A stretch of 64,000 bases of DNA. It comes from Ereboglobus sp. PH5-10 (lineage in GTDB: Bacteria; Verrucomicrobiota; Verrucomicrobiia; Opitutales; Opitutaceae). A program made the translations under genes and the position numbers. The notes under the pieces were generated by a model, which saw nothing but the letters and a program-made list of their open reading frames with translations, was not told where the DNA came from and searched no databases. The stretch covers positions 62,001 to 126,000 of the forward strand of contig NZ_JAQFIP010000009.1 in NCBI RefSeq assembly GCF_029504735.1. The letters are read 5' to 3'. Below are positions 1 to 64,000 of this stretch, piece after piece (position 1 is the stretch's first letter; each line of letters opens with the position of its first letter).

Positions 1-93
1 GCCCCTTGAACCGGCGCACGACCACAATCTTTCGCACACATCCACCGACACAAAAACAACCACTTGAAACCCGCAGCCCCGCTGCAATTTGCC

Positions 94-1347
94 ATGAAAT
101 CCAAAACCGCATTCCTCCGCGCGCCGCTTCTCGCCGCCGCCATCGCCTGTTCCGCCGCCCTGCTTCCCGCGCAGGACGCCTACCGCGAGCTCGGAGCCAC
201 GCCGCCGCCCGCCGCTGAAGCCAGCCCGGCTAAAAAAGCCAGTTACAGCAGCCAGCCCGGCAAAAACACCACCACCGCGCGCATTTCCTTCTCCGACCGG
301 AGCAAGCCCGGCACGTTAAAAATCAACATGACCGTCGCTGAAATCGACATCGAGGGCACAAGCGGAAACGAAATCATCGTCACCTCCTCGCTCGACCAGA
401 AAGGCGCGCCCAAAACCGACGACGACGGCTTCCGCCGCCTCGACCGGGAACAGGCTTTTGAACTCATCGAAAAGGACAATGTCGCCACGCTTCGCATCGC
501 GGGGGGCAGCCCGAGGTTTGCCGCCGGGGCCGAGTTCAAAATCAAGGTTCCGCGCAACACCAACCTTTCCATCAGAACGCAATCCGTCGAGGGTGTTGAA
601 ATCGACGACATCGACGGCGACATCGAGGTAAGCAGCACCAGCGGCGAAATCAGCCTCGAAAATATTAGCGGCTCAGTTGTCGCCAACACGATGAGCGGAA
701 AAATCGACGCCGAGTTCAAGCGCGCCCCGCAAAAACCCGTTTCGCTCACTTCAATGAGCGGCGCCATCGAGCTTTCCCTGCCGCCAAAAACCGCGGCCAA
801 CCTCCGCATGCGCACCCTGAGTGGCGCCATCCGAACCAACTTCCCAGAAAGCGCGCTCAAGACGACCACCGAAACGCGCGCCGACGCCAAGGCACGGAAG
901 GTCAGCATGCAAGTCACGCACGACGGCGACAGCAACGTGACGGTTGTCACGAGCAATTCCGGCGACAGTTACGCTTTCTCGACGACAACCGGCGAGGCGC
1001 AAATCCCCCCGCCCGCCGCGCCGAGTGATGGCGAGCTTGTCGAAACCATTATCGAAACGCGCAAGGCGCAGGCATTTGATTACGCCGACAAAGGGCTCGC
1101 CGCCGCCCAAAAAGGCATCGCCGCCGCAATTCAGGCAATCGATGGAATCAAGGGCCTCAGCGACGAGGAAAAAGAACTCATCAAGCGCAAGATCCAAGCC
1201 GGTGGAAACGCCATGCCGCGCACGGTTCGCGTAACCGGCATGCCCTCGGTCGGCGGCAAGACGATCACCGGCGCGCTCAACGGCGGCGGCATCGACATCC
1301 AGCTCACCACCATGAGCGGCCCGATCACGCTCAAGCAGGAAAAGTAA
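94..1347 (+). CDS. Exported DUF4097-family beta-repeat protein
   Basis: The protein has 417 residues. An N-terminal signal peptide (hydrophobic run about residues 8-24, cleavage near LLPAQ) predicts export to the periplasm or surface. The body has recurring short beta-strand units with the pattern T/S-x-S-G-x-I (STSGEISLE, NTMSGKIDA, TSMSGAIEL, RTLSGAIRT, TTMSGPITL), the DUF4097 signature of a right-handed beta-solenoid. The region between about residues 310 and 365 is more helical and lacks repeats. ATG 94 is preferred over an upstream TTG at 64 because it starts directly with the signal peptide. The molecular role of DUF4097 proteins is unknown. A second family member lies at 7421-8368. Confidence 0.8.
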   Translation: MKSKTAFLRAPLLAAAIACSAALLPAQDAYRELGATPPPAAEASPAKKASYSSQPGKNTTTARISFSDRSKPGTLKINMTVAEIDIEGTSGNEIIVTSSLDQKGAPKTDDDGFRRLDREQAFELIEKDNVATLRIAGGSPRFAAGAEFKIKVPRNTNLSIRTQSVEGVEIDDIDGDIEVSSTSGEISLENISGSVVANTMSGKIDAEFKRAPQKPVSLTSMSGAIELSLPPKTAANLRMRTLSGAIRTNFPESALKTTTETRADAKARKVSMQVTHDGDSNVTVVTSNSGDSYAFSTTTGEAQIPPPAAPSDGELVETIIETRKAQAFDYADKGLAAAQKGIAAAIQAIDGIKGLSDEEKELIKRKIQAGGNAMPRTVRVTGMPSVGGKTITGALNGGGIDIQLTTMSGPITLKQEK

Positions 1348-1436
1348 TTTTTCCAAGGCACCAAAGGTGCGCGAGACGAGATCCCGCAACGTGAAACCTG
1401 TCAGAACTGAGCGCGTTGCGGTTTCAAGCAGGTAGG

Positions 1437-1487
1437 GCGAACCGTCCCCGGTGAGCCGCCCAATTTTGGCTCACCAGGACGGTTCGC
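1437..1487. terminator. Strong hairpin between convergent genes, likely bidirectional terminator
   Basis: The arms GCGAACCGTCC + GGTGAGCC and GGCTCACC + GGACGGTTCGC pair over 19 bp with a small bulge and a loop of about ten bases. The hairpin lies between the ends of two convergent genes (stops at 1347 and 1508). There is no clear T run, so it may be a palindromic repeat rather than a classical intrinsic terminator. Confidence 0.6.
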
Positions 1488-1507
1488 ACTGCCCCAAAAG
1501 CCCGCTC

Positions 1508-2095
1508 TCACCGCGCCGCCTCGTCCCGCAAACCGTAGTTTTCCGGCTTAAAACCGCGCGCTTCCAACGCCTCCCCGAGCGCCTTCAAGTCGAGTTTTGC
1601 GCCGGCGTCCGATGTCATCGACGGGGCCGGTTTCACGCCGTGGCGCTCGAACCAACCTTGGTTCATTTCGAGCGCGTAGTGGATATCCGTGCGCGCCGAG
1701 GTCACCGAGGTTTCGTCAAACGGAAACATCTGGCGCACTTCGCGCAGCACGCCGTCTTTTGTGAAAAATCCTATGTCCAACGGGAGCGGGGTGTTGCGCA
1801 TGTAGAAGCCCATGCGCTGCGGGTATTGATAGACAAAAATCATCCCCTGGTTCTCCGCGAGATCGCGACGCCCCATCAGGCCGCGATTGAGCTCGCGCAG
1901 GTTATTCGGCTGCTCCACAGCGAGTTGCATGCGCACAGGCTGACCGCCCACGCTTATGGTGAAATATTCCGAGGCCGATTTTATCGCCTTTGGAGCAGCT
2001 GCCGTCTTGCCATCCTTGCAGCTTGTTGCCAGAAAAAGGGTCGCTGCTGTCACAACGATCCTCACAATAACAGAAAGCATATTTGCGTTTTTCAC
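1508..2095 (-). CDS. DUF192 family lipoprotein
   Basis: The protein has about 195 residues. It has a hydrophobic N-terminus followed by a lipobox-like FLATSC, so it is probably a lipoprotein. The rest matches the DUF192 fold: an N-terminal strand with ISVGGQPVRMQLAVE, then RGLMGRRDL, the central MIFVYQYPQRMGFYMRNT core, and DIGFFTKDGVL. Family function is unknown; members are small secreted proteins. Start choice is between GTG 2095 and ATG 2080, and neither has an obvious ribosome binding site. It is divergent from the M24 peptidase gene, with a short AT-rich gap that must hold both promoters. Confidence 0.85.
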   Translation of the reverse strand: MKNANMLSVIVRIVVTAATLFLATSCKDGKTAAAPKAIKSASEYFTISVGGQPVRMQLAVEQPNNLRELNRGLMGRRDLAENQGMIFVYQYPQRMGFYMRNTPLPLDIGFFTKDGVLREVRQMFPFDETSVTSARTDIHYALEMNQGWFERHGVKPAPSMTSDAGAKLDLKALGEALEARGFKPENYGLRDEAAR

Positions 2096-2152
2096 GATAT
2101 TTGTGGGTAATCGGTGTCCCTTTTAAATTCAATTCCCAATCACAAAATCCAC

Positions 2153-3292
2153 ATGGCTACTCCCACCTCAAAACTCCTCTACGCGGCTTCCGCCAACAAT
2201 CCAGACCAGCTTTATTTCGGACGCGTCAGCGTGCCCGATCCGTTTATCGCGTTTTCGATCGCGGGCAAAAAATACGCCATCGTCAACGCGCTCGAATACG
2301 CCCGCGTCAAGCGCGACTCCGCCTTTGACGTCGTGCTGCCCCTCGAAACCTACGCCGAGAAGGCAATGGAGCGCTTCGGCAAGTTCGGACGCCTCTCACC
2401 CGCCGAAACCATTGCCGTGATCGCCGCCGAGTTCGGGCAAAAATCCTTCCTCGTGCCCGAGGATTTTCCCGCCAGCCTCTACGCGCGCCTCTCGATTCTG
2501 CACGGCATCAAACTCGAGCCCGTCAACGGCCCCATTTTCCCCGAGCGCGAAATCAAGACACCCGCCGAGGCCGCGAAAATCAAGGAGGGCAACCGTTGCG
2601 CCGCGGCAGGCATCGCCGCCGCCGAAAAAGTGCTCAAGGAAAGTAAAATCTCCAACGGAAAACTCACGTGGCAACGCAAGCCGCTCACCTCCGAGCGCCT
2701 CAGGACCGCCATCGAAATCGCCTGCCTCGAGGCCGGCTCGCTTTCAATCGACACCATCGCCGCGGGCGGCAACCAAGCCTGCGACCCGCACCACGGCGGC
2801 AGCGGCGTGCTCCGCGCCAACCAGCTCATCGTCGTGGACGTGTTCCCGCGCGTGCAGGCGACCGGCTACCATGGCGACATGACGCGCACGTTCCTCAAGG
2901 GCCGCGCCAACGACTTTCAGAAAAAACTCGTCGCCACCGTGCGCGAGGCCCAGCTCGCCGCGCTCAAGCTCGTCAAGGCGGGCGTCAACGGACAAGTCGT
3001 GCACCAGGCCGTCAACGACACCTTCTCCAAACACGGCTACAAAACCGAGCGCACCGAGAAAGGAGCCACCGGCTTTTTCCACGGCACCGGCCACGGACTC
3101 GGCCTCGCCGTGCACGAGGCCCCGCGCGTGAGCACCGTCGATTACGTTTTGAAGGCGGGCTCGGTTGTCACCATCGAGCCGGGTCTCTATTATCCCGGCC
3201 ACGGCGGCTGCCGCATCGAGGACGTCGTGCAAGTCACCGACGCCAAACCCAAGATGCTCTCCAGCTTCCACTACAACTGGGAAATTAAATAA
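2153..3292 (+). CDS. M24-family metallopeptidase (Xaa-Pro aminopeptidase type)
   Basis: The protein has 379 residues. An N-terminal creatinase-like domain (about 1-140) precedes a C-terminal pita-bread catalytic domain (about 150-379). All five metal ligands expected for the family are visible: D in IVVDVFPR, D in GDMTRTF, H in GTGHGLG, E in TIEPGLY and E in CRIEDVV. The likely reaction is removal of N-terminal residues from peptides, often before proline; substrate cannot be read from sequence. No signal peptide is visible, so it is cytoplasmic. ATG 2153 is used rather than GTG 2114, because homology to the family begins shortly after it. Confidence 0.88.
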   Translation: MATPTSKLLYAASANNPDQLYFGRVSVPDPFIAFSIAGKKYAIVNALEYARVKRDSAFDVVLPLETYAEKAMERFGKFGRLSPAETIAVIAAEFGQKSFLVPEDFPASLYARLSILHGIKLEPVNGPIFPEREIKTPAEAAKIKEGNRCAAAGIAAAEKVLKESKISNGKLTWQRKPLTSERLRTAIEIACLEAGSLSIDTIAAGGNQACDPHHGGSGVLRANQLIVVDVFPRVQATGYHGDMTRTFLKGRANDFQKKLVATVREAQLAALKLVKAGVNGQVVHQAVNDTFSKHGYKTERTEKGATGFFHGTGHGLGLAVHEAPRVSTVDYVLKAGSVVTIEPGLYYPGHGGCRIEDVVQVTDAKPKMLSSFHYNWEIK

Positions 3293-3402
3293 ATGCGGAA
3301 TGCGGATTTCGAAATGCGGAATGAAAACTGAAATCTGGAAATCCGCGCGCATATAACGCTTGCGTCCGGCAATTCCGCATTCCGAAATCCGCATTCCGCA
3401 TT
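3292..3402. repeat. Imperfect inverted repeat upstream of rfaE1
   Basis: The left arm (3292-3323, built from AATGCGG units) pairs with the right arm (3372-3402, CCGCATT units) over about 30 positions with few mismatches. The right arm ends three bases before the rfaE1 start codon and the left arm begins at the stop codon of the preceding gene. The same CCGCATTCCGCATT motif recurs just before nuoM (63155-63184) and a fragment appears before gltX (about 24113-24127). Confidence 0.85.
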
Positions 3403-3405
3403 CGT

Positions 3406-4386
3406 ATGATCACCACTGCCACCGCCACCGCGCTCCTTAAAAAAATCGCCGGCCTGCGAATCCTCGTCATCGGCGACGTGATGCTCGACCACTACATTTG
3501 GGGCGACGCCACGCGCATCTCCCCCGAGGCTCCCGTGCCCGTCGTGGACATCGCGCGCGACACGCACACCGCCGGCGGCGCGGCCAACGTCGCACTCAAC
3601 ATTGCCTCGCTCGGCGCGCGCTGCACCGTGGCCGGATTTTTTGCGGACGACGAGGCGGGCAAAAAACTCACCGAAATCCTCGCCGGCCATGACATCGCCA
3701 CCATCCGCACACCCGGCGCCGGCGCCACAATCCTCAAGACGCGCGTGCTCGTGCAGCACCAGCAACTCTGCCGCCTCGACCGCGAAAACCCGCCCTCGGC
3801 CTACGCAATTCCACCCGAAAAAATAACCCCGCTCTTTCGCGACGCGGTCCGCGCGCACGACGCCGTTGTCTTTTCCGATTACGCCAAGGGCATCCTGTCC
3901 GACAAACTCGTCGCCACCGTCACCAAGATTGCGCGCCGCGAGGGCAAGGTCGTCGCACTCGACCCGAAACCCAAGCGCGCGCTCGCCTTCCGCGACCTCG
4001 ATCTCATCACGCCCAACCGCAAGGAGGCGCTCCAGCTCGCCGGCGTCGAACCCGAGGCGGGCACGCCCTTCCCCGCGGCCGAAGTCTGCGCACGCCTCCA
4101 CAAACTCTACCGCACCCGCAACCTCGTCATCACCATGAGCGAGGACGGCATGCTCCTTTCGAGCAAGGGCAAGATCGGCAAAACAATCCCCACCGCCGCG
4201 CGCGAAGTGTTCGACGTGTCCGGCGCGGGCGACACCTCTCTCGCCGCGCTCACGCTCGCCCTCGCCGCCGGCAGCTCGCTCGAAACCGCCGCGCAATTTG
4301 CCAACATCGCCGCGGGCGTCGTCGTCGGCAAGGTCGGCACCGCCGTCGCCAGCCCCGCCGAAATCCTCGCGCGCGCCGGGAAATAG
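3406..4386 (+). CDS. rfaE1: D-glycero-beta-D-manno-heptose-7-phosphate kinase (RfaE1/HldE kinase domain)
   Basis: This 326-residue PfkB-family sugar kinase phosphorylates heptose-7-phosphate at C1 in ADP-heptose synthesis for lipopolysaccharide core. The N-terminus has VIGDVMLDHYIWGDATRISPE and the substrate loop AGGAANVALNIASLG. The C-terminal anion-hole signature DVSGAGDTSLAAL carries the catalytic Asp. Length equals the kinase half of bifunctional E. coli HldE; the nucleotidyltransferase half is not present and should be encoded elsewhere. The gmhB-like phosphatase for the next step lies 600 bp downstream on the same strand, separated by a small lipoprotein gene. Confidence 0.9.
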   Translation: MITTATATALLKKIAGLRILVIGDVMLDHYIWGDATRISPEAPVPVVDIARDTHTAGGAANVALNIASLGARCTVAGFFADDEAGKKLTEILAGHDIATIRTPGAGATILKTRVLVQHQQLCRLDRENPPSAYAIPPEKITPLFRDAVRAHDAVVFSDYAKGILSDKLVATVTKIARREGKVVALDPKPKRALAFRDLDLITPNRKEALQLAGVEPEAGTPFPAAEVCARLHKLYRTRNLVITMSEDGMLLSSKGKIGKTIPTAAREVFDVSGAGDTSLAALTLALAAGSSLETAAQFANIAAGVVVGKVGTAVASPAEILARAGK

Positions 4387-4445
4387 CCCCCGCCATAATT
4401 CGCTGGCTCTTTTTTGCCGCGCGCCCCTCACTACCAACACACCGA

Positions 4446-4901
4446 ATGAGAACCGCACTCCTTTTCCTCCTTTCCGCGCTGGCCCTTGCCCTCGCGTCCG
4501 GCTGCGCCTCCGGCACGTCCAAAAGCGCCGCCTACAACATCATCCCCGCCGGGGCCCACGGACGCGAAACCTCATGGACCCCCACCGAGGGCGACATCGC
4601 CACCCTGGAGAAAAAACTCACGCGCCAGTTCAGCATGCCCGACAAAATGGTCATCTCCGGAATCGCCGAGGGCCTGCCCCCGTATTCACTTTCCGAATAC
4701 AACATTCGCTACACCGGCACCGGCCCCGTCGAAAGCCGCTACATTCTCGGCGAGGCGGTTCACAAAAGCCTCCCGGAGGCAGCCACGCTTCTCACCGACA
4801 GCCGCTATGTGATGCCCGAAAAAGGCGGCCCGCGCTACTTCACCGTCATGTATAAGCCCGCCGAGGAGCGCATCGTGGCCGTGCGCTTCAATGGAAATTA
4901 A
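4446..4901 (+). CDS. Small lipoprotein of unknown function
   Basis: The protein has 151 residues with a hydrophobic signal segment (residues 4-17) ending in the lipobox ALASGC, so it is a predicted lipoprotein. The mature part contains DIATLEKKLTRQF and a final YFTVMYKPAEERIVAVRF strand; no family is recognised. It sits between rfaE1 and gmhB on the same strand, so it may be co-transcribed with the ADP-heptose genes. A role in envelope biogenesis is only suggested by location. Confidence 0.75.
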   Translation: MRTALLFLLSALALALASGCASGTSKSAAYNIIPAGAHGRETSWTPTEGDIATLEKKLTRQFSMPDKMVISGIAEGLPPYSLSEYNIRYTGTGPVESRYILGEAVHKSLPEAATLLTDSRYVMPEKGGPRYFTVMYKPAEERIVAVRFNGN

Positions 4902-5009
4902 ATAGTGTGATTTAAGAATATAGAAAGAGACAGCGCCCCCTCCGAAAAACCAACGGCGCGGCAGCGCCCCTCCGACTTCTTAATTCATAATTCTTAATTC
5001 TTAATTTTA
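4902..5009. repeat. Repeat-rich spacer before gmhB
   Basis: The spacer has an AT-rich left part (ATTTAAGAATATAG) and a right part made of repeated TTAATTC/TAATTCTTAATT units that ends at the gmhB start codon. Between them are two direct copies of AGCGCCCC(C)TCCGA. It has the general layout of the other hairpin spacers in this window, with weaker pairing. Confidence 0.5.
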
Positions 5010-5543
5010 ATGAAGGCCCTGTTTCTCGACCGCGACGGCACGCTTATCATCGACAAGCACTACCTCCACGATCCGGAAGGCGTGGAGCTTTTTCCCGGCG
5101 TGGCCGAAAGCATCGCGCACGCGCGCAAACTCGGCTACCGGCTTTACCTTATCACAAACCAGTCCGGCATCGGGCGCGGTTATTACACCGAGGCGGACGC
5201 CGTTCGTTGCAACGAACGCATGGAGCAGCTCATCGGGCTCGGCCCCCGTCCGCTCTTCGCCGAAATCTGCATCGCGCCCGAAACACCCGAGCAGCCCCAG
5301 CGCTATCGCAAACCCTCGCCGCGTTTCATCCTCGAGATGATCGCGCGCGACAACCTCGACCCCGCGCAATGCTGGATGGTCGGCGACCGCGACGCCGACA
5401 TCGACGCCGGCCTCAACGCAAAAATTCACCCCGCCGCGCTCTGCACCGGCAAACTCACCCGCGCCGACTGGGCTGCGATTCCCGCCTATCGCGACGTGCC
5501 CGTGTTCGACGACTTCCCGGCATTCGCGCGCACGCTGGAATAA
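5010..5543 (+). CDS. gmhB: D,D-heptose 1,7-bisphosphate phosphatase-like HAD phosphatase
   Basis: The protein has 177 residues and is of the HAD superfamily, GmhB/HisB-N type. It has motif I FLDRDGTLI, motif II LITNQSGIGRGY, a K in RKPSP (motif III) and motif IV MVGDRDADIDAG. It should remove the C7 phosphate in ADP-heptose synthesis, which fits rfaE1 upstream. The usual GmhB zinc loop (CxH...CxC) is not intact: only one Cys (EICIAP) is present and the loop is shortened, so the substrate could differ. The start codon lies right after an AT-rich repeat with no Shine-Dalgarno. Confidence 0.8.
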   Translation: MKALFLDRDGTLIIDKHYLHDPEGVELFPGVAESIAHARKLGYRLYLITNQSGIGRGYYTEADAVRCNERMEQLIGLGPRPLFAEICIAPETPEQPQRYRKPSPRFILEMIARDNLDPAQCWMVGDRDADIDAGLNAKIHPAALCTGKLTRADWAAIPAYRDVPVFDDFPAFARTLE

Positions 5544-5578
5544 CCCGGTTTCGCGCGCGAAACCGATTTTCCGAAACC

Positions 5579-6883
5579 TCACTCGCGCTTGCTGATTTCT
5601 CGCGGGGCGGTTTCCACCTGCGAGGGATCGGCCAGTTTCTTCTGCCCCTTCGCGCCAAGCTCCTCGAACTTTCGCGCGCCGGGCAGCACGCTGCCCTCGA
5701 GCGAACCGACGGCGGCGTTGTAGCTTTTGGTCGCGGCATCAAGCCCGCGGCCCACTTTGCCCAAATGGTCGGCAAACGTCGCAATGCGGTCATACAACTC
5801 GCGACCGAGCCGGCTGACTTCCTCGGCGTTTTTCGACACCGCCTCCTGACGCCATCCATACGCGGCGGCCTTGAGAAGCGCGATCAAAGTCGTGGGCGTG
5901 GCGAGCAGCACTTTTTTTGAAATCGCGCGATCCAGCAGCGTGTTGTCCGTCTGCAGCGCGGCCGTCAAAAAGTGATCCCCCGGCACAAACAAAACGACAA
6001 ACTCGGGCGCGGGCTGGAACTGCTGCCAGTAATTCTTCGCGCCAAGCTGGTCGATGTGCATGCGCATTTTTTGCGCATGCTCGGCGAGTTTCGACGCGCG
6101 CGCGTTTTCGTCCGCCGCATCAAGCGCGTCGCGATAGGCCTGCACCGGCGTCTTCGCATCGACCACGATGCGCTGCCCGCCCGGCAAGCGCACCACAAGG
6201 TCGGCGCGCAGTTTCTCGCCGTCGCCACCGGTGGCGGTTTCCTGCTCGGTGAAATCACAATACGAAAGCATGTCGGCAAGCTCAACCACGCGGCGCAGTT
6301 GAAGCTCGCCCCAGCTTCCGGCGTAGGAAGTGGAGCGAAACGCATTCGACAACTTGAGCGTTTCCGCCTGCAGGCGGGTTTGCGCGGTGTTGAGCGATTC
6401 GAGCTGCTGGCCGAGCTGCCCGTAGGCGTTTGCGCGCTTTTGCTCAAGCTCGCCGATCTTGGTGTCCACTTTTTCGAGCGATTCCTTGAGCGGCTTGACG
6501 AGCGAGTCGATCGCCTGCTGGCGCGCGGCGAGGTCGCCCTCGGCCTTTTGCTGGTATTGCTTGAGCGCTTGCTGGGCGAATTGCACAAACGCGTCGCTGT
6601 TGCTCTTCAGCGCGTCGGAGGAAAGCGCCTTGAACTCCGCGGTCAGGCGCGCGTGCGCGTCGTTGAACGCGGCGATTTTTTCCGCGGCGGCGGCGCGCTC
6701 GGCGGCGAGTGTCTGTTCGAGATCGATGCGCCGCGCCTCAACCTCCGCAAGCCGCGCAAGCTCGGCATCGCGCGCGCGCAACCGCTCGACAAGCGCGGCA
6801 CGCTGTCCGCGAGCATGAAGCCAGGCCAAAAGCGCGCCCGCGATGACGCCCAAGATTGCTGCGAGGATAAGGTATGCGATCAC
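5579..6883 (-). CDS. rmuC: DNA recombination protein RmuC
   Basis: The protein has 434 residues. Residues 3-20 form an N-terminal membrane anchor, residues about 25-190 a long Ala/Glu/Lys-rich coiled coil, and residues about 190-400 the RmuC nuclease-like domain with GSWGELQLRRVVELADM, DLVVRLPGGQRIVVDAKTP and LATPTTLIALLKAAAYGW. RmuC limits recombination-linked inversions in E. coli; its biochemical activity is inferred from its fold. It is convergent with gmhB. The downstream DUF167 gene ends 55 bp before its start and may be transcribed with it. Confidence 0.92.
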   Translation of the reverse strand: MIAYLILAAILGVIAGALLAWLHARGQRAALVERLRARDAELARLAEVEARRIDLEQTLAAERAAAAEKIAAFNDAHARLTAEFKALSSDALKSNSDAFVQFAQQALKQYQQKAEGDLAARQQAIDSLVKPLKESLEKVDTKIGELEQKRANAYGQLGQQLESLNTAQTRLQAETLKLSNAFRSTSYAGSWGELQLRRVVELADMLSYCDFTEQETATGGDGEKLRADLVVRLPGGQRIVVDAKTPVQAYRDALDAADENARASKLAEHAQKMRMHIDQLGAKNYWQQFQPAPEFVVLFVPGDHFLTAALQTDNTLLDRAISKKVLLATPTTLIALLKAAAYGWRQEAVSKNAEEVSRLGRELYDRIATFADHLGKVGRGLDAATKSYNAAVGSLEGSVLPGARKFEELGAKGQKKLADPSQVETAPREISKRE

Positions 6884-6937
6884 GATCAGCCCAGCGTTGC
6901 GCTTCGCCGTGTTTTGGCAACCAAGGAACGCGACCGC

Positions 6938-7225
6938 TCACACCTTTAGCCGCGCGCGCGCCTCGTCCAGCGAAAGCCCGTCAATTTGGACGACCTTCTG
7001 GCGGGACTTCCCGCCATGCGCGACCGAAACCGCGCGCTTTGGCAGGTCCAGCGTCTCCGCCAAAAATTCGCACAGCTCCTCGTTGGCGCGCCCCTCAAGC
7101 GCGGGCGCGCGCACCTTGACCTTGAGCGCGTCGCCGAGCCACCCCGCGACCTCGTTGCGCGGCGCGTTGGGGATGGCCTTGATCGCGAGTTTGCAGGAGG
7201 AAGCGGATGACGGTTGGGCGAACAT
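6938..7225 (-). CDS. DUF167 (YggU-type) protein
   Basis: The protein has 95 residues. Recognisable DUF167 elements are AIKAIPNAPRNEVAGW, LKVKVRAPALEGRANEEL and the end KVVQIDGLSLDEARARL. The family is small, cytoplasmic and uncharacterised. ATG 7225 is chosen; a GTG at 7258 would add 11 residues outside the conserved region. It sits immediately upstream of rmuC in the same direction. Confidence 0.85.
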   Translation of the reverse strand: MFAQPSSASSCKLAIKAIPNAPRNEVAGWLGDALKVKVRAPALEGRANEELCEFLAETLDLPKRAVSVAHGGKSRQKVVQIDGLSLDEARARLKV

Positions 7226-7339
7226 TTTTGAGGAATCAGTTTCCGCAAATACGAGCACGCTTCACACGCCCCGGCAACACGACAAAAAGCCATTTGCGCG
7301 TTTCCAATATGCGCCCGGCGGAATAAACCCAAAACAATA

Positions 7340-7367
7340 AGCGGGTCGCCAAGCCAAGCGACCCGCT
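7340..7367 (-). terminator. Hairpin downstream of the second DUF4097 gene
   Basis: A perfect 10-bp stem, AGCGGGTCGC (7340-7349) with GCGACCCGCT (7358-7367), has an 8-base loop. On the minus strand it is followed by ATTGTTTTG, so it can stop transcription of the gene ending at 7421. Confidence 0.75.
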
Positions 7368-7420
7368 TTGATGAAACGGCGGCCCTCAAGCGGCCGCGAC
7401 GCCCCAAAATATTCCCAAAA

Positions 7421-8368
7421 TCAACGCGCCTTCACCTCAATGTCGCCGCCCGAGGTGCGCACCTTGACCAGCGGGCCGCCGCCGTTGATTTTGCCCGACA
7501 GGCGGCTCTTGCCATTGCCGCCCGCAAGCAGGGCGATTTGCAGGTTGCCTTCGGTTTTCACACGCCCGCTTTTTGTCACTGCGTCCACCAGCAATCCGGA
7601 CGATTTGCCAAGCTTCAATTCCACATCGCCGCCGGAAGTGCTCAGCGAACACTCGCTCGTCACATCGGAGAGGTCGGCCTCAATGTCGCCCCCGCTCGTG
7701 CGCGCGGTGACCGTGCCCGAGACTCCTTTTATCTTGATGTCGCCTCCGCTTGTTGTGATCGCCAAATCACCCGCCACCGCACCCGTCTCGATGTCGCCGC
7801 CGCTGGTTTCGAGCGTCGCGTTTTTTGTGCAACCCGCGAGATCAACATCACCGCCGCTTGTGTGCGCGCTGACAATCCCGTCGATCCGCCCGAGCTCAAC
7901 ATCGCCCCCGCTCGTGCGCACCTTGACCGTGCCGGCAAGGTCGCCCACAAACACATCGCCGCCGGAAGTCGTCACCGTGGCATCGCATGCGCGCGGCACG
8001 ATGACATCGAACTCCACGCAAACCGGCGCGCGCCTCAACGTGGCTTTTGTGTATTTCGCCGACGCGCTCACCGAGTTGCCCGACTGCTCCATGACGAGAT
8101 CGAGCGATTTCGCAATCTCATCGGCCTCGGCCTCGCTCTTCGCCCGCGGGAAAATTTGCCGGGCGACAATTCGCACACTTTGAACATCGCCCGGCTCGAC
8201 ACGCACCTTGCCGCCCGACGTCGAGACGGAAAGCTTCGCGCCAGATTGAACCGAAAATGTTTTTTCGACCGCGCGCTCAATTCTGGCCGACGCGACAGTG
8301 GAAAAGAAAGCGAGGGCGCAGGCCGTCGCGAGAAACAGAGTTGTTTTTTTGGAAGTAAAAAAGTTCAT
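7421..8368 (-). CDS. Exported DUF4097 protein with TSGGD repeats
   Basis: The protein has 315 residues with a signal peptide (hydrophobic residues 10-26, cleavage near VASA). The mature part contains eight TSGG-D-V/I units (TTSGGDVFV, RTSGGDVEL, HTSGGDVDL, ETSGGDIET, TTSGGDIKI, RTSGGDIEA, STSGGDVEL, RTSGGDIEV) plus one TSGGKV, spaced about 18-30 residues apart. This implies a regular beta-solenoid with the Gly-Gly-Asp turns stacked along one edge. Function is unknown; exported location is predicted. It is a paralogue of the protein at 94-1347, with much more regular repeats. Confidence 0.85.
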   Translation of the reverse strand: MNFFTSKKTTLFLATACALAFFSTVASARIERAVEKTFSVQSGAKLSVSTSGGKVRVEPGDVQSVRIVARQIFPRAKSEAEADEIAKSLDLVMEQSGNSVSASAKYTKATLRRAPVCVEFDVIVPRACDATVTTSGGDVFVGDLAGTVKVRTSGGDVELGRIDGIVSAHTSGGDVDLAGCTKNATLETSGGDIETGAVAGDLAITTSGGDIKIKGVSGTVTARTSGGDIEADLSDVTSECSLSTSGGDVELKLGKSSGLLVDAVTKSGRVKTEGNLQIALLAGGNGKSRLSGKINGGGPLVKVRTSGGDIEVKAR

Positions 8369-8501
8369 GCCCCATCAAACACGCCGGGCCGCCGGAAAGT
8401 TACACACCTTGCGCAAAAATTTTTTACACCGCCACGCCGGACATTTTTTTCGCGCTCGTTATTGGCTGGAAAAACAATGCCGACAGTCTTTCCATGGGCG
8501 C

Positions 8502-10349
8502 ATGAGAATCCCCCTCGCCGCCCTGTTTTCATTTTTGCTTTGCTCCTTGTTTTTCCCGGCTGCCGCAACCCGGGCGTCAGCCGATGATCCGCTCTCCACG
8601 CTGCGCAAGGAGCACCCGCGCCTTCTTTTCACCGCGCGGGATTGGGCGGCGTTTGACCAGCGCGCGCGCAATCGCGCCAACGATCCGCAATTCGACGCGC
8701 TTCTTGCGCAACTCGAAAAAAACGCGCGCGCAATCCTCGCCGCGCCGCCGCTCGAGCGCAAACTCACCGGGCGCCGCCTGCTCGGCGTTTCCCGCGAAGC
8801 GTTGCGCCGCGTGCTCACACTCGCGGTAGCCTATCGCTCGACGCAAAACGAGGCGTTTCTGCAACGCGCCGAACAGGAGATGCTCGCCGCCGCCGAGTTC
8901 GACAACTGGAACCCCTCGCACTTTCTCGACGTCGGGGAAATGACCGCCGCGCTCGCGCTCGGCTACGATTGGTTTTATGAAAAACTTTCCCCCGAAACGC
9001 GCGCGACCATTCGTCGGGCAATTGTCGCCAAGGGACTCCGCGAAGGCATCGATCCGAAACTTCGGAGAAACTACTGGCATCGCGTCGAAAACAACTGGAA
9101 CCAAGTTTGCCTCGGCGGACTTTCCCTCGGCGCGCTCGCCATCGCCGAGGACGAACCCGAGCTCGCCCGCGACATGCTCAAGGCCGCGCGCACCGGCATC
9201 GCCAACGGACTGCGCCCCTATGCACCCGACGGCATTTACCCCGAGGGCCCGGGCTACTGGAGCTACGGCACGACATATCAAGTGCTCCTCGTCGCCGCGC
9301 TCGAATCCGCGCTCGGCACGGATTGGAACCTGAGCGCCAGCCCCGGATTTCTTGCGAGCGCCAACGTGCAGCTCCACCTCACCGGGCCAACCGGCAAACA
9401 ATTCAATTTTTCCGACTGCGGGAACCAGGGATTCTTCGATCCGATTTTGTATTGGTTCGCCAAAAAACTAAACAACCCCGTCCTCGCCGCGCCGCCAAAT
9501 TTAAAATCGAAGGATCGTTTCCTTCCGCTTGTCGCGCTCTGGTGGCCTGACGGCGGACTTGCGCCACGAAACACCGAGCCGGGCCTTCCGCTCGCATGGA
9601 AGGGCGAGGGGATCAACCCCATCGCGGCGTTTCGCAGTTCGTGGACCGACCCAAGCGCGCTCTTCCTCGCCTGCAAAGCCGGCGCGGCCAACGCCTCGCA
9701 CGGACACATGGACGCCGGTTCGTTCATCCTGGAGGCCGACGGCGTGCGCTGGGCAATCGACCTCGGAATGCAGGGCTACGAATCACTTGAGTCCAAAGGC
9801 ATGCGCATCTTCGGACGCACGCAGGACGCGCAGCGCTGGACGGTTTTTCGCATGAACAATTTTTCGCACAACACGCTCACCATCGACAACCAGCCGCACC
9901 GCGTTGACGGGCGCTCGGAGTTTGTGAAATTCGGCGACACCGGCGCGACGATCGACCTGTCCCCCGTTTTTTCCGGACAGGCCAAAAACGTGCGGCGTGA
10001 TTTTCACTTCGACGCGCGCGCGCGCGCCGTGACGATCACCGACACGCTCGACGGGGCGCCCGCCCGCGCTGAAATCCGCTGGGCGATGGTAACAAAGGCA
10101 AAAGTCACAATCTCCCCGGATGGAGGCAGCGCGACGCTGATTCAAAAAGGAAAGCAACTGCACGCCTCGCTTCTTCCCGGCCAAGCCGGCTCAATGCGCT
10201 TTGAAACCATCCCGGCCGAGGCCTCGCCCAAAAACAATTACGACGCGCCAAATCCGGGGACGCACATCCTGGTCGTCCGCGCCAAGGCATCCGCGAAGGG
10301 AAGCGCCGCCATCGCGGTGCGACTGCGCGCGGGCGAGGCTTCTCATTGA
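8502..10349 (+). CDS. Heparinase II/III-family polysaccharide lyase
   Basis: The protein has 615 residues with a signal peptide (residues 1-20, ending AAATRASA), so it is periplasmic or secreted. The N-terminal half is an alpha/alpha toroid with NNWNQVCLGGLSLGALAIAED and YPEGPGYWSYGTTY. The C-terminal half matches the heparinase II/III beta-sandwich domain with SHGHMDAGSFILEADG and NTLTIDNQPHRVDGRSEF. Members cleave uronate-containing polysaccharides by beta-elimination; the substrate is not predictable here. The gene runs in the same direction as the GH109 gene 145 bp downstream, suggesting joint glycan degradation. ATG 8502 is chosen because it begins the signal peptide. Confidence 0.85.
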   Translation: MRIPLAALFSFLLCSLFFPAAATRASADDPLSTLRKEHPRLLFTARDWAAFDQRARNRANDPQFDALLAQLEKNARAILAAPPLERKLTGRRLLGVSREALRRVLTLAVAYRSTQNEAFLQRAEQEMLAAAEFDNWNPSHFLDVGEMTAALALGYDWFYEKLSPETRATIRRAIVAKGLREGIDPKLRRNYWHRVENNWNQVCLGGLSLGALAIAEDEPELARDMLKAARTGIANGLRPYAPDGIYPEGPGYWSYGTTYQVLLVAALESALGTDWNLSASPGFLASANVQLHLTGPTGKQFNFSDCGNQGFFDPILYWFAKKLNNPVLAAPPNLKSKDRFLPLVALWWPDGGLAPRNTEPGLPLAWKGEGINPIAAFRSSWTDPSALFLACKAGAANASHGHMDAGSFILEADGVRWAIDLGMQGYESLESKGMRIFGRTQDAQRWTVFRMNNFSHNTLTIDNQPHRVDGRSEFVKFGDTGATIDLSPVFSGQAKNVRRDFHFDARARAVTITDTLDGAPARAEIRWAMVTKAKVTISPDGGSATLIQKGKQLHASLLPGQAGSMRFETIPAEASPKNNYDAPNPGTHILVVRAKASAKGSAAIAVRLRAGEASH

Positions 10350-10494
10350 GCGCGGAGCCCCCAGGGCGCGCGCGAAAAACCAACCTGCCGCATTGACCCG
10401 CGATTGCAAAAGGGGTTTCTTTCAAGGCTCTGTTTCTTTCATTCCCCTCCTCATCCAACACCCGCCCCTGATTCCTCACCACCAACGTCATCAC

Positions 10495-11937
10495 ATGAGC
10501 AAACACAACCACTCGCGCCGCGACTTCCTCAAAACAACAGCCCTCGCGGGGCTGGGCATCGGCCTCGCCGGAATGGCACCCTCCCGCGCGGCCGGCGCGG
10601 AACCCGGATTCGGCGCCGTGCGCAGTCGCGCCAAAAACATCAGCCAGACACGCCGCCGCCCCGCCGGACAAAAACCCGTCCATTCCCTGACCACCTCGCC
10701 GATTGAAAAAGTTCGCGTCGGGCTCATCGGCTGCGGCGGCCGGGGCGGCTCGCTGCTCAAGGACCTGTTGAACATCCCTTTTGTTGAAGTCACCGCCATC
10801 TGCGACGTCCGCGAGGAGCGCGTCGCCATGATGCTCAAGCGCGCCGGGGACAAGGGGCAGACCCCGAGAACCTATTCCGGCGGCGACCGCGCCTGGGAAA
10901 ACCTCCTGCGGCAGGACAACATCGATGTCGTTTACGTCGCCACACCTTGGGAATGGCATTGCGAAATGAGCGTCAAGGCGATGGAGGCGGGCAAGCATGC
11001 CTTCGTGGAAGTCTCCGCCGCCGTCACGGTTGACGAGTGCTGGAAACTCGTGAACACCTCGGAAAAAACCCAGCGCCACTGCGCGATTTTGGAAAACTGT
11101 TGTTACGGCCGCAACGAACTCTTTGTGCTCAACATGGCCCGCGAGGGTGTTTTCGGCGAGCTCACGCACGCCGAGTGCGCCTACATCCACGACCTGCGCG
11201 GCATGCTCTTCAAGCTCGGCACCGAGGGCGACTGGCGCCGCGAATACCACAAGACCCTCGACGGCAATCTCTATCCCACGCACGGCCTCGGCCCCGTCTG
11301 CCAATACATGGGCATCGGGCGCGGCGACCAGATGAAATACCTCGTCTCCATGAGCTCGCCCGAAGCCGGCCTCTCCAAGTGGCTCAGGGAAAAAAATCCA
11401 AACGACGGGCGCCACGCCGGCGAAAAATACGTCTGCGGCGACATGAACACCACCCTTGTCAAAACCGAGCTGGGCCGCTCCATCATGATCCAGCACGACG
11501 TGATCAGCCCGCGCCCCTACAGCCGCATCAACGCCCTCAGCGGCACCGGCGGCACCTTTTTCGGCTACCCGAACCGCCTCGCGCTCGATGACCCGAAAAA
11601 ATACAACCTCAAGGCCAAGAGCAGCCACGGCTGGCTCAAGGACGACGATTTTAAGGCCATGCGCGAAAGGTTCGACCATCCGCTCTACAAACAATTGCAG
11701 GAACGCGCCAAGAACAGCGGCCACGGAGGCATGGATTATGTCATGAGCTACCGCCTGCTTGATTGCATCCGCAAGGGTCTCACTCCCGACATGACGGTTT
11801 ACGACGCCGCGCTCTGGAGCTGCATCCTCGAACTGTCGGCAAAATCAGTCCAGGAAGGCAGCCACCCCGTCGGCATCCCCGACTTCACCCGTGGCGATTG
11901 GAAAGCCATCAAACCCCTCGGCATCGCCACAACCTGA
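10495..11937 (+). CDS. Tat-exported Gfo/Idh/MocA protein, GH109-type glycosidase
   Basis: The protein has 480 residues. It starts with a twin-arginine signal (HSRRDFLKTTALAGLGIG), so it is exported folded with its cofactor. A Rossmann domain (VGLIGCGGRGGSLL, residues about 75-200) binds NAD. Several stretches match the GH109 alpha-N-acetylgalactosaminidase layout: ATPWEWHCEMSVKAMEAGK, LYPTHGLGPVCQYMGI, MIQHDVISPRPYSRINALSG, the C-terminal SGHGGMDYVMSYRLLD and VYDAALWSCILELS. GH109 enzymes cleave glycosides by an NAD-dependent oxidation-elimination mechanism. The call rests on motif recall; exact sugar specificity is open. Confidence 0.85.
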   Translation: MSKHNHSRRDFLKTTALAGLGIGLAGMAPSRAAGAEPGFGAVRSRAKNISQTRRRPAGQKPVHSLTTSPIEKVRVGLIGCGGRGGSLLKDLLNIPFVEVTAICDVREERVAMMLKRAGDKGQTPRTYSGGDRAWENLLRQDNIDVVYVATPWEWHCEMSVKAMEAGKHAFVEVSAAVTVDECWKLVNTSEKTQRHCAILENCCYGRNELFVLNMAREGVFGELTHAECAYIHDLRGMLFKLGTEGDWRREYHKTLDGNLYPTHGLGPVCQYMGIGRGDQMKYLVSMSSPEAGLSKWLREKNPNDGRHAGEKYVCGDMNTTLVKTELGRSIMIQHDVISPRPYSRINALSGTGGTFFGYPNRLALDDPKKYNLKAKSSHGWLKDDDFKAMRERFDHPLYKQLQERAKNSGHGGMDYVMSYRLLDCIRKGLTPDMTVYDAALWSCILELSAKSVQEGSHPVGIPDFTRGDWKAIKPLGIATT

Positions 11938-11966
11938 ACCGGCGCCCACCCAAGAACAAAACGCGC

Positions 11967-12887
11967 CTAACCCGCGCCCGCCTTGTCATGATTCACAAGG
12001 TTGCGCCTCCATGCGCTCGGCGAGATTCCGTGCACTTGTTTGAAGGTGGCCGACAGGTGAAAGGCGGAGCTAAAGCCGAGCTGGGCCGCCGCCTCGTCAA
12101 GGGTTGCGTCGGTTGACGCAAGCAGGCGGCGCGCGTGCGCCATGCGCAGATTTATCACATATTGCCAGGGGGCATAATTTGTATGCTGCTTGAAAGCGCG
12201 CCGCAAATGCGAGTAGGCCACGCCGAGTTTTTTGGACAGCTCCCGCACATTCACCGCCTCGGTGTAACGCTCGGCAAGGATGCGCTCAAGCTGGCCGACC
12301 GAATGGCTCAGGCGCGTGGGGGGCGCGTTCTCAATCCGGCCCGCCTGCTCCCACGCGGCGAGGACGGCGTAGGCCGCCGCGCTTCGCGCCGGGTCGTGCG
12401 ACGCGCCGTTTTCCCTTGAGTGCGTGTGCAGGCGTTGCAGCGACGCCTCCATTTCCGTCGCGAGCACGTTCGCGCGCACGGATTGGGCGGCATTGATGAT
12501 TTTTTTCGAAATCAAGCGCGTCACGAGCGGGCCGCGCGCCTCCAGCCAGCTCTCCACCCAGCCGGTCTGCGGGTCGGGCTGGTAGCGGTGCCAGACGCCG
12601 GGCAGCAGGGCGAATGCCGCGCCCGGGCCGACTTCGACCAGCCCCGTCTGGCGGGTTTCAAACCGTCCGCGCCCCTCCTCGATGAGGACGATTTGAAGCG
12701 CGTCGAGGACTCGACCGCGCGTCCAGTTCAGCGCGTGGTCGTCGGGATGCGCGGACATGGGATAACGGGCGCCGGGCGGAATGCGGGTGAACCCCGACGC
12801 GGTCACCGCCAGCCCCCAGATGTTCATTTCGGGCGGCGTTGCGAAATAGCGAAAATAATCACGGGCGGTTTTGTCAGGGGTGGACAT
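11967..12887 (-). CDS. AraC-family transcriptional regulator
   Basis: The protein has 306 residues. The N-terminal half is a cupin-like sensing domain (GPGAAFALLPGVWHRYQPDP). The C-terminal hundred residues hold two helix-turn-helix motifs of AraC type: NVRELSKKLGVAYSHLRRAF and TLDEAAAQLGFSSAFHLSATF, ending HGISPSAWRR. It is divergent from the AraA-like isomerase gene with a 66-bp gap, so it probably controls that gene and its own expression in response to a sugar. The convergent GH109 gene ends 29 bp from its stop and may belong to the same regulon. Confidence 0.9.
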   Translation of the reverse strand: MSTPDKTARDYFRYFATPPEMNIWGLAVTASGFTRIPPGARYPMSAHPDDHALNWTRGRVLDALQIVLIEEGRGRFETRQTGLVEVGPGAAFALLPGVWHRYQPDPQTGWVESWLEARGPLVTRLISKKIINAAQSVRANVLATEMEASLQRLHTHSRENGASHDPARSAAAYAVLAAWEQAGRIENAPPTRLSHSVGQLERILAERYTEAVNVRELSKKLGVAYSHLRRAFKQHTNYAPWQYVINLRMAHARRLLASTDATLDEAAAQLGFSSAFHLSATFKQVHGISPSAWRRNLVNHDKAGAG

Positions 12888-12953
12888 TTTTTATATGAAA
12901 AAAAGCAATAAGACAATTCACAACGCTGTGTCCACACGCTAAGCTTCACAACC

Positions 12954-14405
12954 ATGAATTCACCGAATGCTCCCCAAAATGCGTCCGCGCTTCGAATCGG
13001 TTTGTTTGGCATTGGCCTGGACGCCTACTGGCCCCAGTTTTCCGGCCTGAAGGAACGGCTTGAGGGTTATTTGGCGCGGGTCGCGCAAAAACTGGCGCGT
13101 CCAAACGTCGAGGTGGTGAATGTCGGCCTCGTTGACAATGCCGACCGGGCGCGCGAGGCGGGCGGCGAGTTGCGGCGCGCGGATGTGGACTTGATCTTTT
13201 TGCATGTCACCACGTATGCGCTGTCCTCGACGGTGCTGCCGGTCGTGCAGCGGGCGCGGGTGCCCGTGATCGTGCTCAATCTCGCGCCCGAGCCTGCGAT
13301 CGACTACAAAACTTTCAACAACATGGGCGATCGCACGCGGATGACGGGCGAGTGGCTCGCGCATTGCGCGGCGTGCCCGGTGCCGGAAATCGCCAATGTC
13401 TTCAATCGAGCGGGCGTGCGGTTCCACCAAGTCACGGGCGTGCTTGAGGACGACCCCGTGTGCTGGTCGGAAGTCGACGCGTGGGTGGAGGCCGCGCGCG
13501 TGGCCGCCGGCATGGCCGGGAACCGGCTCGGATTGATGGGGCACTATTACGGCGGCATGCTGGACATTTATTCGGACGTCACGCTGCAATGCGCGACGTT
13601 TGGCACGCATGTCGAAATGCTCGAAGTCGAGGAGCTGGTTGCGCGCCGGCGCGAGGTCGCCGCGGATAAAATCGCCGCGCGCGTGACGGAGTTTCGCGAG
13701 ATATTTGACGTGCAGCCCGACTGCGGCGACGACGCGCTCGCGGAAGCCGCGCGCACATCCGTCGCGCTCGACAAGCTGGTCGCGGATTATCGCCTGGGCT
13801 CGATGGCGTATTTCCACAAGGGCTCCGGCGTGAAGGAATGCGAGGACGCGATCAGCTCAATCATACTCGGCACGTCGATGCTGACCGGTCGCGGCGTTCC
13901 CGTCGCGGGCGAGTATGAGGTGAAGAACGCGCAAGCGATGAAGATCATGGATTTGTTTGGCGCGGGCGGCTCGTTCACGGAATATTACGCGATGGATTTC
14001 GCGGACGATGTCGTGCTCATGGGACACGACGGCCCGGGGCACATAAAAATCGCCGAGGGCAAAACCAAAGTGCGCCCGCTCACGGTTTACCACGGCAAGG
14101 TCGGCAGCGGCGTTTCGGTCGAGATGGCCGTGCGTCACGGGCCGGTGACATTGCTCGCGGTGGTCGAGACGGGCGACGGCAAACTCGGCCTGCTCTGCGC
14201 GGAAGCGGAGTCGGTGCCGGGACCGATTCTCGCCATCGGCAACACAAACAGCCGCTATCGCTTCAAGTGCGGTGCGCGCGAGTTTGTGAATCGCTGGAAC
14301 AGCCACGGCCCCGCGCATCACTGCGCGGTTGGCGTCGGTCACATCGCGCAAAAGATCGAAAAACTCGGCCAGTTGTTGCAGATGCCCGTGGTGCGGGTCT
14401 GCTAA
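12954..14405 (+). CDS. L-arabinose/L-fucose isomerase-family protein (AraA-like)
   Basis: The protein has 483 residues. Its layout resembles AraA: N-terminal alpha/beta domain, a middle segment LGSMAYFHKGSG, then VPVAGEYEVKNAQAMKIMDL and SFTEYYAMDFADDVVLMGHD, and a late GPAHHCAVGVGH. The Glu in GEYE, the Glu in TEYY and the His in GHD and AHH can be lined up with the four metal/catalytic residues of E. coli AraA. It therefore probably interconverts an aldose and a ketose, but identity to true AraA is low and the sugar is not known. It is driven from the shared promoter region with the AraC regulator. Confidence 0.75.
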   Translation: MNSPNAPQNASALRIGLFGIGLDAYWPQFSGLKERLEGYLARVAQKLARPNVEVVNVGLVDNADRAREAGGELRRADVDLIFLHVTTYALSSTVLPVVQRARVPVIVLNLAPEPAIDYKTFNNMGDRTRMTGEWLAHCAACPVPEIANVFNRAGVRFHQVTGVLEDDPVCWSEVDAWVEAARVAAGMAGNRLGLMGHYYGGMLDIYSDVTLQCATFGTHVEMLEVEELVARRREVAADKIAARVTEFREIFDVQPDCGDDALAEAARTSVALDKLVADYRLGSMAYFHKGSGVKECEDAISSIILGTSMLTGRGVPVAGEYEVKNAQAMKIMDLFGAGGSFTEYYAMDFADDVVLMGHDGPGHIKIAEGKTKVRPLTVYHGKVGSGVSVEMAVRHGPVTLLAVVETGDGKLGLLCAEAESVPGPILAIGNTNSRYRFKCGAREFVNRWNSHGPAHHCAVGVGHIAQKIEKLGQLLQMPVVRVC

Positions 14406-14417
14406 GGGCCGTCCGCG

Positions 14418-15914
14418 TCACGCCGCCGCCTTCGCGTATTTTGCGATGATGCCGTCGAAGCTGCCGTTGCTGAAAAAGATCACGGCACGCGGATTCGCGG
14501 GATTTGCCGGAAGGGTGGCGGCGGTGAGTTTTTCGAGAAGCGCGATATTGCTCGAAAACGCCCCGGCGCGGATGTCGCGCGCGGCGAGTTGTTGAATCAC
14601 AGCGGCGGTGTCGAAGCGCTCGTCAGCTGAAAGTTTTTCGGCGCGGCTAACCGGGCCGAGATAAACTTCGTCGGCAAAAACAAGCGCGGCGGCAAAATCG
14701 TTTTGCAGGGTGCGCGTGCGCGCGGTGTTGCTGCGCGGTTCAAAAACCGCCGTGAGCGTTGCGCCGGGAAAACGGTTGCGAAATGATTTTAGTGTTTCGG
14801 CAATCGCGGTCGGATGATGCCCAAAATCCTCAACCACGGTGAGCGCGGGAGTGGCGACAAGTGTTTCCTGACGGCGTTTCACTCCGCGAAAACGGGCTAA
14901 TGGCCCGGCGATGTGAAGACTCTCTTTGGGTGGAGCGAAGCCTCCAGCTAAGCCGAAATTGTTAGGAAAAACTAACGCTTGCGACTCAGCCGGAGGCTTC
15001 GCCCCGTCAAGGCTTAGCGCCGTCGCCACGGCCGCCATCGCGGCATTGCGGGCATTGTAAAGGCCGGGCGTGGCCATGCAGATTTTTGTCCACTCGGCGC
15101 CGTTCCAGAGAAGCGTGAAGGATATGCCGTCCGCGTCCTCCGAAAAGTCGGCGATGCGCGCAAAATTATTCTCACCCGTGCCAACACCGAGGATTTTGCA
15201 CCAGGTCACTTTTTCGACGACTTCGCAAAGATTGGCATCGTCGCCATTAAAAACGATGGCGCCATTGCCCGGCACGAGGCGGGTGAGGTGCGTGAACGTG
15301 CGTTTCACGTCGGCGAGATCGCGAAAGATGTCGGCGTGGTCGAACTCGAGGTTGTTGAGGATGGCGACGCGCGGCGCGTAATGGATGAACTTGCTGCGCT
15401 TGTCGAAGAACGCGCTGTCGTATTCGTCGCCCTCGATCACAAAAGGATCGGCGGGCGCACCGAGGTGGTTGCCGACGGGCGGATCCTGCGGAACACCGCC
15501 GATGAGAAAGCCGGGATCGCGCCCGTTTTTCCGAAGGAGAAACGCCGTCATCGCGGTGGTGGTGGTTTTGCCGTGCGTGCCGCAGACGACGATGTTGTCG
15601 CGCCGTGCGAGGATGTGATCGTGCAGCAACGCGGGGAGCGACGTGAAGGGAATCGCGCGCCCGGCGAGAAGCCATTCGACCTCGGGATTGCCGCGCGACA
15701 TCGCGTTGCCGATTACGACGAGGTCGGGCGCGAGTTTTTCGAGGCGCGCGGGATCGTAGCCCTCGTGGAGCGAAATGCCCGCCGCCGCGAGCACGGTGCT
15801 CATGGGCGGATACACGCCGGTGTCGGCTCCGAGCACCTCGTGCCCGGCGGCGCGCACAAGCAGCGCCGCGTTGCCCATCGCCGTGCCGCAAATGCCCATG
15901 AAGTAGATTCGCAT
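14418..15914 (-). CDS. mpl: UDP-N-acetylmuramate:L-Ala-gamma-D-Glu-meso-DAP ligase
   Basis: The protein has 498 residues and is a Mur ligase that reattaches recycled murein tripeptide to UDP-MurNAc. It has the Mpl N-terminus FMGICGTAMGNAALL, GADTGVYPPMST and VIGNAMSRGNPEVEW. The ATP loop is VCGTHGKTTTTAM, followed by IEGDEYDSAFFDKRSKF and LEFDHADIFRD. The C-terminal domain contains FGHHPTAI and FEPRSNTART. Between ATALSLDG and FRGVKRR there is an extra stretch of about 35 residues that coincides with a palindromic DNA element (see the repeat at 14932-15005). The start is ATG 15914; ATG 15932 would add six residues. Confidence 0.92.
   Translation of the reverse strand: MRIYFMGICGTAMGNAALLVRAAGHEVLGADTGVYPPMSTVLAAAGISLHEGYDPARLEKLAPDLVVIGNAMSRGNPEVEWLLAGRAIPFTSLPALLHDHILARRDNIVVCGTHGKTTTTAMTAFLLRKNGRDPGFLIGGVPQDPPVGNHLGAPADPFVIEGDEYDSAFFDKRSKFIHYAPRVAILNNLEFDHADIFRDLADVKRTFTHLTRLVPGNGAIVFNGDDANLCEVVEKVTWCKILGVGTGENNFARIADFSEDADGISFTLLWNGAEWTKICMATPGLYNARNAAMAAVATALSLDGAKPPAESQALVFPNNFGLAGGFAPPKESLHIAGPLARFRGVKRRQETLVATPALTVVEDFGHHPTAIAETLKSFRNRFPGATLTAVFEPRSNTARTRTLQNDFAAALVFADEVYLGPVSRAEKLSADERFDTAAVIQQLAARDIRAGAFSSNIALLEKLTAATLPANPANPRAVIFFSNGSFDGIIAKYAKAAA
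14932..15005. repeat. Palindromic element inside mpl
   Basis: The left arm 14932-14952 and right arm 14985-15005 are complementary at 18 of 21 positions, and all three differences are A/G. An inner hairpin GTTAG/CTAAC (14961-14976) sits in the loop. The element is in frame and adds about 30 residues to Mpl between conserved motifs. A half copy (CCTCCGGCTAATCCGAAA, 16 of 18 identical to the left arm region) occurs in the nuoJ-nuoK spacer at 60402-60419. Confidence 0.8.
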
Positions 15915-16044
15915 GATGCCATGTATGCGCATGGATTTTTCGGGATGTGTCAAAGTGGAAGCGGTGTCCCGTCGCTTGTTTTTATAAAACGGCGGGGGAA
16001 CGCGCCCGCCTCCACTTTGGTTTGCCCTTGGCGCGCGTTTTGTG

Positions 16045-16638
16045 ATGATTCGCGGCATGATTGAATTGGCTGAGAAATTTCTTAAGGCATTCATTCCGCT
16101 TTTTGTCGCGATGGACCCGATCGGGCTTGCGGCGTTGTATCTCGGTTTCACCCCGCTCATCCCCATGGAAAAGCGCAAGCGCATCACGCGCCAGGCCATC
16201 CTCACGGGCGCGGGCGTGGCGTTGTTATTTTTGTTTCTCGGACAGGCGATTTTCCGCGCGCTGTATATCACGCCGGGCGATTTTCAAATCGCCGGCGGGC
16301 TTATCCTGTTGATCCTGGCCGCCCGCGATCTGCTCACATCGAGCGAGTCGGCGCCGCAAACGCTTTCGGAAGATTTTGGCGTGGTGCCGCTGGGCATGCC
16401 GCTCATCGCGGGGCCGGCGGTGATCGCGACTTTGTTCATCTGCGTCGACATGGTCGGTTTTGTGATGACGCTTGCCGCGCTCGCGGCGAATCTCGCGCTC
16501 GTCGTGCTCGCGCTGGCGTGGAGTGACAAACTCGGAAAACTGATCGGCATCACGGGCATGAAGGCGATTTCAAAAATCATCTCCATGCTCCTCGCCGCAA
16601 TCGCCATCTCAATGATCCGCCAAGGGCTCAACTCATGA
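16045..16638 (+). CDS. MarC-family integral membrane protein
   Basis: The protein has about 197 residues with six predicted membrane helices: FLKAFIPLFVAMDPIGLAAL, TGAGVALLFLFLGQAIF, GGLILLILAARDLL, MPLIAGPAVIATLFICVD, ALAANLALVVLALAW and ISMLLAAIAISMI. The motif VAMDPIG near the start and PLGMPLIAGP are typical of MarC/UPF0056 proteins. Their transport role is unproven. Possible starts are ATG 16045 and ATG 16057. It is divergent from mpl. Confidence 0.88.
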   Translation: MIRGMIELAEKFLKAFIPLFVAMDPIGLAALYLGFTPLIPMEKRKRITRQAILTGAGVALLFLFLGQAIFRALYITPGDFQIAGGLILLILAARDLLTSSESAPQTLSEDFGVVPLGMPLIAGPAVIATLFICVDMVGFVMTLAALAANLALVVLALAWSDKLGKLIGITGMKAISKIISMLLAAIAISMIRQGLNS

Positions 16639-16730
16639 GCATGCGCAACACGCAATGCGCGCTTCCGGGAAGTGTCATTGGGGCCGTGTGTTTTCAGTAA
16701 AACAGCAACCTTCGAATCGGTAAAAAAAGT

Positions 16731-16762
16731 TGGCCGGTCGCCTACCCCTAAGCGACCGGCCA
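16731..16762 (+). terminator. Terminator-like hairpin after marC
   Basis: A perfect 11-bp stem, TGGCCGGTCGC with GCGACCGGCCA, has a 10-base loop and is preceded by an A run and followed by TTTGCTTTC. The rest of the gene-free stretch 16639-17004 is AT-rich, with one small CTCCCGC/CGGGAG hairpin near 16788-16804, and shows no coding signal. Confidence 0.75.
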
Positions 16763-17004
16763 TTTGCTTTCTTAGTTACCCCAAAACTCCCGCTATGCGG
16801 GAGAAGTGAAATTGATAAGCAGAGAAGATTAAATTCAGGTGTCTTCGTCAACAAGAAATTGAAATGTTCTTTCAATTAAAAGTTAATTCATTCATTACCA
16901 ATGAATTAAAATGTAATTATTTTTGCCCATTTCATGATATTCATGCTGCTACAGTCATTTTGGAGGTGTAGCGGGCTTTCACTCCAACCTTTTTTGCTTA
17001 TTGG

Positions 17005-17373
17005 TTACCCGATGATGTCTGCAGAAGTTGGGGCTCCATCTTCGACTGAGACTTCGATACTATGGCCGGCGAATAATCCTGCATCGTCGAAATATACCAC
17101 GGATGCCCCGACTTCGTCGAACAGGTGAATGCTTGGGTTGGTCAACATGCGGGCAAATCGCTTCTCATCCACGGTCCCAATGCTCTCATCAAGCCAAGTG
17201 TCATTGTAGAGAGAGCACAATTCTTTGGCGGCAAATGCGCGAAACTCCGGCAATCGTTTGACCAGGCTTTTGTAGTGTTTGACCGCCGTGGCTGAAGGTT
17301 TTCCGTCTTTTAGATATGGCCCATCCATTATGCGCACGGGAACGTTATCAAAAGTTAACTCGATATTAGGCAT
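17005..17373 (-). CDS. Orphan protein of unknown function, possibly DUF6985/DUF2262-like
   Basis: The protein has 122 residues starting MPNIELTFDNVPVRIMDG. The C-terminal part, HLFDEVGASVVYFDDAGLF followed by GHSIEVSVEDG, resembles small domains annotated as DUF6985/DUF2262, some of which act as immunity-type proteins; this resemblance is from memory and weak. Base composition is clearly lower in GC than the neighbours. ATG 17373 is chosen because the longer frame to 17496 runs through a repeated DNA element. It is preceded by the ~95-bp direct repeat shared with the next orphan gene. Confidence 0.6.
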   Translation of the reverse strand: MPNIELTFDNVPVRIMDGPYLKDGKPSATAVKHYKSLVKRLPEFRAFAAKELCSLYNDTWLDESIGTVDEKRFARMLTNPSIHLFDEVGASVVYFDDAGLFAGHSIEVSVEDGAPTSADIIG

Positions 17374-17387
17374 CGTATTTTTCTTCT

Positions 17388-17486
17388 GGTTAGCAGTGAT
17401 ATTAGGCCAAGGCGGTCGTGGGGAGATGGAGTGTTTATGGACGACAACGTTTTTGGTGTCGCTGCGGACGTCAACGGTCGAATTGC
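17388..17486 (-). repeat. Cassette-type direct repeat, copy A
   Basis: On the minus strand it reads from CAATTCGACCGTTGACGTCC to GGCCTAATATCACTGCTAACC, and it closely matches copy B at 18377-18477. Shared blocks include GACGTCCGCAG, AAAAACGTTG, CTCCA and TGGCCTAATA. It ends 15 bases before the start codon of the orphan gene at 17005-17373. Confidence 0.8.
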
Positions 17487-17665
17487 ATCCGGACACCGGG
17501 CGCGGCGACGACGAGCACGCAGGTTTTCGCCTTCCGAAACGGAATCAGGACAATCCCCATGATTGCGAAGAGCACCGCATCTTTCACGGCGGCGTTCAGG
17601 CTGCCGACAAGCGGCGGGGGCGACGCCGGGGAGGCAGGTTGTGCTTGGGTATTTTGTCCGGGCAT
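17471..17665 (-). CDS. Possible small membrane protein
   Basis: The reading frame has 64 codons and starts at ATG 17665. The product has a Pro/Ala-rich N-terminus, one hydrophobic segment (AVLFAIMGIVLIPF) followed by basic residues (RKAK), and a last few codons that run into repeat copy A. There is no family match and no ribosome binding site. It is GC-rich, unlike the orphan genes on either side. The rest of 17374-17960 holds repeat copy A and the palindrome at 17805-17879. It could be a chance frame. Confidence 0.3.
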   Translation of the reverse strand: MPGQNTQAQPASPASPPPLVGSLNAAVKDAVLFAIMGIVLIPFRKAKTCVLVVAAPGVRMQFDR

Positions 17666-17804
17666 TGTGTTTCGGGAGGTGGCTTCACTGCGCGGGTGTT
17701 TTTGCCAGACCGCGATCTTTCAGCCAGCCACTTCGCGGCTGGCCCACATGCATGTCAACGATTTCGCGTCAAATTACATTCAAACTTATAATAATCGAAA
17801 CCGG

Positions 17805-17879
17805 GCTGGAGGGCGGAGCTCTGCGACGCCGTTGCCTGCAATCGTGGCATGACGGCGTCGCAGAGCTCCGCCCTCCAGC
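17805..17879. repeat. Perfect 28-bp inverted repeat
   Basis: Arms 17805-17832 and 17852-17879 are exact reverse complements (starting GCTGGAGGGCGGAGCTCTGC) around a 19-base loop. The stem is GC-rich and lies between two AT-richer orphan genes. It looks like a REP- or MITE-type palindrome; no T run follows on either strand. Confidence 0.9.
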
Positions 17880-17960
17880 GCACGCGTGTGTCCGAAACGC
17901 TGAAACGGATAAATCAACAATTTTCGACTCAACCTTTTTTGCGTCTCTTAGAAAACAGAA

Positions 17961-18371
17961 CTATCGTTCATCCGCGTTGGCTCGAACGACTGGTTCGGCT
18001 CTTTTTTCGAGCGGAATCGGCTGCAATTCACTCAGAGTCCCAAAGCAGAGCCCTTCGTCTTTTCGCTGGTGGAATATACCTTCGTCAACATTGATGCGCC
18101 ATCGAGAACCAATGGCTAAAAATGGTATTGATTCGCTCGTAATATCTGAAACCACAAGTAGCACCTTCGAAATACCATCTTTTCTTTTTTCGATGAGGCG
18201 TGCGCTAATCGCATATGCTGGAACACCCTTATTCTTCTTCGGTGGTGGTCTGAACGATTCTATCTCGATGCTTAACGTGATAGGGTGAGTTTGAATCTGC
18301 ATGACCTCGATAGGTCGGTCCGCACAACCGACTAGCATAATACAAACGAAGAGTAGCGTGTAGGCCTTCAC
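17961..18371 (-). CDS. Orphan lipoprotein
   Basis: The protein has 136 residues with a signal segment YTLLFVCIMLVGC ending in a clear lipobox (LVGC), so it is a predicted lipoprotein. The mature part includes HPITLSIEIESF and LLVVSDITSESIPFLAIGSRW and matches no family I recognise. Its composition is AT-richer than the chromosomal background. Repeat copy B ends a few bases upstream of its start codon, mirroring the arrangement at the neighbouring orphan gene. Confidence 0.7.
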   Translation of the reverse strand: MKAYTLLFVCIMLVGCADRPIEVMQIQTHPITLSIEIESFRPPPKKNKGVPAYAISARLIEKRKDGISKVLLVVSDITSESIPFLAIGSRWRINVDEGIFHQRKDEGLCFGTLSELQPIPLEKRAEPVVRANADER

Positions 18372-18376
18372 TCTTA

Positions 18377-18477
18377 GCCTAACAGTGTTATTAGGCCAAA
18401 CTGGCCTTGGGGGTTGGAGTTGGGCTCATGGGCGGCAACGTTTTTGTTATCACTGCGGACGTCAATGATCGAATTGC
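18377..18477 (-). repeat. Cassette-type direct repeat, copy B
   Basis: On the minus strand it runs from CAATTCGATCATTGACGTCC to GGCCTAA-7 bases-GTTAGGC. The last 21 bases have the spacing of the right half of an integron attC site (GGCYTAA, 7 bases, GTTRRRY). The left half does not form the expected complementary pair, so the assignment to attC is tentative. Confidence 0.7.
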
Positions 18478-18500
18478 TTGGAGTTGGCGTTTGGTTTTTG

Positions 18501-18530
18501 CGGAGTGGCGACTTGGAAATCGCCGCTCCG
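18501..18530. repeat. Small GC-rich hairpin 3' of htpG
   Basis: CGGAGTGGCGAC pairs with ATCGCCGCTCCG at ten of twelve positions around a short loop. It lies 10 bp beyond the htpG stop. Downstream on the minus strand there is an A run rather than a T run, so a palindromic repeat is more likely than a terminator. Confidence 0.55.
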
Positions 18531-18540
18531 TTCGGAGAAA

Positions 18541-20457
18541 TCACGCCGTTTCCAGCAGCTTGTAGATTCGCGCGACCATTTTGCTGGCGTCGTCGAGGAG
18601 GCCGGCGCTGATGAGGGCGTTGTCCAGGATTTGCTCGGCAATCAAAGCGGCTTTTTCAGGCGCGGTTTTTTGCGCGTCGGCAAGGCGCTTGATCACGGCG
18701 CTGCGCGGGTTGACTTCGAGATTCACCTTGAGCGGGGGCTCGGCGGGGATTTCGCCTTCCTTGCCTTCGGTTCCCGATGCGGCTTGCTGCTGGCGCATGG
18801 CGCGCATCATGCGGCGCATGTGCGCGGGCATGGGGTCGGCGTTGAGCGCGAGCGCGGGCGAATCGGTGAGGCGGTCACTCGACTTCACCTCGGCGACTCC
18901 GCGCGCGGCGAGCGTTGTTTTGAGCCATTCAACGAGGGCGGCGGTGTCGGTTTCGGAGAGCGCGTTTTCATCGGCGGGCGGCTTGGGCGCGTCGGGGAGT
19001 TTCAGGTCGGCGCTGTCGGCGGAGACGAGTTTTTTGCCGTCGAATTCGCGGACGTTGCTCATCACGTAATCGTCAACGGCCTCGTAGCAGTAGAGGACTT
19101 CGAGGTTGCGCGATTTGAAGCCCTCGATGTAGGGGCCGCTTTCGATCGATTCGCGGGTGGCGCCGATGAGGTAGTAGATCTCGGTTTGGCCTTCCTTCAT
19201 GCGCGAGACGTAGTCGGCGAGCGAGGTGGTTTTGCCTTTTTCGGTGAGCGAGGATTCGTAGCGGAGAAGCTTGGTGAGTTGCTCCTTGTGCGTGAAGTCG
19301 AGCGCGGCGCCTTCCTTGAGGAAGATGCCGAACTGGGCGTAGAGGTCGGCGTAGGCGTCGGCGTTGTTTTGCGCGAGTTCGTCGAGGTGCTTGAGGAAGC
19401 GCTTGGTGATGACCTTGCCGAGTTTGTCGAGCAGGGCCTTGTCCTGCATGGTTTCGCGCGAGATGTTGAGCGGAAGGTCCTCGCAATCGACGACGCCCTT
19501 GAGGAAGCGGAGCCATTCGGGGAGGAGGTCTTTCGGGCGCGAGTCGATGAGGACTTTGCGGCAGTAGAGCGCGACGGAGGGTTCGAGGCGCGTCATGCCG
19601 AAACGCTCGGGGTTTTCGTTGGGCACGAAGAGGAGGGCGTTGATGGCGAGCGGGGCGTCGGCGGAAAAGTGGAGGTGCGTGCGCGGCTCGTCCCAGGCGT
19701 GGGCTTGGAACTTGTAGAACTCGGTGTATTCCTCGGGCTTGATTTCGTTTTTGTTGCGCAGCCAGAGCGCCTGGACGGTGTTGATGCGCTTGGTGTTGAG
19801 GTTGACGGGGAAGGAGACGAAGGCGGAGTAGTGCTCGAGGATTTGCTTGATGCGCGCCTCGCCGGCGAAGTCGGCGCAATCGTCCTTGAGCGTGATGGCG
19901 ATGGTGGTGCCGCGCGGGGTGTCGGCGGGCGCGGTTTCGATGGTGTAGGAGCCGGAGCCGTCGCTCGACCAGGTGTGCGCGGGCTCGTCGGCGCGCCATG
20001 AGCGCGAGGTGACGCGCACGTGCTTGGCGACCATGAACGCGGAGTAGAAGCCGACGCCAAACTGGCCGATGAGGTTGGCGTTTTTCTGGCCGTTTTCGCC
20101 GAGCGCCTTGAGGAAGGCCTTGGAGCCGGAGTGCGCGATGGTGCCGAGGTTTTCAACGAGCTCGGCGCCGGTCATGCCGAGGCCGTCGTCGGCGATGGTG
20201 ATGGTTTTTTCGCCGGCCTTGTCGTCGGTGGTGATGTTGACCTCGAGGGGGCGCGGGTCGTCGGGGAGATTTTTTTCGGTGAGCTGGAGGTGGCGGAATT
20301 TTTCGAGCGCGTCGGAGGCGTTCGAGACGAGCTCGCGCACGAAGATTTCCTTCTCGGTGTAGAGCGAGTGGATGACGATATCGAGGAGCTGCTTGATCTC
20401 GGCCTGGAACTCGAATTTTTGCGGTGCGGTTTGTGCGTCGGTTTTTTTGTCGGACAT
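18541..20457 (-). CDS. htpG: Chaperone HtpG (Hsp90)
   Basis: The protein has 638 residues and is the bacterial Hsp90, a cytoplasmic ATP-dependent chaperone. The N-terminal GHKL ATPase shows LVSNASDALEKFRHLQ, IADDGLGMTGAELVENLGTIA and IGQFGVGFYSAFMVA. The middle domain has LLFVPNENPERFG, LPEWLRFLKGVVDCEDLPLN and SRETMQ. The C-terminal dimerisation part contains SSDRLTDSPALALNAD. Length fits the family. ATG 20457 begins right before MSDKKTDAQ; longer upstream frames are not conserved. Confidence 0.97.
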   Translation of the reverse strand: MSDKKTDAQTAPQKFEFQAEIKQLLDIVIHSLYTEKEIFVRELVSNASDALEKFRHLQLTEKNLPDDPRPLEVNITTDDKAGEKTITIADDGLGMTGAELVENLGTIAHSGSKAFLKALGENGQKNANLIGQFGVGFYSAFMVAKHVRVTSRSWRADEPAHTWSSDGSGSYTIETAPADTPRGTTIAITLKDDCADFAGEARIKQILEHYSAFVSFPVNLNTKRINTVQALWLRNKNEIKPEEYTEFYKFQAHAWDEPRTHLHFSADAPLAINALLFVPNENPERFGMTRLEPSVALYCRKVLIDSRPKDLLPEWLRFLKGVVDCEDLPLNISRETMQDKALLDKLGKVITKRFLKHLDELAQNNADAYADLYAQFGIFLKEGAALDFTHKEQLTKLLRYESSLTEKGKTTSLADYVSRMKEGQTEIYYLIGATRESIESGPYIEGFKSRNLEVLYCYEAVDDYVMSNVREFDGKKLVSADSADLKLPDAPKPPADENALSETDTAALVEWLKTTLAARGVAEVKSSDRLTDSPALALNADPMPAHMRRMMRAMRQQQAASGTEGKEGEIPAEPPLKVNLEVNPRSAVIKRLADAQKTAPEKAALIAEQILDNALISAGLLDDASKMVARIYKLLETA

Positions 20458-20637
20458 GATGCGAATAATGCGTGTTGAGTTGTTGTGTGTTTGGTTTGTG
20501 AAAGTGTCGAAAGAGAAAAAGGATTTTAGCCGCGCACGGAAAAAATCAAGAGCGGGGTTTGCTGAGAGCACCGGCGCGAAAACGGGAAGTAGGGCGCGCG
20601 CATCCGTGAACACACGCGAGCGCGCACGACGTGCCCC

Positions 20638-22332
<1,695 letters not shown>

Positions 22333-22359
22333 GGCAATTGTCAGAAAACTAATAACCTC

Positions 22360-22436
22360 AAAGAGGCGCAAGAGTCACAGGAAAAACAAAGCCGCCGCGG
22401 TGTCTTTCGCGCCTCTTCGCGCTTGTTCTTGTGCTC
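22360..22436. repeat. Imperfect inverted repeat between ettA and the Nudix gene
   Basis: AAAGAGGCGCAAGAG on the left is partly complementary to a CGCGCCTCTTCGCGCTTG arm on the right. It fills the 100-bp spacer between two genes on the minus strand. Pairing is weaker than in the nuo spacers. Confidence 0.5.
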
Positions 22437-22926
22437 AGATAATTTCCTCCGTCTCGACGCTCAGCGGTTTCGCCGGGTCGCAATCAACGCGCAGCGTCAC
22501 GAAGCGGTCGCGGTGGTTGTCGAAAATCGGCCAGAGTGCGGCGCGGTCGGTTTCGGGGATGTAAATGTCGTCCATCGCGGCGCGTGTGAAAAAACCGAAC
22601 TTGCCCTCGTCGATGTCGGGCGGAAGCGCGGGAATGGGTTTCTTGCATCGGAAGAGAAACATGAGCCAGTGACCGCTGCCCTCGTAGGATTTTTCCGCGA
22701 TCATGCAGAACAGGTGCAAGTCGGCGGTTGTGATTTCAAAACCGGTTTCCTCGCGCGTCTCGCGGATGGCGCACTCGTAGGGCGACTCGCCGGAGGCGGT
22801 TTCGAGCTTGCCGCCGACAGGGCTCCACGCGCCGAGGTTCGGAGCTTTTGCGCGGCGGATGAGGAGTTGTTCGCCCCACGCGTTTTCGATAAAAACAAGA
22901 ACGGCGAGTTTGTAGGGGATGCTCAT
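22435..22926 (-). CDS. Nudix hydrolase
   Basis: The protein has 163 residues. The Nudix box is complete: GGKLETASGESPYECAIRE followed by TREETGF, with the conserved Gly, Glu and REUxEE residues that bind Mg. Nudix enzymes hydrolyse nucleoside diphosphates linked to another moiety; the substrate is not predictable here. It probably shares a transcript with ettA, which follows about 100 bp downstream. Confidence 0.9.
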   Translation of the reverse strand: MSIPYKLAVLVFIENAWGEQLLIRRAKAPNLGAWSPVGGKLETASGESPYECAIRETREETGFEITTADLHLFCMIAEKSYEGSGHWLMFLFRCKKPIPALPPDIDEGKFGFFTRAAMDDIYIPETDRAALWPIFDNHRDRFVTLRVDCDPAKPLSVETEEII

Positions 22927-23128
22927 TTGAAAGCCGGTTTTCTAAGCACGGATTGCGGGGATTTACACGGACAAAAACAAAGCGCCGGCATGCGCAAGCC
23001 GCGCGCGACCCAAATGTCCGCGCGCGTGTTTTGCGAAGCGTGTTCAATTTTTTCGGAAATTTTCTGATTGGTTTCTGGCGCGCGATTCATAGCCATTGCG
23101 GGCTTCACCATTCACCAATAACAAAAAT

Positions 23129-24034
23129 ATGTCACTCGCACTTCTCTTCGCCGGTCAAGGCGCACAAAAAGTCGGCATGGGCAAATCGCTCTACGAAAAC
23201 TCCGCCGCCGCGCGCGCGCTTTATGACGAGGCAAACAGTGTTCTCGGCTGGGATTTGAAAAAAATCTCGTTCGAGGGCCCCGATGCCGAGCTCACGCAAA
23301 CGAAGGTCTGCCAGCCCGCGCTGTTCGTGCACGGGCTCGCGCTCCTCGCCGCGCTCAAGGAAAAGGGCGACGCCGGAATCGCGGACGCAAAATACGCGCT
23401 CGGCCTCAGCCTCGGCGAAATCACCGCGCTGACCGCCGCGGGCGTGTTCGATTTTGCGACCGGCCTGCGCGTCGTCGCCGAACGCGGACGCCTCATGCAG
23501 ATGGCGTGCGAGGCGACGCACGGCAGCATGGCGGCGATCATCGGCGAATCGCGCGAAACCGTCGCGGCGCTTTGCGCGAAGTTCGACCTTGAGGCGGCCA
23601 ACTTCAACTGCCCCGGCCAGATCATCATTTCCGGCGAAAAACAAAAAATCGTCGATGCCGTCGCCGACGCCAAGGCAAACGGCATCCGAAAGGCCATGGA
23701 GCTCAATGTGGCCGGTGCCTATCACAGCCGCCTGATGGTTCCGGCGCGCGACGCGTTTGAAAAATTCCTCGAAACCATTCCCTTCGCCGCGCCGCAAATG
23801 ACCGTGTTCACCAACACCACCGGCAAGGCAGTCAGCGAGCCCGCCGACATCCGCGCCGCGCTCGTGAAGCAGGTCGTCTCGTCCGTGCTCTGGGAGGACT
23901 GCCTCGTCAGCGCGCAAGCGGCGGGCGCGACGGCGTTTCTCGAACTCGGGCCCGGCGGCGTGCTCGCCGGCCACGTTAAGCGCACGAACAAGGAGTGGCC
24001 CGTCACCAGCAAGTCGGAATACGCCGATTTGTAA
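23129..24034 (+). CDS. fabD: Malonyl-CoA:ACP transacylase
   Basis: The protein has 301 residues and transfers malonyl from CoA to acyl carrier protein to feed fatty acid synthesis. It has the N-terminal LLFAGQGAQKVGMGKSLYE, the active-site GLSLGEITALTAAGVF with the nucleophilic Ser, FNCPGQIIISG, and GAYHSRLM with the catalytic His. Length is typical. No other fab gene is adjacent. A strong terminator follows. Confidence 0.95.
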   Translation: MSLALLFAGQGAQKVGMGKSLYENSAAARALYDEANSVLGWDLKKISFEGPDAELTQTKVCQPALFVHGLALLAALKEKGDAGIADAKYALGLSLGEITALTAAGVFDFATGLRVVAERGRLMQMACEATHGSMAAIIGESRETVAALCAKFDLEAANFNCPGQIIISGEKQKIVDAVADAKANGIRKAMELNVAGAYHSRLMVPARDAFEKFLETIPFAAPQMTVFTNTTGKAVSEPADIRAALVKQVVSSVLWEDCLVSAQAAGATAFLELGPGGVLAGHVKRTNKEWPVTSKSEYADL

Positions 24035-24065
24035 GCGACCCGCCCCGCGCTTCCTTTTTGACACG

Positions 24066-24095
24066 ACGTCAGGCAATCCATTGCCTGACGTTTTT
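24066..24095 (+). terminator. Intrinsic terminator of fabD
   Basis: A perfect 11-bp stem ACGTCAGGCAA / TTGCCTGACGT has a TCCA loop and is followed directly by a T run. It lies 30 bp after the fabD stop codon and before gltX. Confidence 0.9.
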
Positions 24096-24133
24096 CATTT
24101 CACATCTCGAATCCCGCACTCCGCATTTTCACC

Positions 24134-25507
24134 ATGTCCAACATCCGCGTCCGTTTCGCACCAAGCCCCACGGGCTTTTTCCACATCGGCAGCGCACGCA
24201 CCGCGCTCTTCAACTGGCTCTACGCGCGCCACACCGGCGGCACGTTCGTGCTGCGCATCGAGGACACCGACAAGGAGCGCAACAGCGAGGACTTCCTCAA
24301 TGTCATTTATGACAGCCTCAAGTGGCTCGGCATGAACTGGGACGAGGGGCCGGGCGTTGGCGGCGATTACGGCCCCTACCGCCAGAGCGAGCGCGACGCG
24401 ATCTACAAGGAATACATCCGGAAACTCTTCGACGCCGGGCGCGCCTACGAGAAGGACGGCGCCGTATGGTTCAAGCTCCTCGGCGAGCGCTACGAAACCT
24501 TCGACGACCATCGCAAAAAGACCGTCGAAAAGGTAAAGGTCGCCCCCACCGTAATCGACGATCTCATCCGCGGACGGGTCGAGCGCGTCGAGGACGAGGA
24601 CTTCGTGATCGTGCGCTCCGACGGCAGCCCCGTGTTTCACCTTGTCAACGTCATCGACGACATCGCCATGAAAATCACGCACGTGATTCGCGGCGAGGAT
24701 CACCTTTCAAACACCAGCAAGCACGTCGAGCTCTTCAAGGCCTTCGGCGCGCCCGTGCCGCACTTCGCGCACATACCGCTCATCCTCAAGCAAAACGGGC
24801 CCGGCAAAATGTCCAAGCGCGACCAGGGCGCGCTCGTCGAGGAGTATCAGCGCCGCGGATACATTCCCGAGGCGCTCGTCAACTTCCTCAGCCTCCTCGG
24901 ATGGAATCCCGGCGACGATCGCGAAAAAATGCCCGTCGCGGAAATCATCCGCCTCTTCGACCTTCCCGGCGTGAACCAAAGCAACGCGCGCTTTGACGAC
25001 AAAAAACTCGCACACATGAACATGACCTACGTGCTGGAGCTGCCGCCCGACGATTTTGTGGCGCGAGCCAAGGCGTATTTCGCGCGACACGGCACCTTCG
25101 CCGCCGGTATGCCCGACGAAAATTATCTGCGCGAAGTCCTCCTGCTCAGCCAGCCCAAGATAAAAGGCATCGAGGACCTGCCCGGCTACACGGAGTATTT
25201 CTTCACGGAAAACTTTTCCCTCAACGAAAAAGCCGCCGCGAAAATCATGGGCAAGGGCGATCCGAAAACCCGCCTGCTCGAACTCGCCGACGCGCTGAAG
25301 ACCGTCGATTTTTCGAACGACCTCGTGATCGAGGAGGCGATCAAAAAACTCGCCGCCGACAAGGGTCTCGGTTTCGGCGACTATCAGTCCATCGCGCGCC
25401 TCGCCGTTTCCGGCACCAACGTGGGGCCAAACCTCACGGGCATGTTCCGCGTGCTCGGCCGCGACCGCGTGCTGGCGCGAATCGAGCGGTTTCTGGCACG
25501 GCAATAA
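24134..25507 (+). CDS. gltX: Glutamyl-tRNA synthetase
   Basis: The protein has 457 residues and is a class I aminoacyl-tRNA synthetase. The HIGH-type motif is in [19 protein letters not shown], followed by [11 protein letters not shown], and the second class I signature is GKMSKRDQG. The discriminating non-catalytic C-terminal helical domain for anticodon recognition occupies about residues 310-457. It charges tRNA-Glu (and possibly tRNA-Gln if gatCAB is present). Not in an operon: a terminator precedes it. Confidence 0.96.
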
Positions 25508-25602
25508 ACAGCCAAAAGTCGCGAGCCGCGGCCGGGGGGAAAAGGCCCGCCAAACCGCGCGCTTGCGCGCGGGCGCGCGAACGTGTTTTCTTGCGCTCTT
25601 CC

Positions 25603-26433
25603 ATGTCCACAAATCACACCGAAAACACCGCGTCGCAGGAACTCCTCTCGCGCATCGAGGCCGGCAAGGCCGCCGTGCTCGCGCAAACCGATCTTATGTT
25701 GCGCGAATTCGGCCGCGCCCAAAGCAACTGGAAATCCGACGGCACGCGAGTCACGCCCGTCGATATCGCGATTTCACAAAACATCGAGCGGCTCATTCAC
25801 GAGCGTTTTGCGGACGACGAGTTTTTCAGCGAGGAGCTCGCCGATCCCGCGCGCTTCGAGTCCGAGCCGCTGCGCGCGCGTTTCGCGTGGATACTCGACC
25901 CGATCGACGGCACCAACAACTACGCCACCGGCCTCGCCAGCTGCGCGATTTCACTCGGCCTCTACGAAAACGGCCTCCCCGTTTACGGCATCGTTTACGA
26001 CATGAGCCGGCGCGCGCTCATCCACGGCGGCCCCGGCCTCGGCGTGTTCGACGGCGACCGGGCGGTTTCCGTTTCGCAGGCCGCGCCCACGCCGCAAAGC
26101 CTGGTCGGCTTTCACAGCCCCCACGACAAAATCTACGCGGCGCAGGCAAAAACCATCGTCGAAAATTTCAAGATCCGCGGACTCGGCAGCAGCACGCTCC
26201 TCCTCTCCTACGTCGCCAACGGAATGCTCGAAGGCGTCGTCGACCACAACGTCAAGATATGGGACATCGCCGCCGCGATCCCGCTCTGCATGGCCGGGGG
26301 CGGCGAACTTTATTTCTTCAACAACACCAACCCGCTCCCCGTGCGAACCTTCGACCTGAAGATGAAACGCATCCAATACATCGCCGGCGGCGCGGCCTTT
26401 GTCGCCCGCGCGCGCGAGTTGCTCGGCGTTTGA
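25603..26433 (+). CDS. Inositol monophosphatase-family phosphatase
   Basis: The protein has 276 residues. Family metal-binding motifs are present: FFSEELADP (the GEE-type motif), WILDPIDGTNNYATG and the late IWDIAAAIPLCMAGG. Such enzymes hydrolyse inositol-1-phosphate, histidinol phosphate or 3'-phosphoadenosine phosphates; context does not decide. ATG 25603 is used; the pncA-like gene follows 41 bp downstream, so the pair is probably co-transcribed. Confidence 0.88.
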   Translation: MSTNHTENTASQELLSRIEAGKAAVLAQTDLMLREFGRAQSNWKSDGTRVTPVDIAISQNIERLIHERFADDEFFSEELADPARFESEPLRARFAWILDPIDGTNNYATGLASCAISLGLYENGLPVYGIVYDMSRRALIHGGPGLGVFDGDRAVSVSQAAPTPQSLVGFHSPHDKIYAAQAKTIVENFKIRGLGSSTLLLSYVANGMLEGVVDHNVKIWDIAAAIPLCMAGGGELYFFNNTNPLPVRTFDLKMKRIQYIAGGAAFVARARELLGV

Positions 26434-26474
26434 GACGGCGCGATTTTTCCCAACGGCCAACCCTGATTCACCGC

Positions 26475-27098
26475 ATGAAAAAAACGCTCCTGCTTGTTGA
26501 CATACAGAACGACTTTGTGCCGGGCGGCGCGCTTGCCGCGCCCGATGGCGACAAAATCATCCCGCTGGTGAACCGCCTGCAACCGCTGTTTCAACATGTC
26601 CTCGCGACACAGGACTGGCATCCCGCCGACCATGGCAGCTTCGCGGCGCAACACGCCGGGCGCTCGCCGGGCGAGGTCATTGATCTCCACGGCATCCGGC
26701 AAATCCTCTGGCCCGTGCATTGCGTGCAACAAACACGCGGCGCGGCTTTCGCCGACGGTCTCGAAACGCGGCGCATCGAGCACATTTTTCACAAGGGCGC
26801 CGATCCGCGCGTCGACAGTTACAGCGCCTTCTTCGACAACGGCCGCAAGCACTCAACCGGCTTGGAAAAGTATCTGCGCGAGCACGGACTGACGGATATT
26901 TACATCGCCGGGCTCGCAACGGATTACTGCATAAAATACAGCGCGCTTGACGCCGCGCAGCTCGGCTTCAACACGCGCGTGATCGCCGACGCCTGCCGCG
27001 CGGTGAACATGCAACCGGGCGACGACAAGCGCGCCTTTGACGAGATGCGCAAGGCCGGGGTGCGTGTGATCGAAAGCGCGGAACTGGCATCAAGGTAG
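26475..27098 (+). CDS. pncA: Nicotinamidase
   Basis: The protein has 207 residues and is of the isochorismatase-like fold. The catalytic triad residues are visible: D in LLVDIQNDF, a Lys in HIFHKGADP and the nucleophilic Cys in LATDYCIKYSALDAAQLGF. The metal site is DWHPADHGSFA. It converts nicotinamide to nicotinate for NAD salvage. Cytoplasmic, length typical. Confidence 0.92.
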   Translation: MKKTLLLVDIQNDFVPGGALAAPDGDKIIPLVNRLQPLFQHVLATQDWHPADHGSFAAQHAGRSPGEVIDLHGIRQILWPVHCVQQTRGAAFADGLETRRIEHIFHKGADPRVDSYSAFFDNGRKHSTGLEKYLREHGLTDIYIAGLATDYCIKYSALDAAQLGFNTRVIADACRAVNMQPGDDKRAFDEMRKAGVRVIESAELASR

Positions 27099-27123
27099 CG
27101 CATGCACTCCCGGCCCCCGCCGC

Positions 27124-29358
27124 TTATAATTGCGCGGAGCTTTCCGGCGCGTCGGCGGCGGCGGTGTTTTTGGCGAGTCGCTCCACCAGTGTTTGGTGGC
27201 TCACGGGCTTGGTGAGAACCGTCCGGAAATATGGCCGCAGCAATTTCCTCTGCTGTTTGTCGATATCAATATCAACAAGGCCGACCGCGCGCCCGGCATG
27301 CCAGCATTCGGGCTCGGTCGCATAGGTGCGCAACGCCGTCAGCGTGCCGGCGTCGCACTCGACAACGGCGAGATCCCATTCCGTCGCGCCAAGCCCGGAC
27401 ATTTGAAGCCCGAGCGCGACGGCCCCGGCGCGGGCAAGCTCGCGCTTGAGTTCGCGCGCGAAACCATCGTGCGATGTCACGACCGCGATGCGTTTTCCAT
27501 CAAGGAGCGGCATTTCCTCGTGCGCGGCGGAAACATCCTCGTGCGCGGCGCAGCGTATGGTGAACGAGAACACCGCCCCCTTGCCCAACTCGCTGACAAC
27601 GGTCATGCGCCCGCCCATCAGCCGCACGAGATCATAACAAATGGAAAGGCCGAGCCCGGCGCCGTCGTAACGGCGCGAATTGGATGAATCAAGCTGGGTG
27701 AACGGCTGGAAAATGCGCGACTGGTTCTCGGGCGCGATTCCAATGCCGGTGTCACGCACGGTGAACTCAAGGACGATGCCGTTTTCCCGCAAGTCGCCGG
27801 GCGGGGGGCTTTCCCCGGTTTCCGGCGGGAATGTGTCCGCGACAGGCCCGGATGGCTCGGACGCCGCCAAACGAACGGACGCCTCGACCTCGCCCGCGGG
27901 GGTGAACTTGACCGCGTTGCCAATCAGGTTGACGAGCACCTGGCGCAACCGACCGGCGTCGGTGATGATGCTCGCGGGAACGGCCGGATCGATCTCATGC
28001 AGAAGCTGCAGTTGTTTGCCGGCGGCGCGCGGCGCGGCCAGTTCGAGCGTGTTCTCGAGGAGGGTGCGCACATCGCAGGGTTCCTCGGCGAGACTCATGC
28101 GCCCGGATTCAATGCGCGAATAGTCGAGTATGTCGCCCGTGAGCTGCATGAGCGTTTCGCCGCCCTCATAAATGGCATGCACGTATTCGCGCTGCTCGGC
28201 GCTCAGTTCGGTGTCGAGCAGAAGGTCGGAAAACCCGATGATGCCGTTGAGCGGCGTGCGCACCTCGTGGCTCATGGTCGCGAGGAAAATGCTTTTGGCG
28301 TGATCGGCGGTTTCGGCGCTCTCCTTGGCAAGGCGAAGCTCGGATGCCTGCCGCTGGATCTCGGTCATGTCCACAATGACAATAATGTAGGCGGCGATTT
28401 CGCCGCCGGCGTCGCGGACCGGGGTTGAGGTGACTTTCGCGGGAAAGCGCGCGCCGCTTTTGCGCCCCAGCTCGAAGTCCTCCGTCCACGGTTTGCCCTC
28501 GTAGGTGAACTTCTCGATTTTCGTGATGTTGTGCTCGGGCATGGCCCGCGCCTTGCCGAGCCAAACCTGGCCGAGCAGCTCCTTGCGGTCATAACCTGTG
28601 ACCGCGCACAAGCCGTGGTTGGCATACTCGATGACGCCGGTGTCGCTGACAATCATCATGGGCGTGGCGCTTTGCTCCATGGCGGCGTTGAGTTTGCGAA
28701 TGGAAAAAGCCTGCCTCGCGTGGCGGCGCGCAATGACGAATGTGGCAAACGGCACGCCGAAGAGCAGCCACGCATAGAGCGCCCGCACAAAGGCTTTTTC
28801 ATACAGCGCCATGTTCCACACGCCTATCTCGCCGTCCAGGCGCATGATGTTGTGTTTGCCGTCAAGCGAATCGACCGGCACATAGGTGGTAACCCACCTG
28901 CCCGTGGAATCGGCCTGGAACTCGTTGACGGTGGTGACGCCCGTGCGCAGGGTCGTGAGCACGTCGGCCTCGTTGATCTGGCCGGGGAAGGGATCGCCGG
29001 GGCGCAGCATGCGCGGCGAGTCAAACGGCTCGGAATCCGCAAGGCAGACGAGTGAGCCGGTTTCCGGGTTCTGCCGGAACAGGTAAATGTATTCAACATT
29101 GGGGTGGGTGCGGTTGAGCCTTATCAACTGGCGCTTGATCCGCCCGTAGGCTTCCGAGCCCTCGTCGGCCCGCGTGCCGGTGAGCTTGGAGAGTTGCTCG
29201 GGGTGGATGGCGAGCGCGCTGCGCCGCGCGTTGCGATCCACCTCGTCGAGGCGGGCCCTGTGCGCATTGCGATATTCCCACACGCCGGCGGCGAGCCCGG
29301 CGCTCACAATGGCGATCATCGTTATCGTGATTTTTGTTCTAAGGGAAAACATCGGCAT
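27124..29358 (-). CDS. Hybrid-like membrane sensor histidine kinase with degenerate receiver
   Basis: The protein has 744 residues. Helix 1 (about 8-26) and helix 2 (about 192-212) bracket a periplasmic sensor region. A PAS domain covers about 222-330 ([18 protein letters not shown]). The HisKA box [20 protein letters not shown] has His at about 364. The ATPase domain shows [24 protein letters not shown] and [15 protein letters not shown]-terminal receiver-like domain (about 635-735) keeps the late Lys (VLTKPV), but at the phospho-acceptor position it reads DLAVVECD, with Glu where Asp is expected. No partner regulator is adjacent, so the signal is unknown. Confidence 0.9.
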
Positions 29359-29407
29359 GGGAGGTGCGGCGATTGCTTATAACATTTGCGCGGAAACAAA
29401 CGCACAA

Positions 29408-29439
29408 AAAACCGCCGCTTTTTTGGAAGCGGCGGTTTT
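29408..29439 (-). terminator. Terminator after the SWIB gene
   Basis: A 13-bp stem AAAACCGCCGCTT / AAGCGGCGGTTTT has a six-base loop and T runs on either side, so it can act in both directions. It separates the SWIB gene from the kinase gene on the minus strand. Confidence 0.85.
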
Positions 29440-29469
29440 TCTTAAACAAAGCAGGGGATGCCTTGTGTC

Positions 29470-29760
29470 TTATTTGACGAGGTGCGTCGAGACGAGCTTG
29501 GTCATGTCGAACATGTTGACGGACTTCTTGCCGTTGAAGACGGCCTTCAGCTTGTCGTCAGCATTGATCTGGCGCTTGTTCTTGGCGTCCTGGAGGCCGT
29601 TCTTTTTGATGTAGGCCCAGAGTTTCTTGGTGAGCTCCGTGCGGGGGAGCGCTTTGTTACCGACGACGGCCGCGAGGGCTTCATCGGGCTGAACAGGCTT
29701 CATGAAAGCGGCGTTCGGCTTGCGGGTGGTTTTTTTGGTTTTAGTAGATTTTTTAGCCAT
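29470..29760 (-). CDS. SWIB/MDM2-domain protein
   Basis: The protein has 96 residues. A Lys-rich N-terminus (AKKSTKTKKTTRKP) precedes a SWIB domain with FMKPVQPDEALAAVVG, LPRTELTKKLWAYIKKNGL, KRQINADDKLKAVF and VNMFDMTKLVSTHL. In bacteria such stand-alone SWIB proteins occur mainly in Chlamydiae and Verrucomicrobia and are thought to be DNA- or chromatin-associated. The basic tail is consistent with DNA binding, which is inference. Confidence 0.93.
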   Translation of the reverse strand: MAKKSTKTKKTTRKPNAAFMKPVQPDEALAAVVGNKALPRTELTKKLWAYIKKNGLQDAKNKRQINADDKLKAVFNGKKSVNMFDMTKLVSTHLVK

Positions 29761-29951
29761 ACAGGAATCCGGTGTAGTGCGGCGTTTTGCGAAGGCAACA
29801 TATTTTCAGAGGGAAAATTTTCCATTTCAGAGGGAGAAAGTTTGCCAAGTCGTTGAAAAAGGTCTTGGCGGTGCGCGCGATTTTTCACCGCGCCCGTGTT
29901 GTATCAAGATTTTGGATACACAACTCGCCGGGCCCGCCGGCCGGCAATCAC

Positions 29952-30515
29952 TTACCGGCGCTGCTGGTTTTGCTGCGCGCTCGCCTCGCGCTGGGCGCGA
30001 CGGCGGGCGACCTCGGCGCGAATCGCCTCGAGCCGCTTGGCCTCGTCGGCGCTTCGCTGCTGCGTGTTTTGCTGGCCGGAGGAATTGGCGCGGGATGCGC
30101 GTCCCTGAACGGGCTGCGCGGCGCCGGCTCGCGCGACGCCCGCGGGCGCGGGCGCCGAAACCGCGATGCTTTTGCCGGGGCCAAACTTGGGCTCGACAAG
30201 CGCGATGGTCTGCGTCCTGCCCTGGTAGTCGACATTGATGCGATTCGTGGCCGCGTCGTAGGAACGCACTACAAACGACTGCCCCGGCTCATCGACGCTC
30301 ACCCATATGCCCTCTTTTTTTGCGGGATCGTAAATCGCAAAACGCGGGCCGTTTTCGTCGGACACGATCGCGCGCAACTCGATGGGCGTGTTGTTCGCGA
30401 GCTTGCCGGCCGCGGCCGAGCCGCGCGGAACAAAGGGGGAGTCGGTCGAAACGCCCGCGCGCATTGCGACGCAGCCAAGCGCGATCAGGACAAAAATAAT
30501 GCGGCGGGTGCTCAT
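29952..30515 (-). CDS. Exported protein of unknown function with basic C-terminus
   Basis: The protein has 187 residues. A signal segment (IIFVLIALGCVAM) is followed by a compact region with NNTPIELRAIVSDENGPRF and GIWVSVDEPGQSFVVRSYD, which resembles small SH3-like beta domains. The last 60 residues are Ala/Arg/Gln-rich and probably disordered. No family is recognised. It ends within 100 bp of the phosphatase gene on the same strand. Confidence 0.65.
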   Translation of the reverse strand: MSTRRIIFVLIALGCVAMRAGVSTDSPFVPRGSAAAGKLANNTPIELRAIVSDENGPRFAIYDPAKKEGIWVSVDEPGQSFVVRSYDAATNRINVDYQGRTQTIALVEPKFGPGKSIAVSAPAPAGVARAGAAQPVQGRASRANSSGQQNTQQRSADEAKRLEAIRAEVARRRAQREASAQQNQQRR

Positions 30516-30608
30516 GTCAGGGTGTTTGATTTTGTAATGACGAAATCAAACGCGCGAGGTTGCGTCAAGGCGGGTAAAAGAACCGGCCTGGCGACGCCCC
30601 GCCGCAAC

Positions 30609-30971
30609 CTACCCGGTGCTTGCAGCCAAGTGATCGATTTCCGAATCAAGCATGGGTTTCAGCATTTCGACAAGGTTCGGCTCCATGAACTCGAACTCAT
30701 CGGGAACATCAAGAACGTCGATGGGCGGAAAGCTGAAATCGGAAAGGCCGTCAAAGCGCGTCGTGATCGCACGCTTATGCTCCCGTTCCATGACAAAAAC
30801 AACATCGGCCCAGCGAAGATCGTCCTCCGAAACGCGGCGATTCGCGTCACCGCGCACGCCGGCGGAACGGACTTCGACACGCGGATCGTTGCGATAAATC
30901 CGCTCGGCGGTCGCACTGCGCCGCCTGTTCATTGCGCAGACAAAGAGTATTTTCAAGCGACGCGCGGGCAT
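30609..30971 (-). CDS. Low-molecular-weight protein tyrosine phosphatase-like protein
   Basis: The protein has 120 residues. The catalytic P-loop CX5R-S is at the start (FVCAMNRRRSATAERIY), preceded by the LKILF strand. RSAGVRGDANRRVSEDDLRWAD and VFVMEREHKRAI are typical of the low-molecular-weight phosphatase/arsenate reductase fold. The usual DPF acid motif is replaced by a region DVLDVPDEFEF. The start is ATG 30971: a longer frame to 31031 would run into ssrA. Its substrate is unknown. Confidence 0.8.
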   Translation of the reverse strand: MPARRLKILFVCAMNRRRSATAERIYRNDPRVEVRSAGVRGDANRRVSEDDLRWADVVFVMEREHKRAITTRFDGLSDFSFPPIDVLDVPDEFEFMEPNLVEMLKPMLDSEIDHLAASTG

Positions 30972-30984
30972 TGGTTTTAAAAAT

Positions 30985-31342
30985 TGGTGGAGGTGGCGGG
31001 ATTTGAACCCGCGTGCCCCTGACCTTCTCATATCGCATCTACCGTTATAGTGTCGTATTTATCTCGCTGATGTCACGCGACTCCACGCGCTTGGGCATCA
31101 GCCAACTCCCAGATTTTGAAGTATACGGCGCGCGGACTGCGAGTCTCTCCGCACGCTATGCCTGCTGTCGACGTCCGCAGCGGCTAGCAGGTGTCGCCGT
31201 GCAAACGAGGCCGCGCTTAGGCGGCCAAGGGCATCTCTTCGCAGTTGCCTATTATTGGTGTGAAGGGTGATTAACGAGGCCAACCTTCATCCTCGAACGG
31301 CAGCAATATAATCCAACCAAGGGTCGAATCCAGAACACCCCC
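30985..31342 (-). ncRNA. ssrA: tmRNA
   Basis: The gene is about 358 nt on the minus strand. The 5' end GGGGGTG pairs with CACCTCC at the 3' end, including a G3-U pair like tRNA-Ala, followed by A and an encoded CCA. The 5' region has the characteristic TTCTGGATTCGACC and the 3' end has the T-arm GGTTCAAATCCCGCC. A reading frame compatible with the tag is GNCEEMPLAA followed by TAA (complement of 31217-31249), with the LAA end expected for proteolysis of tagged products. The resume position is inferred. tmRNA rescues stalled ribosomes together with SmpB, which is not in this window. Confidence 0.95.
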
Positions 31343-31508
31343 AAAATGATTTTGGATTTCACGACACGGGTTTTTGATCAATCAAACCGCGCGCCTAAAA
31401 ATCCGACTGGTGTGTTTTGCCAGTCAAAGAACAAGGCGCGAACGATGCAGGTTCCCCGGTGGAGTGCAAGCGACGAAATTCGCGCCGGCAAAGAGCCGGC
31501 AACCCGAA

Positions 31509-32063
31509 TCACTCGCTCACGCACTTATACACAAAGGCCGGCGGAAAATTCAACGGTGTGTAACCGAGTCGCACCGTCTCAAAATGCCGCTTCATCAAGC
31601 GGTAATCGAGCAGCGAATATTGGAACTGGCTGAAATGCCCGCCCGGCTTCAAAATCGTCTGCACCGTGCCGAGGACGGCCAGCTTCGTGCGCCTGCCGAA
31701 ATTGCCCATAGGCAAACCCGACACGATGTTGTCCACGGAGCGCGGATCCAGCATTGTCGCGGCCAGCGTGGCCGAGCCGTGAACCGCCGTCAGGCGGGGA
31801 TCGGTCTCCGCGATCGATTTGATTTCCTCGTAAAAAACCGCGTTCAGCTCGAAACTGATCAGGCGCGCGTCCGGCCGCATCCTGCGCAATATCTCGCGTG
31901 TCACGTAGCCGCTGCCCGGCCCGAATTCGACGATCAGCCTCGCCTCGGAAAAATCCACGTCCGCAAGCAGGGAGCCGACCAGATACCTCGAGCTGTGCAT
32001 CAATGTTCCGACCTGCCAGAAATGGCGCACGGATTCCTTAAAAAATTTCCACCTTTTACCCAT
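31509..32063 (-). CDS. Class I SAM-dependent methyltransferase (PmtA-like)
   Basis: The protein has 184 residues. The SAM-binding motif is IVEFGPGSGYVTREIL, followed by ISFELNAVFYEEI, VHGSATL and NIVSGLPMGNF, with LKPGGHFSQFQYS later. The order and the SGLP-type motif resemble phospholipid N-methyltransferases and rRNA dimethylases; phosphatidylethanolamine methylation is plausible but not established. It is transcribed toward ssrA. Confidence 0.8.
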   Translation of the reverse strand: MGKRWKFFKESVRHFWQVGTLMHSSRYLVGSLLADVDFSEARLIVEFGPGSGYVTREILRRMRPDARLISFELNAVFYEEIKSIAETDPRLTAVHGSATLAATMLDPRSVDNIVSGLPMGNFGRRTKLAVLGTVQTILKPGGHFSQFQYSLLDYRLMKRHFETVRLGYTPLNFPPAFVYKCVSE

Positions 32064-32343
32064 GGTTTTGCGTTGAGGCGTTTAAAGCCCGACGATGAGT
32101 GGCATCCCGGCCTTTGCACACCATGGGTGACACTGGATAAAAAAATTACATGAACACCAGCCAAAATCGTGACATTTTTTTTGAACGCGCGAGGTGCCGG
32201 AAACCGCAAAGGGCGGCGCGCCGCAAAACCTTGCGGAACCAAACCGCCTCCGCGCAAGTCCGACAAACATCGGCAAACACTCGCCTTGCACTCCGCCGAC
32301 CAAACACCCATACATTTCCCTCACAGCCGATTCTCGAAACACC

Positions 32344-32505
32344 ATGAAAAAATTTCTCATTGCATTTATGGCCGCCGCGCTCCTCGCCATTTTCAGCGGA
32401 TGCACAACCCAGGACTCCACGGACACCACGATCCCGTGGAGCCGCCCCGCCGACTGGGAAGGCGGCATTCCCGGCATGGGCAACGCCGGCGAGCAACGCC
32501 GCTGA
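32344..32505 (+). CDS. Small lipoprotein, 53 residues
   Basis: A signal segment FLIAFMAAALLAIF ends in the lipobox FSGC. The short mature part contains PWSRPADWEGGIPGMG, a motif I recall from similar tiny lipoproteins of Opitutales, function unknown. An intrinsic terminator follows 35 bp after the stop. Confidence 0.75.
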   Translation: MKKFLIAFMAAALLAIFSGCTTQDSTDTTIPWSRPADWEGGIPGMGNAGEQRR

Positions 32506-32539
32506 TTTTTGCCGCGCGCACTCTCTTTTGTTTCGCAAA

Positions 32540-32567
32540 AAATCCGGTCCTGTGACCGGATTTTTTT
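32540..32567 (+). terminator. Terminator abutting the rsmI start codon
   Basis: A 10-bp stem AAATCCGGTC / GACCGGATTT has a CTGT loop and is followed by a T run that reaches the rsmI ATG at 32568. It would end the small lipoprotein transcript. Its position leaves no room for a leader of rsmI unless transcription reads through or the rsmI message is leaderless. Confidence 0.85.
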
Positions 32568-33323
32568 ATGTCCGCAACCGACGACACGCCTTCAACGCCC
32601 GCGCCGCGCCCCTCCAACGCCTCGCTCACCCCGCTCCCCGGCCATCTCTACGTCGTCGCCACGCCCATCGGCAACCTCGCCGACCTCACCGAACGCGCGC
32701 GCGCCATCCTTTCCTCGGTCGACCTCATCGCATGCGAGGACACACGCACCACCGGCGCGCTCCTCAGCCGCCTCGCCCTGCCCCGCCGCGAACTCACCGC
32801 CTACCACGACCACAACGAAACCGAGGCCGCCGAACGCCTCGCCGCCCAGCTCGCCGCGGGCAAGTCCGTCGCCGTCGTCAGCGACGCCGGCACGCCCGCG
32901 CTCAGCGACCCCGGTTTTCGCATCGTGCGCGCGTGCCGCCGCCTCGGGCTTCCCGTGGTGCCCGTTCCCGGCGCGTGCGCCCTCGCCGCGGTCATCAGCG
33001 CCGCCGGCCTGCCGACCAACGGATTTCTCTTCGCCGGATTTCTCCCGCCCAAAACCTCCGCCCGCGCCGCCTTCCTGGAAAAGTATCGGGATTTTGAATA
33101 CACACTCGCGCTCTACGAAAGCTGCCATCGCATCGACAAATTCGTGGACGAAATCACCGCCGTGCTCGGCCCCGAACGCGTGATTTGCGTCGCGAAGGAG
33201 GTCACCAAGCTCCACGAAACCTTCCTCACCGGCCCCGCCGCCGCCGTGCAAGCCCGCCTCGCCAAAACCGCCCTCAAGGGCGAGTTCACGCTCCTGATAG
33301 CGCCAAATGGATTTGTCCTCTGA
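32568..33323 (+). CDS. rsmI: 16S rRNA (cytidine-1402-2'-O)-methyltransferase
   Basis: The protein has 251 residues and is of the tetrapyrrole-methylase fold. RsmI motifs are LYVVATPIGNLADLTERA, CEDTRTTGALLSRL, YHDHNETEAAERL, VSDAGTPALSDPGFRIVRAC and PVPGACALAAVISAAGLPT. It methylates the ribose of C1402 in the decoding centre. ATG 32568 begins directly after a terminator T run and lacks a Shine-Dalgarno. Confidence 0.95.
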   Translation: MSATDDTPSTPAPRPSNASLTPLPGHLYVVATPIGNLADLTERARAILSSVDLIACEDTRTTGALLSRLALPRRELTAYHDHNETEAAERLAAQLAAGKSVAVVSDAGTPALSDPGFRIVRACRRLGLPVVPVPGACALAAVISAAGLPTNGFLFAGFLPPKTSARAAFLEKYRDFEYTLALYESCHRIDKFVDEITAVLGPERVICVAKEVTKLHETFLTGPAAAVQARLAKTALKGEFTLLIAPNGFVL

Positions 33324-33356
33324 TGCGCATCCCTAACTCGCAATTCACCCGCATGC

Positions 33357-33440
33357 TTTTGAATTCTCGATTTTGCATTGGGAGCTTTCGCTCCGTTTTC
33401 GTTTCGAGCCCCGCGCGGTAGCGCGCAATCCAAAATTCAA
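33357..33440. repeat. Composite hairpin element before ppx/gppA
   Basis: An AT-rich outer pair (TTTTGAATTCTCGATTTTG left, CCAAAATTCAAAATAAC right) encloses two tetraloop hairpins: GGAGC-TTTC-GCTCC at 33381-33394 and CGCGC-GGTA-GCGCG at 33412-33425. The 20 bases ccgcgcggtagcgcgcaatc (33411-33430) occur identically at 59803-59822 in the nuoH-nuoJ spacer, which has the same order of parts. Confidence 0.8.
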
Positions 33441-33447
33441 AATAACA

Positions 33448-34377
33448 ATGACTGTCGCCGTCATCGATATCGGTTCCAATTCGATCAAAACACTTGTCGC
33501 CACGCGCAATCCGTGCCGCGAACCCGTTTCGCTTTTCTACAAAACGCTCGAGGCGCGCATCAGCGCCGGCATCGACCGGACAAACCCCGCGCTCACCGGC
33601 GAATCAATGGCGCGCGGGCTCAAGGCCATTCAGGAACTGCTCGCCGACACCACGCAATTCGCCCCCGACCGCACAATCCTCGTCGCGACAAGCGCGGTGC
33701 GCGACGCAAGCAACAGTGATGAATTCCGCGGCATGGTTCGCGCCGCCACGGGACACGACATCCTCATCCTCACCGGCGACGAGGAGGCCAGTTACATCGG
33801 GCGAGGGCTCGCCTGCGATCCCGCGCTTTCCGGCCTGCGCGATTTCTACGTCTTCGACCTCGGCGGCGGCAGCCTCGAATGCCTCGCCTTTCGCGACCGC
33901 CGCATTGTCCGCGAAAAAAGCCTCCAGCTCGGCTGCGTGCGCCTCAGCGAGCGCTTCGTGCCCGACATGGCGCAACCCATTCCCGTCGCCGCCAGCCGCG
34001 CCATTTCCGGGCACGTCAAGGCGACGCTCGAGACGGGCGGTTTTACTTTCGACCTGCCGCCCGGCGCCGCCGCCATTGCGACCGGCGGCACCACCACCAC
34101 CGCGCGCGCCGTCATCGGCGCCGCCGCGGGCAAAACGCTCGCCGAGACCAGCCCGCGCCTCGCGCTTCCCGATCTGCGCGCGCTCTACGAACGCATCGCC
34201 GGCATCGACCTCGCATCGCGCCGCCAAATTCCCGCGATGCCCTTTGGCCGCGCCGATGTTTTTCCGACCGCGCTCGTCACTTTCATCGCGCTCGCGGAGT
34301 TCGCGCATTTCGAGACATTCGAAACCTCGCTCTACAACCTGCGATGGGGAATCGTCGCCGAGGCGCTCGATGTTTGA
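33448..34377 (+). CDS. Exopolyphosphatase/guanosine pentaphosphatase family protein
   Basis: The protein has 309 residues and is of the actin-like ATPase fold. It contains VAVIDIGSNSIKTLVATR, LVATSAVRDASNSDEF, ILTGDEEASYIGRGL and YVFDLGGGSLECLAF, the Ppx/GppA phosphate-binding loops, plus AIATGGTTTTARAV. It is of the short (about 300-residue) type without the C-terminal HD-like domain of E. coli Ppx. It should hydrolyse polyphosphate or pppGpp. The start at ATG 33448 follows a hairpin element. Confidence 0.9.
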   Translation: MTVAVIDIGSNSIKTLVATRNPCREPVSLFYKTLEARISAGIDRTNPALTGESMARGLKAIQELLADTTQFAPDRTILVATSAVRDASNSDEFRGMVRAATGHDILILTGDEEASYIGRGLACDPALSGLRDFYVFDLGGGSLECLAFRDRRIVREKSLQLGCVRLSERFVPDMAQPIPVAASRAISGHVKATLETGGFTFDLPPGAAAIATGGTTTTARAVIGAAAGKTLAETSPRLALPDLRALYERIAGIDLASRRQIPAMPFGRADVFPTALVTFIALAEFAHFETFETSLYNLRWGIVAEALDV

Positions 34378-34500
34378 AGCGCGAACGGCGACGAAGGAGA
34401 ACGGCTTCCATTTGGCTTCAAAGATTTCACGTTCGGCGGGCCGAAGCCTCGCTCAGTTCATGCTTGTCAAGGCCCCAAGGAATCGGGACTTGGTTGCGCG

Positions 34501-35727
34501 GTGGAAAAGTGGAAAAAAGTTTTTGCGATCATTTGGGCCGGCCAGTTCCTGTCGATCCTTAGCTCCACCATTGTCAATTTCGCCGTCATTTTGTGGCTGA
34601 GCATCGAGACCGGTTCCGCGCAAATACTCGCGCTCGCGGCCATCGCGGCGATGCTGCCGCAGGCGTTGATCGGACCCGTGAGCGGCGTGTTCATCGACCG
34701 CTGGAATCGCAAACACACGATGATCGCGGCGGACAGTTTTATCGCGTTGTGCACGCTCTTGCTCGCGGTTTTGTTTGCGCTGGGGATTGCGGAGACATGG
34801 CATATTTTCCTGCTGCTGGCGCTGCGCTCGGTGGGTTCGGCGTTTCACATGCCTGCGATGCAGGCCTCGGTGCCGTTGCTCGCGCCCGAATCGCAGCTGA
34901 CGCGCATCGCGGGCATCAACCAGATGATTTATTCGGTCGGCAACATCGCCGGTCCCGCGCTGGGAGCGCTGTGCATCACGATTTGGGACATGCAATATGT
35001 GCTGCTGCTGGACGTGGCGGGGGCGTTGTTTGCGTGCGGCACATTGCTGTTTGTCGCCATTCCGAAACCCGCCGGGACCGAGGCGCGCGCGCAATCAATC
35101 GCGCGCGAAATGAAGGAGGGCTTCCTGACCGTGTGGGCGAACCGTCCGCTGAGCCTGGTTTTTCTTTTTTCCATACTCGTGATGTTTTTCATCATGCCGG
35201 TGAGCGTGCTTTTTCCGCTGATGACGCTGGAGCATTTCAAGGGGAACGCGTTTCAAGTGAGCCTCGTGGAAGCTTTGTGGGGAGTCGGCTCGCTGGTTGG
35301 CGGAGCCGTCATGGGCATGAAGGTTTACAACATAAACCGGGTCGCGCTCGTGAACTGGATGTATCTGTTGCTGGGCGTGACGTTCGCGCTGTCGGGCACG
35401 CTGTCGCAGAGTGGCTTTGCGTGGTTTGCCGTTTACACGGCGATCGGCGGCGTGGCGGGCGCGGTGTATATGGCGACATTCACCGCGATCATACAAACGA
35501 ACGTGGCGTCCGCGTCGCTGGGGCGCGTGTTTTCGATGTTTCACACGGTGAGCATAATCCCGTCCCTCATCGGCCTCGCGGGCATCGGTTTTTTTGCCGA
35601 AAGGCTGGGGCTCACGCTTTCGTTCGTTGTCTGCGGGGTGATCATTTGCCTGATCGGTCTCGCGGCGTTCATGGCGCGCTCGACCTTGCAAATTGATAAA
35701 AAGCAACCTGCGCCGGCCAATGGCTAG
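34501..35727 (+). CDS. MFS transporter
   Basis: The protein has 408 residues with about twelve hydrophobic segments. The cytoplasmic loop between helices 2 and 3 has the MFS motif A-like GVFIDRWNRKHTMIA. A GPALGAL motif lies after helix 5. The family includes macrolide-efflux-type and enterobactin exporters; substrate unknown. The start is GTG 34501. It is the likely last gene after ppx/gppA on this strand. Confidence 0.88.
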   Translation: MEKWKKVFAIIWAGQFLSILSSTIVNFAVILWLSIETGSAQILALAAIAAMLPQALIGPVSGVFIDRWNRKHTMIAADSFIALCTLLLAVLFALGIAETWHIFLLLALRSVGSAFHMPAMQASVPLLAPESQLTRIAGINQMIYSVGNIAGPALGALCITIWDMQYVLLLDVAGALFACGTLLFVAIPKPAGTEARAQSIAREMKEGFLTVWANRPLSLVFLFSILVMFFIMPVSVLFPLMTLEHFKGNAFQVSLVEALWGVGSLVGGAVMGMKVYNINRVALVNWMYLLLGVTFALSGTLSQSGFAWFAVYTAIGGVAGAVYMATFTAIIQTNVASASLGRVFSMFHTVSIIPSLIGLAGIGFFAERLGLTLSFVVCGVIICLIGLAAFMARSTLQIDKKQPAPANG

Positions 35728-35818
35728 CCGTCCATTTGTGCATTGTTTGTAAACCGGCCCGACTTTCGAAAAATCATTTTGCGAACAACACATTTTGGGA
35801 TTTGTTGTCTTACTAAAC

Positions 35819-36475
35819 ATGAAACCCATGACCAAAGCATTGCCGCAACTGTTGGGCGCGTGCGCCGTCCTGTTCGCCGCGTTGCAACTCGGCGCGCAGA
35901 CAACCGCGGCATCGGGAACCTCGACGACCGCGCAACCGCCGCAACCGGAGCGCGCGCTGTCGCCCAGGGCGTCGGCGGCGATAACGGCCGGTTTCAAATA
36001 CACACCGCCCCCGCCGCCCAAGCCGGTGGATGAGGACGACGAGGTCGATCTGCGCGACCTCGACAAGCCGAAAAATGAAATCGTCCGCCTGCCGCGATAC
36101 ACGGTGACCGCCAAAAAACCGGGGGTCTTCACTGACCGCACACTTTACACACAGGCCGAACTCAAAAAACTCGCGATGTCGCGCCACTTGAGCGGGCTCG
36201 ACACGGGGCTGCTCAACAAGTGGACGGCCTCCATGCGCCTCAACTCGTGGACGACGGTCGGGTTCGGCGCGTCGAACGAGGAGCGGGCGATGGGAATGTA
36301 TCTCGAGGATGAGCGCCTCCGAAACATGGCCGGCATGAAGGACGAAATCTCGCTCCTGCGCGCAACCGGCGAAACGGAACGCGCCGATCAGGCCCAGTCC
36401 GATTATTACAACACGTTCCTGCGCCGCCGCGACGACGTCCACACGGACGCATTCACGCGCCAGCAGGGCAAGTGA
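35819..36475 (+). CDS. Exported protein of unknown function
   Basis: The protein has 218 residues with a signal peptide (LLGACAVLFAALQLGAQ). The mature part has a proline run (YTPPPPPKP), an acidic stretch DEDDEVDLRDLDKP, and LPRYTVTAKKPGVF, which recalls the TVTA motif before the plug of Opitutaceae TonB-dependent receptors, although no barrel follows. The C-terminal half is helical and highly charged. No family was recognised; ATG 35819 starts the signal peptide. Confidence 0.65.
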   Translation: MKPMTKALPQLLGACAVLFAALQLGAQTTAASGTSTTAQPPQPERALSPRASAAITAGFKYTPPPPPKPVDEDDEVDLRDLDKPKNEIVRLPRYTVTAKKPGVFTDRTLYTQAELKKLAMSRHLSGLDTGLLNKWTASMRLNSWTTVGFGASNEERAMGMYLEDERLRNMAGMKDEISLLRATGETERADQAQSDYYNTFLRRRDDVHTDAFTRQQGK

Positions 36476-36507
36476 CCGGTTGAACCGCATGCGCCGGGGC
36501 GCGGGGG

Positions 36508-36725
36508 GTGTAATTGCAATTGGTGGCAGTTTGATGGAATACGCGACGAAGCGGAGTTATTTTGGAGTGCGGTGGCAAAGGGAGCGCAAGCGACCGGCGA
36601 CACCGCTTTGAACAGCGTAAGATTTTCACCGGGCGCAACTCGCTCAAAGCGGTGTCGCCGCTTCGCTTTGCCACCGCACTCCAAAGGATTGCATCTTTGC
36701 GTTTTGCTACCATTCGCAATTACAC
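36508..36725. repeat. Nested long inverted repeat
   Basis: Three nested complementary blocks occur: GTGTAATTGC 36508-36517 with 36716-36725; a perfect 20-bp pair 36561-36580 with 36666-36685 (TTTGGAGTGCGGTGGCAAAG and complement); and a perfect 17-bp pair 36595-36611 with 36644-36660 (CGGCGACACCGCTTTGA). It fills most of the gene-free stretch 36476-36810. It looks like a non-autonomous palindromic repeat. Confidence 0.9.
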
Positions 36726-36810
36726 CCGGGGCGCGGGACTCCGCGACGACAAACCTTGCGCCGGTGCGGGGAGGGCGTGATATTGAGGCAAACCAACATC
36801 CGCGCCTATC

Positions 36811-39800
36811 ATGGAGCCCTTTTTAATCTTCCTAGCCTTTCTGTTACTTCTCGCCTTTGTTGCCTTCCCGATCTGGGTCATGGTGCGCCTTGCGGATCTG
36901 TCGCGCGAAGCGCGGCGCACACGCGAGGAAATGGCTGCGTTGCGCAGCCGGGTAAATGAAAAACCATCGGCTCCGACACCGTCTCCCAAGGTGGAAACAC
37001 CCGCTCCTACGACTCTCGTTCCTGCTCCGGCGCCAATGCAGATTTCCAAGCTGCCGGAAGCCCGGCCCAAGGTGGTTGCGCCGCCTCCCCGGATTGTCGC
37101 GTCCGCGCCGCCTCCGATTCCCGGAGGGCAAAAGCCGGCGCAACCGGTCGTGAGCGCCGCGCCTCCGCAGATTCCGCCAACGACTTCCCCGCAGGAACAA
37201 CCGCCCAATCATTCGTTCAACTGGGAGGTTTTCATGGGCACGAAGTTTCTCTCGTGGCTCGGCGCGGTGGCGGCGTTTCTCGCCGTGGCGTTTTTCCTGA
37301 AATACTCAATTGATCGCGGGCTCATTCCGCCGATCGTGCGCGCGGCGATGGGATTTGTCTTTGGCGCGGGGCTTGTTGCCGGAGGGCTGTTCGCCGTGAG
37401 GAAAACATATCCGATTCTCGGCCACGCGCTTTGCGCGGCGGGCATTGTGAGTTTGTATGGCGTCACGTTTGCGTGCCGGGCGCTGTATCACTTTCCGTTT
37501 TTCGGAGTCGTGCCGACGTTTGCGCTGATGTCGCTCATCACGGCGGCGGCGTTCACGCTGGCGGTGCGGTTGCGAGGAAAGTTTATCGCGATCCTCGGGT
37601 TGCTCGGCGGTTTCGCGACGCCGGCCATGCTTTCGACGGGCGTGGACAATCCGCTCGGGCTCTTCGGCTACATCGCGCTGCTCAACATCGGTCTTTACTC
37701 GGTGGCGCTGCACCGGCGCTGGAATTTTCTGGTGGTGCTCGGCGTGATAGGCACGGTCTGCATGCAAGTCGGCTGGGCGGTGAAATTTCTCGGCGACCAC
37801 AACACGCTCACGGCGATGATCGTGTGCCTCGTTTTTGACGCGCTGTTTCTCGCGGGTTATTGCGCGGCGCGGCGCATGGGGCGTGAAACCGCAACGCACG
37901 GCCGCGGTGTCGCGGCGATGGTGTTTGTTTCGCTTTGCTTTGCGCTGTATTTGGGCGTCGACACGGTCGCGGCGTGGCGCCCGTGGTGGCTGCTCGGCTT
38001 TGTGTTTCTCGCCGACGCGTGCGCGATGGCCGTGGCCGCGCTCGACCGGCGCGCGAAGGATTCGGTGTGGCTGCCCGCTGTCGCGGGCATCGCGGTGTTT
38101 GTCGTGCTCGCCGCATGGACTCCCGTGAGCGTGAACCCGCACTCGGGTTTGCTGCCGTGGGCACTCGGCGCGTATTTTGTTTTTGCGGTGCTGCACACTG
38201 CGTTTCCGCTGATTCTCGCGCGGGTGCGCCCGGAGCTGAATCGCGCCGCGGGCGGCTTGGCCGCGCAATTTTTCGCCCCGCTTGCGCTGCTGCTCGTCAT
38301 CATGCCGGTGCTCAGGGACCCCAACGTGCACTGGCTCGTGTGGCCGGCGATTTTGCTGATCGATTTTGTCGCGATCATTTGCGCGGCGATGACGCGGTCG
38401 CTTGGCAGCATCGCGGCGTCGCTCGTGCTGACGCTGGCGACGGCGGCGGTCTGGGTGTGCAAGATTCCCGTGACGATGGCGGGCATCCCCGTGCCGGTGC
38501 TGCTGGTCACGGGCGGGTTTGCGATTCTATTTTTCGCGGCGTCGCTCTGGCTCGGACGGCGAATCGGCGGCGCGGAAAAAATGGGCTCGGGTTTCACGCT
38601 GGCGCTGCCCGCGCTGTCATCGCTGCTGCCGTTCGTGCTGGTCGTGATGATGCTGGCGCGAATTACACTGGTCGATCCGACGCCGGTGTTCGGACTCGGG
38701 CTTGTGCTCACGGTGATGACACTCGGGCTCGCGAAGCTTTTGAAAAACGAATGGCTGCCGGCGTGCGCGCTCGCGGGCGTGCTGGCGATTTGCTGGACGT
38801 GGTTTCAGGACGCGCACAAGATGGCCGTTGTTTTCGACGCCGTGCGCATGATTGGCAAACCGCCGCCCGCAAACGCGTATGTCGGCTTGGGATGGTTTGC
38901 CGGGTTCTATGCGATCTTCGCGGTGTTTCCGTTCGCGTTCCGTGGTTGTTTTTCAAACACACGCGGCCCGTGGCTGACCGCCGCGGCGGCGGGCGTGCTG
39001 TTTTTCCCGCTCGTTTATTGGATGATAAAACTGTGGTGGCCGAACGACGTGATGGGAATCGTCCCCGCGATGTTCGCGCTGCCCGCGCTGACGAGCCTGA
39101 CGGCGGTGTTGCGCTACGATCCGCCGGGGCACCCGCGCCGCATGGGGCGGCTCGCGCTTTTCGGCGGGGTGACGCTGCTTTTTGTCACGCTGATATTTCC
39201 GATTCAGTTCAGCCGCGAATGGGTCACCATCGCGTGGGCGCTCGAGGGCGCGGCGCTGTTCTGGCTCTACACGCGCGTGCCGCATCGCGCCCTGCCCTGG
39301 GCGGGCGCGGCGCTGCTCGCGGTGGCGTTCGTGCGGCTGGCGCTCAACCCCGCCGTGCTCGGCTACCATGTGCGCGGCGATGTGCCGGTTTTGAACTGGT
39401 ATCTCTACACCTACGGCATCGCGATTGCGTGCATGTTTGGCGGCGCGTGGCTGCTGAAGCGGGCGGGGACGCAAAACGACTTCACCTACGTCACGGTAAA
39501 AATCCTCCCCGCGCTCGGCGCGGTGCTCGCGTTTCTGTTGCTCAACATCGAGATCGCCGATTTCTTCACGGCGCCCGGCAGCCACGTGCTCACGCTGGAG
39601 TTTTCCGGCAATTTCGCTCGCGACATGAGCTACACGATCGCGTGGGCGCTGTTCGCGCTGGCGCTGCTGGTGGCGGGCATCTGGCGGCGGCAGCGTGTGT
39701 CGCGCTACGCGGCGCTGGGGCTGCTCGCAATCGTGGCGGTCAAGCTCGTGTTTCACGACCTCGACAAACTCGACACGCTCTACCGCGTCGGCGCGCTTTT

Positions 39801-39909
39801 TGCCGTGGCGATTGTGATGATTCTCGCGTCGTTCCTTTATCAAAAATACATCGCGCCGCGCGAAGGCGGAAAAACATCCACGCCGCCGCAACCTCCTTCC
39901 GAATCATGA
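36811..39909 (+). CDS. DUF2339 polytopic membrane protein
   Basis: The protein has 1032 residues. Residues 1-20 form the first helix; residues 45-145 are a Pro-rich cytoplasmic or periplasmic linker; FNWEVFMGTKFLSWLGAVAA begins the DUF2339 core, followed by well over twenty hydrophobic segments to the end. DUF2339 proteins are large multi-spanning proteins of unknown function that usually pair with a DUF3999 protein, as here. The stop overlaps the DUF3999 start by four bases (ATGA), so translation is probably coupled. Confidence 0.92.
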   Translation: MEPFLIFLAFLLLLAFVAFPIWVMVRLADLSREARRTREEMAALRSRVNEKPSAPTPSPKVETPAPTTLVPAPAPMQISKLPEARPKVVAPPPRIVASAPPPIPGGQKPAQPVVSAAPPQIPPTTSPQEQPPNHSFNWEVFMGTKFLSWLGAVAAFLAVAFFLKYSIDRGLIPPIVRAAMGFVFGAGLVAGGLFAVRKTYPILGHALCAAGIVSLYGVTFACRALYHFPFFGVVPTFALMSLITAAAFTLAVRLRGKFIAILGLLGGFATPAMLSTGVDNPLGLFGYIALLNIGLYSVALHRRWNFLVVLGVIGTVCMQVGWAVKFLGDHNTLTAMIVCLVFDALFLAGYCAARRMGRETATHGRGVAAMVFVSLCFALYLGVDTVAAWRPWWLLGFVFLADACAMAVAALDRRAKDSVWLPAVAGIAVFVVLAAWTPVSVNPHSGLLPWALGAYFVFAVLHTAFPLILARVRPELNRAAGGLAAQFFAPLALLLVIMPVLRDPNVHWLVWPAILLIDFVAIICAAMTRSLGSIAASLVLTLATAAVWVCKIPVTMAGIPVPVLLVTGGFAILFFAASLWLGRRIGGAEKMGSGFTLALPALSSLLPFVLVVMMLARITLVDPTPVFGLGLVLTVMTLGLAKLLKNEWLPACALAGVLAICWTWFQDAHKMAVVFDAVRMIGKPPPANAYVGLGWFAGFYAIFAVFPFAFRGCFSNTRGPWLTAAAAGVLFFPLVYWMIKLWWPNDVMGIVPAMFALPALTSLTAVLRYDPPGHPRRMGRLALFGGVTLLFVTLIFPIQFSREWVTIAWALEGAALFWLYTRVPHRALPWAGAALLAVAFVRLALNPAVLGYHVRGDVPVLNWYLYTYGIAIACMFGGAWLLKRAGTQNDFTYVTVKILPALGAVLAFLLLNIEIADFFTAPGSHVLTLEFSGNFARDMSYTIAWALFALALLVAGIWRRQRVSRYAALGLLAIVAVKLVFHDLDKLDTLYRVGALFAVAIVMILASFLYQKYIAPREGGKTSTPPQPPSES

Positions 39910-41201
39910 AAAAACTACTCGCACTCATTCCGGCACTTTTCGTTTTCGGCGCGACGGCGCACGGCCTCAACCAGGCCGACTGGGAATGCCGCCAGTCGTT
40001 TGATGTCGCGCAAGCCGGCCCCGCGCGCGTCTCCGTGCCGATCGACACGCTCGGCCGCGCCCGCGCGGATTTGCGCGACTTGCGGATCGTCGGGCCGGAC
40101 GGCGCCGAGCTGCCCTACGCGATGCTGGCGCTGCCCGATGCGCGCGCCGCCTATCGCGTTTCGCAAACCGTCGCGCCTCGCGCATTCGGCGCCGCGCTCG
40201 ACGGCGCGGCCACGGTTGTCACCATCGAAACCGGCGTGGACAAACCGCTCGAAAGCATCGAACTCAGCATCCCCGATGCGAAGGACTACATGAAACCCGC
40301 GCGCGTGGAGGTTTCGCCGGATCGGAAAAACTGGACAACGGTTGCCGGCGGCCAGCCGCTTTTCCGGCGCAACCAGGCCGGGCGTTACGACGCGGTCGCG
40401 CAAAACACCCTTCCGCTCGGCGGGCGCGCGGCGGCGTTTGTGCGCGTCACGATTTACGACCAGGGACACGAGCCGATCGCCGTCGCGGGTGCGAAGCTCA
40501 GGGTGGTTGACGAGGTCGCCGCGCGCGACACCGTGCCGGACGAGGAGGTCGCCACGACGATCACAAACGTAAAACAGCTCGCGGACGAAACCGTGCTCAC
40601 AGTCGATCTCGGCGCGGCGAATCTCCGGTTGACCTCGCTCAGCCTCGCCGTCGGCGATTCGCTCTTTGCGCGTTCAGTGACGGTCACGCTGCCCGCCGCC
40701 GGGGACGACACGGCGGACCGGGAAAACACGCTCGCACGCAACCGGCCCGTTTATTCGCGCACCTCGATCGGCGGCATCGAGACATCCGGACGGACAACGG
40801 TCGCGCTCGACGGCGCGTCCGTGCCCTCGCGGACGATTCTTGTGCGCATCGCCAACGGTGACAGTCCCCCGCTCGATATTCGCGGCGTGGCCGCGACACG
40901 ACGTCCGGCGCACCTCGCCTTCAACCCGTCGGTCGCGGGTCGCCACACATTTCTTTCCGGCAACCCGCAGGCCGCCGCGCCGCGCTACGACATCGCGATG
41001 CTCTCCAGGGAACTCGCGCGCCTGCCGTTGACGGAGATCGCCGCGGGGACGCTTGTGGCGACCCCCGATTATCGCGCGCCCGCCGCTCCCGCCGAACCGT
41101 CGCAGATCACCACGCGCATCCTGTTTTGGGTCGCGCTCGCCGTGACTGTCGGCGTGCTGCTTTACGTGATCGGCCGCTTGTTGCCCAAAACTGACAAGTA
41201 A
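39906..41201 (+). CDS. DUF3999 exported membrane-anchored protein
   Basis: The protein has 431 residues with a signal peptide (LLALIPALFVFGATAHG). The large extracytoplasmic part contains SIELSIPDAKDYMKPARVEV and other beta-rich segments, and one C-terminal helix (ILFWVALAVTVGVLLYVIGRLL) anchors it. DUF3999 proteins accompany DUF2339 proteins, suggesting one complex; function unknown. Confidence 0.9.
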   Translation: MKKLLALIPALFVFGATAHGLNQADWECRQSFDVAQAGPARVSVPIDTLGRARADLRDLRIVGPDGAELPYAMLALPDARAAYRVSQTVAPRAFGAALDGAATVVTIETGVDKPLESIELSIPDAKDYMKPARVEVSPDRKNWTTVAGGQPLFRRNQAGRYDAVAQNTLPLGGRAAAFVRVTIYDQGHEPIAVAGAKLRVVDEVAARDTVPDEEVATTITNVKQLADETVLTVDLGAANLRLTSLSLAVGDSLFARSVTVTLPAAGDDTADRENTLARNRPVYSRTSIGGIETSGRTTVALDGASVPSRTILVRIANGDSPPLDIRGVAATRRPAHLAFNPSVAGRHTFLSGNPQAAAPRYDIAMLSRELARLPLTEIAAGTLVATPDYRAPAAPAEPSQITTRILFWVALAVTVGVLLYVIGRLLPKTDK

Positions 41202-41372
41202 AAGCGTCCGTTTTCGTCTTCATCAACAGACCCACAACCAAATCTAATCCAACGAATTGCGAAAACACCCTCCCTCTTGTGAAAATTGATTTCAGTCTGA
41301 TTTTGACGAACGCAATAAACTTGTTCATTTTATGCGACTCTAGTTTTTCGATCAGTCACGCCAATTCGAACC

Positions 41373-41849
41373 ATGAAGCCGGTCAAAATTCCAGCATTTG
41401 AGCATTTCCTGCACGAGATGATTCCGCTCGCGAAGGCGATGGGCGTGGGCGTGGATTTGAGCGATGAAAACGCGCTCGTGCTCCGCGCGCCAAAGGAGCA
41501 AAATCGCAATTCGCTCAACACCGCGTTTGGCGGCAGCCTTGTTTCGCTGGCCACGCTCGCGGGTTACGGTGTCGTTTGGGATGTGATGCGCAGCGAGCCC
41601 GCGGACGGAAAGGGCGCGACCGAAAAACCCCAGTGGCACATCGTCGTGAAGGAAAGCAAGGCCGCCTATCGCCGCCCCGTGATCGGCGACTTGATCGCTA
41701 TTTGCGAGCGTCCCGCGCAAGCCGCCATCGCGGAGTTCAAGGACGCCTTCTCGCGCTACGGCAAGGCGAAGCTGAAGTTGCGCGCGCGCGTCGTCGAGGA
41801 TGGCAAGACGGCGGTTGATTTTCAGGCGGCCTACGTCGTGTCGAAATAA
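41373..41849 (+). CDS. YiiD-type hotdog thioesterase domain protein
   Basis: The protein has 158 residues. The hotdog features are LHEMIPLAKAMGVGVDLSDEN, LRAPKEQNRNSLNTAFGGSLVSLATLAGYG and a final VDFQAAYVV strand, as in the C-terminal thioesterase domain of E. coli YiiD. Such domains hydrolyse acyl thioesters; the substrate is unknown. The phosphatase gene begins 9 bp after its stop, implying co-transcription. Confidence 0.83.
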   Translation: MKPVKIPAFEHFLHEMIPLAKAMGVGVDLSDENALVLRAPKEQNRNSLNTAFGGSLVSLATLAGYGVVWDVMRSEPADGKGATEKPQWHIVVKESKAAYRRPVIGDLIAICERPAQAAIAEFKDAFSRYGKAKLKLRARVVEDGKTAVDFQAAYVVSK

Positions 41850-41857
41850 GCGGCGTC

Positions 41858-42532
41858 ATGAAAGCGCGGGCTTTGCATGTGGGGCAGTCGGAACGCCGAT
41901 TCTCCGGCGGGAGGCCCTTACTGCTTGTGTTGTTTTTGTGCGTGTTCGCCGCATGCGGATGCAGCATCACAAATGCGACGCAACCGGAAACAACCGAGTC
42001 CGCGAACGCGGAGGCGCGCAATCCGGAATGGGCCGTGCTCGTCAACAAGGAGATGAATCTATGGCGCGTGACGCCGACGTTTTACCGCTGCGAACAATTC
42101 AAAAAAAGCGAGGTTGCAGAGCTGCAGCGCCTGGGCATCCGCACGTCGGTCAATCTGCGCAATTTTAACTCGGACGACAAGGAGCTTGAAGGCTCGGAAA
42201 TCAAACAAGTGCGCGTGCGCATCAACACATGGAGCATCACCGACAAGCACGTGGTTGCGGCGCTTGCCGCGATCCAGGCCGCGCAGGCGGAGGGGCCCGT
42301 GGTGTTGCATTGCCAGCACGGCGCGGACCGCACGGGGCTGGTGACGGCGATGTATCGCATCGTTTACCAGGGGTGGACAAGGGACGCCGCGCTCGACGAG
42401 TTGCGCAACGGCGGCTACGGCTATCACTCGATCTGGAAAAACATCCCCAAGTATATCCAAAAAGTGGATACGGAAAAAATCCGGAAGGCCGTTGACAGGC
42501 GGCTCGCCGGAGAGGCGGCGAAGGCCGGCTGA
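41858..42532 (+). CDS. Dual-specificity tyrosine phosphatase-like lipoprotein
   Basis: The protein has 224 residues. A hydrophobic segment LLLVLFLCVFAACGC suggests membrane attachment, possibly as a lipoprotein. The catalytic loop is VVLHCQHGADRTGLV (HCX5R), with the YRCEQFKKSEVAELQRLGI region before it as in bacterial DSP-like phosphatases. An exported location would make the substrate extracytoplasmic; the N-terminal ~27 residues before the hydrophobic run are unusually long and basic, so the start may lie further in. Confidence 0.8.
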   Translation: MKARALHVGQSERRFSGGRPLLLVLFLCVFAACGCSITNATQPETTESANAEARNPEWAVLVNKEMNLWRVTPTFYRCEQFKKSEVAELQRLGIRTSVNLRNFNSDDKELEGSEIKQVRVRINTWSITDKHVVAALAAIQAAQAEGPVVLHCQHGADRTGLVTAMYRIVYQGWTRDAALDELRNGGYGYHSIWKNIPKYIQKVDTEKIRKAVDRRLAGEAAKAG

Positions 42533-42608
42533 GCGAATCCAAAAAAGGAAACCAGTTGCCAGCCGGCGACACCGCCGCTATCGGTGGGAAACTTCATTCA
42601 TAAATCCC

Positions 42609-43184
42609 ATGCCTCGCAAAAAAGTCTCCGTAAAAGCGCCGTTGAGCTCCGATCTTGCAAGCGTCCTCGTCACACCCGCCGCAATCAAGCGCCGGCTCAA
42701 GGCGCTTGGCGCGAAAATCAGCAAAATCTACGGCAAGGAGGAGGTCACCGTGGTGCCCATCATCAACGGGGCGATCTTTTTCACGGCGGATTTGCTCCGG
42801 CATGTGCACAACCCGATCCGCCTGGATTGCGTCCGCATTTTCAGCTACCGCAACAGCACCAAGTCGCACGGCAAACCGAAGCTCCTGCACAGCCTCACGC
42901 TCGACATCAAGGGCAAGCATGTGCTCGTGATCGACGACATCCTCGACACCGGCAAAACGCTTTCCGCCGTCGTCAACCTGCTGAAAAAACAAAAGCCGGC
43001 GAGCCTGCGCACATGCGTGCTCCTCGACAAAAAAGGACGCCGCGAGGTGGACTTCGAGGCCGATTTTGTCGGGTTCGAAATCCCCGACAAATTTGTGGTC
43101 GGCTACGGCCTCGACTACGCCGAGCGTTACCGCGGCCTGCCGTGCATCGGCGTGCTCAAGCCGGAAAAACAGAAGCTGGCGTGA
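42609..43184 (+). CDS. hpt: Hypoxanthine phosphoribosyltransferase
   Basis: The protein has 191 residues. The PRPP-binding motif is HVLVIDDILDTGKTLSAVV; other family parts are VVPIINGAIFFTADLLRH and DFVGFEIPDKFVVGYGLDYAERYR. It converts hypoxanthine (or guanine) and PRPP to IMP or GMP. It is convergent with purB, another purine gene, with only an 8-bp gap between stops. Confidence 0.93.
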   Translation: MPRKKVSVKAPLSSDLASVLVTPAAIKRRLKALGAKISKIYGKEEVTVVPIINGAIFFTADLLRHVHNPIRLDCVRIFSYRNSTKSHGKPKLLHSLTLDIKGKHVLVIDDILDTGKTLSAVVNLLKKQKPASLRTCVLLDKKGRREVDFEADFVGFEIPDKFVVGYGLDYAERYRGLPCIGVLKPEKQKLA

Positions 43185-43192
43185 GCCCGCGC

Positions 43193-44638
43193 TTACAATA
43201 GCTTTCCCGGCTGGTAGGTGGACGCACCCTTGACCCTGGCCGCGACGCGCCTTGCCTCGGCGACAAACGCATCGACCTGCTGCGGGGCGGCGCCGACAAA
43301 ACGCGCGCTCTCGCCGAGAATCGACTCGAGCTTCGCTCGGGTGAGCTTGAGGCGCGCGTCGCCCGCGAGCCGTCCGACGAGGTCGGGATCGCCCCCGCCC
43401 GAGCGCATCGCATTCGCCGCGGCAAGCGCGTGCTCCTTGATTGCCTCGTGCGCCGTTTCGCGTCCCGCGCCGGCCTTGACCGCCTCCATCAAAATTGTGG
43501 TCGTGGCGAGGAAGGGCAGATTGCGCGTGTTCTCGGCGGCGATCGCGGCGGGGAACACATTCATCTGGCGAAGGATGGTCAGGTAGGTTTCGAGGAGTCC
43601 GTCGATGGCGTAAAACGCGTCGGGCAACGCGATGCGGCGCACCACCGAGCAGGAAACATCGCCCTCGTTCCACTGGTGCCCGGCGAGCGCGCCAGTCATG
43701 GTGACGTAGCCCGAAATGATCGTGGCGAAACCGCAAACGCGCTCGCAGTTGCGCGCGTTGACCTTGTGCGGCATCGCGGACGAGCCGACCTGGCCCTTTT
43801 GAAAACCCTCGGTGAGAAGCCCCTGCCCCGCCATGAGCCGGAGCGTGGTGGCGAAGCTCGCCGCCGCCGCCGCGACCTGGTGAAGCGCGGAGACAACATC
43901 AAAGTCCAGCGAGCGCGGATAAACCTGACCGACGGCGTTGAGCGCGGTGCGGAAACCGAGGTGCTTGACAACGCGGGCCTCGAGTCGCGCGACTTTTTTC
44001 GCGTCGCCGCCGAGAAGCGTGAGCTGGTCGAGCTGCGTGCCGACGGCGCCCTTGAGCCCGCGCGCCGGATACCGCGCGCAAAGCTCCCCGAGTCGCGTGA
44101 ACGCGATGAGCAGCTCCTGCCCGAACATCGCGATGCGCTTGCCAAGCGTGGTGGGTTGCGCGGGCACGTTGTGCGTGCGGCCCGTGATCATGAGCGCGCG
44201 ATGCGCGCGCGCCTGCTTCGCGAGGGCGAGAAGCGCGGACGCGGTTTTCATGCGCACGACGGCGAGCGAGCGCTGGATTTGCAGCTGCTCGACATTTTCC
44301 GTGAGGTCGCGGCTGGTCAGGCCGAGGTGGATGAACTCGTGGCCGGCAAGATCGGAAAACTCCTCGATGCGCGCCTTCACATCGTGAAGTGTGACGCGCT
44401 CGCGCGCGGCGATGCCGGCGAGGTTGATATTGTTTTTGACGCGCTCGTAATCGGCGATTGCCTTCGCGGGAATCGCGACGCCGAGATCACGCTGCGCCTT
44501 CATGACTGCGATCCAAAAATCGCGCTCGATGGCGATGCGCCCCGAAGGCGACCAGATGGCCTTGAGCGCGGGCGAGGCATAGCGCTCGGCGAGGACGTTG
44601 GGAATGGAATCAGCGGCGGAGTTGTCAGTGGTCGTCAT
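43193..44638 (-). CDS. purB: Adenylosuccinate lyase
   Basis: The protein has 481 residues and is of the fumarase/aspartase superfamily. The family signature is [15 protein letters not shown], with the flexible-loop Ser. Also present are [19 protein letters not shown] and [18 protein letters not shown] with the catalytic His. It acts twice in purine synthesis (SAICAR to AICAR, adenylosuccinate to AMP). It resembles the longer eukaryote-like PurB subgroup more than the 430-residue form. Confidence 0.92.
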
Positions 44639-44946
44639 GGAAATTGAAAAATAAAACTGATGCAGGAAAACCGTGTTCGCGCAAGGAAGCGCTGCAACGA
44701 AAACGGAAAGGGAAACGCCCTCCGCGCCCCCTGCGCGCCTTTCCGCCAATTAAAAACGACCATCCGCGTTTTCACCATGCCGCCAAGGTGCAAATAGCGC
44801 TCGTTTTTATTTGCGCGACTCCGGTCATATCCAATAGCGTTTCTGACTGTTGGATGCCCGTCACTGTTTCAGCGGCGGGCATTGTCCCGCAAGTTCTCCC
44901 GAAAGTTTTTCCCTCAACACTAATTAATCCCAACCCTTCGTATCAC
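44639..44946. promoter_or_regulatory. Divergent intergenic region between purB and rhaA
   Basis: No gene is seen in these 308 bp. They hold several short inverted repeats: CGGAAAGG with CCTTTCCG near 44701-44745, GCAAATA with TATTTGC near 44785-44810, and GCCCG with CGGGC near 44857-44880. The second could be an operator for rhaA control; no -35/-10 pair is convincing. Confidence 0.35.
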
Positions 44947-46194
44947 ATGGATGCCTTCAACCTCGCCAAAGAACGCTACGCCGAAATCGGCGTGGATGTC
45001 GAAAAAGTCCTCAAGACGCTCGCGCGCACACCCGTCTCCCTCCAATGCTGGCAGGGTGACGACGTCGGCGGCTTCGAACGCGCCGGCGCCGAGCTGACCG
45101 GCGGCATCCAGGCCACCGGCAACTATCCCGGCAAGGCCCGCACCGCCGACGAACTGCGCGCCGACCTCGACAAGGCCCTCTCGCTCATCCCCGGCAAAAA
45201 CCGCGTCAACCTCCACGCCTCCTACGCCGAGCTCAACGGCAAAAAAGTCGACCGCGACGCCTACACGATCGCGCAATTCGAAAACTGGGTTGCCTGGGCC
45301 AAAAAGCGCCGCATCGGGCTCGACTTCAACCCCACCTATTTCTCGCACCCGCTTTCCGCCGACGGCTTCACGCTCTCGCATCGCGACGCCGGCGTGCGCA
45401 AATTCTGGATCAACCACGGCATCGCCTGCCGCAAGATCGCGCAGGAAATGGGCCGCCGCCTCGGCAAAACCGTGATCACCAACTTCTGGATGCCCGACGG
45501 CTTCAAGGACACCCCGGTCAACCGCCGCGAATACCGCGAGCGCATGGAGGACTCGCTCGACAAAATCTTCGCCGTCAAGATCGACCAGAAGCTCAACCGC
45601 GACGCGGTCGAGAGCAAACTCTTCGGCGTGGGTGTCGAGTCGTGCACCATCGGCTCGCACGAATTCTACATGGGCTACACCGTGAAGAACAAAAAAATCC
45701 TCTGCCTCGACGCCGGCCATTTTCATCCCACCGAGACGCTCGCCGACAAGATTTCCGCCGTCCTCCAATTTGTCCCCGAAATCCTCCTGCACGTGAGCCG
45801 CGGCGTGCGCTGGGACAGCGACCACGTCGTCACGCTCGACGACCAGACCCGCGCGCTCATGGAGGAAATCGTGCGCGGCAATTATCTCGACCGCGTGCAT
45901 ATCGGCATGGACTTCTTCGACGCGAGCATCAACCGCCTCGCCTGCTGGGTGATCGGCGCGCGCAACACGCAAAAAGCGCTGCTGCTCGCCCTCCTCGAAC
46001 CCGCCGCGCAACTCCGCAAATACGAGGCCGCGGGCGACTACACCTCGCGGCTCGCCCTTCTTGAGGACGCGAAGGTGATGCCCTTCGGCGCCGTTTGGGA
46101 CGAGTTCTGCAAACGCAACGACGTTCCCGCCGGCCACGCCTGGCTCGCCGAAGTGAAAGCCTACGAGCGCGACGTGCTCGGCAAGCGCGCGTAA
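44947..46194 (+). CDS. rhaA: L-rhamnose isomerase
   Basis: The protein has 415 residues and converts L-rhamnose to L-rhamnulose. Family stretches include [40 protein letters not shown], the metal-site region [18 protein letters not shown] and [14 protein letters not shown]. The TIM-barrel length is typical. No rhaB or rhaD gene is adjacent in this window. An intrinsic terminator follows. Confidence 0.95.
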
Positions 46195-46223
46195 ACGCAA
46201 TCACGCCAGGATCGCAACTTCCC

Positions 46224-46252
46224 AGCCAATGCGCGCCCCGCATTGGCTTTTT
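46224..46252 (+). terminator. Terminator of rhaA
   Basis: The stem AGCCAATGCG / CGCATTGGCT has a five-base GC-rich loop and a T run (46248-46252). It starts 30 bp after the rhaA stop. Confidence 0.9.
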
Positions 46253-46334
46253 GCATAAAACCGGCAAGCCGCCTTTGCATCACGCCGCCGCTTGCTTTCC
46301 ACCCGCCACTCGCTACTCACTAATTGCTACTTTT

Positions 46335-47639
46335 ATGAAACTCACAGGACTTGGCACCAAAGCACTTCACGCCGGCCAGAAGGCAGACCCGACCACGGGA
46401 GCTTGCGCCGTGCCGATTTACCAGACCAGCAGCTACACGTTTCGCGACACCGACCACGCCGCGAATCTTTTTGGCCTGAAGGAGGCGGGCAACATCTACA
46501 CGCGACTCGGCAACCCCACGACCGACGTGCTCGAGCAACGCGTCGCGGCGCTCGAGGGCGGCAGCGCCGCGCTCGCCTTCTCCTCGGGCCAGGCCGCCAT
46601 CACCGCCGCCATCCTCAACATCGCCGGCGCGGGCGACCACATTGTCTCCGTCGCGCAACTCTACGGCGGCACCTACACGCTCTTCCATTACACGCTCAAA
46701 AAGCTCGGCATCGACGTGAGCTTTGTCGACGCGCTCGATCCCGAGGCGTTCCGCCGCGCCGTGCGCCCGAACACAAAAGCCTTTTACGGCGAGGGTCTCG
46801 GCAATCCCGCGCTCAATGTGCTGGACTTCGAAAAAGTCGCCGCCATCGCCCGCGAAACCGGCGTGCCGCTCATCGTGGACAACACCTGCCTCTCGCCGAT
46901 CCTCAACCGGCCCTTTGAATGGGGCGCCAATGTGGTCGTGCATTCCACCACCAAATACATCGGCGGCCACGGCAACTCGATCGGCGGCATCGTCGTGGAC
47001 GGCGGCAATTTCGACTGGGGCAAACATGCCGCGAAATTCCCCGGCCTCACCGAGCCCGACCCGAGCTACCACGGCCTCTCGCATTGGGACGCGTTCAAGG
47101 CCTTCCCGCCCGCCGGCGGCGCAAACATCGCCTACGTCATGAAAATGCGCCTGCAGCTGCTCCGCGACACCGGCGGCTGCCCCTCGCCCTTCAACTCCTT
47201 CATGACGCTCGCCGGCATCGAAACGCTGCACTTGCGCATGGCGCGCATCTGCGAAAACGCGCTCAAAACCGCCGAGTTTCTCTCCGCGCATCCCAAGGCG
47301 GCCTGGGTCAACTATCCCGGCCTTCCCGCAAGCCCGCGCCACGCCAGCGCCAAAAAGTATTTGAAAAATGGATACGGCGGGCTTGTCGGCTTCGGCGTGA
47401 GGGGCGGCTACGAGGCGGGCAAACGCTTCATCGAGTCGCTGCAAATGTTCTCGCACCTCGCGAACATCGGCGATGCGCGCTCGCTCGCGATTCATCCCGC
47501 GAGCACAACGCACAGCCAGCTCAACGAGGACGAGTTGAACGCCTCTGGCGTGTCGCGGGACTTCATCCGCCTGTCGATCGGCACGGAGGATTTCGTCGAT
47601 ATCCAAGCCGACCTCGAACAGGCGCTGGCAAAGGTCTGA
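46335..47639 (+). CDS. metY: O-acetylhomoserine sulfhydrylase-type PLP enzyme
   Basis: The protein has 434 residues and belongs to the Cys/Met metabolism PLP family. The N-terminus is [27 protein letters not shown], followed by [22 protein letters not shown] and [10 protein letters not shown]. The PLP lysine lies in [13 protein letters not shown], and the C-terminal [11 protein letters not shown] is typical. Length and the NPTTDVLE motif favour O-acetylhomoserine aminocarboxypropyltransferase (sulfide to homocysteine) over cystathionine gamma-synthase. No SAM riboswitch was seen upstream. Confidence 0.88.
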
Positions 47640-47652
47640 TCGGAGCAAATCA

Positions 47653-47679
47653 CAGGGGCGCGCGTGAGGTGCGCCCCTG
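47653..47679. terminator. Hairpin between convergent metY and the COG3014 gene
   Basis: The perfect stem CAGGGGCGC / GCGCCCCTG has a nine-base loop. It is centred between stops at 47639 and 47701 and can serve both directions, though T runs are short. Confidence 0.65.
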
Positions 47680-47700
47680 CAAAAGGCGCATCCGCCTCAT

Positions 47701-48948
47701 TCAATTCCGCATCTGGCTGCGGTAGATTACCACGTCTTTTGTCGCCGCGCCGATGGGCAGCGCGGCGGGGTCGGGCACGGTGATCGTGAAGCGCTGGGTC
47801 TGCTGCGTGTAGGCGTTGCCTTTCCCGTCAAAGAAAGTGAGCTCGGCCTGGTGCTTGCCGGGTGGCAGTTGAATCGCGGCAAAGCTGAGGTAGCGCGGAA
47901 GGTTGTCCCAACAGCGGGTGTCGGCGCGCGTTCTGGTCGAGGCGGAGATGATTTTTGAGGCGAACCCCGCGAGGAGCAGCGCGCCGGTGACAATCTGCGC
48001 ATCCTTGCTGTTGGAGCTGTTCGACACGGCCATGGCTCCGATCAATCCGACATCGCCAATGGTATCGGTCGTGCGCTTGAAGGCGGCCTTGTTGCCGAGG
48101 ATTTGGTCCATGACGCGTCCGCCGCGCGTGATGGCCTGAAAACTCACGTCGTCGTAGGGCGGCAGCGCATGGCTGCGTCCGCCGACAGTCAGGCGCGCGG
48201 AGGTCGCCGAGGCGGGCACGACGCGGTAGAGGAGTTGCTGGCCGCTGTCGCCGCCGGCGTATTTTTTCGGGCCGGGACTGTAATCGACAAACACCATGAC
48301 GTTGGCCGCCGTCTCATAGTCGGGAGGCGCGGCGCGCTCCTGCGCGGCGGCGCTGGCACGCGCCCGCTTGAGCGCGTCGGCGCCGGCGTCGGGACTGTGC
48401 GGATTGAGTTTTGCCGAGACGTAACCGTCGAGGTAATCGAGCAACACGTAATCGCCCGCGTATTCCTTGTTCAACGTGTCGGAGTCGAGCAACTGCCCGG
48501 TGCGGAAGAGGGCGCGCGCGTTGTCGGGCTCGCCCGCGGCCCAGTATATAATGCCGCGATAAAAATTGGCCATGACGCGCTCGTAGGCCTCGCCGACAAA
48601 GGGTTTGCTGGCCTCTTGGGTGAACATGCCGCGCGACTTGGCTGCGGCCTTGTTGATGTTGCCGTAATTGGCCGCGGAAATCGCGAGCGCGTCGTCAAGG
48701 GCGGGGGTGGCAATGTCGGATTCGCCGCGGCGGAGCGCGGCCAGCCCGAGCCGGTATTGCCAGAGGGCGCGATCCTTTTCGGAAGCGGCGGCGAGTTGGT
48801 TTTGGTAATCAACAACCGCATCGCCCGTAGGCGCGGGCGGAGGCGGGCGCGGGGGCGTGGTCGAGCAACCAGTGATGAATAACAACGCGACAGTTAAAAT
48901 AAACAAAGTAGCACAGGCCGGTGTGCCTGTGCCGTTTTTGTATTTCAT
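47701..48948 (-). CDS. COG3014-type lipoprotein of the lpoB cluster
   Basis: The protein has about 415 residues with a signal segment ATLFILTVALLFITGC ending in a lipobox. The N-terminal half is helical with TPR-like features (ALDDALAISAANYGNINKAA, YERVMANFYRGIIYWAAGEPDNARALF). The C-terminal half is beta-rich with GGRSHALPPYDDVSFQA. Proteins of this kind occur with YcfL and LpoB homologues in other Gram-negatives, which is the situation here. It is the last gene of the four-gene operon. Confidence 0.8.
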   Translation of the reverse strand: MKYKNGTGTPACATLFILTVALLFITGCSTTPPRPPPPAPTGDAVVDYQNQLAAASEKDRALWQYRLGLAALRRGESDIATPALDDALAISAANYGNINKAAAKSRGMFTQEASKPFVGEAYERVMANFYRGIIYWAAGEPDNARALFRTGQLLDSDTLNKEYAGDYVLLDYLDGYVSAKLNPHSPDAGADALKRARASAAAQERAAPPDYETAANVMVFVDYSPGPKKYAGGDSGQQLLYRVVPASATSARLTVGGRSHALPPYDDVSFQAITRGGRVMDQILGNKAAFKRTTDTIGDVGLIGAMAVSNSSNSKDAQIVTGALLLAGFASKIISASTRTRADTRCWDNLPRYLSFAAIQLPPGKHQAELTFFDGKGNAYTQQTQRFTITVPDPAALPIGAATKDVVIYRSQMRN

Positions 48949-49022
48949 ATAAACTATTTTGTTAGTCATCTTTCGCTCGCAAACAGGAGCGGTTGCACTG
49001 TTCCCGTCCGGTTATACAATGC

Positions 49023-49760
49023 TCATTTCGCCCGCGCGGTCATGTCAACCATGAGGTTGAACGCGGTGGCTTCGAGGGCTTCCTGGACGCCCAGGGTTCC
49101 AAGCGAGGCGGGCGGCAATTGGTTGATAATGTCGCTGGCGGTGGCCTGCCCGAGTATCGCGGCGTCAGAGAGGCGGACGGCTGTCATTTGAATGTCGGGT
49201 ATCGTGACGGCCGGGTCGTTGCCCGAGATCGCGGGAACGATCACTTGGCGGCTGGTCACGAGGGTTTCGATGGCGACGTCGTTGCTCGCGGGCGCGGGTT
49301 CCGCGGCACCCGAGGCGAGCGCGGCGGCGGTGGCCTGGTCGGCAATGGTGGCGCCGGCCTGGACGAAGGGTTGCGCGGCGATGCGCTCGATGTCGCGCGC
49401 GGTTTGCTTATCGGCCAGCTTGTCCTTGGCGGATTGTGTTTTCGCGGACGGCCGGGCCCTGCCCTTGAGGTCGCGGTTTATATAAAACACAAAGCGGGGC
49501 TTGCCGAGTTTTTCATAAACGGGGCGGAATTCGTTTATTATTTCCGCGGCGTGCGTGTATTGGGGAAGCGGGACGCCCTCGGCTCCATACAGGCGCTGGT
49601 TGTCCGCGCGCGCGGCTTCATTTTGCGGGGCGGCAACCGTCGTCACCGACGTGACGGGCGCGGGCTCGGAGGGCTGTGTTTTATATTTGCTGGCGCAGCC
49701 CGCGAAAAAGGGAATCGCCGCAAGTGCCGCCGCCAGCGTGAACGCGAATTGTATTTTCAT
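49023..49760 (-). CDS. Lipoprotein of unknown function in the lpoB cluster
   Basis: The protein has 245 residues with signal and lipobox (AALAAIPFFAGC). The middle has RPVYEKLGKPRFVFYINRDLKGR, and further on DIERIAAQPFVQAGATIADQATAAALASG; the last 60 residues include SDAAILGQATASDIINQLP. The FVFYINRD segment is similar to sequences in CsgG/LpoB-like periplasmic proteins, but no firm family is assigned. It lies between the ycfL-like and COG3014 genes. Confidence 0.7.
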   Translation of the reverse strand: MKIQFAFTLAAALAAIPFFAGCASKYKTQPSEPAPVTSVTTVAAPQNEAARADNQRLYGAEGVPLPQYTHAAEIINEFRPVYEKLGKPRFVFYINRDLKGRARPSAKTQSAKDKLADKQTARDIERIAAQPFVQAGATIADQATAAALASGAAEPAPASNDVAIETLVTSRQVIVPAISGNDPAVTIPDIQMTAVRLSDAAILGQATASDIINQLPPASLGTLGVQEALEATAFNLMVDMTARAK

Positions 49761-49798
49761 GATATGTCGGCTTTCCGTTTATATTTGTTTAATATTCC

Positions 49799-50227
49799 TC
49801 ACCGGGCCTGGCGAACGCGGATTGTGTAGGTTTTGGAGTTGAGGTTGGTCGCGGTAAAACGGACGGCCTCGGTGGCGTTTTCGCCGAGGATCAGGGTTTG
49901 CCAGGGCGTTTCGTCGCCGGTGGAGAAGCGCTGGGCGTCCTTGAACACGCAGCTGATCTGGACTTGCACGCGGCGGGCCTCGCGGTTTTTCACGTTTGCC
50001 ACAATTTCAAGGCGTCCGTCGGCCGTGGTGCGCTGCTGCAATCCGGTGCAGGTGATCGAGTATTGCGCGGCCTGGTCCATGAGCACGAAATTCTCCGTGT
50101 TTTCGATCGTGTATTTGGTGGTGTCCTGCGGCAGGTAGGGACCGGTGCCGTGTGTGTTTTTGGACGCGCAGCCGACCGTCACGAAAAGCGTGACTGCAAT
50201 GGCGAGAACTGAAAGGAGTGTTTTCAT
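49799..50227 (-). CDS. YcfL-like (DUF1425) lipoprotein
   Basis: The protein has 142 residues with a signal segment LSVLAIAVTLFVTVGC and lipobox. The mature part has RLEIVANVKNREARRVQVQISCVFKD, then ETPWQTLILGENATEAVRFTA, the beta-sandwich pattern of YcfL/DUF1425 proteins, which are encoded beside lpoB in E. coli. Role unknown. Confidence 0.85.
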   Translation of the reverse strand: MKTLLSVLAIAVTLFVTVGCASKNTHGTGPYLPQDTTKYTIENTENFVLMDQAAQYSITCTGLQQRTTADGRLEIVANVKNREARRVQVQISCVFKDAQRFSTGDETPWQTLILGENATEAVRFTATNLNSKTYTIRVRQAR

Positions 50228-50257
50228 GATGCTTGGCGATTTTATATTTTTTATTTT

Positions 50258-50328
50258 AACCACGGATTGCACGGATTATCACGTATGCGGAACCCGGTTT
50301 TTTGTATTTATCCGTGCAATCCGTGGTT
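50258..50328. repeat. 19-bp perfect inverted repeat in the lpoB-ycfL spacer
   Basis: AACCACGGATTGCACGGAT (50258-50276) is exactly complementary to 50310-50328. The arms begin with the same AACCACGGA motif as the elements flanking nuoL (60813 and 63051), but the rest differs. Confidence 0.9.
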
Positions 50329-50350
50329 AATGGTATTTTAAAGTTTTATA

Positions 50351-51004
50351 TTAACGATACGCGGCATCCTCGAGGCCCTGTTTTTTGATTTCGGCCATGT
50401 CCTCCCAAACGATGGCCGAGGTGCGCGCGTTGATGAGCTGGAATGAATACATGACGTAGTCGCTCAGGCCCTGGCTGGTGCGGGTGGAAAGGCTGCTGAG
50501 TTTGCCCGTGAGAAAATAATCAGCGCCCTTGAACTCGACGGTGTTGGGGTCGGCGCTGGCGGTGACCTGGCCGGTTTGCTTGAGTTGCTGCTCGCGCTGG
50601 AGGGCGGCCATGCGGTCGCGCGCGAGGAAGGTGACCTTGCCGGCGGCCTTCTGGTTCAGCGAAATGCGGATACGGTCGAGGAACATGTCCTTCTGGATCG
50701 CAAAGCGCGTGTCGTTGACGACGGGATCGAGGACGATCACGGGCTGCGTGACGGCGTTGGCGATTTGCGGGATGCCGAGGATGCTGCGCGCCATCTTGTC
50801 GGTCACGGCAACGAGGTCCTGCGATTCGATGCCGGTGCCGGCGACGGAGCCGCGTTCGTCGGGGTTGACTTCGACGACGGGAACGCCGGATGGATATTGC
50901 ACGCCCTTGCTCGTCGAGGAGCAGGCGCTGATGAGAACGAGTGCGGAGAGTAGCGAGGCCGCGAGTAAAAGCCTTTGGGCGGCGGTTGGTTTGCGTGTGT
51001 TCAT
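50351..51004 (-). CDS. lpoB: Penicillin-binding protein activator LpoB
   Basis: The protein has 217 residues with a signal segment LLLAASLLSALVLISAC and lipobox; an outer-membrane location is predicted. The LpoB/CsgG-like core includes MARSILGIPQIANAVTQPVIVLDPVVNDTR (in parts), FLDRIRISLNQKAAGKVTF, EFKGADYFLTGKLSSLSTRTS and VWEDMAEIKKQG. In enterobacteria LpoB stimulates PBP1B; a corresponding PBP is not in this window. It is the first gene of the operon. Confidence 0.87.
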   Translation of the reverse strand: MNTRKPTAAQRLLLAASLLSALVLISACSSTSKGVQYPSGVPVVEVNPDERGSVAGTGIESQDLVAVTDKMARSILGIPQIANAVTQPVIVLDPVVNDTRFAIQKDMFLDRIRISLNQKAAGKVTFLARDRMAALQREQQLKQTGQVTASADPNTVEFKGADYFLTGKLSSLSTRTSQGLSDYVMYSFQLINARTSAIVWEDMAEIKKQGLEDAAYR

Positions 51005-51124
51005 ATTAGAGATTAGCTTGGTGCGGGTGAGGTCTCGAGACAGCAAAGAACGCGCGGGAGTTCAATAAAACAACTTTCGCGTTCGTTTTTTGAGGCAATG
51101 CGGCGGCGGGCAAGGGCGCGCGGT

Positions 51125-51772
51125 TCAGCGTCCAAAAAGCGCGTTGGCCTGGCTCATCGGCGTGCTGGCGGGCGCAATTTGGCGGCGCGGTTGTTGGGGC
51201 GCCGGCGTGGAGGGCTGCTGGACGGCCGGCTGCCGTTGGAGGTAGCGCATGTTGTCGGCTTCGATTTGGGCGGCTTGCCGCTCGGCGCGTTGTTGGCGCA
51301 CGGCGGCATTGTCGGCCGCGCTTCCGGCCAGGAGGCCGATGGTGCTGCCGATGGCCGCGCCCGCCCATGTGTTGCCGTGCCTGCCGGAATTGTTTCCAAT
51401 AATGCCCCCGAGAATACCTCCGGCGAGCGCGCCGCCGAGTGCGTAGCCGGGCGCGTCAGAATCGGCATAAGTCGTATAGTTCACGCTCACACCCGGATAG
51501 GCGTATCCGTATGAACCATAATAATATGGATAAGAACTTGTCACATAATAGGGCCATCCATAATAACCATGACGATACTGGTAATGGCCGTGCGTGCGAC
51601 CGTGGTGGGAGCGGTGCGCGACGGCAGGGCGCGACGAGTGGCCCGGATGCTTGTTATAATGATGCGAGCCCTGCGCCGCCGGACGGCGATTGGGTTGCGC
51701 ACTGGCCGTATCGGCTCCTGCAAATGCAAAAATCAGCCCAAGGACAAGAAGTGGTGTTATTGTGTTTTTCAT
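51125..51772 (-). CDS. Exported glycine-zipper protein
   Basis: The protein has 215 residues with a signal peptide (LLVLGLIFAFAGADTASA). A His/Tyr/Gly-rich segment (about 30-90) precedes a glycine zipper ALGGALAGGILGGIIGNNSG...AGAAIGSTIGLLAGS (YMGG/YmdF type), which can form membrane-inserted helical hairpins. The C-terminus is Gln/Pro-rich. Function unknown. Divergence from the nuo operon leaves 525 bp between them. Confidence 0.85.
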   Translation of the reverse strand: MKNTITPLLVLGLIFAFAGADTASAQPNRRPAAQGSHHYNKHPGHSSRPAVAHRSHHGRTHGHYQYRHGYYGWPYYVTSSYPYYYGSYGYAYPGVSVNYTTYADSDAPGYALGGALAGGILGGIIGNNSGRHGNTWAGAAIGSTIGLLAGSAADNAAVRQQRAERQAAQIEADNMRYLQRQPAVQQPSTPAPQQPRRQIAPASTPMSQANALFGR

Positions 51773-52297
51773 AAGCGATTTTGGGTCTCGTCTGTTATCG
51801 GTTGTCCGCGCGGTTGTGCGAATGAGTGTCTTTTGCTTAGACGCCAATTTTGCAAGAAAGGTGCCGCTAAATTGCACCCAGGGAGGGAATATCTGGAGAT
51901 TTCAGGGCAAATAGGTGAAAACAACAACACACATCACAAATATGCGCGTTTTTTGGATACGGTTTGCGCGAATATTGCACTTGGTGAACAATTTCTCTGG
52001 GTTCGTGTGGCGATCCTGAAGTCGCCGCCCTCGCGCACCTCGCAACAGGCGATCGAACCCCGACAGCCCGAAACAGCACGCACAATAACCTATTATCAAT
52101 CAACATGTTTCACATTTCATAATTTGACTGGATGAATAAATCCCCAGTATCGCAAAGCGAATATTTAATCAATAAACAGCTAGTTCTCGCCAAAAAATGG
52201 ATGCCCTTTCCCGTTGAATGCGCACCCACACAAGGCTTTATTAATCATCTTTTTTCTTAATCTTATCTAATTCCAGTATTTTTCGCCGCACCGCATC
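51773..52297. promoter_or_regulatory. Upstream region of the nuo operon
   Basis: These 525 bp contain no supported gene. The right half is AT-rich and must include the nuoA promoter. A small GGCGA/TCGCC hairpin lies near 52010-52027. No convincing -35/-10 pair, riboswitch or repeat family member was seen. Confidence 0.35.
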
Positions 52298-52675
52298 ATG
52301 ACAATCGCTTCGCATCCCTACGCATTTATTGCCCTTTTTGTTGCCGTCGCTGCCGCGTTTCCGCTCGGACTGCTGTTGGTGTGCCGTTTGTGGGTCTGGG
52401 CTTTCCAGCCGCCAAAACCCAGTCCGGTCAAAAACGGGATTTACGAATGCGGCCTCGAGGCGAAGGGCGACTCGTGGATTCAGTTCAAGGCGCACTATTA
52501 TCTGTATGCGATTTTGTTTCTGATTTTTGACGTCGAGGTGCTGTTCCTGCTGCCGTTCGCGGCGGCGTTCAACGTGCTGTCCTGGGGCGCGCTTTTTGTG
52601 ATGCTCGCGTTTATTTTCCTGCTCGCCGAGGGGCTCGTCTGGGCGTGGAACCGCGGACACCTCGAATGGAAATAA
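52298..52675 (+). CDS. nuoA: NADH-quinone oxidoreductase subunit A
   Basis: The protein has 125 residues with three membrane helices. The family loop KNGIYECGLEAKGDSWIQF carries the conserved ECG, and YYLYAILFLIFDVEVLFLLP is the conserved helix 2. NuoA belongs to the membrane arm of complex I near the quinone site. First gene of the locus. Confidence 0.95.
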   Translation: MTIASHPYAFIALFVAVAAAFPLGLLLVCRLWVWAFQPPKPSPVKNGIYECGLEAKGDSWIQFKAHYYLYAILFLIFDVEVLFLLPFAAAFNVLSWGALFVMLAFIFLLAEGLVWAWNRGHLEWK

Positions 52676-52691
52676 AGGAAAAGCAAGAGGC

Positions 52692-52804
52692 AGGAATTGG
52701 AAATTCCAAACAGACGCAACTAAACCGCACCCGCATCTTTTTCATTCATAATTTCCACAGACCAGCACGCGCCGAAGTCCGATACTTTTTAATTTCCAAA
52801 TCCT
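52692..52804. repeat. Inverted repeat in the nuoA-nuoB spacer
   Basis: AGGAATTGGAAATT (52692-52705) pairs with AATTTCCAAATCCT (52791-52804) at 13 of 14 positions. The following TAATTTCTAATTTTCC continues the repeat pattern up to the nuoB start. Confidence 0.75.
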
Positions 52805-52826
52805 AATTTCTAATTTTCCCCCGCTC

Positions 52827-53510
52827 ATGAGCAATCCCGCCACCACGCCAACATCGTCGCACCTTCCCACGCCGCCGCCGGCGGGCATTTCGGTGGAGGA
52901 TCGCGAAAGCATGCGCAGGCAGGGCGTCCTGCTCACGAGTTTCAACGAAATCTACAACTGGGGGCGCACCAACTCCATCTGGCCGCTCCAGTTCGGCCTC
53001 GCCTGCTGCGCGATTGAGATGATCTGCGTGGCCGCGGCGCGTTTCGACATCGCGCGTTTCGGCGCCGAGATTTTCCGCGCCTCGCCCCGCCAGGCCGACC
53101 TCATGATCGTGAACGGCACCGTCACGAAAAAAATGCTCCCGCAAGTCGTCCGCCTCTGGAACCAGATGGGCGAGCCGAAGTTTTGCATCGTCATGGGCGC
53201 GTGCGCCAGCTCCGGCGGCCCGTTCAAGGAAGGTTATAATGTCGTCAAGGGCATCGACCGTTTCATCCCCGTCGATGTGTATGTGCCCGGCTGTCCGCCG
53301 CGCCCCGAGGCGTTGCTCCACGGTCTCATGGAGCTCCAGAAAAAAATGCGCGAGGAACCCCTCACCGGCCCGGACGCCCCGCGCTACTTCCGCAAGGACA
53401 CCACCTGCGAATATCCGATCCCCGAGTTCGGCGAGCACGACCTCGTGCCACCATACAATTCCGAACTCTGGAAACCGCCCGCGCCCATCGTGCGCGAGGG
53501 AAAGGCATAA
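52827..53510 (+). CDS. nuoB: NADH-quinone oxidoreductase subunit B
   Basis: The protein has 227 residues and is a peripheral subunit holding Fe-S cluster N2. Cluster ligands are the CC pair in [10 protein letters not shown], the Cys in MGACASSGG and the Cys in [13 protein letters not shown]. The last 30 residues ([16 protein letters not shown]...) extend beyond the usual core. The foreign lipoprotein gene starts 21 bp after the stop. Confidence 0.96.
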
Positions 53511-53531
53511 TTTTAATTAATTTTCATCAAT

Positions 53532-54419
53532 ATGAACCGCTTTATAAGCATCGCCTTTTATATGTTTTTTATTTTGATAGTTTGTGGTTGTGGCCCAACT
53601 AAAACTGAGCGCGATATGGCTGAGCGTCTTGACAAGGTTGAGGCAATGCTAACCCAAACACAGATAGAGATGACCGCTATCACGAAGTCACTTAGAGCCA
53701 CACAGGATGAAGCATTAAAGGCGAGGGCCGCAATTATTGAGCTTGAGAAAAATCACCGAAAAGCAACTATGATTTCCGATTTCTACACCTTAAAGGGAGA
53801 AGTTTTTATTGTAAATCGAGCCGATGAATCATTTCAATTAGGAGGCGTTTGCCTGAGCGTATATTCCAAAAAAGAATTTGATGATTATATAAAAAGGGTC
53901 CGCGGAGAAAAAGAGAAAACTCTAAGGAGTTTGTATGTCCGATTAAAGTCGGCGGACGATTCTCACAAAAAAACACTCGCTGAATATGATGCCTTACAGG
54001 AAGATACAAACGAAAAGTATCCAATTTTAAAATTAGTGAAACAGGAATCATGGCCTCAATCATTAAAGGATGATTATAATAAAAGGAAAAAACGACTAGA
54101 TGAGTTAGGAAGCCCTCTTGGCGGGGTATTAGAGCGTAAAAAAACAGAAATTAAGCGCATTGAAAAGTCCATTGCTTTAGTTATTTCTGGCGATTTTTAT
54201 TACCAAAACCTACCCGCTCCCAAAATAACAACTCAGACAAACTCGAATGGTTCATATAAAGTTGTTCTAAAAAGAAATGAGCAATATGTATTGGTTTGTA
54301 ATGCAAAAAAATGGGATGAACAACTTTATTGGTTTGTGCCAATACTTCCATTGGCTAATGAACAAAATAGCGCGGAAATATTATTAAATAATAACAATAT
54401 ACATAAAGGTGAGTTTTAA
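53532..54419 (+). CDS. AT-rich orphan lipoprotein inserted in the nuo operon
   Basis: The protein has 295 residues. Signal segment AFYMFFILIVCGC with lipobox; predicted lipoprotein. A coiled coil follows (about 25-75, ERLDKVEAMLTQTQIEMTAI), then a small beta domain (DFYTLKGEVFIVNRADESFQLGGV), a second charged helical stretch with many Lys/Glu (about 115-230), and a C-terminal beta part (GSYKVVLKRNEQYVLVCN). No complex I subunit resembles it. Base composition is visibly AT-rich, below 40% GC by eye, against well over 60% for nuoB and nuoC, and codons are correspondingly A/T-ending. This points to recent horizontal acquisition. Confidence 0.85.
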   Translation: MNRFISIAFYMFFILIVCGCGPTKTERDMAERLDKVEAMLTQTQIEMTAITKSLRATQDEALKARAAIIELEKNHRKATMISDFYTLKGEVFIVNRADESFQLGGVCLSVYSKKEFDDYIKRVRGEKEKTLRSLYVRLKSADDSHKKTLAEYDALQEDTNEKYPILKLVKQESWPQSLKDDYNKRKKRLDELGSPLGGVLERKKTEIKRIEKSIALVISGDFYYQNLPAPKITTQTNSNGSYKVVLKRNEQYVLVCNAKKWDEQLYWFVPILPLANEQNSAEILLNNNNIHKGEF

Positions 54420-54456
54420 TAACTGACCTGTTTCATAAATATTTTCAATTTCTCCC

Positions 54457-55122
54457 GTGGAAACCCTCGAACAAATCCGTGACCGCATCGCCGCCAAGTT
54501 CGGCGCCGGCACCGTCACGCTCATCACAAACCCAGGCCCCTCCGCGCAACACTCGCTCCTGCTCGTGGCGCACGCCGCGCGCGACATCGCCCGCTTCCTG
54601 CACGACGATCCCGCGCTCCGCCTCGACTACTGCTCCAACGCCACCGGCGTTGACTGGCCCGACAAGGAAATCGTCGAAACCGTAAAGACCACCCAGCCCG
54701 ACCCCGCCGGCGGCCCCGACAAAGTCGTCGAAACAAAAATCAAGCGCGTCCAGCCCGGTTGCCTCGAAGCCGTTTACCACCTTTACTCAATCGCGTTGAA
54801 AAGCGCCGCGCCCGTCATCATCCGCATGCGCACGGCCAACCGCACCGACGACGTCACCCTTCCCTCGCTCACGCCCGTCTGGCGCTCGTGCGAGTTTCAG
54901 GAACGCGAAATCTACGACCTCTACGGCATCGTTTTCACCGGCCACCCCGACCTCCGCCGCATCCTCATGTGGGACGAATTTAAGGACCACCCTATGCGCA
55001 AAGACTACACCGGCCCCGACGACTACGAATGGGAACCCACGCCTCACGGCGAGGTGCTGGAGCGCGCCAAAGCCCATTATCCGACACCTCCAGCCAGCAC
55101 CTCGCCGAAAGGTGAAATGTGA
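54457..55122 (+). CDS. nuoC: NADH-quinone oxidoreductase subunit C
   Basis: The protein has 221 residues and starts with GTG at 54457. The 30-kDa subunit signature is [21 protein letters not shown] followed by [14 protein letters not shown]. Not fused to nuoD. Its last codons (TSPKGEM) lie in the left arm of a hairpin that spans the nuoC-nuoD junction. Confidence 0.95.
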
Positions 55123-55243
55123 AAAACAGACACACGCATCGCATGAATAATTTTTCCACTCCATCCGTGCCCAAAACAACGAGCGCTCCCGAAACCGGAT
55201 GTCCGGTTTCACCTTTCACCTTTCACACTTCACCTTTCGCCGG
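55101..55243. repeat. Hairpin element spanning the nuoC-nuoD junction
   Basis: The left arm (55101-55124, GGTGAAATGTGAAA core) is complementary to the right arm (55208-55243, TTTCACCTTTCACACTTCACC pattern). The left arm contains the nuoC stop and the right arm lies inside the nuoD frame, where it is read as FTFHTSPFAG. Confidence 0.8.
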
Positions 55244-56396
55244 GCCGTCGTCCGCAAGCGGAGCAACTGTCCGGGCGGTGAACGACGAATTCCACGGCGA
55301 CCTGCTCGAAATCTCCCTCGGCCCGCACCACCCCTCGACCCACGGCGTGTTCCGCATGAACGCCTCGCTCGACGGCGAGATCGTCACCAAGCTCAAGCCC
55401 GTTTTCGGCTACCTGCACCGCAACCACGAGAAACTCGGCGAGACGAACTCCTACCTCGCCAACGTCCCCTACACCGACCGCCTCGACTACCTCGCCTCGC
55501 TCACCAACAACTGGGCCTACGTGCACGCCGTCGAAAAACTCGCCGGCATCACCCCCACCGAACGCTGCGAATACCTCCGCGTCATCCTCGGCGAACTCGG
55601 CCGCATCATCAACCACGTCTGCCTCGTCGGCTTTCTCCTCAACGACCTCGGCACCTCCTTCACCCCGCTCCTCTACTCCCTGCGCGAACGCGAACGCATG
55701 CTCGACCTGCTCGAGGAACTCACCGGCGCGCGCATGATGTATAATTTCTTCCGCTTCGGCGGACTCCGCACCGACGTCCCCGCCGACTGGCTCGCCCGCC
55801 TCAAGCACTACCTCGAAGGCCTCTTCGCGCGCTACATGGACGAGCAGGACGCGCTCCTCACCGGCAACGAAATCCTCCTCGCGCGCACCCAGGGCACCGG
55901 CATCCTCAAGCCCGGCCTCGCCATCTCCGCCGGCATCACCGGCCCCGGCCTCCGCGCCAGCGGCGTCGATTACGACATCCGCAAAGTTGACAAATACTCC
56001 ATCTACGACCGCTTCGATTTCCGCGTCCCCCTCGGCGAGCACGGCGACACCTACGACCGCTACATGATGCGCATGCTCGAAATGCGCGAGTCGGTGAAAA
56101 TCATCCTGCAAGCCATGCGCGACCTGCCCGACGGCCCCGTCAACGACCCCAAGGCCAAGTCGCGCGGCCTCCGCCCGAAAGCCGGCGAAGCCTACGGACG
56201 CATCGAATGCCCGAAAGGCGAACTCGGTTTCTATCTCATCAGCGACGGCACGCCCAACCCGTATCGTTACCGCGTGCGCCCGCCCTCGTTCATCAACCTC
56301 ACCGTCCTTGAGGACATGTGCGTCGGCGGCACGCTGGCCGACGCCATCATCACGCTCGGCAGCATCGACATCGTGCTCGGGGAAGTGGACCGCTGA
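55143..56396 (+). CDS. nuoD: NADH-quinone oxidoreductase subunit D
   Basis: The protein has 417 residues and is the 49-kDa subunit of the quinone-binding module. Conserved stretches are ISLGPHHPSTHGVFR, FGYLHRNHEKLGE, YTDRLDYLASLTNNWAY, RARTQGTG-type loop LARTQGTGIL and the end DIVLGEVDR. The N-terminal 45 residues before EFHGDLLEI are not conserved and partly come from the hairpin element. Start options are ATG 55143 and GTG 55119, the latter overlapping the nuoC stop. Confidence 0.95.
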   Translation: MNNFSTPSVPKTTSAPETGCPVSPFTFHTSPFAGPSSASGATVRAVNDEFHGDLLEISLGPHHPSTHGVFRMNASLDGEIVTKLKPVFGYLHRNHEKLGETNSYLANVPYTDRLDYLASLTNNWAYVHAVEKLAGITPTERCEYLRVILGELGRIINHVCLVGFLLNDLGTSFTPLLYSLRERERMLDLLEELTGARMMYNFFRFGGLRTDVPADWLARLKHYLEGLFARYMDEQDALLTGNEILLARTQGTGILKPGLAISAGITGPGLRASGVDYDIRKVDKYSIYDRFDFRVPLGEHGDTYDRYMMRMLEMRESVKIILQAMRDLPDGPVNDPKAKSRGLRPKAGEAYGRIECPKGELGFYLISDGTPNPYRYRVRPPSFINLTVLEDMCVGGTLADAIITLGSIDIVLGEVDR

Positions 56397-56399
56397 CGC

Positions 56400-56545
56400 G
56401 GAAAAACCTGAAGACCTGAAAGCCTGAAGACTGAAATCAAACCACGGCAAACATGACTCTTTTTAAAATCACCACCATTACAACCAATCGCTCAAGGACG
56501 GCTGATTCAGCCCTTCAGTCCTTCAGCCCTTCAGCCCTTTTCCTC
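56400..56545. repeat. Inverted repeat in the nuoD-nuoI spacer
   Basis: Left arm 56400-56438 (repeated CCTGAAG units) and right arm 56502-56545 (repeated CTTCAGCC units) are largely complementary over about 40 bp. The right arm ends two bases before the nuoI start codon. Confidence 0.85.
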
Positions 56546-56547
56546 CC

Positions 56548-57312
56548 ATGCTCGGCTTAGGCATACTCAAAGGTTTTTATATAACGACGAAAAATCTCGT
56601 CGGCAGCTATTTCACGACCGAGCGGTTGACGACCCTCGAGTATCCGGAAGTGCGCGCCAAGCTCCCGCCCGCGTCGCGCACGTTCCCGTTCCTTGTTTAC
56701 GACGGCGACAATCCGGTTGACGGACTGCGCTGTGTCGCCTGCCGCATCTGCGAAAAGGAGTGCCCGCCGCAGTGCATCTACATTGTCCCCGAGCGCGACG
56801 AAAAGGGCAAGGTCATGAAAAAGCCGCGCATCTTCGACATCGATTACAGCGTGTGCATGGGCTGCCAGATCTGCGTCGAGGCGTGCCCCTTCGACTCGAT
56901 CAAGATGGACAACATTTACGAAATCGCCGTGCGCGACCGTTACGAGCCGCTCCTCATGCACCGCGAGCAACTCTCAAAACCCAACACCTACTTCCACGAA
57001 ATCAACCCGGTCGACGCGACCGAAGTGGACACCCGCCTCGCCGAGGAAAAACGCAAAGCCGAGGCGCGCGCCAAGGCCGCCGCTGCTGCAAAAGCGTCCG
57101 CCGCCGCGAAAGCCGCCGCAGCAGCAACACCCGCCGCCCCCGCCGACGCAGCGCAGACTGCCAAGTCTGCCCCCGCGCCCGCGCCCGAATCCGCCCAGCC
57201 GCCTGCCCCCACTTCCGCTCCGGCTCCGGCTCCCGCCAAACCCGACGAGTCCGCGCCGACCGCCGACAAGCCCGCCGCGCCATCCACCCTCAACCCACCC
57301 GCCGCGCAATGA
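56548..57312 (+). CDS. nuoI: NADH-quinone oxidoreductase subunit I with Ala/Pro-rich tail
   Basis: The protein has 254 residues. Two 4Fe-4S motifs are complete: CVACRICEKECPPQC and CMGCQICVEACPF. The conserved core ends near residue 164. Residues 165-254 are a low-complexity tail rich in Ala, Lys and then Pro (KAEARAKAAAAAKAS, later PAPAPESAQPPAP), absent from typical NuoI of about 160-180 residues. It precedes nuoH here, whereas the common order is H then I. The stop overlaps an ATG that opens a repeat-encoded frame. Confidence 0.94.
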   Translation: MLGLGILKGFYITTKNLVGSYFTTERLTTLEYPEVRAKLPPASRTFPFLVYDGDNPVDGLRCVACRICEKECPPQCIYIVPERDEKGKVMKKPRIFDIDYSVCMGCQICVEACPFDSIKMDNIYEIAVRDRYEPLLMHREQLSKPNTYFHEINPVDATEVDTRLAEEKRKAEARAKAAAAAKASAAAKAAAAATPAAPADAAQTAKSAPAPAPESAQPPAPTSAPAPAPAKPDESAPTADKPAAPSTLNPPAAQ

Positions 57313-57316
57313 GCAT

Positions 57317-57460
57317 TTCACCAACCGCCCCCGGAACACTTTCGTCGGCCGCCCCCGGAACACTTTCGTCGGCCACACCCGGAACACTTTCACCAACCGC
57401 ACTTGGAACACTTTCGCCGGCCGCACCTGGAACGCCCGCGCTGGCCGCATCCGAACCGTC
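57317..57460. repeat. Six tandem copies of a 24-bp unit
   Basis: Units begin at 57317, 57341, 57365, 57389, 57413 and 57437; the consensus contains GGCCGCCCCCGGAACACTTT. The first five are well conserved. In a frame opened by ATG 57309 (overlapping the nuoI stop and open to 57617) they encode an eight-residue repeat of the form S-x-x-A-P-G-T-L. The gene-free stretch 57313-57626 otherwise holds the palindromes upstream of the transposase gene, including GGAAGCCC/GGGCTTCC at 57480-57498. Confidence 0.9.
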
Positions 57461-57507
57461 CGTTCCGCCCTCGCGCACGGGAAGCCCGAAGGGCTTCCGT
57501 CCCCTTG

Positions 57508-57544
57508 CCCAGGGTTGCCGCAGCGAAGCGGAGGCTACCCTGGG
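57508..57544 (+). repeat. REP1 palindrome, 5' side of the transposase gene
   Basis: CCCAGGGT...ACCCTGGG with inner GCCGC/GCGG pairing. It is the reverse complement of the element at 58166-58202 with three substitutions, two of which compensate each other in the stem. Confidence 0.88.
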
Positions 57545-57564
57545 TATCCGATTATTGAATACAT

Positions 57565-57581
57565 CAACCCCAACGGGGTTG
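57565..57581 (+). repeat. REP2 palindrome, 5' side
   Basis: CAACCCC-AAC-GGGGTTG. The mirror copy is at 58131-58147. Confidence 0.85.
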
Positions 57582-57626
57582 TGTCCCTCCGCTCTCGCCG
57601 CGCCCATCGCCGCCTGATCTCCCGCC

Positions 57627-58082
57627 ATGTCGCAATCGTTTTCCGCCACATATCCGCACCTCGTCTTTTCGACAAAAGACCGCGCGCCATTGTTGCGCGA
57701 CAAAGGCGCGCGCGCGGAAATCCACGCCTACCTCGGCGGCATTTCAAAACAACTGGATTGCGTGCCGCTCATCACCGGCGGAGTCGAAGACCACGCGCAC
57801 ATGCTGGCGCAATTAGCCCGCACCATGACGATTGCCGATTGGGTAAAAGAGTTGAAGCGCGTATCAACGCTATGGATTAAGGAACGGTTTCCCGCGCTTC
57901 ATGATTTTTCATGGCAGTCGGGCTACGGTGTTTTTTCCGTCAGCCAATCCAACACCGGCGCCGTCGAGGAATACATCGCGAACCAAGAGGCGCACCACCG
58001 CAAAACGACGTTTCAGGAGGAGTATCGCGCGCTGCTCCAGAAACACAAAATAGAATGGGATGAACGCTATGTTTGGGAATAA
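57627..58082 (+). CDS. REP-associated Y1 (IS200-like) transposase
   Basis: The protein has 151 residues. The HUH motif is GGVEDHAHMLAQL (His-x-His), and the nucleophilic Tyr lies in VEEYIANQEAHHRK, as in IS200/IS605-like TnpA and RAYT proteins. The N-terminus YPHLVFSTKDRAPLL is typical. Paired palindromes in mirrored order flank the gene, which identifies it as a REP-associated tyrosine transposase rather than a plain IS200. It is inserted between nuoI and nuoH in the operon direction and looks intact. Confidence 0.9.
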   Translation: MSQSFSATYPHLVFSTKDRAPLLRDKGARAEIHAYLGGISKQLDCVPLITGGVEDHAHMLAQLARTMTIADWVKELKRVSTLWIKERFPALHDFSWQSGYGVFSVSQSNTGAVEEYIANQEAHHRKTTFQEEYRALLQKHKIEWDERYVWE

Positions 58083-58130
58083 TCAACATGCGCATTATTC
58101 CGCGTCCGCGCCTCGCGCCCGCGCCGGACA

Positions 58131-58147
58131 CAACCCCGTTGGGGTTG
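58131..58147 (-). repeat. REP2 palindrome, 3' side
   Basis: CAACCCC-GTT-GGGGTTG, mirror of 57565-57581. Confidence 0.85.
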
Positions 58148-58165
58148 CCGGCATTTTTTCCGTTA

Positions 58166-58202
58166 CCCAAGGTAGCCTCCGCTTCGCCGCGGCAACCTTG
58201 GG
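58166..58202 (-). repeat. REP1 palindrome, 3' side
   Basis: CCCAAGGT...ACCTTGGG with inner CCGC pairing; mirror of 57508-57544. A further small hairpin GAACGGC/GCCGTTC follows at 58213-58229. Confidence 0.88.
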
Positions 58203-58316
58203 CTATGTGACAGAACGGCGTTGCCGTTCAAAAACGCCGGACGCTGGAGTGCGACTTTGCCGTTCGTTTTCACCCCGCCCGCTTTCCCGCAAAATTTCAC
58301 CTTTTTACACGCACCC

Positions 58317-59549
58317 ATGAACCCTTTCACCGCCACAATCTGGTTCAAATCCTTTGCCGACTGGGCCGAAAACCTCCCCGTCCGCATCCACGATTGGATA
58401 CTCGGCCTCCTTCCCGCATGGCCCTGGCTGCACTGGCTCACCACCGCGCTGCTCGCCATCGTGCTCATCCTCACATTTTACGGACTCTTCTTTGCGATGA
58501 TCACCGTCACCGAGCGCAAGGGCTTGGGACGTTTTCAAAACCGCCCCGGCCCCAACCGCACCGGACCCTTCGGGCTGATCCAACCCTTTGCCGACGCCGT
58601 CAAGGCCATCTGCAAGGAGGACATCGTGCCCGCCGCCGCCGACAAGGTCCTGCACTTCATCGCGCCCTGCGCCACCGTTTTTTTCGGCCTGCTCACGCTC
58701 GCCATCATCCCCGCCGGACGCCACTTCACCGCGCTCAACCTCGACGCCGGACTCCTTTATTTCTTCGCCGCCGGCGCCGCCTCCGAGCTCGCCATCTTCA
58801 TGGCCGGCTGGTCGTCGCACAACAAATACTCGCTCCTCTCCGCCATGCGCGCGCTCGCGCAACTCATCTCGTTCGAACTCCCGCTGCTCCTCGTCACGGT
58901 GCCCGTCGTCATGGTCGCCGGCACGCTCTCGCTGCCCGGCATCATCGCCCAGCAAGGCGCCTGGACGCTCGGCGGCCTCGTCCCCGCGTGGAATTTTTTC
59001 ACACCCTGGGGTTTCTTCGGCTTCATTGTGTTTTTCATCGCCGCGCTCGCCGAGACGAACCGCTGCCCGTTTGACCTTCCCGAGGGCGAGTCCGAAATCA
59101 TCGCCGGGCACCTCACCGAGTATTCAGGATTCAAATACGCGCTCTTTTTCATGGGCGAGTATTTCGGCATGCTCGCGCTCTCCGGCCTCGGCGTGACGCT
59201 CTTCTTCGGCGGCTGGAACGCCCCCTGCGAATTCCTGCAATTCATCCCCTCCTACTGCTGGTTCACGATAAAACTCTTCATGATGATGTTCATGTTCATC
59301 TGGATACGCGCCACGCTTTTGCGCCTGCGCATCGACCAGCTCATGCGCCTCGCGTGGAAACTCCTCGTGCCGCTCGCGCTCATCAACCTCGTCGTCGTCG
59401 CGTTCTGGCTGCGCACGGGCGACTGGGCCGGCCCGCTGCAACTCGTCCGCTGGGCCGTCGCCATCCTCCTCGAACTCGTCCCCTTCATCCTCATCGGCCG
59501 CCACATGAGCAAGGGCCTCGGCCCGAGAAAATACAAATACGCGCAATGA
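58317..59549 (+). CDS. nuoH: NADH-quinone oxidoreductase subunit H
   Basis: The protein has 410 residues with eight to nine membrane helices and contacts the quinone tunnel. Conserved parts: MITVTERKGLGRFQNRPGPN, GPFGLIQPFADAVKAICKED, ELAIFMAGWSSHNKYSLL, RALAQLISFELPL and ALAETNRCPFDLPEGESE. Longer than E. coli NuoH (325) mainly at the N-terminus and in the loop around TLSLPGIIAQQG. It lies downstream of the RAYT insertion, so its expression may depend on read-through. Confidence 0.95.
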   Translation: MNPFTATIWFKSFADWAENLPVRIHDWILGLLPAWPWLHWLTTALLAIVLILTFYGLFFAMITVTERKGLGRFQNRPGPNRTGPFGLIQPFADAVKAICKEDIVPAAADKVLHFIAPCATVFFGLLTLAIIPAGRHFTALNLDAGLLYFFAAGAASELAIFMAGWSSHNKYSLLSAMRALAQLISFELPLLLVTVPVVMVAGTLSLPGIIAQQGAWTLGGLVPAWNFFTPWGFFGFIVFFIAALAETNRCPFDLPEGESEIIAGHLTEYSGFKYALFFMGEYFGMLALSGLGVTLFFGGWNAPCEFLQFIPSYCWFTIKLFMMMFMFIWIRATLLRLRIDQLMRLAWKLLVPLALINLVVVAFWLRTGDWAGPLQLVRWAVAILLELVPFILIGRHMSKGLGPRKYKYAQ

Positions 59550-59852
59550 AATTTTCGATTTTCGATTCTCGATTTTCGATTGTGGAGCTACCGCTCCGCA
59601 ACACATCCGAAAAAGGAACCCCGCCCGAAGGTGGGGTAATGGATGTTGGGCTGGGCCTGCCGAGGCATTCGTCCATATCGAGCCCCCAAAGAGGCGCCCA
59701 CCGCCGCGAAACCTAAACACCAGCCAACCGACCCCCAAGTAAGATCTAACGCGCTTATGAAATTCTGGATTTTAAAACCACTGTTCTGCTTCGCATTCAA
59801 ACCCGCGCGGTAGCGCGCAATCAAAAATCGAGAATCCAAAATCGAAAATTCC
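59548..59852. repeat. Composite inverted repeat filling the nuoH-nuoJ spacer
   Basis: Outer arms 59548-59582 and 59819-59852 (TTTTCGATT units) are complementary at about 31 of 34 positions. Inside are GGAGC-TACC-GCTCC (59584-59597) and CGCGC-GGTA-GCGCG (59804-59817), the same two tetraloop hairpins as in the element at 33357-33440. The central 200 bp have no gene. Confidence 0.9.
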
Positions 59853-59855
59853 TCC

Positions 59856-60386
59856 ATGTCCCTCTCGCTTCTCATCTTCATCCTCATCGCCATTGCCACG
59901 CTTGGCTCGGCGGCGGTCGCGCTCGCGTTGAAAAACATCATCCGCGCGGCGCTCCTGCTTGTCGTGAGCTGGGTCGGCATCGCGGCGTTTTACCTGTGGG
60001 CCGACGCGCAATTCGTGGCCTTCGCGCAAGTGCTCGTTTATGTCGGCGCCATCTCGATGGTCGTTCTCTTCGGCGTGGTGCTCACGCGCCGCGCGCCCGT
60101 CAGCGTTGTTGACACCACCGTCACGCCCTCGATGCGCGCGGTCGCCGGGGTCGCCTCCGCCGGGCTCGTCGCGCTCGCCGTCGTCTGGGGAATCCTCGGC
60201 ACCGAGCTGCCGCAAACATCATCGCGCGCCGCCGCGCCCGTCGTGAACATGCGCGCGCTCGGCCTCGAACTCATGGGCCAATACGCCGCCGCCATCCTCA
60301 TCGTCGGCGCGCTCCTCACCGTCGCGCTCCTCGGCTCCGTCGTGGTCGCTTCTCATGAAGAGAAGCTAATGAAAAATGAAAAATGA
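59856..60386 (+). CDS. nuoJ: NADH-quinone oxidoreductase subunit J
   Basis: The protein has 176 residues with five membrane helices. ALKNIIRAALLLVVSWVGIAAFYL and FVAFAQVLVYVGAISMVVLFGVVL are the family core. The last nine residues (EEKLMKNEK) are encoded in the left arm of the repeat in the next spacer. Confidence 0.93.
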   Translation: MSLSLLIFILIAIATLGSAAVALALKNIIRAALLLVVSWVGIAAFYLWADAQFVAFAQVLVYVGAISMVVLFGVVLTRRAPVSVVDTTVTPSMRAVAGVASAGLVALAVVWGILGTELPQTSSRAAAPVVNMRALGLELMGQYAAAILIVGALLTVALLGSVVVASHEEKLMKNEK

Positions 60387-60477
60387 AGAATCAGGAGAAG
60401 GCCTCCGGCTAATCCGAAAAAGCAACCGACGACGCATGCGCCATTATCCATTATACATTTTAAATTATACATTTTCC
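60368..60477. repeat. Repeat-bearing nuoJ-nuoK spacer
   Basis: The left part (60368-60389, AATGAAAAATGAAAAATG units) overlaps the nuoJ stop; the right part (60441-60477, CATTATACATTTTAAATTATACATTTTCC pattern, read in pieces) ends just before nuoK. Between them lies a half copy of the palindrome found inside mpl (60402-60419). Confidence 0.7.
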
Positions 60478-60479
60478 TC

Positions 60480-60797
60480 ATGAGCGCCCTTCACCTCTGC
60501 CTGATTTTTTCGACGCTGCTATTTGCGCTGGGCCTCGCCGCCGCGCTCTCCCGCAGCAACGCCATCCTCGTGCTCCTCGGCGTCGAGCTGATGCTCAACG
60601 CGGCCAACATCAACTTCATCGCCTTCTGGCGTTTCTCGCCGCAATTCGCGAGCAACCCGCACGCCGGCGTCATCTTCGCGATCTTCTCGATCGCGGTCGC
60701 CGCCGCCGAGGCCGCGGTCGGCCTCGCGCTCATCATCGCCGTCTACCGCCACTACAAAAACGTGCGCCTGCAAGACGCCGATCAGCTCAAAGGCTGA
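60480..60797 (+). CDS. nuoK: NADH-quinone oxidoreductase subunit K
   Basis: The protein has 105 residues with three membrane helices, an MrpC-like antiporter-related subunit. The conserved Glu residues are in LVLLGVELMLNAANINFIAF and VAAAEAAVGLALIIAVYRH. A weak ATCAGC/GCTGAT hairpin with a T run (60781-60802) overlaps its stop codon. Confidence 0.95.
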   Translation: MSALHLCLIFSTLLFALGLAAALSRSNAILVLLGVELMLNAANINFIAFWRFSPQFASNPHAGVIFAIFSIAVAAAEAAVGLALIIAVYRHYKNVRLQDADQLKG

Positions 60798-60812
60798 TTT
60801 TTCAAACCAATC

Positions 60813-60919
60813 AACCACGGAGAACACGGAGAAACACAGAGCCAAACCCATGAAGAATTTAACTCATGCAACCTGTCTCCTTTTCCGCCTCTCCGTGCTC
60901 CTCCGTGCCCTCCGTGGTT
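60813..60919. repeat. Hairpin element upstream of nuoL (copy 1)
   Basis: AACCACGGAGAACACGGAG at 60813-60831 is complementary to the CTCCGTGCCCTCCGTGGTT right arm. The 62 bases 60834-60895 differ at a single position from 63062-63123 in copy 2. Confidence 0.92.
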
Positions 60920-60921
60920 AA
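60850..60921 (+). CDS. Micro reading frame in the copy 1 hairpin
   Basis: The frame has 23 codons from ATG 60850, beginning MKNLTHATCLL and ending LLRALRG, with a TAA stop. The same frame is kept in copy 2 with one amino-acid change (Val to Ala) and two silent changes. There is no ribosome binding site. It may be chance conservation of a young duplicate or a leader peptide. Confidence 0.25.
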   Translation: MKNLTHATCLLFRLSVLLRALRG

Positions 60922-60954
60922 TTAACTCCGAGAAAAATTTCCAAAACACTCTTC

Positions 60955-63045
60955 ATGCTTTCCGCAAAATACATCTGGCTCATTCCGTTGCTTCCGCTCA
61001 TCGCCGCGGCAATCGGGACATTCCTTCCGCGCGGCGGCAGCTCGCGCAAAATCGCCTCCGCCTCCGCGATCCTCTCGATGGCCGCCGGGTTCGTGCTCTC
61101 GTGCCTCGCGCTCCGCGGCGCGCTCGCCAATCCCGCCGCGCACGACACTTGGAATTTCCGCTGGCTCGATTTCGGCGCCACCACGCTCGAACTCGGTTTC
61201 ATCAACGACCCGCTCACCGCGTTCATGCTCGTGATGGTTACGTTTGTAGGCTCGCTCATTTTTATTTTCAGCACCGGCTACATGAAGGAGGACGCCAACG
61301 CCGCGAAGTTTTTCTGCTACCTCTCGTTCTTCGCCGCCGCGATGCTCGGCCTCGTCGTTTCCAACAGCCTGCTTCTCCTCTTCGTGTGCTGGGAACTCGT
61401 CGGGCTCGCCTCGTATCTGCTCATCGGTTTCTGGTTCACAAAACCCGCCGCCGCGGCCGCCGCGAAAAAAGCCTTCATCACCACGCGCATCGGCGACCTC
61501 GGCCTGCTCATCGGCATCTGCTGGCTCTACAACGCCGGGGGCACGCTGCTATTCTATGACGGCGGCAACGGGTTTCTCGAAACCAGCGTCCTCGGGGCAC
61601 TCACCGTCGTGCTGCCTTGCGGACTTGCCGTCTCGACCGCAATCGGCCTCCTCATCTTTTGCGGCGCGGTTGGCAAATCAGGCCAGTTCCCGCTGCATGT
61701 CTGGCTCCCCGACGCGATGGAAGGCCCGACACCCGTCTCCGCGCTCATCCACGCCGCAACAATGGTCGCGGCTGGCGTGTTTCTCATTGCCCGCGTTTAT
61801 CCGCTCATGGCGTTGGATCAGGCCAACATTTTACGTGATGGATTTGATGCCGTGCTCAGTGGAGCGCCTCTCGAAATTTATTCCTCCACCGGTATCAAGG
61901 CTCTCACCGTCGTCGCCATCATCGGCGCGATCACCGCGCTCTTCGGCGCGGTCGTCGCCGTGGCGCAAAACGACATCAAACGCATCCTCGCGTTTTCGAC
62001 CGTCTCCCAACTCGGCTACATGATGCTCGCCATCGGTGTCGGCGCGTGGCCCGTGGCGATCTTCCATCTTCTCACGCACGCATTTTTCAAGGCGCTGCTC
62101 TTCCTCGGCGCGGGCAGCGTCATCCACGCCGCGCATCACGAGCAGGACATCCGTTATCTCGGCGGACTCGCCCCGCGCATGAAGATCACCTTCGCCACCT
62201 TTGCCATCGGCATGATGGCGCTCGCCGGCGTGCCGTTCCTCTTCTCCGGTTTCTGGTCGAAGGAAGGCATCCTCCACGCCGCGCACGGCTGGACGGTCTC
62301 GCAACTGCCATTCTACGTCGCGCTCGTCGCCGTCGTGCTTACCGCGTTCTACATGACGCGCCTCGTCTGCGAAGTTTTCCTCGGCAAGGCCCGTTCGCAC
62401 GCCTCCGAGCACGCGCATGAAAACAGCCCCGCGATGACCCTGCCGCTCGTGCTCCTCGCCGTCTGCGCAATCGGCCTCGGTTTCCTCGGCACGCCCGCGT
62501 GGCCCTGGCTCCAGTCGATGCTCGAGGGCATCCCCGCCGACAAAATCCACGGTCACTCCATCTTCTCCGAACCCGGCCTCATGATCACGTCGATTGTGCT
62601 CGTCGCGCTCGGCATCGGCGTTGGTTGCGCGCTCTATTATTTCTTGCGCAAACGCAACACCACCGGCGAACTCGACCCGCTCGAAAAAGCCGCGCCCGCG
62701 CTCTGGACCGCGCTCGCCAACCGCCTCTACTTCGACGAACTCTACGCCGCGACCTTCGGACGCCTCTTCGACGCAATCGCGTGGCTCTCCGACGCGTTCG
62801 ACCGCCACGTTTGGGGCGGCCTCATAAACCTGATCGGCGGCCTCGGCCTGTTCGCCGGCGGCGTGAACCGCGAGTTTGACGAAAACACCCTCAACGGCGG
62901 TTTCGACACCGTGAGCGAGGACCTCCGCAAAACCGGCAAGGCATACAGCCGCGCCCAAACCGGCGACGCCCACGGCTACCTCCGCACCATGGCCCTCGGC
63001 TTCGCCGGTCTCATCGCAATCGTAATCCTCATCGTCGCCATCTGA
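60955..63045 (+). CDS. nuoL: NADH-quinone oxidoreductase subunit L
   Basis: The protein has 696 residues and is the distal antiporter-like proton channel. Conserved segments: FCYLSFFAAAMLGLVVSNSLL, WELVGLASYLLIGFW, KSGQFPLHVWLPDAMEGPTP, VSALIHAATMVAAGVFLIARV and AQNDIKRILAFSTVSQLGYM. The key Lys residues are in GKSGQFPLHVWL and DIKRILAFS. A long C-terminal part (about 540-696) includes the lateral helix region. It lies between two almost identical repeat copies. Confidence 0.96.
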   Translation: MLSAKYIWLIPLLPLIAAAIGTFLPRGGSSRKIASASAILSMAAGFVLSCLALRGALANPAAHDTWNFRWLDFGATTLELGFINDPLTAFMLVMVTFVGSLIFIFSTGYMKEDANAAKFFCYLSFFAAAMLGLVVSNSLLLLFVCWELVGLASYLLIGFWFTKPAAAAAAKKAFITTRIGDLGLLIGICWLYNAGGTLLFYDGGNGFLETSVLGALTVVLPCGLAVSTAIGLLIFCGAVGKSGQFPLHVWLPDAMEGPTPVSALIHAATMVAAGVFLIARVYPLMALDQANILRDGFDAVLSGAPLEIYSSTGIKALTVVAIIGAITALFGAVVAVAQNDIKRILAFSTVSQLGYMMLAIGVGAWPVAIFHLLTHAFFKALLFLGAGSVIHAAHHEQDIRYLGGLAPRMKITFATFAIGMMALAGVPFLFSGFWSKEGILHAAHGWTVSQLPFYVALVAVVLTAFYMTRLVCEVFLGKARSHASEHAHENSPAMTLPLVLLAVCAIGLGFLGTPAWPWLQSMLEGIPADKIHGHSIFSEPGLMITSIVLVALGIGVGCALYYFLRKRNTTGELDPLEKAAPALWTALANRLYFDELYAATFGRLFDAIAWLSDAFDRHVWGGLINLIGGLGLFAGGVNREFDENTLNGGFDTVSEDLRKTGKAYSRAQTGDAHGYLRTMALGFAGLIAIVILIVAI

Positions 63046-63050
63046 TTTTT

Positions 63051-63147
63051 AACCACGGAGAACACAGAGCCAAACCAATGAAGAATTTAACTCATGCAAC
63101 CTGTCTCCTTTTCCGCCTCTCCGCGCTCCTCCGCGCTCTCCGTGGTT
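63051..63147. repeat. Hairpin element downstream of nuoL (copy 2)
   Basis: AACCACGGAG at 63051-63060 is complementary to CTCCGTGGTT ending at 63147. The core matches copy 1 almost exactly. It is followed by a half copy of the CCGCATTCCGCATT repeat (63155-63184) that leads up to the nuoM start. Confidence 0.92.
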
Positions 63148-63149
63148 AA
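63078..63149 (+). CDS. Micro reading frame in the copy 2 hairpin
   Basis: The frame has 23 codons from ATG 63078 to TAA 63149, beginning MKNLTHATCLL and ending LLRALRG. It is the counterpart of the frame at 60850-60921. Whether it is translated is unknown. Confidence 0.25.
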   Translation: MKNLTHATCLLFRLSALLRALRG

Positions 63150-63187
63150 TTAATTCCGCACTCCGAAATCCGCATTCCGCATTTTCC

Positions 63188-64000
63188 GTGAACTCCATTC
63201 CGCTTCTTTCTCTCATCATTTTTACGCCGTGGGTCGGCGCGCTTTTGGTCGCGCTGCATCATCCGCGCAAACCCAACGCCATCTCGCGCGCCGGCGCCGT
63301 CGTCTTCTCGCTCTCGACGATCATCTACGCCATCGCCGCGATCGTGCTCCCCGGCGGATTCAACCCCGACGCCGTCGGCCTCCAGCTCACCGAAACGCAC
63401 TCGTGGATCGACTCGCTCAACGTCCGCTACTCGCTCGGCCTCGACGGACTCTCGCTCGTGCTCGTGCTCCTCACCGGCATCATCGGCCCCACCGCGCTCG
63501 TCGCCTCCTGGCGCGTCGCGCCCGCCACGCGCGAGTCAAATCTCTACCCCGTCCTCTTCCTCCTCCTCCAAGGCGCGTCGCTCGGCGTGTTTCTCGCGCA
63601 GGACTTTTTCCTCTGGTTCCTGTTCTGGGAGCTGAGCCTTTTCCCGGCGTTTTTCCTTATCAAAATGTTCGGTGCAAACGCCGCCAAGGCCACGCGCGCG
63701 GCGTATCAATTTGTCATCTACACGATGGGCGGCAGCGCGTTCATGCTGTTCGGTTTCGCCGCGCTCTACGCCACCACCGGCACGCTCGATTTCACCGCGC
63801 TCGCGCAACTCGGCGCCGACGGCACGCTCGTCGCGAAACTCGCCGAGATCGGCGGCATCTGGCCCGGCGTCGTGTTTGGCGGCGTGCTCCTCGGCCTCGC
63901 GGTAAAAGTGCCGCTGTTCCCCTTCCACACATGGCTGCCCTCGGCCTACGCGGAGGCGCCCGCCGGCACGTCGATGTTTCTCACCGCCGTGCTTTCAAAA
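63188..64000 (+). CDS. nuoM: NADH-quinone oxidoreductase subunit M (partial, runs off the window)
   Basis: The first 271 residues are present; the gene continues past 64000. The start is GTG 63188, giving MNSIPLLSLIIFTPWVGALL. Antiporter-like features: RYSLGLDGLSLVLVLLTGII, FLLLQGASLGVFLAQDFFLWFLFWEL, LFPAFFLIKMFG and VKVPLFPFHTWLPSAYAEAP. No Shine-Dalgarno precedes the start, which follows a CCGCATT repeat arm. Confidence 0.94.
   Translation, partial: MNSIPLLSLIIFTPWVGALLVALHHPRKPNAISRAGAVVFSLSTIIYAIAAIVLPGGFNPDAVGLQLTETHSWIDSLNVRYSLGLDGLSLVLVLLTGIIGPTALVASWRVAPATRESNLYPVLFLLLQGASLGVFLAQDFFLWFLFWELSLFPAFFLIKMFGANAAKATRAAYQFVIYTMGGSAFMLFGFAALYATTGTLDFTALAQLGADGTLVAKLAEIGGIWPGVVFGGVLLGLAVKVPLFPFHTWLPSAYAEAPAGTSMFLTAVLSK

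Follow-up and report, generated by a model that had tools for sequence, protein, structure and literature searches.

STRR heptamers are 7-nt repeats in cyanobacterial intergenic DNA that share words. Heptameric intergenic repeats have so far been noted in single lineages, and the mechanism behind them is unsettled. In the accessible text of Rehm et al. (2015; PMC4692102), the GGGAATC heptamers of Xanthomonas are intergenic and form inverse pairs, numbering 70 in one of two species and 75 in the other; copies near a stop lie on the coding strand and those near a start on the non-coding strand, at distances of up to 50 bp. They are found chiefly between aligned genes and rarely where genes diverge, are generally unlinked to mobile elements, and keep their position while length and sequence vary (PMC4692102, same sections). 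The P6b stem of the Nostoc tRNA-Leu(UAA) intron has 7-nt repeats on both sides, and the available portion of PMC4476775 describes repeated replacement of the repeat class with retention of the stem. TAACTGA direct repeats near starts without Shine-Dalgarno (SD) sequence are scattered over distant phyla, and horizontal transfer is suspected in the available part of MacGregor (2015; PMC4679880). GTAG-tagged REPs appear in the accessible part of PMC3733652 as dispersed intergenic palindromes with short, non-periodic stems, linked to RAYT genes.

The window analyzed here, a stretch of 64,000 nt from Ereboglobus sp. PH5-10 (Verrucomicrobiota), contains a nuo operon with hairpins of periodic, paired arms in its spacers. 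The nearest known systems are the heptameric inverted repeats of Xanthomonas and the heptamer stem that is exchanged in the trnL intron of Nostoc. As far as the accessible text of PMC4692102 goes, the likeness to Xanthomonas comprises a 7-nt tandem unit, intergenic location, inverse pairs at stop and start, a position kept as the sequence varies, a general lack of linkage to mobile elements, and divergent gaps poor in arrays. In contrast to the single G-rich unit with quadruplex potential described there, many units occur per genome here without requirement for a G-run (ATTTTCG, AATGAAA and AATTACG have none), whole cassettes of different units replace one another at a given gap, units may also be 8 or 10 nt long, and one defined element of ~109 nt is dispersed. 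Nostoc P6b, as portrayed in the available portion of PMC4476775, is likewise a heptamer stem with its unit replaced at the same place, but it lies inside a group I intron and has two classes, whereas the hairpins here occupy operon gaps and have many. The TAACTGA repeats are also 7-nt repeats near SD-less starts in distant phyla, but the text available from PMC4679880 presents them as direct repeats of one word with inverted pairs almost absent. Palindromes like the GTAG REPs stand beside some RAYT genes of this genome, whereas the periodic-arm hairpins, unlike those REPs in the accessible part of PMC3733652, are not RAYT-linked. Judged by titles and abstract openings, the literature searched held no description of this hairpin class in Verrucomicrobia. 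The features of the window, numbered from its first letter, are as follows.

3292-3403, + strand: AATGCGG hairpin of the same class, before an rfaE1-like gene (name from an NCBIfam match below the curated cut-off); identical in genome G001
4977-5011, + strand: TTCTTAA right arm of the same class, at the start of a gmhB-like gene (name likewise from an NCBIfam match below the curated cut-off)
52676-52826, + strand: nuoA-nuoB spacer with a weak hairpin; the right arm is a TTTCTAA-type array at 52786-52816
55103-55245, + strand: nuoC-nuoD junction hairpin, unit GGTGAAA/TTTCACC; right arm 55207-55238
56397-56547, + strand: nuoD-nuoI spacer hairpin, 8-nt unit ACCTGAAG / TTCAGCCC; arms 56403-56436 and 56506-56539
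57495-58215, + strand: Y1_Tnp (RAYT-like) gene 57627-58082 with its own inverted 57-nt arms, between nuoI and nuoH
59550-59855, + strand: nuoH-nuoJ spacer hairpin, unit ATTTTCG; arms 59550-59582 and 59818-59850, 235 nt between them
60368-60479, + strand: nuoJ-nuoK spacer with degenerate arms AATGAAA (60368-60391) and CATTATA (60442-60473)
60809-60923, + strand: nuoK-nuoL spacer hairpin, 9/10-nt unit CACGGAGAA / CTCCGTGCTC
63049-63151, + strand: nuoL-nuoM spacer hairpin, same element as in nuoK-nuoL
63153-63183, + strand: ATTCCGC-type array directly upstream of nuoM, found in G001 and G002 too

A first-pass annotation of this DNA had noticed inverted repeats in seven nuo spacers, and its hairpin observation was largely right: they were recovered in C-D, D-I, H-J, K-L and L-M, but A-B was weak and J-K resembled its shuffles. 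RNA folding against 200 shuffles per spacer gave z-scores of -5.05 for C-D, -2.7 for D-I (equalled by 4 of 200 shuffles), -4.97 for L-M and -5.3 for K-L (-9.2 on the antisense strand). For A-B the score was -1.5 (equalled by 16 of 200 shuffles), and for J-K no significant RNA hairpin was found (z +0.3; 119 of 200). The H-J arms are 33 nt long and 94% complementary, and they belong to the ATTTTCG family, whose ~109-nt element is dispersed. The A-B spacer is nearly the same in G001 and holds different arrays in G003, and the congener G002 retains a -4 overlap of nuoJ and nuoK. The proposal of a different unit in every spacer did not hold, since K-L and L-M have one element in common (95% identity over 98 nt). 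If nuoD starts at ATG 55143, where the similarity of NuoD to G001 begins, the C-D right arm would lie inside its reading frame; the alignment with G007, however, reaches back to residue 2 of the longer frame. Several loops (e.g. K-L, J-K) hold an ATG frame ending at the next start. Translationally coupled mini-genes were rejected as a general rule, with 101 such frames in 299 co-directional spacers of G000 and G001 versus 99.9 in shuffles, and 130 when the spacers were reversed.

The geometry given in the first-pass annotation was borne out by the unique arrays that three species have in co-directional spacers: 30 of 43 stop-nearer arrays begin at most 16 nt from the stop or overlap it, as expected for a left arm at or over the stop codon, and 42 of 54 start-nearer arrays end within 25 nt of the start. 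A similar layout is indeed present before the rfaE1-like and gmhB-like genes. Spacers of 90-300 nt, said to be long, are ordinary in this genome (median co-directional spacer 120 nt) but long for the nuo operons of the family. The reported absence of SD sequences was correct for the nuo starts (SD-like 4-mer in none of ten, three of them placed 1-3 nt off), but is genome-wide and not nuo-specific, such 4-mers being found in 29 of 380 genes with ~20 expected by shuffling.

Periodic-arm hairpins form a genome-wide class that is densest in two nuo operons, as judged from a contiguous sample of ~554-556 kb of 3.58 Mb with genes called by a simple dicodon script that favors SD-like starts and places starts approximately. 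The predicted enrichment over shuffled spacers was found, with 85 of 283 spacers of 60-500 nt holding an inverted repeat unmatched by 40 dinucleotide shuffles (~7 expected). Arm periodicity is sharp, at 7, 8 or 10 nt, and arm length is about 31 nt (31-33 nt in 30 of 57 period-7 arms). When G000 and G001 were pooled, with orthologs counted twice, 57 period-7 arrays were present per 176 kb of non-coding DNA versus 10 per 774 kb of coding DNA, and no arrays of periods 4-6 or 11-13 were found in the non-coding DNA of the two genomes. Arrays occupy 17 of 25 nuo-operon spacers versus 26 of 264 others; most gaps of the second nuo-like operon have one unit in common, and two atp-like spacers also carry periodic-arm hairpins. 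Arms are purine-rich near the stop and pyrimidine-rich near the start (p 0.002), except that the ATTTTCG, AAATTCC and AAATCCC kinds show the opposite pattern. Only tmRNA reached the Rfam gathering score in the window, and no hairpin was matched. Divergent gaps are poor in arrays (5/121 vs 83/412 co-directional, p 6e-6), also without nuo (5/118 vs 46/356, p 0.006). Convergent gaps show a deficit as well (5/84 vs 83/412, p 0.0015), which is weaker without nuo (5/82 vs 46/356, p 0.09) and absent in G002 with arrays in 3 of 11 convergent gaps. Placement in operons only, at first suggested by 65/343 co-directional vs 1/66 convergent gaps, was discarded after weakening in the larger set without nuo and vanishing in G002.

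Among relatives, hairpins stay at one spacer while their sequence changes, as had been anticipated: nuoD-nuoI carries about a dozen or more units across species (units read from the sequences, including sub-threshold arrays and cases where only one arm is clear, as in G357, G002 and G022). Of 63 species of the family (63 of 65 loci resolved, the nuoD end located by motif for 18), 30 have a gap of at most 57 nt, 32 one of 69-301 nt and a single species one of 847 nt; both states, filled and short, occur within 9 of 28 genera. Arrays of period 7 or 8 are found in 21 of the 32 gaps of 69-301 nt, and two of the 30 short gaps still have one. Congeners carry different hairpins in H-J, K-L and D-I, and the same applies to a spacer of the second nuo-like operon whose coding flanks are 98% identical. 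Arrays in turned-over ortholog spacers of one species did not significantly predict those of another in three pairs (Fisher p 0.07, 0.23 and 1.0). A comparison of nuo gap lengths, based on 30 loci from the 66 genomes that gave a match, showed overlaps by 4 nt at H-J in 14/24 and at J-K in 21/24, and gaps of at least 69 nt at H-J in 4/24, J-K in 2/24, K-L in 12/26 and D-I in 14/25. At threshold, arrays were present in 6/25 D-I and 2/26 K-L gaps; some fillers of enlarged gaps are other palindromes. Near-single-copy units at nuoD-nuoI, AATCCAG in G429 and ATTTTCG in G385 (one exact 17-mer match), indicate that within-genome dispersal does not account for every case.

ATTTTCG is a defined element of ~109 nt, dispersed in either direction, with 48 matches of its arm-word in its own genome, overlapping ones counted. 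In 16 aligned elements, chosen for arms lying close together, the distance between outer words was 108-110 nt in nine and the median pairwise identity 0.71, with one G000/G001 pair 99% identical. The copies have inner palindromes and length in common across the genome and between species; their arm ends carry no GTAG or CGTC tag, and the inner palindrome GCGCGGTAGCGCGC contains GTAG. Inspection by eye revealed no target-site duplication in the flanks of the 16 elements or in filled and short nuoD-nuoI gaps, no common end sequence was seen across units, and no clean insertion with target duplication was seen between G000 and G001 among the matches listed. AATTACG, the unit of K-L in G002 and D-I in G428, also forms arrays in Nostoc, Calothrix, Planktothrix and other phyla. 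With gene orientation taken from the longest open frames, arrays in other phyla showed no co-directional bias (42/73 vs 194/336 spacers) and were seldom divergent (7/73 vs 69/336); no fixed polarity to genes was found there. Of 153 arrays in 117 stretches, among the matches listed, 21 had an inverted partner within 350 nt downstream and 7 upstream, equivalent to 15 and 7 loci when counted once per hairpin, versus 2 and 2 for the reversed-word control. Arms of one unit in unrelated phyla would imply wide transfer or a common generating process.

On balance we lean towards discrete hairpin cassettes that are at least partly mobile and tolerated in gaps away from promoters. The nuo spacers would be filled by non-coding cassettes of roughly 90-180 nt, each with two inverted ~31-nt arms of a 7-, 8- or 10-nt unit and a loop often containing smaller palindromes, and these may be gained, lost and exchanged whole. 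They would be tolerated between a stop and the next start with few bases left on either side, and be rare between divergent genes, where promoters lie. They might spread as non-autonomous mobile DNA via a putative enzyme, and their stop-to-start placement may mainly reflect which insertions into short operon gaps survive selection. Several observations count against such cassettes: neither target-site duplications nor common ends were seen, no mobilizing enzyme is linked to them, many enlarged gaps hold no array at threshold, neutral tolerance alone predicts no shortage in convergent gaps, and the enrichment in nuo operons is left unexplained. The operon contains a RAYT-like gene at 57627-58082 that matches Y1_Tnp (Pfam PF01797, E 2.3e-23), the genome has 8 such matches, some heptamer loops contain GTAG-type palindromes, and a periodic array lies 0.7-1.4 kb from three Y1_Tnp loci. 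It is nevertheless very improbable that the hairpins are REP/REPIN elements moved by a RAYT of this kind, a reading weakened by the absence of periodic-arm hairpins from the gene edges of all ten Y1_Tnp loci. Non-periodic palindromes lie instead within ~330 nt of the domain or gene, on both sides at 5/10 loci (two of them orthologs) and on one side at 2/10. The arms around the gene in the window are likewise non-periodic, a class apart, and G001 lacks the gene, with nuoI and nuoH 12 nt apart.

Selection for an mRNA hairpin as decay barrier, processing site or translational tuner, with interchangeable units, would fit the recurrence at nuoD-nuoI with many units, the hairpins in two nuo operons and two atp-like spacers, the higher frequency of arrays in co-directional than in divergent gaps, and the sense-strand fold z below -2 in 26 of the 32 nuoD-nuoI gaps of 69-301 nt (30 simple shuffles each). 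We nevertheless regard it as unlikely, because nearly half of the species (30/63) have a gap of at most 57 nt, often in the same genus as filled ones, J-K no longer folds, and folding energy is lower for the antisense strand in 32/32 gaps, in part a composition effect. Moreover, sense-strand mismatches of periodic arms are A.C in 31 and G.U in 6 cases, compared to 32 and 19 in other inverted repeats, which is the reverse of what mRNA pairing favors and indicates that the hairpin is not preserved through wobble. The roles in start-site presentation, processing and differential expression proposed by the first-pass annotation are thus not supported, given the polymorphic presence within genera, the non-significant association of arrays between ortholog spacers, the mismatches and the genome-wide SD-less starts; the mRNA hairpin is a consequence, not a demonstrated function. 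Local generation, in which each gap makes its own hairpin by replication slippage that multiplies a short word and by template switching that places an inverted copy across the gap, would account for near-singleton units, for very many units with similar arm length and for the one unit in most gaps of the second nuo-like operon; polymerase-contact slippage has been proposed for 7-nt repeats, as cited in the accessible text of PMC4692102 and PMC4679880. This appears distinctly unlikely, as slippage does not give the common inner palindromes and length of the ATTTTCG copies and strict mirroring of variant words in the partner arm was not seen by eye; the scarcity of period 7 in coding DNA also speaks against it, though purifying selection could account for that. 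We consider it quite improbable that one template- or foldback-driven machine writes hairpins of fixed architecture (~31-nt arms, 7-nt period) with arbitrary, changing units into operon gaps of many phyla, ATTTTCG mobility being secondary.

In this family, the layout recurs in the same gap of a respiratory-complex operon across species while the letters of the repeat differ. The nuoD-nuoI gap, short or filled across 63 species, represents a natural experiment on the arrival and loss of hairpins and on whether they alter operon expression.

In the window, which comes from a genome of 3.58 Mb in 45 contigs, the genes nuoA-B-C-D-I-H-J-K-L-M follow each other on the + strand, and nuoI is separated from nuoH by a RAYT-like gene with a Y1_Tnp match. 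Pfam assigned nuoA, B, C, I, H, J, K and L; nuoD and nuoM were assigned by similarity and position. Most nuo spacers contain inverted repeats and arrays (short-period tandem repeats of a unit, forming the arms of a hairpin) where the first-pass annotation had placed them. RNA folding z-scores were -5.3 for the K-L spacer, -5.05 for C-D, -4.97 for L-M and -2.7 for D-I, and weak or absent for A-B (-1.5) and J-K (+0.3). The H-J hairpin has arms of 33 nt that are 94% complementary, with 235 nt in between. Contrary to what had been claimed, the units do not all differ, as the K-L and L-M hairpins are copies of the same element (98 nt, 95% identical). An Rfam scan of the window returned only tmRNA at gathering score. 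Further features associated with the spacers are:

53532-54419, nuoB-nuoC gap: AT-rich open frame of 295 aa, no Pfam match; in G001, the sister species, this gap carries a CACGGAG hairpin instead
57316-57450: about 5 tandem copies of a 24-nt repeat, immediately 3' of nuoI and upstream of the RAYT gene
60848-60923 and 63076-63151: CACGGAG loops retaining an ATG frame, as in B-C, H-J and L-M of G001

By hand translation, these frames comprise 17-23 codons, end at the right arm and finish with ...LLRALRG or LLRDLRG before the stop; across all spacers, ATG frames in loops occurred at chance level.

The hairpins belong to a genome-wide class. When spacers of 60-500 nt, drawn from a sample of the own genome (G000) totalling about 554 kb, were scored against shuffled controls, 85/283 held an inverted repeat reached by no shuffle, with about 7 expected (32/97 between + strand neighbors, 35/109 between - strand neighbors, 14/34 convergent, 4/43 divergent). 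The units of an arm repeat at a sharply defined period. With G000 and G001 pooled and orthologs counted twice, 176 kb of non-coding and 774 kb of coding sequence contained 57 versus 10 arrays of period 7, 12 versus 4 of period 8, 1 versus 4 of period 9 and 8 versus 0 of period 10, and no array of period 4, 5, 6 or 11-13 was found in the non-coding part; period 14 is the double of period 7. Arm length was 31-33 nt in 30 of the 57 period-7 cases. Recurring units among 59 large inverted repeats were ATTTTCG, AATGCGG, AGGAGTC, AATGAAA, GGTGAAA, CTGAAGG, CACGGAGAA, CACGGATTA, CGCAGATGA and others, beside a separate set of non-periodic, REP-like palindromes such as GGTAGGGCGAACC. Array density is highest across the nuo operon of the window and a second one named from a NuoL match (17/25 spacers versus 26/264 elsewhere in G000; 15/30 versus 14/167 in G001). 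Adjoining gaps of the second operon mostly share the unit AGGAGTC. Periodic-arm hairpins also occur in three spacers whose genes were named by eye from translations, two of them atp-like and one pdh-like.

Within the genus, the same gap can hold different hairpins. G000 and G001 have a median protein identity of about 97% and carry ATTTTCG and CACGGAG hairpins, respectively, in the H-J gap, and CTGAAG and AATGAAA in D-I; one gap of the second nuo operon again has ATTTTCG in G000 and CACGGAG in G001 between coding flanks that are 98% identical. In K-L, AATTACG is found in the congener G002 and a CGCAGAT type in the congener G003. Among 89 co-directional ortholog gaps of G000 and G001, 70 were conserved and 19 turned over, the latter with arrays in both species (5), in one (5) or in neither (9). 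None of 25 gaps was conserved between G000 and G002 (both 8, one only 9, neither 8), and at least 5 of the 8 with arrays in both differ in unit, the H-J unit being the same. Between G001 and G002, 1/20 was conserved, and the other 19 had arrays in both (6), one only (9) or neither (4). Array presence showed no significant association across species in the turned-over gaps of the three pairs (p 0.07, 0.23 and 1.0), in a test that misses some 9/10-nt hairpins, e.g. H-J of G001, and with G002 gaps that come largely from nuo operons.

Across the family, 65/150 genomes gave NuoI matches at E 1e-40 or better, and the nuoD-nuoI gap was resolved in 63 species. It measures -4 to 57 nt in 30/63, 69-301 nt in 32/63 and 847 nt in G003 (loci L055/L237), where it has a gene inside; this gene appears ankyrin-repeat-like by eye, and a heptamer-like right arm remains before nuoI. 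Arrays of period 7/8 occupy 21 of the 32 gaps of 69-301 nt, 26 of which fold with z < -2 on the sense strand (30 simple shuffles each); two of the 30 short gaps still contain an array (G022, G209).

Units in the nuoD-nuoI gap, listed by reading the sequences; some words resemble one another
CTGAAGGC: G000, G171, G494
AATGAAA: G001
ACTTCTT: G002, G022
ATTTTCG: G431, G017, G385, G479
AATTAAT: G007
AATGCAG: G008
GGAGACAG: G019
AATTAAG: G302
ATTGCGG: G496
ACTCCGC: G357 (right side only)
AATCCAG: G412, G429
ACTGAAAA: G413
GGAAAGCA: G418, G446
AATTACG: G428
AATTAGA: G466

In six further family members (G427, G444, G461, G476, G483, G499), a GGTTTTTGCGGAGCAAAAACC-like palindrome directly precedes the nuoI start, with a related palindrome at or near the nuoD stop in 5/6. 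Filled and short gaps coexist in 9/28 genera. The nuoD stop is TGA in 25/33 filled versus 14/30 short gaps (p 0.02, uncorrected for kinship). Control gaps came from 26 relatives outside the genus, taken from the 30 best NuoK loci. In these same genomes, gaps of at least 69 nt were found in 4/24 for H-J, 2/24 for J-K, 12/26 for K-L and 14/25 for D-I, with arrays at threshold in 2, 1, 2 and 6, respectively. With so few K-L arrays at threshold, many of the enlarged K-L gaps are filled by palindromes of other kinds or by degenerate 10-nt hairpins. Neighboring genes usually overlap by 4 nt at H-J (14/24) and J-K (21/24), which fits the rare enlargement of these gaps.

Units differ in their dispersal. 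Counting overlapping matches, an ATTTTCG 17-mer matched 48 times in G000, 16 in G001, 21 in G002, 32 in G003, 44 in G428, 21 in G479 and once in G385, and not at all in 13 of 28 genomes searched; a longer arm pattern occurred in 11/387 genomes drawn from the phylum. Most of 16 elements fetched where both arms stood near each other align as arm, palindrome, palindrome, arm, 9/16 being 108-110 nt long; L339 is without the usual loop. One G000/G001 pair is 99% identical, and the median pairwise identity is 0.71. The two inner palindromes occur in both orders, so the element lies in either direction. The AATCCAG 17-mer of G429 lies solely inside its own nuoD-nuoI hairpin. AATTACG has 15 matches in G428, and three consecutive copies were found in at least 117 stretches, with Cyanobacteria, Bacteroidota, Acidobacteria, Planctomycetota, Ignavibacteria, Anaerolineae, Clostridia, Treponema, Gammaproteobacteria, Akkermansia and candidate phyla among the matches listed. 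Also among the matches listed, an inverted partner stood within 350 nt downstream of 21/153 AATTACG arrays (15 loci; control 2) and upstream of 7/153 (7 loci; control 2), indicating that hairpins of this unit exist far outside the family, with one polarity commoner.

A RAYT system is an unlikely source of the periodic-arm hairpins, since none of ten inspected Y1_Tnp loci (the window's, seven further in G000 and two in G001, one of them an ortholog of a G000 locus) was bordered by one; the nearest periodic array was 0.7-1.4 kb away in three. Non-periodic palindromes flank 5/10 loci on both sides (GTAGGGGCGCACC at two loci, GGTAGGGCGAAGCC, GGGAGCGCGGGCG and the window's 57-nt pair), 2/10 on one side and 3/10 not at all near the domain. 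Non-periodic inverted repeats are commoner in convergent gaps (18/66 versus 40/343 co-directional). G003 has 42 Y1_Tnp matches versus 6-8 in the other three genus members. A role of the hairpins in mRNA, as suggested in the first-pass annotation, is unproven and disfavored because of the mismatch pattern and the many short nuoD-nuoI gaps. Selected mRNA pairing should make G.U the tolerated mismatch; in co-directional gaps of G000, sense-strand mismatches were A.C 31, G.U 6 and other 30 in periodic arms, and A.C 32, G.U 19 and other 29 in other inverted repeats (A.C versus G.U with G001 added: 51 versus 8 and 56 versus 30). In 32/32 nuoD-nuoI gaps of 69-301 nt, the antisense strand was lower in energy, an effect to which the A- and C-richness of the sense strand contributes; in K-L the values were -38.4 (sense) and -67.2 (antisense). 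Shine-Dalgarno sequences are indeed absent from the nuo spacers, a trait that is genome-wide rather than special to them (29/380 genes with an SD-like 4-mer). Arrays are scarce in divergent gaps (5/121 versus 83/412 co-directional), which fits damage to promoters. Their depletion in convergent gaps (5/84, p 0.0015) includes nuo; without nuo it was not significant (5/82 versus 46/356, p 0.09), and 3/11 convergent gaps of G002 have arrays. The hairpins are real, recurrent and exchangeable cassettes, and the single common process postulated for them is supported in part.

A near-identical layout was described for one G-rich heptamer in Xanthomonas (Rehm et al., PMC4692102), where a single heptamer contrasts with the many units per genome seen here. 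For the Nostoc trnL intron, Kaasalainen et al. (PMC4476775) describe one heptamer stem repeatedly swapped for another, and MacGregor (PMC4679880) heptamers upstream of starts, spread across phyla. Our analysis extends these descriptions to many units within one genome and to a single gap compared over 63 species. It also defines an element of mobile appearance for one unit (ATTTTCG) and separates periodic-arm hairpins from the RAYT/REP system.
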